Shown: in pieces, positions 1 through 43,573 of the stretch
Numbering within the stretch: the first letter of the stretch is position 1
Layout of the letters: the number at the start of each line of letters is the position of its first letter
Assembly (NCBI GenBank): GCA_947452235.1
Contig: CANGBK010000007.1
Location: forward strand, 1-43,573
Length of the DNA: 43,573 nucleotides
Direction: 5' to 3'
Source: Micrococcales bacterium
GTDB taxonomy: Bacteria; Actinomycetota; Actinomycetes; Actinomycetales; Microbacteriaceae
Position numbers and translations under genes: made by a program
Notes under the pieces: generated by a model
Databases searched by the model: none
What the model saw: the letters and a program-made list of their open reading frames with translations, nothing else
Told to the model about the DNA's origin: nothing

Positions 1-212
1 AAAACTGTTGGATCTAAATCGAATGGCAGGTTACTCTCTGAGATGTGAATCATCATTTTGTAAACATGATGAGCTACCGGTAGCACGTGACTAGGCGTTC
101 TGACGTAGAACTCTCTTAGACTTTTTGGACTGGAAGCCATGACCGTCAAAACGTTGTTGTATGGACGTTCACGAACAATCTCGACAAAACTTTCTTGGAA
201 TTGAAAGAGCAT
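1..212 (-). CDS. Unrecognised protein, N-terminal part (runs off left edge)
   Basis: On the minus strand a frame opens with ATG at 212 and stays open for 70 codons to the window edge, with an in-frame stop just upstream (231-233). Beginning MLFQFQESFVEIVRERPYNN, the translation looks protein-like: mixed hydrophobic and charged residues, and a His-rich stretch near residue 55. No family is recognised. No good Shine-Dalgarno sequence precedes the ATG. It is co-directional with the next two minus-strand genes. A 70-codon open frame at this base composition is unlikely but possible by chance, so this is a moderate call. The rest of the gene lies outside the window. Confidence 0.45.
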   Translation of the reverse strand, partial: MLFQFQESFVEIVRERPYNNVLTVMASSPKSLREFYVRTPSHVLPVAHHVYKMMIHISESNLPFDLDPTV

Positions 213-322
213 TTGGTCTTTTCTAGGAACTCACCGTTTTAGGTAAGTTTTACAGACTAGACCCCGAGTGAGGACAAACATGGCCTTGTTCGCCGTGGGC
301 TAAAACTATTTATGTAACAGGC

Positions 323-1111
323 TTATTTAGCTTTTTTCAATTCCAAAGTTGAGGCAGCTCTAATGTAGGTAACACCAGTTTCTTCATTTCTGATCTTCAC
401 GTAAGGGTTAGGGTTGCCCTGATTTGAGTAGCCAATAATCAATCCACTGATTCCATCTCTCTTAGAGACAGCTACTGCTCCAATAGGGAGTTCATCTATT
501 GGCATTTCTGGATTGAATTTGCTAGAGGATTTTTTCACTGGCTTCTTGTTGCCTTGTTTCACAGCTGAGGCCTCTTCAACGGCCGCCATCACTTTGAATG
601 TGACGATAGTGGGGTTGTCGATATAGGTCTTTGAAGATGCCAGAGCTTTTACTGCATCGAATATCTCAGTAACACCAATTACCTGAATAGGGTAGCCACC
701 GGCGATCTCTTTACCACACCATTCGCGAATTACATCCTCGTCGCCCTGCTTGAATTTACCAGCGTATAGTCGCATCTCAATTTGTTCAACTTTGTAGCCG
801 TAAATTGCAGCGGCTTTCTCAATAATGTCTTTTCTAAGTCCCCTGTTGTTGAGAATTTTGTAGCCTTCCGCCCCCGAACCAGGCTTTTTGCCAGTCACTT
901 CATCGCCTCTTACCCCACCGCTTCCGAAGAAGGACTTCACGCTAGCAAGTACTAGCTTGTCTCCTCGAGCTCCAATGAGATCAATTTCATAACCGTGTTC
1001 TTGGAATACCCCGTTCTTAGCTTTTTTTCTGGCCTTGAACTTAGTTGGTCCTGAAACGGATAGTCCTTCAGCGCCCATCGCTAGGGCGACAAAACTTTCA
1101 AATGCTTCCAT
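323..1111 (-). CDS. Hypothetical protein, possibly PD-(D/E)XK nuclease-like
   Basis: 262 aa, no signal peptide or membrane segment. A strong ribosome site (AGGAG, 7 nt before the ATG) fixes the start. The N-terminal third has a pattern recalling restriction-endonuclease-fold proteins: E42-I-D44, then a hydrophobic beta strand ending S57-V-K59-S. The usual acidic residue of the (D/E)-x-K motif is Ser here, so catalysis is doubtful. A Lys/Ser-rich linker (about residues 187-200) leads to a C-terminal beta-rich module with a GLIIGYS motif, possibly an SH3-like or DNA-contacting barrel. It lies beside two other nuclease-type genes, which favours a nucleic-acid or defence role. That role is inference. 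Confidence 0.8.
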   Translation of the reverse strand: MEAFESFVALAMGAEGLSVSGPTKFKARKKAKNGVFQEHGYEIDLIGARGDKLVLASVKSFFGSGGVRGDEVTGKKPGSGAEGYKILNNRGLRKDIIEKAAAIYGYKVEQIEMRLYAGKFKQGDEDVIREWCGKEIAGGYPIQVIGVTEIFDAVKALASSKTYIDNPTIVTFKVMAAVEEASAVKQGNKKPVKKSSSKFNPEMPIDELPIGAVAVSKRDGISGLIIGYSNQGNPNPYVKIRNEETGVTYIRAASTLELKKAK

Positions 1112-1221
1112 GTGAATCTCCTCTGGTTGATGTCAATAATAGTTTTAGCTCCGTGGATGTTCCCGGAGATCTGAATCTTGTAAGTGAAAAGTTAACTTGC
1201 TGTTATCTAGCTTGTGAAGTG

Positions 1222-2145
1222 TTACATCTCTTCATCATCGTCGTTCTGAAGATCGCACTTAGGGCATAACCATTCAGGTGCGTTCTCAGCAACAATGCAA
1301 CCCATTGAAACATGACCTGCTGGTGGATCGCCCATCATCATGCCGTAGATTGTCTTAAGCATTCTGCTTCCACACTCATTACAGTTCTTCCACACAAGCT
1401 CATGCCAATCGATAGCTAGATTTGCGCGCCGATCAAAGAATTTGCAAACATCACAGTCTTCACCAGGTCCTGCAACTTCAGGCTCGTTCAGATTGGTATA
1501 GATGTCAGCCAGTATGTTCTCAACCCATCCTGAATTTCCCTCATAGGAAACAAGGTTGGATTCGAAATGTAAGGTGTTGTTGAATGAATCTTCTTTTTGA
1601 GTCGCTGTTACATAAACCCAGTAGCCAATGTTTGAAACTTCAAAACCGTTTTTGCGAAGCAACCATTGGTAGATCTCAAGCTGTCTGCGGTAGCCGTCAT
1701 AGAACCCACCCTCCCCAAGTTGTGTAACAGCTTGTTGTCTTCCAGTTGCTTTGTAATCAACGACATACAAAACACCTTTGCTATCAACCCAGATGTCATC
1801 AACTGCGCCAAATATTGTGAAGTGATTGTCACTAGTTGTGTGCTGCACTCCGGTGAAGTTATGACGCCATTTTTCTAGGTCCGGATGTTGGAAGGGAATT
1901 AGATCAAGTCCATTATATTTGAGGATTTGAGGAACAGTCTTTGCCTGTCTATGAATGTCGAATTCCTTCTTCATGAGGTTATCCACCGCAACGTTCAAAG
2001 TGAACGGAATACCACCCGGTTGTTTGATCCCATATTTGGCATCTAAAACAAAGCAACGCGGACAACGAATAAACATTTCAATTTTTGAGCGAGACATTTT
2101 GTGTGGTGATGCCTGACCCGGAACATAGGCTACTGATTTTGCCAT
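1222..2145 (-). CDS. Cas4/RecB-like PD-(D/E)XK nuclease with zinc-ribbon tail
   Basis: 307 aa. The core carries the RecB-family nuclease signature: acidic D116/D117 in GAVDDIW, the D130-Y-K132 motif after a beta strand, and the QLEIYQ helix (Q155-Y159). These are the metal-binding and catalytic positions of Cas4, AddB and RecB nucleases. Cysteine pairs C28/C31 and C231/C234 flank the core and could hold an Fe-S cluster or zinc. A separate C-terminal Cys set (C255, C258, C294, C297) looks like a zinc ribbon. The protein ends in an acidic tail. It is divergent from the T5orf172 gene across a repeat-bearing intergenic region. No CRISPR array or other cas gene is visible, so it is not called cas4. 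Confidence 0.85.
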   Translation of the reverse strand: MAKSVAYVPGQASPHKMSRSKIEMFIRCPRCFVLDAKYGIKQPGGIPFTLNVAVDNLMKKEFDIHRQAKTVPQILKYNGLDLIPFQHPDLEKWRHNFTGVQHTTSDNHFTIFGAVDDIWVDSKGVLYVVDYKATGRQQAVTQLGEGGFYDGYRRQLEIYQWLLRKNGFEVSNIGYWVYVTATQKEDSFNNTLHFESNLVSYEGNSGWVENILADIYTNLNEPEVAGPGEDCDVCKFFDRRANLAIDWHELVWKNCNECGSRMLKTIYGMMMGDPPAGHVSMGCIVAENAPEWLCPKCDLQNDDDEEM

Positions 2146-2208
2146 CTGACTTCTCTTCTCTCGACTCCAAAAATAACTTTCAATTGCTGCACATTATTCC
2201 CGCGCATC

Positions 2209-2236
2209 TATAACGATTCAGCGATTTATAACGATT
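2209..2236. repeat. Direct repeat pair TATAACGATT in divergent promoter region
   Basis: TATAACGATT occurs at 2209-2218 and again at 2227-2236, 18 nt start to start, in the 158-nt gap between two divergent nuclease-type genes. TTTCAATT also occurs twice nearby. The arrangement suits a regulator binding two faces of the helix, but no regulator is assigned. Confidence 0.4.
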
Positions 2237-2303
2237 TTCAATTCGACGTAATTAGACCCAATCGGGAACTTAGAGTTAATTCCTACAATAACTTGGAGTC
2301 AAA

Positions 2304-3338
2304 TTGAGATTCAACCCAGGCACTATCTACTTTGTTCGTGAAACAACCGACGACCAAGGTGGTCTATCAAGCAGTGTGAAAATCGGTTTAGTAGAAGACC
2401 CTAGAACTGCGCAACAAAGACTGTCAGAACATCAAACCGGGAACCCAAGAAAGCTAGTGTTAAATGAAGATCTTCTTATTCACACAGATGCTGTCAAATA
2501 CGTGGAATCGCAACTTCACAAGACCTTTGCGCCACACCGTATAAGCGGCGAATGGTTCCGATTTGATAGTGAGGCCGCTGTACGCGAGGCCGCGGACCTG
2601 GCGCAGACCTACGCCAAGCAGGTCGGCGAGAAAATGCCATCATTCGAAAAAGCTAAAAATCTAAAGTTAGTTCTAAGCGAAGGAAATGTTCGTGCGGCAT
2701 CCGAGACCATACTAGGCATAGCCAAGGAGGTTTCCCTGGCCTCTTTGACTATCGAAGCCTTTGACCAGCTAATTTCTCGCATAGACTCTGTTTTCAAGAA
2801 TGTTATCGCTGAAGAGGGCCCTGTTGCGCTTGAGCGAATAATCAAGGTTATCAATGTCGTTCCAGACCCAGCTTTCAGCGTTACTGAATTCAAAAAGGAA
2901 TTCAATAAATCCAGACCTGAACTGATTGAAAAATGCACTGTTGAAGAGCCAAAGCTGTCCGAAGACTTCAAGCTGTTCGTCGAACTTACCTCCGACGCTT
3001 TTTCTAAAGAGGTTACGGACTACATTTCTACTGCTAGCAGCGTGATTGAGAAAGCAATCGCAGAAAAGGATTATTTCCGTCTAAACGAGTTGAAACTTGA
3101 AATTAAGAGACTGAAGGCACCGCTTGAGTGGATCGTCGAATCCGGCGAAGCGGACATCAAGGTTGAGTGCGGAACGGCACCTGGAATTGCAGGTGTTTGT
3201 TCCTGGGTGCGCAAAATTACTACTAAGAAAAGCTTCTCAAGCGGGATACTCCGAGAGCTTGAGCCAGCGCTCTACGAACGCTTCGTTATACAAAAAGAGC
3301 CTTACACACGCGAAGTGTTCATCGGCTACAAGGCGTAG
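2304..3338 (+). CDS. T5orf172/MUG113-type GIY-YIG domain protein
   Basis: 344 aa, TTG start preceded by GGAG at 2295-2298. The N-terminal 90 residues match the T5orf172 branch of the GIY-YIG superfamily: a first strand TIYFVRE in place of GIY, VKIGLVED in place of YIG, then R-x-x-x-HQTGNP and a final VESQLHKTF...GEWF element. GIY-YIG domains are single-metal DNA nucleases; T5orf172 members occur in phages and islands. The remaining 250 residues are mostly helical, with no recognised domain. Downstream is a RecB-helicase fusion in the same direction after a 79-nt gap. Nuclease activity is inferred from the family only. Confidence 0.8.
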   Translation: MRFNPGTIYFVRETTDDQGGLSSSVKIGLVEDPRTAQQRLSEHQTGNPRKLVLNEDLLIHTDAVKYVESQLHKTFAPHRISGEWFRFDSEAAVREAADLAQTYAKQVGEKMPSFEKAKNLKLVLSEGNVRAASETILGIAKEVSLASLTIEAFDQLISRIDSVFKNVIAEEGPVALERIIKVINVVPDPAFSVTEFKKEFNKSRPELIEKCTVEEPKLSEDFKLFVELTSDAFSKEVTDYISTASSVIEKAIAEKDYFRLNELKLEIKRLKAPLEWIVESGEADIKVECGTAPGIAGVCSWVRKITTKKSFSSGILRELEPALYERFVIQKEPYTREVFIGYKA

Positions 3339-3417
3339 GCACTTTCAACCCTCTTTCTATGGTCCAAATGTCAGTGGTTGGTGGGACACTTAACCTAAGA
3401 CACTTTTAGGCAGGCTT

Positions 3418-6400
3418 ATGTACATTCGAGACAATCTTTGGTCATTCAATACTCGAGATCTCATGCGAGCTTCATCTTGTGATCACTGCACTTCTTTAGC
3501 TGTAGCTAGAACCCTTGAAATACCAGATGTCTTGGCAGTCCTTCGAGAATACATCGATGCTGAAGATGAGACCACTCTGGCTCAAAAATACGGAGTGTTG
3601 TTTGAAGCCGCACTCATGGATGAGCTTGAATCATCGGTTGCCTCTGGTGTAGTTGGTGCGCCTGAAAAAGAGGGTGATCTTGATCAAACAATTGAACTTA
3701 TGCAAACCGGAATGCCGATAATTTACCAGGGTGGGCTGGAACGCAAATTTGGTTCAACGATTTTCCGTGGTAGGCCAGACTTTTTAGTTCGCCATGACTG
3801 GGAGCTCTTGTTCGTTGATGGAAAACTAACAGCGAGAGTAAGAGATGATTTTGATTCATCTCTTGGTCACAAATACATTGCATACGATGCAAAATATGGA
3901 GGTAAGGCTAAGCCTGCTTATCTTTTGCAAGTCGGGCTCTACGTTGATGCATTAGACGCCTTGGGCTTTAAGGCGGAAGGTGTCAGACATGGATTAGTTC
4001 TTGGTTCAAGAACTATTGAAACTTATGAAGAAATCGAAATTGTCCCTGCAATGCGGCTTGCAAGAGGAAAGATTGCAAAGATCATTGATGCAGCCGAGGC
4101 AGCTAAAGCAAACAATGATTTAAAACACTTCTCTGCTTCTGAACTTGCATGGCACTGTCCTTCGAAACAGAACTGCGATATTTGTGAATATCCTGAGTTA
4201 TGCAAGAAAGATCGTCTCGCTAAAGATGATTTAGTCCAGGTAGCAAACATCACACAATCGCAGATTGCTCGCTTAGCGACTTCTGGTATCACAACTATGC
4301 GCGCGCTATCTATTGCTGGTGACTCACAAAGACCTAACAAGATGACTGAAGAGACCTACAACAAGGTTCGCCTTCAAGCTAAAGCACAAATTGAAGCAAT
4401 TGATACGGGCAGCCCTGTTCACTACTTACTCCCTGATTCAGCTATTCAATATCTACCGCCCAGAGCACCGCTTGATATCTTCTTTGATTTTGAGGGTTTC
4501 CCTTACTACACCGAACGTGGTGGGCTTGAGTATCTCTTCGGTAACTACGACTGGGGAACTGGAATAAATGAGGGTCATCCTAGGGATGATCTGTTCACTG
4601 AGTTTTGGGCTCACGATCGTGCTGAGGAGAAGATTGCCTTTGAGCAGTTCATGCTTTGGGCTGTTGATCGCATGAAAAGAGACCCTAAGGCTCACATCTA
4701 TCACTACGCAAGCTATGAAGTTTCAGCCCTGAAGAGACTTGCGAATAGACATGGTGTGTTTGAGAAGGAAGTTGATTGGTTAATCTCTACTGGTCGTCTA
4801 GTAGATATGTTCAACATAGTTAGAAACTCTTTGGTCGTCGGTGAAGAGAGTTACTCCATCAAGAAATTGGAAAGACATTACAACTTTGTTAGAAGCAGCG
4901 ATGTCTTGAAAGCTTCCGCGAGCATTGACGAATATGACCGTTGGCGCGACTTAGTTGATCTTGTTAACAACCCTGCTATTTCGGATGAAGACAAAGTTGA
5001 AGCCGCGGCAGAAGCTGAGTTGGTTTATGGTGAGTTGCGCCTTTACAACCTTGAAGATGTTTGGTCTACCCGAGAGTTATACAGGTGGCTTGAAGGTATG
5101 GACGGGGCATGTTCTAAATTTGACGAACCTGACATGGATTCAGGCGATGAGGAAGAACGTAAATCAAATAAGACTATTGAAGAGCTGGCGGCACTGCAGG
5201 CTCAAACTCAAGCCCTGTTCGACAAGGTCGCTGATCATGAATGGGGCATTGACCCTGATGCTGACTACAGAGCACAAATCTGGCTAGCTCTTACCCACTC
5301 GATTCTTTATTACAAGCGTGAAGACGTAATGTTCTGGGCTGACCTAAATATGAGAGTTGCTATGGATGAGGAAGCTCTTGAAGCCGAACGTGGTGGGGGT
5401 GTGATTAGAGACATCGTTGAGTTGGATCGTAAGACCAAAGAACGCAAGGATGGGACCTTCTACCAAGAGATTACTTACCAAGCTGAGCTTGATCCGGATG
5501 ATTTGTTTAGCCCTAAAGAAGGGTTGGATATCGTTACTCGTTACAAAGACCCTAAAAAGATTCAACGCTGGGACTTCGGAAAAGTTCAGAGCGTTGAGGG
5601 CAGCACAGTAACTTTCACAAGGCAAACAACAGATAAATCCATAGGATTTGCCCCTAACGCAATCATTGATGCGGTTCACATTCCGACCACCTCCAAGCAA
5701 GCGGCTCTTTTGAAGCTTGCAACGGATATTGCAGCCGAGTGGGGTTCGCCTCAAAATGAACCTCCGAGGTCTCCTGCAATTATGGACATCCTAATGAGGA
5801 GAGCGCCAAAGCTAAAAGGTATGGACTCACTCCCTAAAGCAGATACCAATGACTATCTACCTGCAGTTAAGACAGCCATCAAGGCTTTAGATCATTCAGT
5901 ACTTGCTATCCAGGGTCCTCCGGGTTCAGGTAAAACTTATCTCGCATCAAGAACCATCGCAGAACTTGTTGCTGCGGGGAAACGTATCGGTGTAGCAGCC
6001 AACAGCCACAGTGCAGTTGAAAACTTATTGGAAGCCTGCATTGATGCTGGAGTAAGCGGAACTTCAATTGTGAAGGTGCAACGGCCAGGAGAAGAAGACC
6101 GTCCGTGGACAGTTAAGAAAGCCACTGGCAGCGCTGCAACTTACATGAAGAATGCGACCGGCGGTTACGTTGTTGGTGGGACTAACTTTTTCTTCTGCAA
6201 TAAGGACATCACTCCTTACAAGCTTGACTATTTGTTTATTGATGAAGCGGCACAATTCTCTTTGGTAGATTGCATGGCAGTTAGCGCTATGGCGGACAAC
6301 ATTGTTTTGATGGGTGACCCTCTACAGTTACCTCAAGTGGTTTTAGCTGTTCATCCCGGTGGTGTTGAGAACTCGGCTCTCGGTCACTACATGGGAAATC

Positions 6401-7011
6401 ACAGTATTCTGCCTTCAAGGATGGGTTATTTCATTGAAGTCACCAGAAGATTGCATCCTGAAGTTAACAATGCAGTTAGCTGGTTGGCGTATGAAGGCAA
6501 ATTGCGTTCACACGACGTGACTAAAGAGCACCTGATAGATGGACATGAACCAGGTTTAATAACTGTTCCTGTTGCGCATGAGGGAAATTCAACCTCCAGT
6601 GAAGAGGAAGCTGTTGAAGTGTTGAGACTGGTGAAATCCCTTTACCGCGAGGATCAACAGAACAGTGTGCTAGTTGTTGCTGCATACAACGCTCAAGTGG
6701 ACTTGCTTCGCCAAACATTAGATCGTGCTGGATACACAGAAGACAAAGTGATGGTTGGAACAGTTGATAAATTCCAAGGTCGTGAAGGGATGGCGGTGAT
6801 CTATAGCTTTGCGGCTTCTTCGAGTTTTGATGCGCCAAGAGGTCTTGAGTTCCTGCTAGATAGAAACAGATTGAACGTTGCTATCTCTAGAGCCAAAGCA
6901 ACCTGTTACATGGTTTTCAGTGAAACTTTATTGGAGAGCCAGTTCAAGAGCGTAGCGGAGGTCAAGGCTGTGAGCAGACTTGCAGGACTCCTTGAGATGG
7001 CTGCTAAATAG
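3418..7011 (+). CDS. TM0106-type RecB nuclease / RNase H-like / SF1 helicase fusion
   Basis: 1197 aa in three parts. (1) A RecB/Cas4-like nuclease (about 1-265) with GRPDFLV near 118, DAKYG near 157 and a QVGLY helix, ending in four Cys (near 247, 253, 256, 262; C-x5-C-x2-C-x5-C) typical of an Fe-S nuclease. (2) An RNase H-like exonuclease region (about 350-560) opening with DIFFDFEG and closing with YNLEDV. (3) A DNA2/NAM7-type SF1 helicase: Walker A GPPGSGKT at 833-840, Walker B DEAAQ at 942-946, then GTVDKFQGREG and RNRLNVAISRAK near the C terminus. Such fusions are known in actinobacteria and linked by context to DNA processing or defence. The ribosome site is weak. Its end overlaps a convergent gene by 8 nt. 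Confidence 0.9.
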   Translation: MYIRDNLWSFNTRDLMRASSCDHCTSLAVARTLEIPDVLAVLREYIDAEDETTLAQKYGVLFEAALMDELESSVASGVVGAPEKEGDLDQTIELMQTGMPIIYQGGLERKFGSTIFRGRPDFLVRHDWELLFVDGKLTARVRDDFDSSLGHKYIAYDAKYGGKAKPAYLLQVGLYVDALDALGFKAEGVRHGLVLGSRTIETYEEIEIVPAMRLARGKIAKIIDAAEAAKANNDLKHFSASELAWHCPSKQNCDICEYPELCKKDRLAKDDLVQVANITQSQIARLATSGITTMRALSIAGDSQRPNKMTEETYNKVRLQAKAQIEAIDTGSPVHYLLPDSAIQYLPPRAPLDIFFDFEGFPYYTERGGLEYLFGNYDWGTGINEGHPRDDLFTEFWAHDRAEEKIAFEQFMLWAVDRMKRDPKAHIYHYASYEVSALKRLANRHGVFEKEVDWLISTGRLVDMFNIVRNSLVVGEESYSIKKLERHYNFVRSSDVLKASASIDEYDRWRDLVDLVNNPAISDEDKVEAAAEAELVYGELRLYNLEDVWSTRELYRWLEGMDGACSKFDEPDMDSGDEEERKSNKTIEELAALQAQTQALFDKVADHEWGIDPDADYRAQIWLALTHSILYYKREDVMFWADLNMRVAMDEEALEAERGGGVIRDIVELDRKTKERKDGTFYQEITYQAELDPDDLFSPKEGLDIVTRYKDPKKIQRWDFGKVQSVEGSTVTFTRQTTDKSIGFAPNAIIDAVHIPTTSKQAALLKLATDIAAEWGSPQNEPPRSPAIMDILMRRAPKLKGMDSLPKADTNDYLPAVKTAIKALDHSVLAIQGPPGSGKTYLASRTIAELVAAGKRIGVAANSHSAVENLLEACIDAGVSGTSIVKVQRPGEEDRPWTVKKATGSAATYMKNATGGYVVGGTNFFFCNKDITPYKLDYLFIDEAAQFSLVDCMAVSAMADNIVLMGDPLQLPQVVLAVHPGGVENSALGHYMGNHSILPSRMGYFIEVTRRLHPEVNNAVSWLAYEGKLRSHDVTKEHLIDGHEPGLITVPVAHEGNSTSSEEEAVEVLRLVKSLYREDQQNSVLVVAAYNAQVDLLRQTLDRAGYTEDKVMVGTVDKFQGREGMAVIYSFAASSSFDAPRGLEFLLDRNRLNVAISRAKATCYMVFSETLLESQFKSVAEVKAVSRLAGLLEMAAK

Positions 7012-7264
7012 GCTCTTTGCCGCAATCCACCATGTCAACACGGTGTTTGCAGGACTTATCGAAGACTATCCAGCTGCCTCGTTTAGCTGCTTTTGCGTCT
7101 TTGGTGTGTGGATCACACATAAATTCAAATAGGCTGCAAACTGGGCAGATGAGTCTGTGGGTTGCAGCCCCTAGGCACTCCATGTAGTCACAGTTAACAT
7201 CAAAATCAAGATGGTCAATGAGTTCAGTTAGGTCCTTAGTGCTGCCTTTGTTTTGACTGCTCAT
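7004..7264 (-). CDS. Small Cys/His-rich protein, probable zinc binder
   Basis: 86 aa, preceded by a strong ribosome site (GGAGG, 5 nt before ATG), which argues it is genuinely translated. It has seven Cys and several His: C25, C30, H36, C40, C43, C50, H53, C72, H74, C81, arranged as CPVC and CDPH knuckles. This suggests one or two structural zinc sites. No family name is recognised. It converges on, and slightly overlaps, the large helicase gene, and lies 42 nt upstream of the end of the HD-hydrolase gene, so it could be the distal gene of that leftward operon. Confidence 0.75.
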   Translation of the reverse strand: MSSQNKGSTKDLTELIDHLDFDVNCDYMECLGAATHRLICPVCSLFEFMCDPHTKDAKAAKRGSWIVFDKSCKHRVDMVDCGKEPI

Positions 7265-7306
7265 TTCGACCTCCGTTCAGCTCTCCCCGTGTGTAATAAC
7301 CCAATA

Positions 7307-7909
7307 CTACAACCCAGCTAATTCTTCTTCGGCCTGCTGATTGAGCACTATTGGTAAATGAATCCGCTTTTCGTAGAACTCTAATTCGGTTTCATTTAGT
7401 TGCAGTAGTTCAAGTGCATGAGCGTATTTTCTTTCGAAATATGAAGCATCGCTTGGAGATAGGTCTGCTCGTCTCTCAAAGTTACGGTTATCTGCAACAT
7501 CCGCTATCTTCACTAGCCTTGCCAAATGATTATTGTTTAGTCGTCTGTAATAAGCACTCTTATCCTTTTCGCCTTTGATTCTTGTGAGTAAAACCACGGC
7601 TCCGATAGTTTCAGAGCTAAAGCCCATGTCAATCAAATCTTTTTCTGTTACCGCTCCTAAAGGTTCATCCGCTGAGTCTTCAATAACATCGTGCAGCCAT
7701 GCAACGGCCAGCGCTGATTCAATGAGCTTGCTTTCGAGGGTGAGTCTGGTTGCAAGTATCTTTGCATTTTGAGCAACCCTTTTAGGGTGATCAATGTATT
7801 CAGCGCCTGATTTGTCTTTTTGGAATTCATGCACCACCTCAGCTAAGCGCTGAGGTCTTTCATCTAACGAAAGATTCTTTATCTCCGCAAACACGTCGTC
7901 TCTAGTCAA
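7307..7909 (-). CDS. HD-domain hydrolase, SpoT/MESH1-like
   Basis: 200 aa with an HD metal-binding set: H41, H73-D74 in AWLHDVIEDS, and D137 in KIADVADN. The E77-D78 pair after HD is the signature of the (p)ppGpp hydrolase branch (SpoT, MESH1). No synthetase, TGS or ACT domain is present, so it would be a small stand-alone hydrolase acting on a nucleotide such as (p)ppGpp or NADPH. The start is TTG with AAAGG about 11 nt upstream. It lies 15 nt after the TY-Chap-like gene in a chain of coupled genes, which suggests a job within that system. Exact substrate unknown. Confidence 0.85.
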   Translation of the reverse strand: MTRDDVFAEIKNLSLDERPQRLAEVVHEFQKDKSGAEYIDHPKRVAQNAKILATRLTLESKLIESALAVAWLHDVIEDSADEPLGAVTEKDLIDMGFSSETIGAVVLLTRIKGEKDKSAYYRRLNNNHLARLVKIADVADNRNFERRADLSPSDASYFERKYAHALELLQLNETELEFYEKRIHLPIVLNQQAEEELAGL

Positions 7910-7924
7910 TGTTTCTTGACCTTT

Positions 7925-8497
7925 CTATTGGTGATCTTCAATCTCTTGCTCCAACATATCTAAATGATGCCCTGGCAAAGCGAAGATAACTTTGTGTGGA
8001 TTTGTGTTTGACGCTTTTAGTCGGCCCAGCATGCGCATTTCCCCTACTCGGTCAGCCTCATGTCGATTTGGGAATGCCCAGAAATCTGTTTCAACAATGC
8101 CATAAATGCCAACAAGAGCGGTGAGGATTGCTTCTACAATCTCACTGGCTTGTGTATCCAGTGAAAAATATCTAACTATGTTTGGATTTCCTGAGGGATT
8201 ATCGCTGTAGTCATCTGGATTTACCTCCGGTAGTTGCCAGCCATAGAACTCAAGTTCTTGGAGCTGCAAATTAGTCAGCTGAGGTCGAACCATTAGGTTA
8301 GCTGCCAGTTCAACCTGCAACGTGTCATCAAACACTAACGCTTGAACAAAAGGTGAGGTGCTTGGACTCAAACCAAATTGCTTCGCATACGTTTGAACTT
8401 GAAACATTCCGCCAATGTAAGTTTGAATTAGTGAGGTTTCTAGAACCACAGCGAGATCATCCCACTGTGGTCCTAGAAAAGGATTATTAGTAACCAT
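7925..8497 (-). CDS. TY-Chap/YbjN-like domain protein
   Basis: 190 aa, no signal or membrane segment. The layout resembles the TY-Chap fold (type III secretion chaperone/YbjN-related peptide-binding domains): an N-terminal WDDLAVVLETSL helix, strands FVQALVF and LQVELAAN, a LQELEFYGWQLPE element, and an A-x-x-IVEAILTALVGIYGI helix. In actinobacteria such domains are known from predicted conflict systems, where they are thought to bind peptides or act as chaperones. The assignment is from remembered pattern, not a search. The ATG overlaps the upstream phosphatase stop (TAATG), so translation is coupled. Confidence 0.7.
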   Translation of the reverse strand: MVTNNPFLGPQWDDLAVVLETSLIQTYIGGMFQVQTYAKQFGLSPSTSPFVQALVFDDTLQVELAANLMVRPQLTNLQLQELEFYGWQLPEVNPDDYSDNPSGNPNIVRYFSLDTQASEIVEAILTALVGIYGIVETDFWAFPNRHEADRVGEMRMLGRLKASNTNPHKVIFALPGHHLDMLEQEIEDHQ

Positions 8498-9045
8498 TAG
8501 TTACTCCCCTCAACACCTCGACGCCAGAATTCAACATTTGTTTTAGTCAGCAAGTAATCCTCGAAGTGGCGATTCGTGATGGCACCTTCGCAACGCCTAC
8601 GTCGAATCAGCTTGATTGCTTCGGCAGCGGTATAACCTTCACGGATTAGAACCAGAGCCATCACTAACCCTGATCTATTCATACCAGCCTGACAACGAAT
8701 CAGAACTCGTTTACCTGACTTCCAGTCCGCGTGTGCTTCTCTAACCATGAAGTGAAGATCACGTTCAGGATCAATATCAGACATGTCACCATCAAGGAAT
8801 GCATAGCGAAGTTCTTTGACTTTAGCTCCAGGAGCATTCGCTCGAACATATAAAGTTGCAACGGTGTCGAAGTCTTTGTTGGTTACTAAGCCGGATACTC
8901 CGATGTCCCATTTAGCTCTAGCTGATAACTGACTTAGGTCTTCATTCAGATAAGCACCAATGACGTCGTAATCATCGGTTCCACCTTGATAAAGACCAGG
9001 GACGATTTCATCCCAAAGAGTGTTTGGATAATAAGGTTTAGCCAT
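8497..9045 (-). CDS. Dual-specificity-type protein phosphatase
   Basis: 182 aa. The PTP signature C-x5-R is intact: C118-QAGMN-R124 followed by S125, in RCQAGMNRSG. C118 is the nucleophile and R124 binds phosphate; an Asp in FLDGDMSD (D85 or D87) is the likely general acid. The size and compact fold suit a dual-specificity (DSP) phosphatase rather than a low-molecular-weight PTP. The C-terminal element EAIKLIRRRRCEGAI is also DSP-like. It overlaps the HDAC-like gene by 8 nt and the next gene by 1 nt, so all three should be made together. A phosphoprotein or nucleotide substrate cannot be told from sequence. Confidence 0.9.
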   Translation of the reverse strand: MAKPYYPNTLWDEIVPGLYQGGTDDYDVIGAYLNEDLSQLSARAKWDIGVSGLVTNKDFDTVATLYVRANAPGAKVKELRYAFLDGDMSDIDPERDLHFMVREAHADWKSGKRVLIRCQAGMNRSGLVMALVLIREGYTAAEAIKLIRRRRCEGAITNRHFEDYLLTKTNVEFWRRGVEGSN

Positions 9046-10018
9046 TTTGAACTAACCCCTTTCTAACTTGATTGTAGATAGTGCTAACGACTAAAGCCCA
9101 TGTCTCCGGTGTCTCCTTTAGTGGTTGGTAACCACCGGCTCCACCGATTAGGACTCTTCCGTCTGCGTGCTTAGTTGCCATTTCGGCAACCATGTTGGCT
9201 GCATAGGTGAAACCATCTGCAGTGAATTTGGCTAGCTCAACTAGGTTGCTAGAACCAAAGTGACCATCAGCTCCTGCAGCAAGCAAGATGACATCAGGTT
9301 TGTATGCATCGATGATTACTCTGGCTCCATCGATAGCTTCCTTGAACTCGTCATCGCTAGCACCTCGTCTGAGGTTGAAGTTGTAATTCAATTCAGCTGG
9401 GTGATGCAGTTCACCGGTGCCTGAGTTCTGTAGCCAGGAATCATTCGGATAGGTTGATCCATTGTGGATGCTGATGCATGGCACACCGCTACCGCGTAGC
9501 ATGTGCGCAACACCATCACCCGCATGAATGTCCCAGTCTAAATACAGTGGACGCAATCCCGCATTCTTAAATGCTTTAGCTGCATAAGCCATGTCATTGA
9601 AGACGCAGAATCCCGATGCAGAGCTTGTCTTTGCGTGATGCTTAGCTCCCTGAGGATTAAATGCAACCTTAGAGACACCGCTCAAGATCTTCTCAACTGC
9701 TCTGATAGTCCCACGGAACATCTTGAATGCAGTCTCGCCCATGATTGGCTTTGTGCCATTCCATTGATTTGAAATGCCTTCAAGAACTTCAACAACATAA
9801 TCTTCTGAATGTGTTTCCTTCAGGATTCCTAGATCAGCATCTACGGTTGAATCACTGAAAGGTGCAATAACTTCAACATCATCACGCAGCTGCGCAACCA
9901 ACATTTCTGTTGCCAGCTTTGCTCTAATTGGATTAGTTGGGTGAGATCCATCACCTGGACCCAACAACCAATTTAGATAGTCGTCATGATAGACAACTGT
10001 TAGTTTTTCTTTACTCAT
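9038..10018 (-). CDS. Histone-deacetylase-fold amidohydrolase
   Basis: 326 aa, class I/II HDAC fold as in AcuC and acetylpolyamine amidohydrolases. Active-site residues are all visible: the His dyad H127-H128 in KHHAKTSSASGFC, zinc ligands D163 and H165 in LDWDIHAG and D252 in AAGADGHFG, and the transition-state Tyr Y298 in GGAGGY. It should therefore remove acyl groups from lysine or a small amide. No acetoin or acetyl-CoA synthetase genes are nearby, unlike AcuC loci. It is embedded between a 56-aa gene (8-nt overlap) and a phosphatase (8-nt overlap). This context suggests reversal of a protein modification within the operon. The substrate is unknown. Confidence 0.93.
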   Translation of the reverse strand: MSKEKLTVVYHDDYLNWLLGPGDGSHPTNPIRAKLATEMLVAQLRDDVEVIAPFSDSTVDADLGILKETHSEDYVVEVLEGISNQWNGTKPIMGETAFKMFRGTIRAVEKILSGVSKVAFNPQGAKHHAKTSSASGFCVFNDMAYAAKAFKNAGLRPLYLDWDIHAGDGVAHMLRGSGVPCISIHNGSTYPNDSWLQNSGTGELHHPAELNYNFNLRRGASDDEFKEAIDGARVIIDAYKPDVILLAAGADGHFGSSNLVELAKFTADGFTYAANMVAEMATKHADGRVLIGGAGGYQPLKETPETWALVVSTIYNQVRKGLVQNG

Positions 10019-10181
10019 TTGTTTCTTTCTTTACTTCTGCTTCGCTTGGTTTCATTTTTGAAACAAGCGTTCCGTGCAGCTTCTGAGCCCAGGCCAGAAG
10101 TTCTTCATCGGTCATGTCCGAAATCTTTGGGACACGAGTTAGAAGTACTTCTGCCTGTGGCTCATCACCTTGCTCACTCAT
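10011..10181 (-). CDS. 56-aa acidic/helical small protein of the vWA-HDAC operon
   Basis: A short minus-strand frame fills the gap between two operon genes. Its ATG (10181-10179) shares one base with the upstream stop (TAATG), and its stop (10013-10011) lies inside the HDAC start, in an ATGAGTAA overlap. The product begins MSEQGDEPQAEVLLTRVP and has a central TDEELLAWAQKLHGTL helix and a charged Lys/Glu tail. No family is recognised. The precise double overlap, matching the coupling of its neighbours, is the main reason to call it real. It could be an adaptor or regulatory subunit. Confidence 0.8.
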   Translation of the reverse strand: MSEQGDEPQAEVLLTRVPKISDMTDEELLAWAQKLHGTLVSKMKPSEAEVKKETNE

Positions 10182-10684
10182 TAGCCGAGATCTTCTTCGT
10201 CATCAGACCACACTGGTTCTGTGGCTTCAGATAGGAGAACTCGCTCCTGAGCTGCAAGAGCAAACTGCTCAGCAATAGCAATCTGCTGCTCCTCGGTAAG
10301 CTCATTGGCATCTGAGTGACGAAGCTTGTTGCCGTTAGCATCTAGCAACGGTGATCTAGCCTCATCGTCTTCAACCTGATGCATGGCTGCCCAAACATCA
10401 TTTAGAGCTCTGACAAACTTGGAACCACGGGTTTCATAAACTCTTGATTTGAAGTTGTCATATTGGATATCTCCACCGCGATCTAAGAACCATTCAATGA
10501 AAGGTCCATCACCAACGAAGACTCTGTATGGGTAGTCGCCTTGAGGCGAACGCTTAACTTCCACGTTCGCCTTGGCAGCTAGAAGCTCAAGAGACTGCTT
10601 GTCTCTGGCTCGAACAGTTAGAACACCTGGGTGCTCTTCCTTACGCACGACTGAGATAAATCCGGTGTCAGTGAAAATCCACAT
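10181..10684 (-). CDS. Conserved hypothetical protein (MWIF N-terminus type)
   Basis: 167 aa. It opens directly with a beta strand, MWIFTDTGFISVV, followed by LTVRARD, a short helix and the motif DYPYRVFV...W...GGDIQYDNFKSRV. I recognise this layout from unannotated bacterial proteins but know no function for it. The last third is acidic and low in complexity, ending in DDEEDLG. There is no signal or membrane segment. Its ATG overlaps the vWA stop codon (TAATG) and its stop overlaps the 56-aa gene, so it is firmly part of the operon. Confidence 0.85.
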   Translation of the reverse strand: MWIFTDTGFISVVRKEEHPGVLTVRARDKQSLELLAAKANVEVKRSPQGDYPYRVFVGDGPFIEWFLDRGGDIQYDNFKSRVYETRGSKFVRALNDVWAAMHQVEDDEARSPLLDANGNKLRHSDANELTEEQQIAIAEQFALAAQERVLLSEATEPVWSDDEEDLG

Positions 10685-11985
10685 TATTGACTGTCCTTAT
10701 CTCTAAAGTCATCCTGATCACGCTGAACACGACTGCGATACTCATTCATGCGCTTGCGCTTGATGTTGATATCCTGCATTGAGCTAAACGCCATCAGCGA
10801 ATCAGCCTGGTTCATCATTCTTCTTGATCCTCGAACACCAAGATGCGTGTTGTTCATGAATTCTTGAAGATCGATTCCTGCTGCTTCAAGTAGTGCATCA
10901 GCTTCACGTTCTTTACCCTGCTGATACAAAGCAAACGCTTGCTTCTGAATTTCTTGAATACGAACTAGTTTCAGTTCAGCAAGAATCTCAGGATCACGAT
11001 TCGGCTCAACCCAGTTTTCAGCTGCAACAAGTTCAATCTCAAAAGTTTCATCCTTTGAGATGTTTGTTCCGGTTAGGACATCGAAGTATTCATAAGAAAC
11101 TTTGATTCCTTGCTTAACACCAGGAGTCGATAACTCATGTCCATCGAGAACAACTTCGAAGAACACGTTCTTCTGCTGTCCACTTGAGAGGTCGCCCAGA
11201 GTCGTTTCAACGCGTCCAAAGTGTTTGTTCCACTTCTTCATACGACGACCAGCGATGATGTCCGACTTGCGGCCTAAGAAATCAGGTCCAAGCTGAATAC
11301 TGAAACGAACATCAGTCATAGTTTTCTGCAGAAGACCATCGATCTCCGCCTGCAAACCATTAACTGCTTCAGCTAACTCAATGGCAGCAATGTGATTTCC
11401 TTGACCACCTTCAGCGAGAGCTCCCATTAGGTTCTCGTCATAGCTTTGACCAATACCTATAGTCGATGTTGAGATGAAATGCTCTGTTGCTAAAGTTGCC
11501 ATTCGGCCTAGCTCAGCAGGATCTGTGATTCCAGAATTTGCATGACCATCACTTAGCAAGATGATTGAAGATTCAATACCTCTTGGAAGTGTTGTTGCCT
11601 CGACCAAACCTGCTTTATAGCCAGCTTCAATGTTGGTTGATCCACCGGATTGCAAATTAGCAATCTGGTTGGTGACCCAGTTCATGTCCTGAGACTTGAC
11701 TGGTTTGATTGGAACCTCGACTCTGACCTCATCATCGAAGCTGATCACGCAGATGTAATCTTCTGGATTTAGTCTTGGCAAGGTGTCTAGGATGGTGCTT
11801 TTCACCATTTCTAGCGGTCCGCCACTCATTGAACCTGAGCGGTCGATCACAAAGATCAATGACTTGGTCTTGTGTGCTGCTGCCTCATTAGCTGGGGCAA
11901 CCGATGCAGTGATCTCAAACATGAGACCTAGTTGGGTTGGGTTTCCAACCTGGCACTTATTGTGCTCTAATCGGGTAACTATCAT
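10684..11985 (-). CDS. von Willebrand factor A domain protein
   Basis: 433 aa, first gene of the leftward operon. A complete MIDAS metal site is visible: D48-x-S50-x-S52 in VIDRSGSMSG, T117 in GGSTN and D146 in LLSDGHANSG, so metal-dependent ligand binding is expected. The domain spans about residues 40-225. After it come a beta-rich region (about 225-320) and a helical tail with KLVRIQEIQKQAFALYQQGK. No signal peptide or membrane anchor is seen, so it acts in the cytosol. The start has an excellent ribosome site (AAAGGAG, 9 nt before ATG). vWA proteins often scaffold complexes with MoxR ATPases or kinases, but none is adjacent here. Confidence 0.93.
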   Translation of the reverse strand: MIVTRLEHNKCQVGNPTQLGLMFEITASVAPANEAAAHKTKSLIFVIDRSGSMSGGPLEMVKSTILDTLPRLNPEDYICVISFDDEVRVEVPIKPVKSQDMNWVTNQIANLQSGGSTNIEAGYKAGLVEATTLPRGIESSIILLSDGHANSGITDPAELGRMATLATEHFISTSTIGIGQSYDENLMGALAEGGQGNHIAAIELAEAVNGLQAEIDGLLQKTMTDVRFSIQLGPDFLGRKSDIIAGRRMKKWNKHFGRVETTLGDLSSGQQKNVFFEVVLDGHELSTPGVKQGIKVSYEYFDVLTGTNISKDETFEIELVAAENWVEPNRDPEILAELKLVRIQEIQKQAFALYQQGKEREADALLEAAGIDLQEFMNNTHLGVRGSRRMMNQADSLMAFSSMQDINIKRKRMNEYRSRVQRDQDDFRDKDSQ

Positions 11986-12048
11986 TTATCACATCTCCTT
12001 TAGATGATTGTTTGTGGAACATAACTATAAACCATTTATTTACGCATA

Positions 12049-12062
12049 TTATTCCCGAATAA
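12049..12062. promoter_or_regulatory. Palindrome TTATTC-CC-GAATAA, candidate operator
   Basis: A perfect 6-bp inverted repeat with a 2-bp spacer in the 123-nt region between the vWA operon and the NrtR-like gene. Its left half plus flank (ATTATTCCCG, 12048-12057) recurs at 2193-2202 in front of the nuclease genes. The position suits control of both divergent transcripts by the adjacent NrtR-like regulator. Confidence 0.5.
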
Positions 12063-12066
12063 CAAT

Positions 12067-12084
12067 TGGAATCTTTATATTCCA
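12067..12084. promoter_or_regulatory. Inverted repeat TGGAAT-N6-ATTCCA, candidate operator
   Basis: A perfect 6-bp inverted repeat with a 6-bp spacer, 4 bp downstream of the previous palindrome and just upstream of the predicted -10 box of the NrtR-like gene. A bound repressor would block that promoter, fitting autoregulation. Which of the two repeats is the true operator cannot be decided by eye. Confidence 0.45.
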
Positions 12085-12095
12085 TTTCTGTATGC

Positions 12096-12101
12096 TAATA
12101 T
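12096..12101 (+). promoter_or_regulatory. -10 box TAATAT of a predicted leaderless promoter
   Basis: TAATAT ends 7 nt before the ATG at 12109. No Shine-Dalgarno sequence lies between, so transcription probably starts at or next to the A of the start codon. Confidence 0.5.
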
Positions 12102-12108
12102 TTTATTT

Positions 12109-13017
12109 ATGACCACTGACATCTTTACTTCTAGTGCAGTAGACCTAGTGATCTTTACCGTTGTCGACTCAGACAAACTGTCTAAGCAGCTCTGGGATGA
12201 CTCTCTTGTCTCTTTTGGTCCATACAGGCCAAAATCCCCCGAAGGTCTCTCGCTTTTCGTTGTAACTCTGCCGGCTGATGAAGCCCTATATCCAAACCTT
12301 CATGGCCAAAGAGTTCTTCCCGGCGGCTATTTGGGGAAGGATGAAACTTTGGCAGAAGCATCTAGGCGTATAGCTAAACAGAGGCTTGGTCTTTCTCTAA
12401 ATACCAAGATTAGACAACTGGGAACATTCGATGAACCTAACCGTGACCCAAGAGGTAGAGTGCTGTCATTTGCATACTGGGCTATGGTCGATTTCGTTGA
12501 AATCAGGAAATACCTAGGGGGAAGAGACCAAATAGGGCTTGAACTAGTGAACTCACATCACTACATGAACACCTTCGCTAAGGAGAACTTTCCGCTTTAT
12601 CACTATGACGGTGTTTGCCGTTTTGGTAACAGAACAATGCCTTCGCCCAGCGCTTTGAGAGGTCACGCTAAAACCCTTACGGATCACTTACCTGGTGGAC
12701 GAATCTTGGGTCTAGATCACGACCAAATGGTCTTTTATGCATGGCGAGCATTGCGCCATGCCTTCACAGGAAAACTAGATCCGTTTAGGTTCTTGGGGCT
12801 AAACCCGTTGGGACTAGAGTTTCGGATTTCCGAACTCCATGAGTTCACAGAAATTTGCCGTGGCGAAACTATTCAACGTGACTACTTCAAGAGACAGCTT
12901 CTAAAGAACGAAACATACCTCCTAAACACAGGTAAAACTGATAGAAGTAGGCCAGGTAAACCAACTCAACTGTATAAACACATCAACGACAATCTTGATG
13001 TTACTGATACCGAATAA
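12109..13017 (+). CDS. NrtR-like regulator with degenerate Nudix domain
   Basis: 302 aa: an N-terminal Nudix domain and a C-terminal winged-helix region, the NrtR architecture (NAD-metabolism regulators that bind ADP-ribose or related ligands). The Nudix box starts at G73 with E79, R87, G94 and L95 conserved, but the catalytic glutamates of REUxEE are replaced by I88, Q91 and R92, so hydrolysis is very unlikely. The C-terminal region has the NrtR-like LEFRISELHEFTE, a basic RDYFKRQLL helix and a RPGKPTQLYKH end. It is divergent from the vWA-HDAC operon and likely represses it and itself through palindromes in the shared region. The role as ligand sensor is inference. Confidence 0.85.
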   Translation: MTTDIFTSSAVDLVIFTVVDSDKLSKQLWDDSLVSFGPYRPKSPEGLSLFVVTLPADEALYPNLHGQRVLPGGYLGKDETLAEASRRIAKQRLGLSLNTKIRQLGTFDEPNRDPRGRVLSFAYWAMVDFVEIRKYLGGRDQIGLELVNSHHYMNTFAKENFPLYHYDGVCRFGNRTMPSPSALRGHAKTLTDHLPGGRILGLDHDQMVFYAWRALRHAFTGKLDPFRFLGLNPLGLEFRISELHEFTEICRGETIQRDYFKRQLLKNETYLLNTGKTDRSRPGKPTQLYKHINDNLDVTDTE

Positions 13018-13055
13018 ATACTAGAAACTAAAGCACCCCTAACTAGACTCCTAGC

Positions 13056-13595
13056 ATGAAGAAAATTCAGCACTTTCTAGAAGTATTCATCTTTAGCGCA
13101 AGATGGCTTTTAGCTCCTCTATATCTAGGCTTAGTTGGAGCACTGTTGCTTCTGCTTTGGCGATACAGCATTGAATTTATTGCACTAGCTAATAACATCA
13201 ATAGCGCTGATGCACACCTGTTTACTTTGAATCTTCTGGGTCTTCTTGATCTAGTTCTTCTAGGTAACTTGGTGCTGATTGTTCTGTTTGCTGGTTACGA
13301 GAACTTCGTGAGCAAGATTGAAATTGCAGAAAGATCTGTTGACCGTCCAAGCTGGATGGGAACCATCGACTTCAGTGGTTTGAAGCTAAAGCTTATTGGA
13401 TCTCTTGTTGCTCTTTCAGTTATTGAACTTCTTAAAGACTTCATTGAACTTTCTAACAACGAATCACAAGAAGTTGGCCAAGGGACTATCTGGCGTATCG
13501 TGCTTCACCTAACATTTGTTGTTTCAGGTGTTCTATTTGCTCTTATGGATCGCCTCGGTGAAGTTGGTGGCAAGCACATTACCGCTGGTGATTAA
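13056..13595 (+). CDS. YqhA/UPF0114 family membrane protein
   Basis: 179 aa, closely following the E. coli YqhA pattern: FxSARWLLAPLYLGL at the N terminus, LLGLLDLVLLGNLVLIVLFAGYENFVS in the middle and an HLTFV...MDRL end. Four membrane helices are expected (about 15-37, 55-82, 107-127, 145-165). The family's function is unknown. TAGACT lies 6 nt before the ATG and there is no Shine-Dalgarno, so a leaderless transcript is likely. The gene converges with the next one, sharing 4 nt at the stops inside a hairpin. Confidence 0.92.
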   Translation: MKKIQHFLEVFIFSARWLLAPLYLGLVGALLLLLWRYSIEFIALANNINSADAHLFTLNLLGLLDLVLLGNLVLIVLFAGYENFVSKIEIAERSVDRPSWMGTIDFSGLKLKLIGSLVALSVIELLKDFIELSNNESQEVGQGTIWRIVLHLTFVVSGVLFALMDRLGEVGGKHITAGD

Positions 13596-13614
13596 ACGAG
13601 TATTTCGTTTAATC
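13590..13614. terminator. Hairpin between convergent genes
   Basis: GATTAAACGA (13590-13599) pairs perfectly with TCGTTTAATC (13605-13614) around a 5-nt loop. It contains both stop codons of the convergent pair. No clear U-tract follows on either strand, so it may act as a bidirectional hairpin terminator with modest efficiency. Confidence 0.5.
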
Positions 13615-14095
13615 TAAAAACAGATCTAACTGGGTAGCTGAGGTATTCAGCCCATTCCATGAGTCTTGGTTCACGCCATGCGTAATCGGTTGCAACTTGA
13701 GCTAGGCAAGCCCAATAGAAAACATTCACTAAATCTATTGTTAGATGATTCTTTGTGTCATCTTCAAATACTCTTCCAAGGATTTGTCTAAGCAGAGATG
13801 GAACTTGAGCTAAACCATACTCATGAATTGAATCTAGAACTAATAGTTCTATTTGGTTAGCTCTGTGTGTATTCCAAATAGGTGACGCTTCAGATTTGTG
13901 AATAATCTTTGCTATAGCTAAAGCATTTTTATAGGTAGCGGTATCTAAAGCTAAAAGCAGGGTTAGGAACCGCTCAAGTTCGTAACCTGCAAGTCTTAGA
14001 TCAAGAATGTCTGGGTAATACAGGACTCCAGTAAGTGAAGCTCGACCAGCAGGCGGGTCTAGCCTGACTTGGTCGGGTTCATCGAAATCTTGCAT
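13592..14095 (-). CDS. Hypothetical cytosolic protein
   Basis: 167 aa, no signal or membrane segment and no family recognised. It is mainly helical after an N-terminal acidic segment. Visible stretches include LERFLTLLLALDTATYKNALAI, typed here as two parts: LERFLTLLLAL and DTATYKNALAI. A conserved-looking FYWACLAQVATDYAWREP segment follows near residue 125. The gene is flanked by convergent yqhA and a divergent small membrane-protein gene, so it is probably transcribed alone. Coding potential is supported by full use of the interval between hairpin and promoter region. Confidence 0.75.
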   Translation of the reverse strand: MQDFDEPDQVRLDPPAGRASLTGVLYYPDILDLRLAGYELERFLTLLLALDTATYKNALAIAKIIHKSEASPIWNTHRANQIELLVLDSIHEYGLAQVPSLLRQILGRVFEDDTKNHLTIDLVNVFYWACLAQVATDYAWREPRLMEWAEYLSYPVRSVFRLNEILV

Positions 14096-14155
14096 GAGTA
14101 TATTGTCCTAGGTTGCGAGTATGTTAAAGGTAATAAACAGGAAAAAGGATTATTG

Positions 14156-14464
14156 ATGCGTTATCTGATTGGTGGCTGTGCCAACGTCTTTGCGATTTTG
14201 GCAGCTTTTGTGATCTTTGCTAGCTTGCCTGGCGTGTTCTGGGGGCTTGTTGTTGCCTTTATCGTGATCATCATCTTGGGGATTAGGAATGGAATCAGTC
14301 AGCGCCAAACGAGCAGTGTGAACATTCCTCTAAGTACAGATGAGTCAGGCCTTGAGGATGAGGTTCGTCATCATGAGTATGAGAACAATGATCCAGCACA
14401 AGGTATTCAACATCACGATAACCCGAGTGTTTCAGATGATGAAGAAGATGAGGCTAATCGCTAG
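14156..14464 (+). CDS. Small membrane protein with acidic cytosolic tail
   Basis: 102 aa from the ATG at 14156, chosen because AAGGA lies 6 nt upstream (14145-14149); a longer frame begins at 14069 but would overlap the divergent gene. Two hydrophobic helices (about residues 5-25 and 28-48) form a hairpin, then a polar, His- and Asp/Glu-rich tail ends DDEEDEANR. No family is recognised. The stop overlaps convergent purA by 4 nt within a short GGCTA/TAGCC hairpin (14452-14466). Confidence 0.75.
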
Positions 14465-15747
14465 CCAAGCATGTCATGCAACACGATGGTTGCATCGCGC
14501 GCAGGACCAACACCAATAGCGCTGATTCGACAGTTGCTCATCTTCTCTAGTGCCCTAACGTAGTCCTGGGCATTCTTTGGCAGTTCTTCAAATGTTCGGC
14601 AACCCGTTATGTCTTCATCCCAACCTGGGAAGTTCTCATAAATAGGAATTGCGTGATGGAAATCTGATTGTGACACAGGAACTTCTTCAACACGCTTGCC
14701 ATCAACCTCGTAAGCCACACAAACAGGAATTTCTTTGATTCCAGTTAGAACATCGAGCTTTGTTAAAACAAAATCAGTTAAACCGTTGATGCGAGCTGAG
14801 TATCGAGCAATAGGAGCGTCATACCAACCACAACGACGTGGTCGTCCTGTTGTTGTTCCATACTCGTGACCTGTTTTACGAAGTAGCTCGCCCCACTCGT
14901 CAAATAGTTCGGTTGGGAAAGGTCCGGCACCAACACGAGTTGTGTACGCCTTAACGATTCCAATGACATTCTGGAATAGACCAGGACCAATACCAGAACC
15001 AGTTGCAGCACCACCAGCAGTTGCATTTGATGAAGTCACAAACGGATAGGTTCCGTGATCAACATCAAGCATTGTTGCTTGACCACCTTCGAATAAAACA
15101 TTCTTTCCAGCTTCAATAGCCTGGTGAAGTTCTAGTGCTGTGTCAGCAACGTAAGGCTGAAGACGATCTGTATAAGACAACAACTCTGCAACTATTTCTT
15201 CAGCTCTGATTGCAGCGCGGTTATAGACCTTACTTAGTAACTGGTTTTTCTGAACTAGTGCAGCTTCAACTTTTTGACGAAGAATGGATTCATCAAATAA
15301 GTCTTGAATTCGAATACCAATACGGTTGATCTTGTCTGCGTAGGTTGGGCCAATGCCTCGACCGGTAGTTCCAATAGCTCTCTTACCCAAGAACCGTTCA
15401 GCTGTCTTATCCAGTGAGATGTGATACGGCGTAATCACGTGAGCGTTAGCTGAAATACGTAATTTGCTTGTGTCTATGCCACGAGCATTCAATGCATCCA
15501 ATTCTTCAAAGAGAACATGCAAGTCAATAACAACACCGTTTGAAATCACAGGAATAACACCTGGAGTCAAAATGCCTGAAGGCAGCAAGTGCAAAGCATA
15601 TTTTTCATTACCGATAACAACAGTGTGACCTGCGTTGTTACCACCATTGAATTTAACTACATACTCAATGTGTTCAGCTAAAAGATCGGTAGCCTTGCCT
15701 TTACCTTCGTCACCCCACTGGGCTCCCACGATCACAAAAGCAGGCAT
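14461..15747 (-). CDS. purA: Adenylosuccinate synthetase
   Basis: 428 aa, the usual family length. PurA joins IMP and aspartate using GTP to give adenylosuccinate, the first committed step to AMP. Diagnostic motifs are present: the GTP loop [11 protein letters not shown] near residue 8, [24 protein letters not shown], and a C-terminal guanine-binding KLDVLTG. It starts at ATG 15747. No purine riboswitch is visible upstream. It is separated from the next upstream minus-strand gene by 79 nt containing a hairpin, so it likely has its own promoter. Confidence 0.98.
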
Positions 15748-15793
15748 GGCTATCTCTTTTCTGTTTCAGGGGCTCTAAATACACCTTAAGTTT

Positions 15794-15819
15794 AGCCGAA
15801 TAGCTGATTAGATTCGGCT
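15794..15819. terminator. Inverted repeat upstream of purA, possible terminator
   Basis: AGCCGAAT (15794-15801) pairs with ATTCGGCT (15812-15819) around a 10-nt loop, just after the stop of the leftward gene ending at 15827. No U-run follows, so termination is plausible but unproven. Confidence 0.4.
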
Positions 15820-15826
15820 GACCTTA

Positions 15827-16444
15827 TTACTTCCAGAGCCTTCTCAAGCCTTTTCTTTTAGGCTTTTCTTCTTCAACTTGTTCATCTGACCATTTAGCTG
15901 GGACAGGTCCAAGTGTGGAATTGGTTTTAGTAATCAGGAAATCTGCAACTGAATACTTGGACTTAAGTTTCGGTGCAATTTTGCCTGCACCTTTAGCTGC
16001 AACTGCAATACCACCAGCTATTTTGACTGCTTTAGCACCTTTCATAAAAGGAAGGACGAAAGCTGCAATGTTCACTGCCCAGCGAACATATTTGATGCCT
16101 GCGCTATCAAGCACGAGCATTAGGTCGACTAGTTTCTGATGACCAGAGGTGCTCTTGATATCTAGTTCTCTAAGTTCAACAGATGCATTCACATACAAAG
16201 TTGCTGCTGAAGAAAATTTAGCTGAAGTTGGTGCAAATCGCGTTTCTGCTTGAAGTAAGTTTTGGTTTAGCATTTCTTGAATCTGGCTTGGAGTGGCCTT
16301 TGGATTCATTGCCCTTAGTTCTTCAATTGCCGCTACCGCAAAAGGTCTTTTAGCTTCGTACGCTTTATCTAAACCTGCTCTGGTCTTATCTTTAGCTGAA
16401 TTGATTACTTGTTTGGACTTATGTTTTAGGTTTGCGTTAGGCAT
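15827..16444 (-). CDS. Hypothetical protein with hydrophobic Ala/Gly-rich segment
   Basis: 205 aa, not recognised. The N terminus is basic and helical (LKHKSKQVINSAKDKTRAGLD). A moderately hydrophobic Ala/Gly-rich stretch around residues 120-155 could be one membrane-associated hairpin. The C terminus is highly basic (KPKRKGLRRLWK). The start overlaps the SpoU methyltransferase gene by 8 nt, so the two are co-translated. A link to RNA or membrane is possible from composition only. Confidence 0.8.
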   Translation of the reverse strand: MPNANLKHKSKQVINSAKDKTRAGLDKAYEAKRPFAVAAIEELRAMNPKATPSQIQEMLNQNLLQAETRFAPTSAKFSSAATLYVNASVELRELDIKSTSGHQKLVDLMLVLDSAGIKYVRWAVNIAAFVLPFMKGAKAVKIAGGIAVAAKGAGKIAPKLKSKYSVADFLITKTNSTLGPVPAKWSDEQVEEEKPKRKGLRRLWK

Positions 16445-17096
16445 CTAGCCCTCCTTTGTTAAAAACATTTTGCTGAACCCAAGCATGCATAGTTATAGCT
16501 GCTGCAGCTGACGCGTTAATAGATCTGGTTGAACCGAACTGGGTTATCTCTAAAACAACATCGCTAGCTTTTAAAGCTTCTTCGGACAAACCTGGGCCTT
16601 CTTGCCCAAATAGGAATACACATTCTTCTGGAAGGTTGTATTGTTCAATCTTCTTGCAGCCTGGGACATTATCGAGGGCAATGATCGGCAGGTTCTCTGA
16701 TTTAGCCCAGGTAATGAACTCTTCAACTGTTTCGTGGTGCCTAATGTGTTGGTATCGGTCTGTAACCATCGCTCCGCGTCTATTCCAACGTTTATTACCG
16801 ATTATGTGAACCTCTTTGGCTAGGAACGCATTGGCATTACGAACAATCGAACCTATGTTTAGATCGTGCTGCCAGTTCTCGATAGCTACGTGGAATGAGT
16901 GCCGTTTGCTGTCTAGATCGGCCACAATGGCCTCCATGGACCAGTAACGGTATTTATCAACTACGTTTCTAGTGTCCCCATTTGCCAACAGTTCTTGGTC
17001 GTAGAAGTCCCCCTCAGGCCAATCCCCCTGCCAAGGCCCAACGCCCCAAGTGGTTAGTTCATGACTTGGGTTGTTTGTCTCATCTTTATCTGCCAT
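16437..17096 (-). CDS. SpoU/TrmH-family RNA 2'-O-methyltransferase
   Basis: 219 aa. The SPOUT knot motifs are clear: NIGSIVRNANAF (motif 1 with the conserved Arg), LFGQEGPGLSEE (motif 2) and a third motif GSTRSINASAAAAI where Ser-Ile-Asn replaces the more usual Ser-Leu-Asn. Such enzymes methylate ribose 2'-OH in tRNA or rRNA with S-adenosylmethionine. The exact target cannot be told. The N-terminal 50 residues precede the catalytic domain. TAGGCT ends 7 nt before the ATG, suggesting a leaderless mRNA. It is divergent from the HAD phosphatase gene. Confidence 0.93.
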   Translation of the reverse strand: MADKDETNNPSHELTTWGVGPWQGDWPEGDFYDQELLANGDTRNVVDKYRYWSMEAIVADLDSKRHSFHVAIENWQHDLNIGSIVRNANAFLAKEVHIIGNKRWNRRGAMVTDRYQHIRHHETVEEFITWAKSENLPIIALDNVPGCKKIEQYNLPEECVFLFGQEGPGLSEEALKASDVVLEITQFGSTRSINASAAAAITMHAWVQQNVFNKGGLDA

Positions 17097-17134
17097 CCAC
17101 TCAAGCCTAACTTTGCTAAAGGTAAACTGAAGAC

Positions 17135-17908
17135 ATGGCTGAACGTAGAAAAATAGAGTGTTGGTTGACCGACATGGATGGTGTCCTAGTCCACGAAGGT
17201 CACGCCCTTCCTGGTGCTAGCGAAGTTATCAAACAGTGGAAAGAAGAAGGACTCAGATTCCTTGTTCTAACCAACAACTCGATCTACACCCCCAGAGACC
17301 TTGCAGCCCGGCTTAGAGCAACCGGTCTAGACATTCCAGAGGAATCCATCTGGACTAGCGCTCTAGCGACAGCTGACTTCCTTCACTCACAAAAGCCACG
17401 CGGTTCGGCTTTTATCCTCGGTGAAGCCGGTTTGACCACAGCTATGCATGAAATCGGATACATCATGACTGATGTGAACCCTGACTATGTTGTTCTAGGT
17501 GAATCTAGAAACTTCAACTTTGATTCACTAACCAAAGCCATTCGTTTAATTAATAATGGTGCTCGCTTTATTGCAACTAACCCAGATGCAACAGGCCCTA
17601 GCGCTGATGGTGTTCTTCCAGCAACTGGATCTGTTGCTGCATTGATAACTAAAGCAACCGGACGTGAACCATACATCGTTGGTAAGCCAAACCCTATGAT
17701 GTTCCGTTCAGCTATGAACAAGATCAATGCTCACTCAGAAACAACTGGAATGATCGGTGACCGCATGGACACAGACATCGTTGCTGGCATTGAAGCAGGT
17801 CTTCACACAGTTCTAGTTCTGACCGGTATCGCTGACGATGCAGAGATCAACAAATATCCATTTAGACCAAATGAGATTCTGAACTCTATTGGAGATTTAG
17901 TTAAATAG
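17135..17908 (+). CDS. NagD-like HAD-IIA phosphatase
   Basis: 257 aa, the usual size of class IIA HAD phosphatases (NagD, 4-nitrophenylphosphatase, phosphoglycolate type). Motif I is DMDGVLV near residue 13 (first Asp nucleophile), motif II LTNNS, and motifs III/IV are the conserved Lys in VGKPNP and GDRMDTDIVAG near 208. The C2-type cap lies between. TAAACT (17123-17128) sits 6 nt before the ATG, another predicted leaderless start. The substrate cannot be told. A strong terminator follows. Confidence 0.93.
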   Translation: MAERRKIECWLTDMDGVLVHEGHALPGASEVIKQWKEEGLRFLVLTNNSIYTPRDLAARLRATGLDIPEESIWTSALATADFLHSQKPRGSAFILGEAGLTTAMHEIGYIMTDVNPDYVVLGESRNFNFDSLTKAIRLINNGARFIATNPDATGPSADGVLPATGSVAALITKATGREPYIVGKPNPMMFRSAMNKINAHSETTGMIGDRMDTDIVAGIEAGLHTVLVLTGIADDAEINKYPFRPNEILNSIGDLVK

Positions 17909-17920
17909 TTTTTAGTTAAA

Positions 17921-17955
17921 TAAATAACCGGCCCCTAAAAGAGGCCGGTTATTTA
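17921..17955. terminator. Bidirectional rho-independent-like terminator
   Basis: A 13-bp perfect stem (17921-17933 with 17943-17955, core AACCGGCC/GGCCGGTT) closes a 9-nt loop. A/T-rich flanks provide U-rich ends on both strands. It lies between the converging HAD phosphatase and secreted-protein genes. Confidence 0.9.
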
Positions 17956-17966
17956 CTTTAAGCGAT

Positions 17967-19403
17967 TTATTTAATTGTGAACTTCTTGGTCAGTGTCTTA
18001 CCGTTAGAAACAACAGTCACTGTCTTAGCACCCTTGGTTACTGTGTATGTGTAAGCCTGGGTTGCTGAAGTCGGCTTTACTGTTGCCTTCTTCAAACCAG
18101 TGATGGTAACTGTTGAGCTCTTACCAATCGCGTTCTTGATTGTCACAGTAATCTTCTTACCTGAAGCTGTCGCAGTAATGCTGGTAACTAGCGGTACTGC
18201 TTTGTAGTAGTGCACCTCTAGAACTGATGAGGTGTCCAATGAACCATCAAGAGATGCGCTAATACTTGCAAACTTCAAACCAGTTGTTGGGACCGGTGAG
18301 GTTTTAGTTGCAGGTTCAACTTCACCAGAAGTGTCGTTGTTGTTTAGCTGGAACGTAACAACGCCAAATGCATCGGTGTTACCAGTCAAAACTAGTTGAG
18401 CTTCAGCCAATGTTTTGGAAGGGTCAGTGTTGCTTAGAGTTGTTGAGGAACCTTTAGCAGTGTTACCAATAATTCCGGCTGAGATTGCAGCGTTTGCTCC
18501 AGAGTTAAGAAGGTTTATCTTCACAGACACTGGCATGTTTCTTGCCCAAGTACCATCACCCTTTAAAGCCTGGAAAGCAAGAATCTGCTTAGAGCCAACC
18601 AAAGAGTAGGTCTGAGTCTTAGGACGCATTGCTTCGCCAGTTACCGCAATTGAGTTAGTTCCATCAAGAATCGGAGCTAGCTGTGCAACGCTTGGGCTCG
18701 GTGCATCGTAGTTCAAAGCTGAAGAGTTGAAGTAGTGAAGCTCAACGAAATCTGCTGCGTCAGTTTTCTCACCGGTGACCTGAGGTAGCACCTGAGAGAA
18801 ACAGTCAGTAGTTGGATCGTTGTTTACCTGGTTTGGAACATCCGCATCAAGTGATCTTGGTGCTGCAGGAAGTGTTCCACCATAGGCTGTGCAGTCCTCT
18901 GGTGAAACAACAACGAATGAGACGTTTCCGTTGACATCTGTCTTAGCTGTTACATCCGCACCGTCAGCGGCAGTTGAAGGAGCTGGACGAGCGATGATGC
19001 CGTTAACTCGAACTTTTGCGTTTGAAGCTGAGTAACCTTTGTTAACTCTTAGCTTCACGTCTGTGTTAGCTAGCGCAACACCAGCTGCGTTGGCAGCGTG
19101 GAAAGTCAAAGTGGTGTTTAGACCGAATGGAACATAAACCTGGTGGAATTGCATGCCAACACCGAACCAGTCACAGTCCTGAGTGAACTGACCTTCGAAG
19201 TCATAGCGGTGAACCGAGTTGTCATCGGTTAGCACTGGGCTAATCAGGTGAATGCTCGCCTTAGGGTGATCATTATCAGTCTGATCGGTTACAGGGTAAG
19301 GGCAGTCAGCTGCATGAGCTGGTGCTGAGACCGCAGTTAGACCAATAACTGAAAGCAATACTGTTCCAGCTATAGCGAAAATCTTGTTTGTGTTCAAAGC
19401 CAT
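17967..19403 (-). CDS. Large secreted protein of the LacI/beta-glucan regulon
   Basis: 478 aa from ATG 19403 (AAGGA 7 nt upstream; a TTG one codon earlier is rejected). A Sec signal peptide ends near APAHAA (residues 1-32). The mature protein is beta-rich and Ala/Thr/Ser-rich; its C-terminal 70 residues form a small repeat-like beta domain dense in Lys, Thr and Val. No lipobox, LPxTG or catalytic motif is seen, so release or non-covalent wall association is likely. A LacI-type operator upstream, identical in core to those of the GH16 and transporter genes, suggests a role in polysaccharide binding or adhesion. The function is inferred. Confidence 0.88.
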   Translation of the reverse strand: MALNTNKIFAIAGTVLLSVIGLTAVSAPAHAADCPYPVTDQTDNDHPKASIHLISPVLTDDNSVHRYDFEGQFTQDCDWFGVGMQFHQVYVPFGLNTTLTFHAANAAGVALANTDVKLRVNKGYSASNAKVRVNGIIARPAPSTAADGADVTAKTDVNGNVSFVVVSPEDCTAYGGTLPAAPRSLDADVPNQVNNDPTTDCFSQVLPQVTGEKTDAADFVELHYFNSSALNYDAPSPSVAQLAPILDGTNSIAVTGEAMRPKTQTYSLVGSKQILAFQALKGDGTWARNMPVSVKINLLNSGANAAISAGIIGNTAKGSSTTLSNTDPSKTLAEAQLVLTGNTDAFGVVTFQLNNNDTSGEVEPATKTSPVPTTGLKFASISASLDGSLDTSSVLEVHYYKAVPLVTSITATASGKKITVTIKNAIGKSSTVTITGLKKATVKPTSATQAYTYTVTKGAKTVTVVSNGKTLTKKFTIK

Positions 19404-19530
19404 CAAAGAGTCCTTCTACTTGAAAAGGAAGCTGGCACTGAAGGAATTTAAGTAGGCGAATGCGCGAAATTAACTTCTCTTCAAAGTGCGCACACACTTC
19501 CTATAAGCAGATTAGCCTTTGGATTGATTT

Positions 19531-19548
19531 CGTGAAAGCGGTTTCGCG
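19531..19548. promoter_or_regulatory. LacI-type operator (core GAAAGCGGTTTC) before secreted-protein gene
   Basis: CGTGAAAGCGGTTTCGCG is a near-perfect inverted repeat with the central CG step typical of LacI-family sites. The core at 19534-19545 is identical at two other sites (25292-25303, 25325-25336). It lies about 130 nt upstream of the secreted-protein ATG and just after the lacI stop codon. Confidence 0.8.
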
Positions 19549-19568
19549 GGTAGTTACCAATTCGTTAT

Positions 19569-20573
19569 CTAGGCGCTAGCCCTGATAATCAGTTCGGTTG
19601 GAAGGATGATCGGTTCAACCTCTTGACCATTCAATTGGGCAATCATGAGTGTTCCTGCAGCCTCACCCAGGGCAACAACATCCTGGCGAATGGTAGTTAG
19701 TGCCGGTGCTGAGGTTTGGGCAATCAGGGAATCATCAAAACCCACTACTCTTACCTGTTCTGGAACTGAGATGCCCCGATCACGAAGAGCTGTTAGAGCG
19801 CCTAACGCCATGAGGTCGTTGCTTGCAAAAATTCCATCAACATCAGGGTGTTGATCCAGAAGCTTCTCACAGTGAGCCTTACCTGCTTCAAAAGAGTAAT
19901 CACCTTCGCAGATCAAGCCCTTAGCCGGAACGTGACCTGACTCTCTATAAGCCTGCAGATAGCCGTCCAGGCGTTGCTTAGCAGCTGTTGTTCCAATGTC
20001 ACCAGTGATAATGGCAACCTTCTTTGCTCCATTACTCATCAGGTGTTTAGTTGCTGAATGAGCTCCACCGAAATTGTCCGTGTCAACGAAGGCAACGTCA
20101 CTAGAAGAGTGAGGAGTTCCCGTGATGACTAAAGGCAATCCTTGTTTCTTCAAGTTATTGATTAGCAAGTCGCTATGCAAAGCAAAGAAAATAGCGCCAT
20201 CAACCTCACCTGACTTCAGATAGTGGGCGACCGAACCATCCAAAGAACCCACCGGAGAGACCATAAGGACTGTTTGAAGGCCGTTTTCCATAAGAACACG
20301 GCTAACCCCTGAGGTTACAGTTCCATAGAACGGATCAGAGAAAACCGATAGATCATCATCAATCACCACAGCGATAAGACCGGTTCGACCAGAAGCCAAA
20401 GCAGAGGCCACGCGGTTTTTCTTATAACCAAGTTTGTCAACAGCTTCCTGAACGCGTCTTGCTCTTTCAGGATGAACACTGTCATCGCCATTTAGGACAC
20501 GAGAAACAGTAGCCTCTGAAACACCAGCTGTTTTTGCAATTACGGCATAAGTGGGGCGGGCTGCAGTAGCCAT
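19569..20573 (-). CDS. LacI-family transcriptional repressor of the beta-glucan locus
   Basis: 334 aa. The N-terminal helix-turn-helix and hinge are classical: YAVIAKTAGVSEATVSRVLN then RVQEAVDKLGY and RVASALASGRTGL. The rest is a periplasmic-binding-protein-like sugar sensor with GIFASNDLMALGAL and VVGFDDS. It is the last gene of the transporter-glucosidase operon, 21 nt after the GH1 stop, so it should be autoregulated. Likely operators are the three GAAAGCGGTTTC sites. The inducer is probably a beta-glucoside or laminari-oligosaccharide, by context. No other regulator is seen in the locus. Confidence 0.93.
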   Translation of the reverse strand: MATAARPTYAVIAKTAGVSEATVSRVLNGDDSVHPERARRVQEAVDKLGYKKNRVASALASGRTGLIAVVIDDDLSVFSDPFYGTVTSGVSRVLMENGLQTVLMVSPVGSLDGSVAHYLKSGEVDGAIFFALHSDLLINNLKKQGLPLVITGTPHSSSDVAFVDTDNFGGAHSATKHLMSNGAKKVAIITGDIGTTAAKQRLDGYLQAYRESGHVPAKGLICEGDYSFEAGKAHCEKLLDQHPDVDGIFASNDLMALGALTALRDRGISVPEQVRVVGFDDSLIAQTSAPALTTIRQDVVALGEAAGTLMIAQLNGQEVEPIILPTELIIRASA

Positions 20574-20594
20574 CGATATGTCTCCCCTAAATAA

Positions 20595-21980
20595 TTAGTT
20601 CTTCTTTACAGATTCCAGTACAGAACCATTGGTCGCAATAACTTTACTGTAAACGTTTGCAGAAAGTTTCGGGATTCGCTGTAATGTTTCAAAATTGACA
20701 TAAACGATACCAAAACGTTTCGCGTAGCCTTCAGCCCATTCGAAGTTATCTAGTAATGACCAGTAGTAGTAACTCTTCACAGGGACACCATGTGAAATCG
20801 CTTTCTCAACTGAATCAAGGTGATTCACCAGGTAGTCAACGCGTCTCTCATCGTTAACAACGCCATTCTCATCAGGCTCATCACCGTAAGCAACACCGTT
20901 CTCGGTGATAGCGATGTCTTGGATCTCAGGCCAATCCTTGTTAACGCGAACCAACAGGTGCGTTAGACCTTCTGGAGTGATAGGCCAGCCCATGTCTGTG
21001 TGCGGGGCAGGTGAAGTTCCATCAGAGTTGATTGGGAAAATGAAAGTTCCTTCATTCTTCTCAACCTGCTCAGGAGTTGGAGTGTTAATAAAACTGTCAC
21101 TGTAGTAGTTGATGCCAAGGAACTCAGAATCAATCTTTAGCTTCTCCATGTCACCATCGAGAACAACCTTCTCAAGCTTCTCACCATAGAACTCAACAAG
21201 GTTCTCTGGATACTTGCCGTGCAATTGAGCATCCAACCACCAACGGTTCAGATTTGAATCCTGAAGATCACGAAGCTTAATTAGTTCAGGGTTAGTTGGA
21301 TCATCCATCTGATATGAGGTCATGTTCAAAGTTATACCTGAACGAATCTCTGGTCTAACCGCACGAAGCGCTCTTGTAATTTCAGCGTGAGCTAGAGCTG
21401 TGTGGTGAGCAGATGCAATTGCCTGATCTAAATCCTTAACACCTGGTGCGTGAACACCGATGTAATAGCCTAACCAAGTCACACACCAAGGTTCGTTGAT
21501 GGTTACCCAGTTAGCAACACGGTCACCGAAGCTCTCGGCTGCCACAGTTGCGTAATCAGCAATCTGATTGACGATATCTCGGTTAGCCCAACCACCGTTG
21601 TCTTGAAGAACCTGAGGTAGATCCCAGTGATACAAGGTAGCCGTTGGTTGAATACCTGCATCTAGTAGTGCATCGATCAAACGGTCATAGAAATCGATTC
21701 CATGTTGGTTTCTTTGACCTGTCCCACCAGGAATGATTCTTGGCCAAGCTAAAGAGAAACGATAAGACTGAATACCAAGATCTTTCATGATCTTGATGTC
21801 TTCCATGTAACGGTGATAGTGATCGCAAGCTATATCACCGTTGTGACCTTGGAAAACCTTGCCAGGGGTTGCGCAGAAAGTATCCCAAATGCTTGGAGTT
21901 CTTCCGCCGTCTTTGCTAGCACCCTCAATTTGGAATGATGCCGTTGCGGCACCCCAGTTGAAATCTTCAGGAAAGCCCAT
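20595..21980 (-). CDS. GH1 beta-glucosidase
   Basis: 461 aa, typical for intracellular GH1 enzymes. The acid/base Glu is E163 in VTINEP and the nucleophile is E360 in ITENGVAYGD. The N terminus GFPEDFNWGAATASFQIEG and the QSYRFSLAWPRI element are diagnostic. No signal peptide, so it cleaves imported beta-linked disaccharides or oligosaccharides in the cytosol. It starts 2 nt after the upstream permease stop. Partnering with a secreted GH16 suggests beta-1,3/1,4-glucan or laminarin breakdown products as substrate. Confidence 0.96.
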   Translation of the reverse strand: MGFPEDFNWGAATASFQIEGASKDGGRTPSIWDTFCATPGKVFQGHNGDIACDHYHRYMEDIKIMKDLGIQSYRFSLAWPRIIPGGTGQRNQHGIDFYDRLIDALLDAGIQPTATLYHWDLPQVLQDNGGWANRDIVNQIADYATVAAESFGDRVANWVTINEPWCVTWLGYYIGVHAPGVKDLDQAIASAHHTALAHAEITRALRAVRPEIRSGITLNMTSYQMDDPTNPELIKLRDLQDSNLNRWWLDAQLHGKYPENLVEFYGEKLEKVVLDGDMEKLKIDSEFLGINYYSDSFINTPTPEQVEKNEGTFIFPINSDGTSPAPHTDMGWPITPEGLTHLLVRVNKDWPEIQDIAITENGVAYGDEPDENGVVNDERRVDYLVNHLDSVEKAISHGVPVKSYYYWSLLDNFEWAEGYAKRFGIVYVNFETLQRIPKLSANVYSKVIATNGSVLESVKKN

Positions 21981-21982
21981 GA

Positions 21983-22846
21983 TTATCCCTTCACCGCTCC
22001 GTCCATAACACCGCGAACCAATCTGCGGCCAACGAAAATAAACAAAATCAAAAGTGGCACAGTTGACAGGAATGCTCCACCCATATTCAGCGCATAGTCA
22101 ATTGCGTAACTACTCTTCAGTTGATTAACAGCAACCTGAGCCGTGAAGTTCTCTGGGCTATTTAGAACAAGTAGCGGCCATAGGAAATCGTTCCATGATG
22201 CTAAGAAAGAGAACAAACCAAGAACGAAGCTGCTCTGAGCAATGATCGGTAGAACGATGTTCCAGTAAACACGGAACACACCAGCACCATCAATAGAAGC
22301 GGCTTCCAAAAGTTCGTTAGGAACCTGTGCATCAATAACCTGACGCATCCAGAAAACACCGAAAGCTGTTACCAAAGCCGGAACAATCAAAGCGCCAAGC
22401 GTGTTAAGTAATCCAGCCCAACCCATCAACATGAACAAAGGAATGATTCCTAGTTGGCTTGGAAGCATCATGGTTAGAACAACGAACAGCACCATGAAAC
22501 GCTGGCCTCTGAAGTTCAACTTGGCAAAAGCAAAACCTGCGATAGCTGAGAAGAAGACCTGCGCAAGAGCAATAGCGGTTCCAACATAGAAGCTGTTTAG
22601 AAGAGCTTGATTGAACTGAGGAAGAGCTTCATAGACGTGAGAAATAACTGTGAAGAAACGAGGACCAGGCAGTAGCGTTGGTGGAACCTTGCTGATCTCT
22701 TCTGTTCCATTAGATGCAACGATGAACATCCAATAGAACGGGAAGATAGAAAGCAGTGTGGTGATAATAAGTGCGATATATCCACCAACACCTAACTTGT
22801 GCCACTTAGGTTTCTTATTTGGGTTAGTTAAGATTTGTTTTTTCAC
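21983..22846 (-). CDS. ABC sugar permease, MalG type
   Basis: 287 aa with six predicted membrane helices. The EAA loop that docks the ATPase is visible: ELLEAASIDGAGVFRVYWNIVLPI. The N-terminal helix is followed by an extracytoplasmic loop. It overlaps the upstream permease gene by 4 nt. It forms the second half of a heterodimeric oligosaccharide importer with the MalF-type partner and the binding protein. No ATPase gene follows. Confidence 0.95.
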   Translation of the reverse strand: MKKQILTNPNKKPKWHKLGVGGYIALIITTLLSIFPFYWMFIVASNGTEEISKVPPTLLPGPRFFTVISHVYEALPQFNQALLNSFYVGTAIALAQVFFSAIAGFAFAKLNFRGQRFMVLFVVLTMMLPSQLGIIPLFMLMGWAGLLNTLGALIVPALVTAFGVFWMRQVIDAQVPNELLEAASIDGAGVFRVYWNIVLPIIAQSSFVLGLFSFLASWNDFLWPLLVLNSPENFTAQVAVNQLKSSYAIDYALNMGGAFLSTVPLLILFIFVGRRLVRGVMDGAVKG

Positions 22847-23814
22847 TTCTTCTCACCTGTCAATCTGCGTGTGATGAAGAAGTTGACGATAGAAACAGCT
22901 GCAACAATAAAGGTGATCATGATTCCAATCGCAGCCGCGTAACCCCATTTGTATGCAACGAATGCTTGGTCGAATAGGAACAAAGTCAAAGTTGAGAACT
23001 GACCTGAGTCACCACCGTTATAGGAACCACCAAGAATAAGTGGCTCTGCGAAGACTTGAAGGCCACCGATGGTTCCAACAATCAAAACGAAGGTGATTGT
23101 GTTTCTAAGGCCAGGTAGAGTCACAAATCTAAACTGCTGCCACTTTGACGCGCCGTCAAGTGAAGCAGACTCATAAAGCTCACCTGGAATAGCAAGCATC
23201 GCAGCCAAGAAGATCAGTGCGTTATAGCCGGTCCAACGCCAAACAATCATCGAAGCAATAGCAATGTGTGAAGACTGCGTTCCTTGAACGAAATCAACGT
23301 GAGGCAAACCCATAGCACCGATGATGTCGTTCACGATACCGAAGTCACGACCAAACAACTGACCAAAAACAATTGCGATAGCCAAAACAGATGTGATGTT
23401 TGGAACCAACAAAATTGTTCTAAAGAAAGTTGAGCCGCGAAGGTAAGGGCTGTGAAGAACTGCTGCCAATGAAATGCTAAGAACCAACATAGGAATAGTT
23501 GACAGAAGCCAAATGTCAACTGTGTTGACTAGAGCATTCCAGAATCGATCATCTTTCATTAGCTCAGTGAAGTTATCTAAGCCTATGAAATCTTGTGTTC
23601 CAAGCGCATCCCAGTTAAAGAATGCGATGTATACCGAATAGATGATTGGTGCAAGACCAAAGATCAAGAACATCACAAAGAACGGTGCTGTGAATAAGTA
23701 ACCCCAACGACCATTTAGTGAGAGCACCGCATTCGGGTTACTCTGTTTCCGATCTTGCTTGACCGGCTTCCATGGTGAAGGCGGCTTTCTTTTAGCCACT
23801 GCTGTTTGCGACAT
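22843..23814 (-). CDS. ABC sugar permease, MalF type
   Basis: 323 aa with six predicted membrane helices after a polar N terminus of about 35 residues. The EAA-loop equivalent is ELYESASLDGASKWQQFRFVTLP. It starts 14 nt after the binding-protein stop. It is the MalF-type partner in an oligosaccharide importer, with its substrate inferred from the neighbouring GH16 and GH1 genes. Confidence 0.95.
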   Translation of the reverse strand: MSQTAVAKRKPPSPWKPVKQDRKQSNPNAVLSLNGRWGYLFTAPFFVMFLIFGLAPIIYSVYIAFFNWDALGTQDFIGLDNFTELMKDDRFWNALVNTVDIWLLSTIPMLVLSISLAAVLHSPYLRGSTFFRTILLVPNITSVLAIAIVFGQLFGRDFGIVNDIIGAMGLPHVDFVQGTQSSHIAIASMIVWRWTGYNALIFLAAMLAIPGELYESASLDGASKWQQFRFVTLPGLRNTITFVLIVGTIGGLQVFAEPLILGGSYNGGDSGQFSTLTLFLFDQAFVAYKWGYAAAIGIMITFIVAAVSIVNFFITRRLTGEKK

Positions 23815-23828
23815 TATTTCTCTAAGCC

Positions 23829-25190
23829 TTACTTACACTTGTCAGCGTCAGAGAGGCCCTTAGCGAAAGCTTTCGCTGGAACTTTTTCTTTACCGTTCAC
23901 CACCAGTGAGATCGCAGATCCCATGGCCATGTCGATACAGCGTTCCAACTTACCTTCGAAGATTGGCTTCAGCTTTGTAATACCTGAAACGTAAATCTTT
24001 CCAACCTGAGCGTTGTTGAAGAACGGATCCTTGAATCCAACAAGATCAGAGTCGGTGTATAGAGAAGGGGTTGAAGGGAATAGACCATAGATTTGGAAAA
24101 CCTTCAGCTGCTGAGCAGGAGCTAGGTACCAGGTAATGAAATCCCATGCTTCTTGCTTGTGCTTAGCACCCTTAGGAATTGATAGCTGTGAACCACCTTG
24201 GTTACCGCCACCACCAGGGATGTTTGCAATGTCCCACTTACCTGCAGTATCAGGAGCTTGACCCTTGATGTAGTCCATCATCCAAGCTGGAGCTAACATT
24301 GCCGCAAAAGTTCCCTTAGTCATACCAACGTTCCAGTCAGATGAGAACTGACCGATACGTGTTCCGATGCCGGCTTTACCAGCAGCGATAGTTGTGTCAA
24401 AACCAACCTTGACTTGCTTGTTTGTTTTGTAAATAAGTTTTCCTGCATCAGTGCCATCGTTCTGGTAATACTTTGCAGTGCCCTGGTTCAAAATCGCAGC
24501 ATAGATAGTTCCAACGTTGTCCAAGAAACCAATGTTGGCTTTCTTCTGAGCTGGAGTTAACTTAGCCATATACTTCTTGCCGAAGTCGATGAACTTTGTC
24601 CAAGTGTCCCAAGCTTTGCTAACTGCATCTCTTTGATATGGAAGGCCTGCCTTCTTGAAGAGATCCCAACGGTAAGCAACCTGAAGACCTCCAACGTCAG
24701 TTGGAATGCCTATAACTGAATCGTTGTAACCAACACCCTGAGCCCAGCGCCATGCTAAGTAATCTTTTTTGATGTCATTAGCAGTCTTGCTGCCTGTTGA
24801 GGTGTGCATGGTTCTAAGGTCAGTGAAACACTGAGGGTATGCACGCCAGAAACCTGAATATGAGATTTCAATAGCTGCAATGTCTGGGTTACCAGCACCA
24901 CCTGCAGCACACTGTGTGTACAGAGCAGTTCCGTTCAGAGCATCTAAATCTGATTTCTTGATGCTCAACTTAATTTCTGGGTGAAGTTTTTTGTAGTCTG
25001 CAACCAACGCTGGTTCGATAACGTCACCGAAAGTGTTAACAGTCAGAACGGTGCAACCGTTACCATCTGATGAAGCATTCGAGCAATCAATGGTGGCTCT
25101 GGCTGGTGAAATAACGCCTAAAGCACCGATAGCAATTAGTGATGCAGCAAACGCTGCTGTGATCTTGGTAGAGGTCCACTTACGTGACAT
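23829..25190 (-). CDS. Extracellular sugar-binding protein of ABC importer
   Basis: 453 aa, solute-binding protein family 1 (MalE-like): FGDVIEPALVADYKKLHPEIKL near the N terminus and PKGAKHKQEAWDFITWYLAP toward the C terminus. The N terminus is a Sec signal peptide ending near SPARA. The first Cys comes later and does not form a lipobox, so membrane anchoring is unclear, unlike most Gram-positive binding proteins. The ribosome site GGGAG is 6 nt upstream of the ATG. It heads the operon binding protein, two permeases, GH1, LacI, and two LacI-type operators lie upstream. Confidence 0.94.
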   Translation of the reverse strand: MSRKWTSTKITAAFAASLIAIGALGVISPARATIDCSNASSDGNGCTVLTVNTFGDVIEPALVADYKKLHPEIKLSIKKSDLDALNGTALYTQCAAGGAGNPDIAAIEISYSGFWRAYPQCFTDLRTMHTSTGSKTANDIKKDYLAWRWAQGVGYNDSVIGIPTDVGGLQVAYRWDLFKKAGLPYQRDAVSKAWDTWTKFIDFGKKYMAKLTPAQKKANIGFLDNVGTIYAAILNQGTAKYYQNDGTDAGKLIYKTNKQVKVGFDTTIAAGKAGIGTRIGQFSSDWNVGMTKGTFAAMLAPAWMMDYIKGQAPDTAGKWDIANIPGGGGNQGGSQLSIPKGAKHKQEAWDFITWYLAPAQQLKVFQIYGLFPSTPSLYTDSDLVGFKDPFFNNAQVGKIYVSGITKLKPIFEGKLERCIDMAMGSAISLVVNGKEKVPAKAFAKGLSDADKCK

Positions 25191-25287
25191 TTATAACTCC
25201 CAATAGTTAGGTTGTGCCTCCCCTTCGACTGTTGTGCGACAATCTTCCGGGGAGGCCTACTTCCTCAGTAATAAGGTTTGTAGTAAA

Positions 25288-25307
25288 CTGCGAAAGCGGT
25301 TTCACAG
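25288..25307. promoter_or_regulatory. LacI-type operator, transporter side
   Basis: CTGCGAAAGCGGTTTCACAG, a near-perfect inverted repeat with the shared core at 25292-25303. It lies about 100 nt upstream of the binding-protein ATG in the divergent region with the GH16 gene. Confidence 0.85.
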
Positions 25308-25321
25308 CAAGATAAGTTTCC

Positions 25322-25339
25322 CGTGAAAGCGGTTTCTTG
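25322..25339. promoter_or_regulatory. LacI-type operator, GH16 side
   Basis: CGTGAAAGCGGTTTCTTG carries the same 12-bp core (25325-25336), 33 bp from the other core, i.e. about three helical turns. The pair could be bound cooperatively and control both divergent promoters. Confidence 0.85.
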
Positions 25340-25406
25340 GCAATTCCAGAAGCCACTTAAACGGCAACTGTTACCAAAAAGTAATCATTCGAAGAAGGGG
25401 TTACCA

Positions 25407-26288
25407 ATGAGAACCAGCGTCAAAATCCTTGCTGTTTTAGGCAGTTTGAGCCTTATTTTGGCCTCCGTCCCAGTCACTGCTGATGCCAAAACCACTGCCC
25501 CAAAAGTTCTTTGGGCCCAATACTTCTCTGAAAAAGCTGGCACAAAGGTTTCCTCTAAGTACTTCACCTACGACTCCGGTAACGGCATGGGTTGGGGTAA
25601 CAATGAGCAGGAGTATTACACCACTAAGACGGCAAACCTCTCAACCGATGGTAAGGGCAGCCTGGTTATCAAAGCTATAAAACTGAATCCAGATAACCCT
25701 AAGGATCAATACATCACCAACTGGTGTGTGGACTGTGTTTACTCAAGCGCAAAGGTCGTAACCAGAGACAAGCTTGGTTTCAAATACGGTTCTCTTTCCG
25801 CAAGAATCCAAATTCCTGAAGGAACTGGAATGTGGCCTGCATTCTGGATGCTAGGAGTACCTAGAAAATCTTGTGATGGTTGGCCTTCATGTGGCGAGAT
25901 CGACATCATGGAAGCTAGAGGCTCAGACACATTCCACTCGGTCTCAACACTGCACGGTCCAGGCTATTCAGGTGGCGGTGGTTTATCTCACTATTACTTC
26001 TCAGGTAATGAACCGCTGAGCACTGGTTATCACGTTTACCGAGTTGACTGGTTACCTAACTCAATTAAGTTCTATGTTGATAACGAGCTAGTTGGAAGCG
26101 AAACCAAAACATCAGTCGCACCTGACCAATGGGTTTTCAATGCCGAGTTCTATTTAGTTTTAAACCTAGCTACCGGAGGTAACTTCGATGGTGGAGATCT
26201 AGATCAAAGCATTCAAAGTGCATCACTAAAGTTCGACTGGATCAAATACACAACCTTAAACGGTTACGGAACTTTATATAAGCACTAA
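25407..26288 (+). CDS. Secreted GH16 beta-glucanase (laminarinase-like)
   Basis: 293 aa from ATG 25407 (AAGGGG 7 nt upstream). An in-frame GTG at 25323 is rejected because it lies in the operator. A Sec signal peptide covers about residues 1-26 (ending near TADA). The GH16 active-site motif E164-I-D166-I-M-E169 gives nucleophile and acid/base, and YGSLSARIQIPEGTGMWPAFWMLG is the family's ligand-cleft region. It should cut beta-1,3 or mixed-linkage glucan outside the cell to feed the adjacent importer and GH1 enzyme. The stop overlaps convergent pyrE by 4 nt. Confidence 0.95.
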   Translation: MRTSVKILAVLGSLSLILASVPVTADAKTTAPKVLWAQYFSEKAGTKVSSKYFTYDSGNGMGWGNNEQEYYTTKTANLSTDGKGSLVIKAIKLNPDNPKDQYITNWCVDCVYSSAKVVTRDKLGFKYGSLSARIQIPEGTGMWPAFWMLGVPRKSCDGWPSCGEIDIMEARGSDTFHSVSTLHGPGYSGGGGLSHYYFSGNEPLSTGYHVYRVDWLPNSIKFYVDNELVGSETKTSVAPDQWVFNAEFYLVLNLATGGNFDGGDLDQSIQSASLKFDWIKYTTLNGYGTLYKH

Positions 26289-26848
26289 CGAAGTTCTAAG
26301 TCATCGAGGGTGACGGCTGTTAGATATTTATAGCCAGCATCCTCGATTACTTTTTGTGCTCCAGTGTCTCTATCAACAACTGTTGCAACAGCAACAATGA
26401 TTGCTCCTGCTTCTTCGAGAGCTTTAGCTGCAGTTAATGGTGAACCACCGGTTGTTGAAGTGTCTTCAACAACAACTACTTTCTTTCCTTTAACCTCAGG
26501 TCCTTCAACCTGTCTCCCCATGCCGTGAGCTTTAGCTTGCTTACGAACAACAAAAGCATCGATGCTTCTGTTTCTATTAGCTGCTTGATGTAATACTGCT
26601 GTTGCAACTGGATCTGCTCCCATAGTCAATCCACCGATGGCATCAAAATCTGTAATTCCGTTTTGATCTAAAAGATCAAGCATGACCTGGCCGATAAGCG
26701 GGGCTGCTTCGTGATGCAGTGTTGCTCTTCTGAGGTCAACGTAATAGTCAGCTTCAATACCGCTGGATAAAGTCACTTTGCCGTGAACAACAGCAAGTTC
26801 TTTAATTAGTTGAATCAGGCGGGGCTTATTAGGAGAAGTAAAGGTCAT
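26285..26848 (-). CDS. pyrE: Orotate phosphoribosyltransferase
   Basis: 187 aa. PyrE transfers the phosphoribosyl group of PRPP to orotate, giving OMP in UMP synthesis. The PRPP-binding loop is VVVVEDTSTTGGSPLTA (near residues 116-132), and the N-terminal half has ADYYVDLRRATLH and GLTMGADPVATAV. No other pyr gene is nearby. TAAACT ends 6 nt before the ATG with no Shine-Dalgarno, so the mRNA is probably leaderless. It is divergent from xth with only 16 nt between the two start codons. Confidence 0.96.
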   Translation of the reverse strand: MTFTSPNKPRLIQLIKELAVVHGKVTLSSGIEADYYVDLRRATLHHEAAPLIGQVMLDLLDQNGITDFDAIGGLTMGADPVATAVLHQAANRNRSIDAFVVRKQAKAHGMGRQVEGPEVKGKKVVVVEDTSTTGGSPLTAAKALEEAGAIIVAVATVVDRDTGAQKVIEDAGYKYLTAVTLDDLELR

Positions 26849-26852
26849 GTCT

Positions 26853-26860
26853 TAAGTTTA
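26853..26860. promoter_or_regulatory. Overlapping divergent -10 boxes of pyrE and xth
   Basis: TAAGTT on the plus strand (26853-26858) lies 6 nt before the xth ATG. TAAACT on the minus strand (26860-26855) lies 6 nt before the pyrE ATG. The two boxes overlap, so polymerase could serve only one gene at a time. Neither gene has a ribosome site. Confidence 0.5.
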
Positions 26861-26864
26861 AACA

Positions 26865-27650
26865 ATGCGCATAGCAACTCATAACGTGAACTCAATTAGA
26901 ACCCGTGTCGGAAGGGTCGTTGATTGGCTTCAAAGAGCCGATATTGATGTTTTGGCTATGCAAGAGATCAAATGTAAGCCTGAGCAGTTCCCAATGCAGC
27001 AGTTCAAAGATGCTGGATATGAAGTAGTTCTGCATGGACTAAACCAATGGAACGGGGTTGCCTTTGCCAGCCGGATTCCTGCTGAAGAGGTTGAAATAGG
27101 TTTCTCAGGTATGCCTGGCTTTGGTCCTGAATTAGCTCCAGAGGCAAGAGCCATTGGTGCAACATTTAATGGTGTGAGACTGTGGTCACTTTATGTTCCT
27201 AACGGAAGAACACTTGAAGATCCTCACTACACATACAAACTTGAATGGCTTGATCGTCTAGCTTCAGTAACTGCTGAATGGTTAGAACATGAACCAGATC
27301 AACCACTAGCTCTAATGGGTGATTTCAACATCGCACCATTAGACACTGATGTTTGGGACATTGATTCATTCATAGGTTCAACACATGTTTCTGAACCTGA
27401 AAGACAAGCCTTTGAAGCTTTTGAACAAATCGGTTTAACAGATGTGGTTAGACCACTAATTCCAACTGGTTACACATATTGGGATTACCAACAACTACGC
27501 TTCCCTAGAGACGAAGGCATGCGAATAGATTTCATTTTAGGTAGTGAGCCTTTCGCTGAACGAGTTCAATCAGCAGAAATAGTTAGAGATGAACGTAAAG
27601 GTGAAGGCCCAAGCGATCACGTACCAGTTGTTGTTGAACTTATTGAATAA
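26865..27650 (+). CDS. xthA: Exodeoxyribonuclease III / AP endonuclease
   Basis: 261 aa, typical of ExoIII. It cuts DNA at abasic sites in base-excision repair and acts as a 3'-5' exonuclease. Catalytic motifs visible: THNVNSIR at the N terminus, DVLAMQEIKC (metal-binding Glu), YVPNGR, LMGDFNIAP (Asp/Asn pair), IDFILGS and SDHVPVV at the end (catalytic Asp-His). It shares a compact divergent promoter region with pyrE, and its 3' end overlaps the convergent rhodanese gene by 11 nt. Confidence 0.96.
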   Translation: MRIATHNVNSIRTRVGRVVDWLQRADIDVLAMQEIKCKPEQFPMQQFKDAGYEVVLHGLNQWNGVAFASRIPAEEVEIGFSGMPGFGPELAPEARAIGATFNGVRLWSLYVPNGRTLEDPHYTYKLEWLDRLASVTAEWLEHEPDQPLALMGDFNIAPLDTDVWDIDSFIGSTHVSEPERQAFEAFEQIGLTDVVRPLIPTGYTYWDYQQLRFPRDEGMRIDFILGSEPFAERVQSAEIVRDERKGEGPSDHVPVVVELIE

Positions 27651-28002
27651 CAGCTAGGCCAGTTGTAGCAGAGGCCTCCTCTATACCGCCGATGTTTGTC
27701 ACGTCTTTGAACCCAAGAGACTTCATTGCATCAACAGCAATTCCAGCTCTTCTGCCGGAGTGGCAGTAAACCAGATACTTCCCCGTTGAATCTAATAAGG
27801 CAACCTTTGTATTGAAGTCGCTAGATTCAACATCGATATTCACCGCCCCGGCTAGATGTCCGGCTGCAAACTCATCAACAGTTCTAACATCAATCACATT
27901 TGTGACATTTGCCATATCGACAGTTTGACTAGCGCAAGCGCTAATGCCTAAAACTACAGAGCTAGCCAGGACGGCCGACACAATGAACTTCAAACTTTTC
28001 AA
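27640..28002 (-). CDS. Rhodanese-domain lipoprotein
   Basis: 120 aa with TTG start (AGGAG 5 nt upstream). A lipoprotein signal ends in the lipobox ISAC, so the mature protein sits outside the membrane. A single rhodanese domain follows: VIDVRTVDEFAAGHLAGAVNID and the active loop CHSGRR with the persulfide-carrying Cys. Rhodaneses transfer sulfane sulfur. It is divergent from the CstR-like regulator across an 18-bp palindromic operator, placing it in the reactive-sulfur regulon. Confidence 0.93.
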   Translation of the reverse strand: MKSLKFIVSAVLASSVVLGISACASQTVDMANVTNVIDVRTVDEFAAGHLAGAVNIDVESSDFNTKVALLDSTGKYLVYCHSGRRAGIAVDAMKSLGFKDVTNIGGIEEASATTGLAVIQ

Positions 28003-28017
28003 AACTTCTCCTTCTTG

Positions 28018-28035
28018 TATACCCCTAGGGGTATA
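28018..28035. promoter_or_regulatory. CstR/CsoR operator, perfect 18-bp palindrome
   Basis: TATACCCCTAGGGGTATA is a perfect palindrome matching the known CsoR/CstR-type ATACCCC...GGGGTAT pattern. It lies between divergent rhodanese and cstR genes and overlaps the -10 box of the rightward promoter, so binding should block transcription directly. Confidence 0.92.
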
Positions 28036-28037
28036 AT
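28032..28037 (+). promoter_or_regulatory. -10 box TATAAT of the cstR operon
   Basis: Consensus TATAAT overlapping the right end of the operator; transcription would begin near 28044, leaving a short leader with AGAGGTG before the ATG at 28060. Confidence 0.65.
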
Positions 28038-28059
28038 ACTATTATACCAAGAGGTGAAA

Positions 28060-28317
28060 ATGAAGATTAAGCAAAGTGAACTAAAGCAAGCTCGTGATCG
28101 GCTGGCTAGAATGCAAGGCCAGATAAATGGAATCATCAAGATGATTGATGAGGGTAGAGACTGTGATGAACTGTTAACTCAACTAGCGGCCGCAAATACT
28201 GCTCTTCAGCGAGCTGGGTTCACAATTGTCTCTGCGGCGATGGCCAAATGCGCCAAAGAACCTTCGGACAGCCCTAATCGTAAGGCTCTAGAGAAAGCTT
28301 TCATGGCTCTGGTCTAG
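28060..28317 (+). CDS. cstR: CstR-like persulfide-sensing repressor
   Basis: 85 aa from ATG 28060 (AGAGG upstream); the longer frame from TTG 28015 is rejected because it would cover the operator. It is an all-helical CsoR/RcnR-family protein (DUF156). It has exactly two Cys, C35 and C64, 29 residues apart, as in Staphylococcus CstR (C31/C60), and no His in the Cu-binding position of CsoR. That argues for sensing sulfane sulfur by a Cys-Cys sulfide bridge rather than copper. The downstream CoA-disulfide reductase-rhodanese and nearby rhodanese fit this. Confidence 0.88.
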   Translation: MKIKQSELKQARDRLARMQGQINGIIKMIDEGRDCDELLTQLAAANTALQRAGFTIVSAAMAKCAKEPSDSPNRKALEKAFMALV

Positions 28318-28319
28318 CA

Positions 28320-29945
28320 ATGAAACTAGTGATTATCGGTGGTGTGGCTACCGGAATGTCCACAGCGACTCGAGCCAGAAGGCTGGATGAGCATGCTGAA
28401 ATAGTGGTTTTTGAAAAAAGCGAGAACGTCTCCTATGCGAATTGTGGTTTACCCTATTACCTAAGTGGTGTGATTGAAAACCAGTCAGATCTTCTCCTGC
28501 AAACACCAAGTTCACTTAATTTGCGATTCAACCTAGATGTCCGTGTTCGCCACGAAGTGCTTTCTATCAACAAAGAGGACAGAACACTTGAGGTTAAGAA
28601 TCTCTCGACAGGAGAAGTCTTCTTTGAAGACTACGAGAAACTTGTAATAGCAACCGGAGCAAGAGCTAATCAACTCAACCTTCCAGGTGAAGAGCGGGCC
28701 CAAACACTTAGGACGGTTGAGGACGTTGAAGGCATAAAGGCTGCAATGGATAAAAGTCAATCAAAGACTGCCGTAGTTATTGGTGCTGGTTTCGTTGGTA
28801 TTGAAGCCGCAGAGAACCTACACAAAGCTGGGTTCAAAGTGACGCTAATAACTCCTGGTAAACAGATTCTGAGCCCATTCGACCCTGAAATAGTTGAGCC
28901 CTTTCAAGAACGGATTATTGAATCGGGAATAACGATCGAATTCACTTCAAAGGCCAAGGAGATTACGGATACCGAAGTAATCCTCGAAGGTGGTACTTCC
29001 CTACCGGCCTCCTTAGTAATAAATGCTGCCGGAGTCACACCTGATACCGCTTTAGCGAAAAAAGCAGGGCTAACCATAAACGGTGGCATCTGGGTGAATG
29101 AGTTACAGCAAACAAGTGATGAAAACATTTACGCCGGAGGGGACGCAGCACTAAAGCGAAATGGGTTAACCGGTATGGATGCGTTGATCCCTCTAGCCAA
29201 CTTAGCGAACCGTCATGGAAGAGCAATTGCTGATGCCGTTTTTGGCTTCGCGGGCACACCAGCTAGGTCAATTGGAACAGCAATCATTGGGGCTTTTGGG
29301 ATGACGATAGCGGTAACAGGGCTCACCGAAAAAACAGCTAAAAACTACTCAGTTATCCATCTGCATCCGTCCAGCCACGCAGGTTACTACCCAGGAGCTA
29401 AACCAATCTCTCTAAAAGTTCTGTTTGACAACGAGACCGGGCTTTTGTTAGGGGCTCAAGCCGTCGGTGAGGATGGTGTCGATAAGAGAATCGATGTTCT
29501 TGCAACGGCTATAAAAGGAAAGTTGACTGTTAGCGACTTGATGGACCTTGAGCTCAGTTACGCGCCTCAGTACGGCTCAGCTAAAGATGCAATCAACCAA
29601 GCTGGATATGTTGGAAACAATGTTCAGTCTGGAACAACAGGGGTCATCCAGTGGCATGAAATTGAAGAATATCAAAGTCAGGGCTGGACTCTAGTTGACG
29701 TTAGATCTTTGAACGAACATCAATCTGGATCCATTCCGAGAGGCATAAACATTCCAGTTGATGCACTGCGAAACAACCTTTCAAAATTGGAGGGCAAAAG
29801 AGTTTTAGTTCACTGTCAAGTGGGGCAGCGCGGACACACAGCGGCGCAAATACTTAAAGGACATGGGATTCAAGTTCTAAATGTTGATGGTGGTTATAAG
29901 ACTTGGCATTCGGGAATGAATGCAAGAAAGAGAACGGAGGTATAA
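28320..29945 (+). CDS. CoA-disulfide/persulfide reductase with C-terminal rhodanese
   Basis: 541 aa. N-terminal FAD/NAD(P)H oxidoreductase (about 1-445) with GGVATGMSTATRARRL dinucleotide fold and the redox Cys C42 in SYANCGLPYYL, the hallmark of CoA-disulfide reductases. A second GAGFVGIEAAENL motif binds NAD(P)H. The C-terminal rhodanese domain (about 450-541) has active Cys C499 in HCQVGQR. Fusions of this type reduce CoA-persulfide or polysulfide and occur in CstR-controlled operons. It starts 2 nt after cstR, so it is co-transcribed. Confidence 0.95.
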   Translation: MKLVIIGGVATGMSTATRARRLDEHAEIVVFEKSENVSYANCGLPYYLSGVIENQSDLLLQTPSSLNLRFNLDVRVRHEVLSINKEDRTLEVKNLSTGEVFFEDYEKLVIATGARANQLNLPGEERAQTLRTVEDVEGIKAAMDKSQSKTAVVIGAGFVGIEAAENLHKAGFKVTLITPGKQILSPFDPEIVEPFQERIIESGITIEFTSKAKEITDTEVILEGGTSLPASLVINAAGVTPDTALAKKAGLTINGGIWVNELQQTSDENIYAGGDAALKRNGLTGMDALIPLANLANRHGRAIADAVFGFAGTPARSIGTAIIGAFGMTIAVTGLTEKTAKNYSVIHLHPSSHAGYYPGAKPISLKVLFDNETGLLLGAQAVGEDGVDKRIDVLATAIKGKLTVSDLMDLELSYAPQYGSAKDAINQAGYVGNNVQSGTTGVIQWHEIEEYQSQGWTLVDVRSLNEHQSGSIPRGINIPVDALRNNLSKLEGKRVLVHCQVGQRGHTAAQILKGHGIQVLNVDGGYKTWHSGMNARKRTEV

Positions 29946-29948
29946 GAA

Positions 29949-30119
29949 ATGTGTCAAAAAGTTACATGTCGTAAGTGTGGGAAAGCAACCTGGTCTGGTT
30001 GCGGTCAGCATGTCAATCAAGTGATGAAGGGAATCCCACAGTCGGCTAGGTGTCAAGGTCACGCTAACGACCCTAAGGAACCAGGCTTATTTGCCAAACT
30101 ATTCGGAAAGAAGAAGTAG
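29949..30119 (+). CDS. Small Cys-rich protein 1 of reactive-sulfur operon (56 aa)
   Basis: 56 aa, a strong ribosome site (GGAGG, 8 nt before ATG) 3 nt after the reductase stop. Sequence begins MCQKVTCRKCGKATWSGCGQ and includes C2, C7, C10, C18, C35 and a HV pair after GCGQ. It shares the pattern C-x4-C-x2-C-x-K-x-TW-x-GCG-x-HV with the next gene. Similar short proteins exist unannotated in actinobacteria, with no known function that I can cite. The Lys-rich tail is unique to this copy. It may bind zinc or carry persulfide; both are inference. Confidence 0.85.
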   Translation: MCQKVTCRKCGKATWSGCGQHVNQVMKGIPQSARCQGHANDPKEPGLFAKLFGKKK

Positions 30120-30121
30120 AA

Positions 30122-30241
30122 ATGTGCAGTCCAATTAAGTGTGAAACCTGTAACAAAGTAACCTGGACCGGTTGCGGTGAACATGTTCAAGAAGCTCTCG
30201 CTGGTGTTCCAGAAGATGAGCTTTGCACCTGCTCTAACTAA
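30122..30241 (+). CDS. Small Cys-rich protein 2 of reactive-sulfur operon (39 aa)
   Basis: 39 aa, starting 2 nt after the previous stop and sharing its motif: MCSPIKCETCNKVTWTGCGE then HV and a final CTC. Cys at 2, 7, 10, 18, 35 and 37. The two proteins are tandem paralogues with the same Cys spacing, and this one lacks the basic tail. The paralogy and coupling make it credible despite its length. It ends 9 nt before a convergent gene. Confidence 0.8.
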   Translation: MCSPIKCETCNKVTWTGCGEHVQEALAGVPEDELCTCSN

Positions 30242-30250
30242 GCAGACTTT

Positions 30251-30523
30251 CTATTCTTCATCTAGTTGTCTTGGTTCGAAGAGCCTACGAGTCATGACTG
30301 ATTCAATTCCGTGTTGAAGAGTTGTAGCGCCTATCTTGCTGGAATCAGGCGAGACCGCGGAAGCTCCAAATGCATCACCGAATACGTCATCCCCTACGAC
30401 AGATAGTTGCTTGCCTTTATCCTCAACCTGGCTCTGGTGAATAATTTGCGACCTTTCTTGATCGGTCAAATCTTCCCAAGTTTTTGGTTTACCTGTTAAC
30501 CATGCTTTTAGTCTTTTAATCAT
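30251..30523 (-). CDS. Hypothetical small protein
   Basis: 90 aa, not recognised. It begins with a basic stretch (MIKRLKAWLTGKPKTWEDLT), then a mostly polar sequence with VVGDDVFGDAFGASAVSPDSSKIG. There is no signal peptide and no convincing ribosome site near the ATG; translation may be coupled to the lipoprotein gene 6 nt upstream. Coding is likely but not certain. Confidence 0.6.
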   Translation of the reverse strand: MIKRLKAWLTGKPKTWEDLTDQERSQIIHQSQVEDKGKQLSVVGDDVFGDAFGASAVSPDSSKIGATTLQHGIESVMTRRLFEPRQLDEE

Positions 30524-30529
30524 GACGAG

Positions 30530-30745
30530 CTAGATCCTTATCGACAGCATCATCATTGGACCACCAGCACTACCACCGCGCCAGATTATTGGGTCTGCAG
30601 TGTTGCCACCTATAACCAATGTGTTATTTATGCAAGTCTCCATTTTGGATGTCGCGCACTCAGTGGAAGCAAGTTCACGCGAGTTGTTGACTTGGCCGCA
30701 ACTAAAAAGCCCTACTAATAATGTAAATGAAGCTAATAATCTCAT
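30530..30745 (-). CDS. Small predicted lipoprotein
   Basis: 71 aa. An N-terminal hydrophobic stretch ends in LFSCGQ, a plausible lipobox, so the mature protein would be a lipid-anchored 56-residue peptide with two further Cys (TECATSKMETC) that could form a disulfide. AAGG lies just upstream of the ATG. No family recognised. It is followed at 6 nt by another small unknown gene. Confidence 0.6.
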   Translation of the reverse strand: MRLLASFTLLVGLFSCGQVNNSRELASTECATSKMETCINNTLVIGGNTADPIIWRGGSAGGPMMMLSIRI

Positions 30746-30839
30746 CTTGCCTTAAATGCCCCGTCCCATCGCTAACTGATGATAATTGAATTCTAGCCAT
30801 CTCTTTGTATAAACCAACCAAAAAAATTTATGCACGCAC

Positions 30840-31556
30840 TTAACGAACCATAAAAGATTCTCTATCTTCTTTAGAGTATTTCTCTATTGCATAGCGGAGC
30901 ATCGTTCGTGGCATTCTGTTTTTGTATTTGTTTAGAAACTCTGTTAACCATTCTTTATCTCGGTTACCAACTTCTCGAAGCATCCAACCAACTGCTTTAT
31001 GAATCAGGTCGTGATTATCTTCCATTAGCTCTAAAGCCATGGCTTTAGTTGGACCAAACTTATTTAGTCGGATTAGGGCAAAGGTGAGAATAATGCTTGA
31101 TCTTCTCTCCCAAAGATTACGTGAATTTGCTAGACCCCTAAGAAATTCAGCTCCATACCCAACATGTCTTGAAAGTATTTCACCAAGGTATGGAGCGCTA
31201 GTATCAACCAGGTCCCAGTTGTTAACAAAACCGTCAGCTAAAAGTTCTAGCCAAAATTCGAATAGCTCTATGCGCTCAGCGTTAGTTGATGCCTTGTTAT
31301 ATCTGGCAACCAGAATGTGTAGTGAACAAAGTCTCTCTTCGTGAACTTTAGATCTACCCAGCACATAAAGATCTTCTAAATAGAGCTCACTATATTTCTT
31401 GGCTATCTTTCTGGTGTCTGGAACAGTAACGCCAATGAACTTGTCCCCTTCACCATATTCCCCAACCCCGGTCTTAAAGTATTTAGCTGCACCCAAAGCT
31501 CGTTCTTTAGTAGCTAAAGAACGTAAATCAGCTTTGAGTGCAGCTAATGTTGGCAA
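30840..31556 (-). CDS. AlkD-like DNA alkylation repair protein
   Basis: 238 aa, all helical HEAT-like repeats typical of AlkD DNA glycosylases, which remove N3- and N7-alkylated purines. Diagnostic elements include GVTVPDTRKIAKKY, WDLVDTSAPYLG with the catalytic-region Trp-Asp, RRSSIILTFALI and KAVGWMLREVG. The TTG start has no clear ribosome site and lies 3 nt after the channel gene stop, so translation is probably coupled. Its natural lesion cannot be told from sequence. Confidence 0.93.
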   Translation of the reverse strand: MPTLAALKADLRSLATKERALGAAKYFKTGVGEYGEGDKFIGVTVPDTRKIAKKYSELYLEDLYVLGRSKVHEERLCSLHILVARYNKASTNAERIELFEFWLELLADGFVNNWDLVDTSAPYLGEILSRHVGYGAEFLRGLANSRNLWERRSSIILTFALIRLNKFGPTKAMALELMEDNHDLIHKAVGWMLREVGNRDKEWLTEFLNKYKNRMPRTMLRYAIEKYSKEDRESFMVR

Positions 31557-31559
31557 CTG

Positions 31560-33509
31560 TTAAAGATTGCCGATAACTACTAGACCATCGCCCTTTGCTG
31601 GGACAAATTCACTTGTCTTAGCAGGGTTCAGAATTACGCCTGTTGAACCGTCTGCAGCGCCAGTCGATGCAGTTCTATAACCGATTACTGACTCACCATA
31701 GTTACGGCCTGTTGCAACCAGTTCACCGAATGAAACAGACTTACCTAGCTCTGCATACTCGGTAATGTTTCTAACATTTAGAGTTGCACCTTCAGCATCG
31801 AATAGGTCTTCAAGAACTGGGGCAAGGCTCGGATTCTCAGAAATCTGAGCAATCAACAAAGCAGCCAAACTATCGCTCACTACTAGGTCATCAACTGCGG
31901 CAACTCGAGCTAGTTCGATCTTTCTTGAATCAAGAATTTCAGCAACCAAGCGAGTTGGCTCAACACCGTTACCATCAGCCATGAACAGTTGGTTCATCTG
32001 CAACATGGTCAACATGGTTTGAGCGTCGGCTTCAGATTCACTGATTGCATTGCGGTAACCAAGAACGATGATCTCGTCGTAGTGCTTATCCTTGGCAGCA
32101 GCAATCAGGTCGTGAATGTCTCCCGTTACGCTAGCAAAGCTAACCTGAATATCACCGAACTTTAGATCTGCTAGTTCTGCTTCTGCAACATAACGTGACT
32201 GAGCAACAATGTGAATGGTAGAACCCTTAGGCAAGTATCCTGCTAGCTCGTTTAGAACTGAGCGACCCATTGAAGACCAACCAATGATTAGTAGGTTTTC
32301 CTGAGGGTCAGCCGCACGGCTAGCAGCCTTCACAGGTGCATTAGCAATCTCTTCTTTGATGCCTGTGTAAACAACCTTGTCATCATCTTCAGCAATAGCA
32401 ATGATCTGAGACTTAGCACCAATAACCGTGGTTAGTGGAGGGTTAACAGCTGCAACACCATTGTCATCAATTAAGCCAATAACAGCTGCTTCATTGAATG
32501 AAAGAAGTGCATCAGCATATGTTTTACCTGCCAAAGCTGGAACAGCGGTGAAATAAATCTCATCACCAGCAAAATCAAGTAGGTCTAAAACAACCGCTGC
32601 TAAACCTGGACGACGTGAAGCCTGTGCTGTAACACGAGCAATGATCTCGTGTGAGCGAACGGTAATAACTTGGCCATTAGTTGCAACAGTGAGCGCCTCA
32701 CCGGTGTTGGCATCATCTATCTCAGCAATGATCCTGATATTTGGATTAGGGTTCACAGCTTTGATCGCAAGCACAGTGCTAACTACAGTTGCATCTCCTG
32801 CTTCATCTGCATCAAGAACGATGATTGATTTAGCGTTACCAATGTTGGTGCGCTTTAGATCTTCAGGGTTAGTAACATCACCTGTTCTGGTGATTACTTT
32901 CAACTTACCTAGTTCAGTTGCGCGAGATTCAATTTCGTTTTCCATGAAATCTCTGGTCTTGTCTGAGAAGATAACGACCTTAGCTTTTTTAACATTCTCG
33001 TTAGCAATAGCTAGTTCTTTCAAGATTGGGTAAATACGGTTAGACCAACCAAGAATAAGTGTGTGATTGTTATCTACGATAGGGCTCTTACCCTTGCGTA
33101 GTCTTTCGAAAGTTCTAGTAATAGCACCAACGATGAAACCTGTTACGCTACCACCCAATGCAACTGTGCAAACCCAAGTTAGGAAACCAAGAATTCTTTC
33201 AGCCCAGGTAGCTTCGCCACCTTTACCAAACAGGGTTGCAAAGGAACCCCAGAAAGTTTCAAAGTTGAATTCAACTTGTGCATCAGGGTGTGTGATTACA
33301 GGAAGTGCAAACAGCACAGCCTTGATTAGCACCAGCAACACCGAGAAGATCACCATAAAGATGAACATCCAGGTCACAAACATTCCGCTCTTCGCTATCG
33401 AGTTATCGAAGTTGTAGCGAAGCTTCGCGGTTAGTTTTGGTTTAGAAGTTAATACTGGGGTTGGTTCACCCTGGGCACCCTGGCCATAGCTGCGTTCTTT
33501 ATTAGACAT
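31560..33509 (-). CDS. CASTOR/POLLUX-like ion channel with RCK-type domains
   Basis: 649 aa from ATG 33509 (a GTG 10 codons upstream is less likely). TAAAAT lies about 8 nt before this ATG, suggesting a nearly leaderless mRNA. Two N-terminal membrane helices (about 40-75 and 110-145) flank a pore-like loop WGSFATLFGKGG. The large cytosolic part has two NAD-binding-like RCK units: HTLILGWSNRIYPIL near 155 and LLIIGWSSMGRSVL near 415. This matches bacterial relatives of plant CASTOR/POLLUX channels. The ion carried (K+ or Ca2+) is not known from sequence. Confidence 0.88.
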   Translation of the reverse strand: MSNKERSYGQGAQGEPTPVLTSKPKLTAKLRYNFDNSIAKSGMFVTWMFIFMVIFSVLLVLIKAVLFALPVITHPDAQVEFNFETFWGSFATLFGKGGEATWAERILGFLTWVCTVALGGSVTGFIVGAITRTFERLRKGKSPIVDNNHTLILGWSNRIYPILKELAIANENVKKAKVVIFSDKTRDFMENEIESRATELGKLKVITRTGDVTNPEDLKRTNIGNAKSIIVLDADEAGDATVVSTVLAIKAVNPNPNIRIIAEIDDANTGEALTVATNGQVITVRSHEIIARVTAQASRRPGLAAVVLDLLDFAGDEIYFTAVPALAGKTYADALLSFNEAAVIGLIDDNGVAAVNPPLTTVIGAKSQIIAIAEDDDKVVYTGIKEEIANAPVKAASRAADPQENLLIIGWSSMGRSVLNELAGYLPKGSTIHIVAQSRYVAEAELADLKFGDIQVSFASVTGDIHDLIAAAKDKHYDEIIVLGYRNAISESEADAQTMLTMLQMNQLFMADGNGVEPTRLVAEILDSRKIELARVAAVDDLVVSDSLAALLIAQISENPSLAPVLEDLFDAEGATLNVRNITEYAELGKSVSFGELVATGRNYGESVIGYRTASTGAADGSTGVILNPAKTSEFVPAKGDGLVVIGNL

Positions 33510-33559
33510 AGTGCCTAATTTTAGCGAACCAAAGCCCACCTATAAGGTAACTATTCGTT

Positions 33560-33973
33560 TCAGCGTTTATTCCAGAGCACTATGGCAGTTGATCTTCTAG
33601 GTCGTTTACCCGAAGGAATGCTAATAGTTCCACTGTCCCCAACCGCGAATACTCGAGCCCCAGGTTGCTTAGAGGTTAACTCTTCAACTAGCTTCTCTAG
33701 CTGGGCTATACGCTGCCTATCTGAAACAGCTTGATTCTCAAGGTCAATGATGCGCTTAATCGCAACCAGCGAGACACCTTCAGCCGATAACTTAGCAACC
33801 TCAACCAGTTGAGCAACATTTCTTAGCGAATACCTTCTGGACATACCTGAGGTTCGGCCGGGGCTAACGAGTCCCATTCGGTCATACTGTCTCAAGGTTT
33901 GCGGATGCATCCTGGCTAAATCTGCTGCTGCAGCAATAGTCAAGAAAGGCTTATCCGGATCCATCTGGCTCAT
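33560..33973 (-). CDS. hspR: HspR heat-shock repressor (MerR family)
   Basis: 137 aa. N-terminal MerR helix-turn-helix: FLTIAAAADLARMHPQTLRQYDRMGLVSPGRT, then the second wing RRYSLRNVAQLVEVAKL and a coiled coil. HspR binds HAIR sites and represses dnaK until heat shock, with DnaK as co-repressor. It overlaps dnaJ by 4 nt as the last gene of the dnaK operon, the standard actinobacterial arrangement. Two HAIR sites lie upstream of dnaK. Confidence 0.96.
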   Translation of the reverse strand: MSQMDPDKPFLTIAAAADLARMHPQTLRQYDRMGLVSPGRTSGMSRRYSLRNVAQLVEVAKLSAEGVSLVAIKRIIDLENQAVSDRQRIAQLEKLVEELTSKQPGARVFAVGDSGTISIPSGKRPRRSTAIVLWNKR

Positions 33974-34878
33974 AGTAAGCCAGCTCTATTTAGGAGATCT
34001 GCTCTTGGGTCTTCTTTAGGGAGCAACTCATCAAATTCAGCTAGGGCTTTGGCTGCCTTATCTGAAATATGGGTCGGAACCAAAACCTCAACACTGGCTA
34101 ACAGATCTCCGGTGCCCTTAGCTGAAGGAACACCTTTACCTTTAACTCTCAGAACTCTTCCATTAGGAGTGTTAGGAGCAACCTTTAACTTCACTGGATC
34201 TCCACCAAGGGTTGGAACAGAAATAGTGGCACCTAAAACAGCTTCAGCAAAAGTAATTGGAACGGTTAAACGTAAGTTATTCCCATCACGACTGAAAACT
34301 GAATGTGGTTTAACCGAAACAGTAATAATCAGATCTCCGTTAGGTCCACCATTAGGTGAAGGTTGCCCTTTACCGCGCAACTTAATTTTTTGTCCATCAC
34401 TAACGCCGGCAGGTATTTTTGCGTTGATAGCTGCCATGCCTTCATAGTTCAATCTGATGGTTGTTCCATTAATTGAATCTATAAACGGGATGGTTGTTGC
34501 AGCAGATAAATCAGCGCCTGGCATTGGACCACCGAAACCACCAAAGCCACCACCGCGACCACCAAAAAGATTCGCGAAGACATCTTCGAACCCTGCATTG
34601 TTTGCTCCGGGATTACCACCAGGAGCAGTGAATCTTGCTCCGCCACCCATAGCTCTGAACTGATCGTACTCTTTGCGAGTTTCAGGATCAGAGAGCACTG
34701 AGTTAGCTTCGGTAATTTCTTTGAACTTCGCTTCAGCTTTAGCATCTCCCGGATTTGAATCTGGGTGATACTTCCTGGCTAGCTTGCGGTAAACCTTTTT
34801 TAGTTCCGCTTCAGAAACATCTTTAGCTACGCCAAGAACTTTATAGAAGTCTTTCTCTAACCAATCTTGACTAGCCAT
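33970..34878 (-). CDS. dnaJ: DnaJ/CbpA-type co-chaperone lacking the zinc finger
   Basis: 302 aa. J domain at 1-75 with the HPD motif (YHPDSNPGD), a Gly/Phe-rich linker (about 85-125), then the C-terminal substrate-binding domains. There is no cysteine at all, so the four CxxCxGxG zinc repeats of classical DnaJ are missing, as in CbpA-type proteins. It stimulates DnaK ATPase and presents substrates. It lies 3 nt after grpE and overlaps hspR. Confidence 0.95.
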   Translation of the reverse strand: MASQDWLEKDFYKVLGVAKDVSEAELKKVYRKLARKYHPDSNPGDAKAEAKFKEITEANSVLSDPETRKEYDQFRAMGGGARFTAPGGNPGANNAGFEDVFANLFGGRGGGFGGFGGPMPGADLSAATTIPFIDSINGTTIRLNYEGMAAINAKIPAGVSDGQKIKLRGKGQPSPNGGPNGDLIITVSVKPHSVFSRDGNNLRLTVPITFAEAVLGATISVPTLGGDPVKLKVAPNTPNGRVLRVKGKGVPSAKGTGDLLASVEVLVPTHISDKAAKALAEFDELLPKEDPRADLLNRAGLL

Positions 34879-34881
34879 AAT

Positions 34882-35396
34882 TTATTTCTCTTCTGGAATG
34901 AAAACTGCAACCATAGCTGGACGAATCAAACGGTCACCTAATTTATAACCCGGGGACACAACATCAGCAATAACAGTTTCAGAAACATCAGCGTTAGGAG
35001 TTTGAATCAGAGCGTTGTGAATTTCGGGATCAAACTTTTCACCTTTAGCTCCGAATGAAACAAGACCAAACTTGTCTCCACCGTTACGCAGTTTGTTTAG
35101 AACGGCAAGGAAAGGTGAACCTTCAAGATCACCATGTGATTCAGCTAAAGCCAAGTCATCGAATGCGGGTAAGAAGGCTCTGATAACTTCAGCAATAGCG
35201 GCATTGCGAGCAACATCTCTGTCGCGCTCAACTCTCGCCTTGAAGTTCACAAACTCTGCTTGCAGTCTCTGAAGATCTGCCAGTAATTCCGCTTCCTTAG
35301 AGATAGGACCGGTTTCTTCAACGAGGTCAGCAAGCTCTTGGTCTAACGGATCGGTAGAGCCGGCACCCTCAGGTGCCGACTCGAACTCGTCCGACA

Positions 35397-35397
<1 letters not shown>
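34882..35397 (-). CDS. grpE: GrpE nucleotide exchange factor
   Basis: 171 aa. Acidic N terminus, a long coiled coil (ADLQRLQAEFVNFKARVERD), then the beta domain ending VVSPGYKLGDRLIRPAMVAV, the GrpE signature. It releases ADP from DnaK. Its ATG overlaps the dnaK stop by one nucleotide, so the two are coupled. Confidence 0.97.
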
Positions 35398-37238
<1,841 letters not shown>

Positions 37239-37283
37239 TTATTGATCCGCCCTTACTGGGCCGCAATCTAACTTGAACTCAAA

Positions 37284-37304
37284 CTTGAGCCTTGTTGACT
37301 CAAG
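37284..37304. promoter_or_regulatory. HAIR operator 1 (HspR binding site)
   Basis: CTTGAGC-N7-ACTCAAG, one base from the HAIR consensus CTTGAGT-N7-ACTCAAG, 61 nt upstream of the dnaK ATG. It is the expected HspR target. Confidence 0.95.
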
Positions 37305-37346
37305 TTTCACAAATCACGATAGAAAAGTCAAGCATTTTCAGAAAAA

Positions 37347-37367
37347 CTTGAGCCTAGCTGACTCAAG
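37347..37367. promoter_or_regulatory. HAIR operator 2 (HspR binding site)
   Basis: A second CTTGAGC-N7-ACTCAAG, 63 bp centre to centre from the first (six helical turns). It lies 83 nt from the ATG of the divergent UMF1 transporter gene and could influence both. Confidence 0.93.
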
Positions 37368-37450
37368 TTCGCTTGTGGCTAAAATCCAATGAATTGTTAG
37401 CGAAAAGCGACCTGATTTGTCCCGAAACCCAACAAAACCCCGCCAAACTT

Positions 37451-38764
37451 ATGGCTATGACTAAACCTAAATCGAAGCACGCAACCTGGGCATGGATGTT
37501 ATGGGACTGGGCTGAACAGCCATACCCAACCATCATCCAAACCTTCATCTTTGCTACCTACATCACCAGTACTCTGTTCACTACAGACGGTAATAAGGAT
37601 GCGTTGGTAACCCAACTTGGTTGGGCAGGTGCAATAGCTGGTTTAGCAGTAGCGCTAACAGCGCCGATCTTTGGTAGAAGAAGTGACACATCTGGTCGCA
37701 GAAAGTTTTGGCTATTAGCTAACTCAGCAATTCTGATCCTTCTGATGGTCGCCTCATACTTCGTGGAGCCAAACCCAAGCTTCTTCATTTTTGGTCTAGC
37801 CCTTTATGCTGTTGGAAATGTTGTTCAAGAAACGGCATTCATTAACTACTACGCAATGATGAAACAAGTTACCAACGAAAAGAACATGGCAAGAATCTCA
37901 GGTATCGCTTGGGGTCTTGGTTATGTTGGTGGAATCATCCTTCTGCTAGGTTCATTAGTTCTTTGTTACCTACCTAATCACGTAATTTTCCCAACCGAAG
38001 AAAACTCAATGAACGTTCGAGTGATCTTCCTTTTCGCAGCAGCTTGGATGTTCATCTTTACAATTCCACTTGCCCTCTTTGTTCCTGAAGTTCCTAAGAG
38101 CGCGATTGCAACTAAGAAAGAAACTATTCGGGAGAGCTATAGCGCACTTGCTGCTTCAATTAGAAAACTTCGTCAAACAAGTCCTGATGCACTTAAGTTC
38201 TTAATCGCGAGTGCTGTTTATAGAGATGGTTTAGCAGGTGTATTCACCTACGGTGCAGTTCTTGGAACAGTTGCCTTTGGATTCACTCAGACAGGAGTGA
38301 TCATGTTTGGTGTCGCAGCAAACATTGTTGCCGGTATTGGTGCATTCATCGGAGGCCTGATAGACAACAAGTTAGGAACCAAGAAAGTTATTGCTGCTTG
38401 TCTAACGGGACTGTTGATTGCAGGAATCGCAACCTTCGCTCTTGCCGGTGAAGGCGCAATCACATACTGGGTATTTGGTCTAATGCTTTGTTTGTTTGTT
38501 GGTCCTGCTCAAGCATCCAGCAGAACATTCGTAGCAAGATTTGCACCAGAAAACCGTGAAGGTGAAATGTTTGGTCTTTATCAAACAACAGGTCGTGCAG
38601 CATCATTTCTTTCACCAACACTTTGGGCACTATCAATCGCAGGTGCATCAGCTTTAGGTTTTGCTAATGCAACAATCTTTGGAATCCTAGGCATCATGTT
38701 GGTTCTAGCTGCAGGACTTTTCTTGCTGCTCAGAGTTCACCCAGCCCCTAAAGTCATCGACTAA
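37451..38764 (+). CDS. UMF1/Atg22-type MFS transporter
   Basis: 437 aa from ATG 37451. An upstream in-frame TTG at 37373 is rejected because it would add an unconserved N terminus next to HAIR 2. Twelve membrane helices. The family signature WAWMLWDWAEQPYPTIIQTFIFATYIT opens helix 1, and GRRSDTSGRRKFW is the MFS loop 2-3 motif. UMF1 (vacuole effluxer Atg22-like) transporters move amino acids or other small solutes; the substrate here is unknown. A strong terminator follows. Confidence 0.92.
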   Translation: MAMTKPKSKHATWAWMLWDWAEQPYPTIIQTFIFATYITSTLFTTDGNKDALVTQLGWAGAIAGLAVALTAPIFGRRSDTSGRRKFWLLANSAILILLMVASYFVEPNPSFFIFGLALYAVGNVVQETAFINYYAMMKQVTNEKNMARISGIAWGLGYVGGIILLLGSLVLCYLPNHVIFPTEENSMNVRVIFLFAAAWMFIFTIPLALFVPEVPKSAIATKKETIRESYSALAASIRKLRQTSPDALKFLIASAVYRDGLAGVFTYGAVLGTVAFGFTQTGVIMFGVAANIVAGIGAFIGGLIDNKLGTKKVIAACLTGLLIAGIATFALAGEGAITYWVFGLMLCLFVGPAQASSRTFVARFAPENREGEMFGLYQTTGRAASFLSPTLWALSIAGASALGFANATIFGILGIMLVLAAGLFLLLRVHPAPKVID

Positions 38765-38777
38765 TCAACAAAACAAG

Positions 38778-38803
38778 AATGCCCACCAACTTTGGTGGGC
38801 ATT
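38778..38803. terminator. Rho-independent terminator
   Basis: An 11-bp perfect stem, AATGCCCACCA (38778-38788) with TGGTGGGCATT (38793-38803), closes a 4-nt loop and is followed by TCTTTTT. It lies between the converging UMF1 and dcd genes and may serve both. Confidence 0.95.
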
Positions 38804-38808
38804 TCTTT

Positions 38809-39405
38809 TTAGTCCTTTTGCTCTAGCGGATCATTACCAACATCAGCACGATAGAAGTTCAAGTGTGATCTTGAAGCCGTTGGTCCTCTTTGGCCTTGGT
38901 ATCTGCTGTTGTATTTAGCTGAACCGTAAGGTGTTTCACTTGGACTTGAAAGTTGGAAGAAGCAGAGTTGACCAATCTTCATGCCTGGCCATAGCTTGAT
39001 AGGAAGAGTTGCAACGTTAGATAGTTCTAGAGTTACGTGACCTTGAAAACCAGGATCAACGAAACCTGCCGTTGAGTGAGTTAGGAGACCTAGTCTTCCT
39101 AGAGAAGATTTACCTTCAAGCCTTGCTGCAATATCATCGGGCAGTGAAACAAATTCAAAAGTTGAACCTAGAACAAATTCACCTGGGTGCAAAATGAATG
39201 CTTCGTCTGATTTCACTTCAACCAGGCGGGTTAGGTCTGGCTGTGATTCGGCTGGGTCAATGAAGGCGTATTTGTGGTTGTCGAAGAGTCTAAAGAATCT
39301 ATCTAGACGCACATCCATGCTGGATGGCTGTAATAGGTCCATCTCTAGTGGGTCTAAGCCAATACGGCCTAGCTCTATTTGAACTCTTATATCGCGGTCT
39401 GACAT
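38809..39405 (-). CDS. dcd: dCTP deaminase, probably bifunctional dCTP deaminase/dUTPase
   Basis: 198 aa from ATG 39405 (MSDRDI), the family's usual start; an ATG two codons earlier is rejected because TAGATT then lies exactly 6 nt upstream of 39405, as at other leaderless genes here. It converts dCTP to dUTP, or directly to dUMP in the bifunctional actinobacterial type, feeding dTMP synthesis. Motifs: [34 protein letters not shown] with the catalytic Glu region following, [13 protein letters not shown] and [16 protein letters not shown]. The close likeness to the Mycobacterium enzyme suggests the bifunctional form. Confidence 0.95.
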
Positions 39406-39459
39406 CAACATAATCTAAAGGTTACCTTGTCTTTGTGAGGGTAAGGCAAAATAGAAGGT

Positions 39460-39990
39460 ATGCGCGATAAAGACGGCCGTATTAATCCTCCAGAGAAGAT
39501 CAGAAGAGTCTTCGAAGGTGAAGCCGCTGCTCTTAGCCAGGTTCCTAAAAACAAGCGGGGTCCTTTAGGGGCTGCTGTTACCTTACGTCTTGGGCACCTG
39601 TTTTCCAGATGGCTGGAACGTAACATCGATAACGATTGGCAGGGCTCTGCTCCACAGTTGATGCTCATAGCCATCATCGTTAGGCATAAAACCCTAACCA
39701 TGGGTGAGGCTGCTGAATTACTGGATGTTACACCTAGAGCAATTACCCGGTTAGTTGACTCTCTAGAAAAAGAAGGTTTGGTTTCGCGTCAGGTTAGTCC
39801 TCACGACAAGCGTGTTTATTTGATTTCTGTTACAGATAAAACAGAAGCTCTCGCTAAGCAGATGATGCCTAAGCATGAGAAGAAGATGTCTGAACTGTTC
39901 TCAGTTTTCACTGACGCTGAACTTTTGGAATACCTTCGCCTAAATACCAAACTCGCTGAGCATCTAAAGAAGACACTCAGTAAGGACTAG
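39460..39990 (+). CDS. MarR-family transcriptional regulator
   Basis: 176 aa with an N-terminal extension of about 45 residues before the MarR fold. The winged helix is at about 75-130: LTMGEAAELLDVTPRAITRLVDSLEKEGLVSR then HDKRVYLISVTDKTEAL, giving helix-turn-helix and wing. It converges with the MMPL exporter gene, overlapping by 4 nt, and is the likely regulator of that exporter. The ligand is unknown. Confidence 0.94.
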   Translation: MRDKDGRINPPEKIRRVFEGEAAALSQVPKNKRGPLGAAVTLRLGHLFSRWLERNIDNDWQGSAPQLMLIAIIVRHKTLTMGEAAELLDVTPRAITRLVDSLEKEGLVSRQVSPHDKRVYLISVTDKTEALAKQMMPKHEKKMSELFSVFTDAELLEYLRLNTKLAEHLKKTLSKD

Positions 39991-42125
39991 TGCTCTAGAC
40001 CGACCTTGCGTTGAATCCACTTCATCCACTTAGGCGCATACCAGTTAGCTTTACCGAAGAGTCTCATAAGAGCTGGAACTAGCAATGCTCGAATAACTGT
40101 TGCATCAAGCAACACTGCGAATGCAATACCTAAACCAAGCATCTTCATGATTGAAACACCGCTAGATGCAAAAGCGAAGAAGGACACTGCAAGAACGAGA
40201 GCAGCGGTTGTGATGATTCTTCCTGATCTTTGTAAACCAATCGCAACAGAGTCTGTTGTGTTTAGACCAGCATCGTGCTGCTCTTTGATTCTTGAAAGCA
40301 AGAACAGTTCATAGTCCATAGATAGACCGAAGCTAATTACAGCAACAAGAACAAGTGATGATGAGTCGATAGTTCCCGTTGTTGCGAAATCACCAATCAA
40401 CCACTTCAGGTTTCCGTTCATGAATACCCAGACCAAGAAACCCATAGTTGCAAATAGCGACATGAAGTTTAGAAGCACCGCTTTGATTGGCAGTAGTAGT
40501 GAACCAGTGAACAAGAACAACAAAATCATTGTTGAAAGAACAATCCATAGCACTGCCCATGGCAGGTTATTTAGAATTGCATCCAGAGCATCTGTGTAAA
40601 CAGCTGCAGAACCTCCAACCATAATTACACTGTTTAGTCCTCTGATCTTCTTGGTAAGAGCTTCACCTTCTGGGCTTCTTGGTTCAACATCTGCAACAGC
40701 AATAATTCTGGTGTAATCCTTAGAGATCATGTCTGCTCGAGGATAGGCAACAGCCATCTGACCGTTCACATAGAAGCCGTTGCTGGTTTCAACTCTTGTT
40801 ATGTGATCTTGAGTTGAAAGATTTTTTGCATAGTTCACAACTAACGACGCTTTGTCATTTGGCACGAGGAGTTCAATAGGTGAACCTTCGCGACCATCAA
40901 ATCTGTTTCTAATTTCATTTGTCGCAAGAACAACTCTGTTGTTTGTTGGCAAAATACGATCATCAACCTGACCTAGGGTCACGTTCATACCCAGTGCTGT
41001 TAACGAACCCAATCCAAGAACAACTAGCAGAAGAACAGGAACTGGGCGCTTCATGACAAAGCGAGCTAGTTTGGTCCAGAAACCAACGTCTTTAGGTGCA
41101 CGGTGTTTGAATAACGGCCATTTGTCTACTCGATCACCTAAAAGATTTAGCAGAGCAGGTAAGGCAATAAGTGCTGATGCAACTGCCAGGGCAACTGAAA
41201 CGCCTCCGGCTAAAGCAAAAGACTTCAGGTAGTACTGCGGGAAGAAATTAAGAGCCAACATCACTAGTGCAACTGTGACGCCAGAGAAGAACACAGTTCT
41301 TCCGGCACTAAGAAGAGTGCTTTCAACAGCTTGCGCTACTGACTTGTTGTTGTGTCTTTCCTCACGGAAACGATTCACCATCAGAAGGGCATAGTCGATA
41401 CCAAGACCTAAACCGAGACCGGTGATGATGTTCACTGAGAAAGTTGAGGTGTCTGTGAGTAGCGATGAAAGCCAAACAAAGAAGAAAGATCCGAGGATGG
41501 TTAGTCCTGCAATCATCAGAGGTAACCCTGCTGCAACCACGGAACCAAAAACAAAGATCATTAGGAGCAAGGTGATAGGAACAGCGATTGATTCCGCTCG
41601 GACCAGGTCTCCTTCGATTATGTGATTGATTTCGCTGGTGATCGGAGCCCAACCAGCGACATAGATAGTTGCACCGAAGTGATTACCGCCTAGTTGATCC
41701 TGAATGGCTTTAGCGAGCTCTGCTGATTTGGCTTTACCCCAGAACTGAACAAACATATAGACGGCTGTTCCGTCTTTGGATTTCAAACTTGGTGGCTTAC
41801 CAAGTGTGTAATAAGAGGTAACAGCTTTAACCCCTGTGAGGCTCTTTAGGTATGAAGTAATCAGAGTTGCGTTGCTCTCTGATTGAACATCATCAACGCT
41901 TCTGTTCATGTCAACAACTAGAACAGCATCTGGGTCGGTCTGGCTATAGCTTTCCTTGAGGATGTTGGTTACTTGTTGTGATTGTGAACCAGGGTCGTTA
42001 TAGCCACCACCTTTTAGATTGCCAAAGGCCTGGAGACCACCGAATAGGGAAAACAAAACTAAGCCAATAAATCCAAAGAGGGCTAGTTTGCTGTGTCGAA
42101 TGACAAAATTACTTAGAGGCTTCAT
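39987..42125 (-). CDS. MMPL/RND-family exporter
   Basis: 712 aa, the usual length for a single MMPL transporter: two repeats of an N-terminal helix, a large extracytoplasmic loop, and a five-helix bundle. The proton-relay helices are visible as GLGLGIDYALLMVNRFREER (near 240) and FGLSMDYELFLLSRIKEQ (near 595). MMPL proteins export lipids, pigments or drugs. It is convergent with a MarR gene and divergent from an esterase gene, with an inverted repeat between, so an efflux-type regulon is likely. Confidence 0.95.
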   Translation of the reverse strand: MKPLSNFVIRHSKLALFGFIGLVLFSLFGGLQAFGNLKGGGYNDPGSQSQQVTNILKESYSQTDPDAVLVVDMNRSVDDVQSESNATLITSYLKSLTGVKAVTSYYTLGKPPSLKSKDGTAVYMFVQFWGKAKSAELAKAIQDQLGGNHFGATIYVAGWAPITSEINHIIEGDLVRAESIAVPITLLLMIFVFGSVVAAGLPLMIAGLTILGSFFFVWLSSLLTDTSTFSVNIITGLGLGLGIDYALLMVNRFREERHNNKSVAQAVESTLLSAGRTVFFSGVTVALVMLALNFFPQYYLKSFALAGGVSVALAVASALIALPALLNLLGDRVDKWPLFKHRAPKDVGFWTKLARFVMKRPVPVLLLVVLGLGSLTALGMNVTLGQVDDRILPTNNRVVLATNEIRNRFDGREGSPIELLVPNDKASLVVNYAKNLSTQDHITRVETSNGFYVNGQMAVAYPRADMISKDYTRIIAVADVEPRSPEGEALTKKIRGLNSVIMVGGSAAVYTDALDAILNNLPWAVLWIVLSTMILLFLFTGSLLLPIKAVLLNFMSLFATMGFLVWVFMNGNLKWLIGDFATTGTIDSSSLVLVAVISFGLSMDYELFLLSRIKEQHDAGLNTTDSVAIGLQRSGRIITTAALVLAVSFFAFASSGVSIMKMLGLGIAFAVLLDATVIRALLVPALMRLFGKANWYAPKWMKWIQRKVGLEH

Positions 42126-42145
42126 AGATAAGTCCAGTCTAAGTT

Positions 42146-42165
42146 ATTTACCGAGGAAAGTAAAT
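42146..42165. promoter_or_regulatory. Inverted repeat ATTTAC-N8-GTAAAT, candidate MarR operator
   Basis: A perfect 6-bp inverted repeat with an 8-bp spacer in the 44-nt divergent region of the MMPL and esterase genes. Size and position suit a MarR-type dimer site, but no second copy was found upstream of marR itself. Confidence 0.45.
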
Positions 42166-42169
42166 TGTT

Positions 42170-43339
42170 ATGAACAGAAGAGCTGCGTATTACTTCGTTA
42201 TCGCCGGTATTGGACTTATCACTGCCTGGTATTTCAACACCATTGCAATCCTTAGAGCTGAAGATTTCTTTGGCTCTTGGTTTGGCAACTCTGCAGACAT
42301 GGTGGTTGCTTGTGATCTTCTGCTAACCGCTTTCGCAGCAGTTCCTTTCATGGTGATTGAATCCAGAAAGATCGGAATGAAGAATGTCGTTTTCTATGTT
42401 CTTGCCGGCTTCATTTCAGCAATCGCTTTCGTCTTCCCCTTCTGGTTGGGTATGCGCGAGCTTCATCTTCGTAAAGTGAAGAACCGTGCTTTTGTTAGCA
42501 ACAAAGACAATACTGTTCACTCTGTTAGCTCTGATAGAGAACTAGCTGGAGGAACACTCACTAACTTCATGTTTGAAAACAGAAGAATCGATGTTTGGGT
42601 TCCTAAAGATCATGATGCTAAAACACCATTGTTGATCGCTCACGATGGGGGTAACTTTCTTCTGGACATTTCCGAAACTTGGAACCATCAGAACTGGGGT
42701 GTTCCAGAAGCTATCGCTCAGGGAAGAATCGTTGCAAACAATGGAAAGCTTCCGATTATTGTTGGCGTCTATCGTTACGATGACAAATTACGTATGGCTG
42801 AACTTGCTCCGGAAGATATCTTGAAGCCAAGACCACACATGGTTTCCAAGTTAGGTGCAATTAGAACTCCAGCAACACAGCAATACACCGCAAATGAATA
42901 CCAAGACATGCTTGCACTTCGTTTAGTTCCAGAACTGGCTAAGCGTTATGGTTTGAAACTAGATCCAAAGAGAACCGCGCAGATTGGTGCGTCCCTAGGT
43001 GGTCTTGCTGTTATCTATGGTGTTTCAAGACACCCAGAAGTGTTCGGTGCGGCTTTAGGTTTATCGACTGCATGGCCTTTAGGTTATCAAGAACTAATTG
43101 ATTTGCTTATTGAGGGTTTACCGCCAGTTGGATCAGTCAAGATTTATAGCGATGTTGGAACAGAAGAGCTAGATGCCGAGTTCGCTTCATGGCATTACAA
43201 CTTTGTTGAAGCTATGGATAAAGCTGGATGGAAGCGAGATCTTCATTACAAAGCAGATCTTTTCCCTGGAACTGGTCACAAAGAATCTTGGTGGGGCATG
43301 AGATTAGAACACCCAATCAACTGGTGGCTAAATTCCTAG
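42170..43339 (+). CDS. DUF2834-esterase fusion membrane protein
   Basis: 389 aa. The first 100 residues have three membrane helices (about 7-27, 43-63, 72-95) resembling DUF2834: GLITAWYFN, VACDLLLTAF, FMVIESRKIGM and FPFWLGMREL. A linker leads to an alpha/beta-hydrolase of the putative esterase/enterochelin-esterase type with nucleophile S275 in GASLGG and His H370 in GTGHKESWW. The catalytic domain is on one face of the membrane. It is divergent from the MMPL exporter. The substrate is unknown. Its 3' end overlaps the next gene by 12 nt. Confidence 0.88.
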   Translation: MNRRAAYYFVIAGIGLITAWYFNTIAILRAEDFFGSWFGNSADMVVACDLLLTAFAAVPFMVIESRKIGMKNVVFYVLAGFISAIAFVFPFWLGMRELHLRKVKNRAFVSNKDNTVHSVSSDRELAGGTLTNFMFENRRIDVWVPKDHDAKTPLLIAHDGGNFLLDISETWNHQNWGVPEAIAQGRIVANNGKLPIIVGVYRYDDKLRMAELAPEDILKPRPHMVSKLGAIRTPATQQYTANEYQDMLALRLVPELAKRYGLKLDPKRTAQIGASLGGLAVIYGVSRHPEVFGAALGLSTAWPLGYQELIDLLIEGLPPVGSVKIYSDVGTEELDAEFASWHYNFVEAMDKAGWKRDLHYKADLFPGTGHKESWWGMRLEHPINWWLNS

Positions 43340-43573
43340 CGGATCCTGATGAATAGGTGGTCTTGCATTACCCATGAATTCGATCACCTGAGGATCAACT
43401 TGAATATCTTTCATGCGAATCGGTTTAGTTAAATACAAACCTTCAAGTGAGCGAACTCTCGATAGCGCGACATATGTGTGACCAGAAGAAAAAGCGCCGG
43501 AGCCCATGTCGATGATTACTTCATCGTAAGTTTGACCTTGAGATTTATGAACAGTAACAGCCCACGCTAAACG
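43328..43573 (-). CDS. RecD/PIF1-like SF1 helicase, C-terminal end (cut by right edge)
   Basis: 81 codons are visible, open to the edge, with stop TAG at 43330-43328. The sequence AWAVTVHKSQGQTYDEVIID carries the SF1B motif V (TVHKSQGQT), followed by GHTYVALSRVRSLEGLYL with motif VI (VALSRVR). This is the C terminus of a RecD2/PIF1-type ATP-dependent DNA helicase. It converges with the esterase gene and overlaps it by 12 nt. The N-terminal and central domains lie beyond the window. Confidence 0.92.
   Translation of the reverse strand, partial: RLAWAVTVHKSQGQTYDEVIIDMGSGAFSSGHTYVALSRVRSLEGLYLTKPIRMKDIQVDPQVIEFMGNARPPIHQDPLGI

Follow-up and report, generated by a model that had tools for sequence, protein, structure and literature searches.

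The closest described relatives of the locus considered here are the ARG-centric anti-viral-ADP-ribosylation systems that Iyer, Burroughs, Anantharaman and Aravind predicted in 2022 (PMC9503650, section 3.8), in which ARG is the defining enzyme and ARPP-1 is a frequent, but not universal, component. Their anti-phage activity is a prediction of the same paper, and the literature searched yielded no experimental proof of such systems. The locus lies on a stretch of 43,573 nucleotides (hereafter the window) from a 1.2-Mb MAG of a Rhodoluna-like genus of the Microbacteriaceae (G000, completeness 93%). The genomes with which it was compared are mostly incomplete MAGs and many of their loci are cut by contig ends.

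A block of seven genes occupies positions 7307-11985 of the window and encodes, in order of transcription on the reverse strand, a vWA protein (10684-11985), a conserved protein termed MWIF (10181-10684), a 56-aa protein (p56, 10011-10181), an HDAC-fold enzyme predicted to be a Zn-dependent deacylase (9038-10018), a predicted DSP-type phosphatase (8497-9045), a TY-Chap3 protein (7925-8497) and a SpoT-like HD hydrolase (7307-7909). An NrtR-like regulator is encoded divergently on the forward strand (12109-13017). The first-pass annotation had described six of these genes as coupled, with a seventh close behind, and both coordinates and junctions were reproduced: TAATG junctions (1-nt overlap) join vWA to MWIF, MWIF to p56 and DSP to TY-Chap, overlaps of 8 nt join p56 to HDAC and HDAC to DSP, and the HD gene starts 15 nt after TY-Chap. 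The gene set is found again across the genus, which goes beyond chance. PADLOC returned no match to any gene of the module.

The window shares with the ARG-centric systems, as set out in section 3.8 of PMC9503650, a Nudix-type one-component repressor (of the Nudix or WYL kinds, Pfam NrtR_WHD 27.4 bits), phosphatases of both the rhodanese-phosphatase-superfamily/DSP and HD types (DSPc 37.1 bits, HD 24.2 bits) and both of the alternative chaperones, vWA and TY-Chap3, each above its cut-off. It also resembles them in that no ADP-ribosyltransferase is coupled to the operon, neither that domain nor a sirtuin being present in the block or its flanks (ten proteins), and in that parts are gained and lost among relatives. 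In loci related to that of the window, ARPP-1 stands between NrtR and vWA (PF20208, 166.7 bits), the gene after MWIF is a Macro domain protein in two cases and HDAC in seven others, and an ARG-DSP fusion lies near the module in one genome (G008). Elsewhere in the phylum ARPP-1, MWIF, NrtR and ARG are found together, the vWA subfamily of the window adjoins ARG or ARG-DSP, and in one distant genome MWIF adjoins ARPP-1 and NrtR. In a sister genus a single operon, again with a divergent NrtR-like gene, runs ARPP-1, ARG-DSP, HDAC and DSP; beside the NrtR-like gene of that genus (L438:14172-16905) lie also a second gene with a vWA domain and one of 637 aa that has no Pfam match. The idea that HDAC is a strict replacement for ARG was rejected, as the two share an operon in the sister genus and are both found nearby in G008. 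The earlier suggestion of a wholly new system is not upheld, since the ARPP-1, Macro and ARG genes of the relatives match section 3.8 of PMC9503650. The window differs from the systems described there in having neither ARG nor ARPP-1; Pfam detected no ARG in the operon, neither gene was found in the genome at its 93% completeness, and ARPP-1 is likewise missing from the rest of the window. Since the operon lacks ARG and a search of the genome also gave none, it is, on its gene content, no full member of the predicted ARG-centric systems but an ARG-less variant. A further difference is the presence of a phage-shared HDAC-DSP pair and MWIF, which are absent from the main text of PMC9503650, the part of that work with which the comparison was made. 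As far as the sequences go, novelty lies in the HDAC-DSP pair, which hosts and phages have in common.

As the window has neither ARG nor ARPP-1, its link to ADP-ribose rests on the relatives and on the type of regulator. Macro domains are binders and hydrolases of ADP-ribose, and their appearance after MWIF where other loci have HDAC, the position of HDAC-DSP directly after ARPP-1 and ARG-DSP in the sister genus and the NrtR-like type of the sensor would all suit a scheme in which HDAC and DSP act on small molecules and not on proteins, deacylating and dephosphorylating ADP-ribose derivatives (O-acetyl-ADP-ribose, ADP-ribose phosphates) and so setting the level of the sensor's ligand. However, vWA and TY-Chap suggest protein clients and we know of no HDAC-fold enzyme with activity on ADP-ribose esters, so that this scheme is considered unlikely, if worth bearing in mind, beside the preferred reading of an ARG-less conflict module.

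The distribution of the genes within the genus is that of an accessory element. The vWA gene was found in 13 of 60 genomes of the genus and then in 15 of 67 (among those of high quality, 3 of 22). Where the contig allows, its neighbours are mostly the NrtR-like gene and MWIF, and HDAC, DSP, TY-Chap and HD are usually there too. HDACs of the window's clade occur in 6 of the 60 genomes, all of them vWA carriers (hypergeometric p about 3e-5), and the co-occurrence proposed earlier as a check was therefore found, the set travelling together across the genus. A fixed core-genome location, which had been named as an argument against a conflict or stress module, was looked for and the result was instead patchy presence and empty sites. 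In two genomes (G048 and G027) the helicase-nuclease gene, an 86-aa gene, UPF0114 and g167 are directly adjacent, and homology of the window's flanks to such empty sites (L283, L284) stops at 7292-7305 and restarts at 13034-13038, for which reason the module fits an accessory insertion of about 7306-13034, closely matching the 7307-13017 block. Patchy presence and co-occurrence mark the operon as accessory and also support the earlier reading of it as a conflict-type operon with vWA and TY-Chap. A foreign base composition was rejected, the GC content of the block being about that of the rest of the window. The same slot holds a different gene cassette in G016, and in G044 a similar cassette and the module occur together. 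This second cassette (L021:5296-10615, L275:3913-8786), its genes named by eye, encodes a 200-aa protein, one of about 395 aa, a lipoprotein-like protein of about 430 aa, a trypsin-like protein of 290 aa and an M48-like protease. In a comparison of the window with G033, its nearest relative, the MWIF DNA is 95 - 98% identical, and vWA and NrtR are mostly 67 - 85% identical, below the flanks, a contrast that fits either recombination or fast evolution. Several neighbouring genes were also recorded. The 86-aa protein (window 7004-7264) is Cys-rich and co-directional with the operon; it is present at empty sites and accompanies the module in some genomes. Positions 1-3338 of the window hold a fragment of an MWIF-like paralogue, a possible restriction-endonuclease-type gene, a Cas4-like nuclease and a GIY-YIG-like gene, which precede the helicase-nuclease gene at 3418-7011 and some of which also lie beside the module in L027 and L029. 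In another genome (G672, L439:7263-16846) an HDAC of the cellular clade stands alone, near GmrSD, an Eco57I-type methylase and helicases, which is a defence-island setting.

The divergent regulator combines a degenerate, predicted catalytically dead Nudix sensor with an NrtR winged helix, as the first-pass annotation had claimed. The winged helix passes its Pfam cut-off narrowly (27.4 against 27 bits) and the NUDIX domain falls below its own (18.7 against 21.1 bits); the Nudix box reads GYLGKDETLAEASRRIAKQRLGL, without REUxEE, the catalytic glutamates having been lost. The box is degenerate in every genus homologue aligned and intact in the distant relatives L191 and L197. The nearest solved relatives are AraR (5bs6) and 3gz5. 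The protein shares its domains and its divergent orientation with the NrtR family of ADP-ribose-responsive Nudix repressors, but differs from it in the loss of the catalytic glutamates, in an NCBIfam NrtR equivalog score of 34.8 bits against a cut-off of 400 and, if the motif described here is right, in having one site in the genome. That motif, the operator-like CGCATATTATTCCCG at 12043-12057, lies in the divergent intergenic region within a conserved stretch of about 12040-12063; its TATTCC block is kept in 10 of 12 NrtR/vWA or NrtR/ARPP-1 intergenic regions, and it is the sole match in the genome at 0 - 1 mismatch, the reversed control giving 0. The binding site suggested earlier, 12049-12084, overlaps this conserved motif in part, but its palindrome (about 12067-12084) shows no conservation among relatives. 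Since the motif is kept in most of the divergent regions and has a single copy in the genome, the locus is most simply read as having its own local repressor, which would act at one predicted operator. NrtR-type regulators govern NAD metabolism in other bacteria, and HD and DSP proteins are common enzymes, so that an ordinary stress or NAD-homeostasis operon with no tie to phage conflict might be imagined. Such an operon would not be expected from the patchy presence, the empty and swapped sites, the want of a second operator in the genome, the genes in common with phages or the defence-island company of the G672 HDAC, and it is regarded as improbable; a locally controlled conflict module is preferred.

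The vWA protein, a predicted peptide-binding chaperone (Pfam VWA 65.6 bits, E 8.6e-18), has the complete MIDAS attributed to it, residues D48/S50/S52/T117/D146 being invariant in 10 homologues. Among viral contigs only remote vWA matches and no NrtR were found, and the vWA subfamily had no match in 25 HDAC-bearing viral records in a search that had no positive control. TY-Chap3, a second predicted peptide-binding chaperone, confirms an earlier likeness with a Pfam score of 33.3 bits (cut-off 27), and no relatives of it were found in viral contigs. The HD protein exceeds its Pfam cut-off (24.2 against 22 bits) and scores 28.6 bits with NCBIfam RelA/SpoT, far under the cut-off; H41, H73-D74 and D137 are present and invariant, and its viral relatives are remote, with at most 42% identity over part of the protein. 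MWIF belongs to a conserved family with an N-terminal beta-alpha domain and gave no confident Pfam or NCBIfam match; it is a recurrent neighbour of vWA, which it follows in most genus loci where this is visible. Its AlphaFold model, which is of low confidence (mean pLDDT 66), had no PDB match at E < 0.1. Its relatives occur in 26 viral contigs, the best at 52% identity, upstream of terminase and in the same kind of phage as the HDAC carriers; host and phage copies are interleaved with weak support in the MWIF tree, which favours neither direction of transfer. For p56 there was no family match and no confident relative in the genus loci or the viral HDAC loci.

The HDAC-fold assignment has held up (Pfam Hist_deacetyl PF00850, 157.4 bits, E 6.5e-46), with the eight residues H127, H128, D161, D163, H165, D168, D251 and Y297 all present. 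Its fold and active site are those of the AcuC-type HDACs of actinobacteria, but it stands in a separate clade on a long branch. It is remote from the other HDACs in 396 genomes of the phylum (its own E is 1.2e-179, the next best 1.8e-37) and a family-wide search added four further members of the clade, in sister genera. A plasmid type was rejected, the best plasmid copies being AcuC-annotated and about 29% identical. The best fold match to the model was 5ji5 (Z 33.4 over 287 residues), and many HDAC classes lay within about 1 Z unit of each other, so that the fold, which suits many classes about equally, gives no guide to the substrate. One of them is msAPAH (6pht, Z 32.1, level with many others), and viral acetylpolyamine amidohydrolases, which are likewise virus-encoded HDAC-fold hydrolases, have been described (PMC9992855). 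The HDAC could on this basis be an acetylpolyamine amidohydrolase that frees spermidine, feeding phage replication and, in the host operon, polyamine balance. The described viral enzymes, however, come from giant viruses (Imitervirales), other than the phages here, which pair the gene with DSP near terminase; the tie among HDAC classes means that the fold does not decide, and such a role would not explain why the gene goes with DSP, vWA and TY-Chap. A polyamine role is accordingly thought very doubtful, and a protein deacylase working with DSP is preferred.

The same pairing is seen in phages. HDAC relatives were found in 155 viral contigs, whose hosts are unproven, and the best 80 of the 155 are 45 - 53% identical to the window's enzyme; another, at 40%, is in Microbacterium phage Magritte. 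A DSP matching that of the window (signature CQAGMNRS) is present in 67 of the 80 best viral loci, directly adjoining HDAC on one strand in 43, mostly with an overlap, and on the opposite strand in 23. Terminase and portal genes lie beside HDAC-DSP in the one viral locus tested and similar genes were seen in other loci read, and because these genes adjoin, the carriers examined are, to judge by gene content, tailed phages. No match to this phage HDAC family was found in PHROGs version 4. Since many freshwater phages carry the same pair, hosts and freshwater phages appear to have traded the HDAC and DSP genes, and the fact that both keep them together argues that the two enzymes work in one pathway. 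In the HDAC tree, with an AcuC-like outgroup, the 12 cellular copies form one clade (98/96) inside the phage clade, as they do without the long Magritte row (99/97), and the DSPs of the module likewise group as one clade (100/98) among those of phages. Transfer of the HDAC from phage to host is therefore favoured, though as a borderline result short of settled, because the AU test rejected monophyly of the phage HDACs at p 0.0496 only.

The block is probably an accessory, locally regulated phage-conflict module, an ARG-less variant of the ARG-centric type, for which we infer both the substrates and the anti-phage activity. The NrtR-like protein would repress the operon from 12043-12057 until infection gave rise to a ligand derived from ADP-ribose or NAD that released it; vWA and TY-Chap3 would then bind modified or misfolded proteins and present them to the enzymes, of which HDAC would strip acyl groups, DSP would strip phosphate and HD would cleave a nucleotide signal. 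The first-pass annotation had put forward loss or turnover of NAD as a putative trigger and mark removal as a putative task of the module. HDAC and DSP would form one two-enzyme unit, probably captured from phages. The chances seem evenly balanced that this pair is a mobile eraser unit that has moved between freshwater phages and an anti-ADP-ribosylation-type operon of the host, serving phages in an auxiliary or counter-defence role and taken over by the host module, in the window even without ARG. The variant suggests that anti-ADP-ribosylation systems may erase other marks too, acyl and phosphoryl, links host and phage through one enzyme pair and points to a freshwater-phage HDAC family outside PHROGs version 4.

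Two observations on the phage side may be added. In one subgroup of phage HDACs (L348, L360, L369) Asn stands in the DxH motif in place of the zinc-binding His (IDWDVNAGDGV), the host copies having His. The proteins of two HDAC-bearing phages (G528 and G536; L421-L422, L428) include a DNA modification protein of the Mom type and GNAT acetyltransferases.
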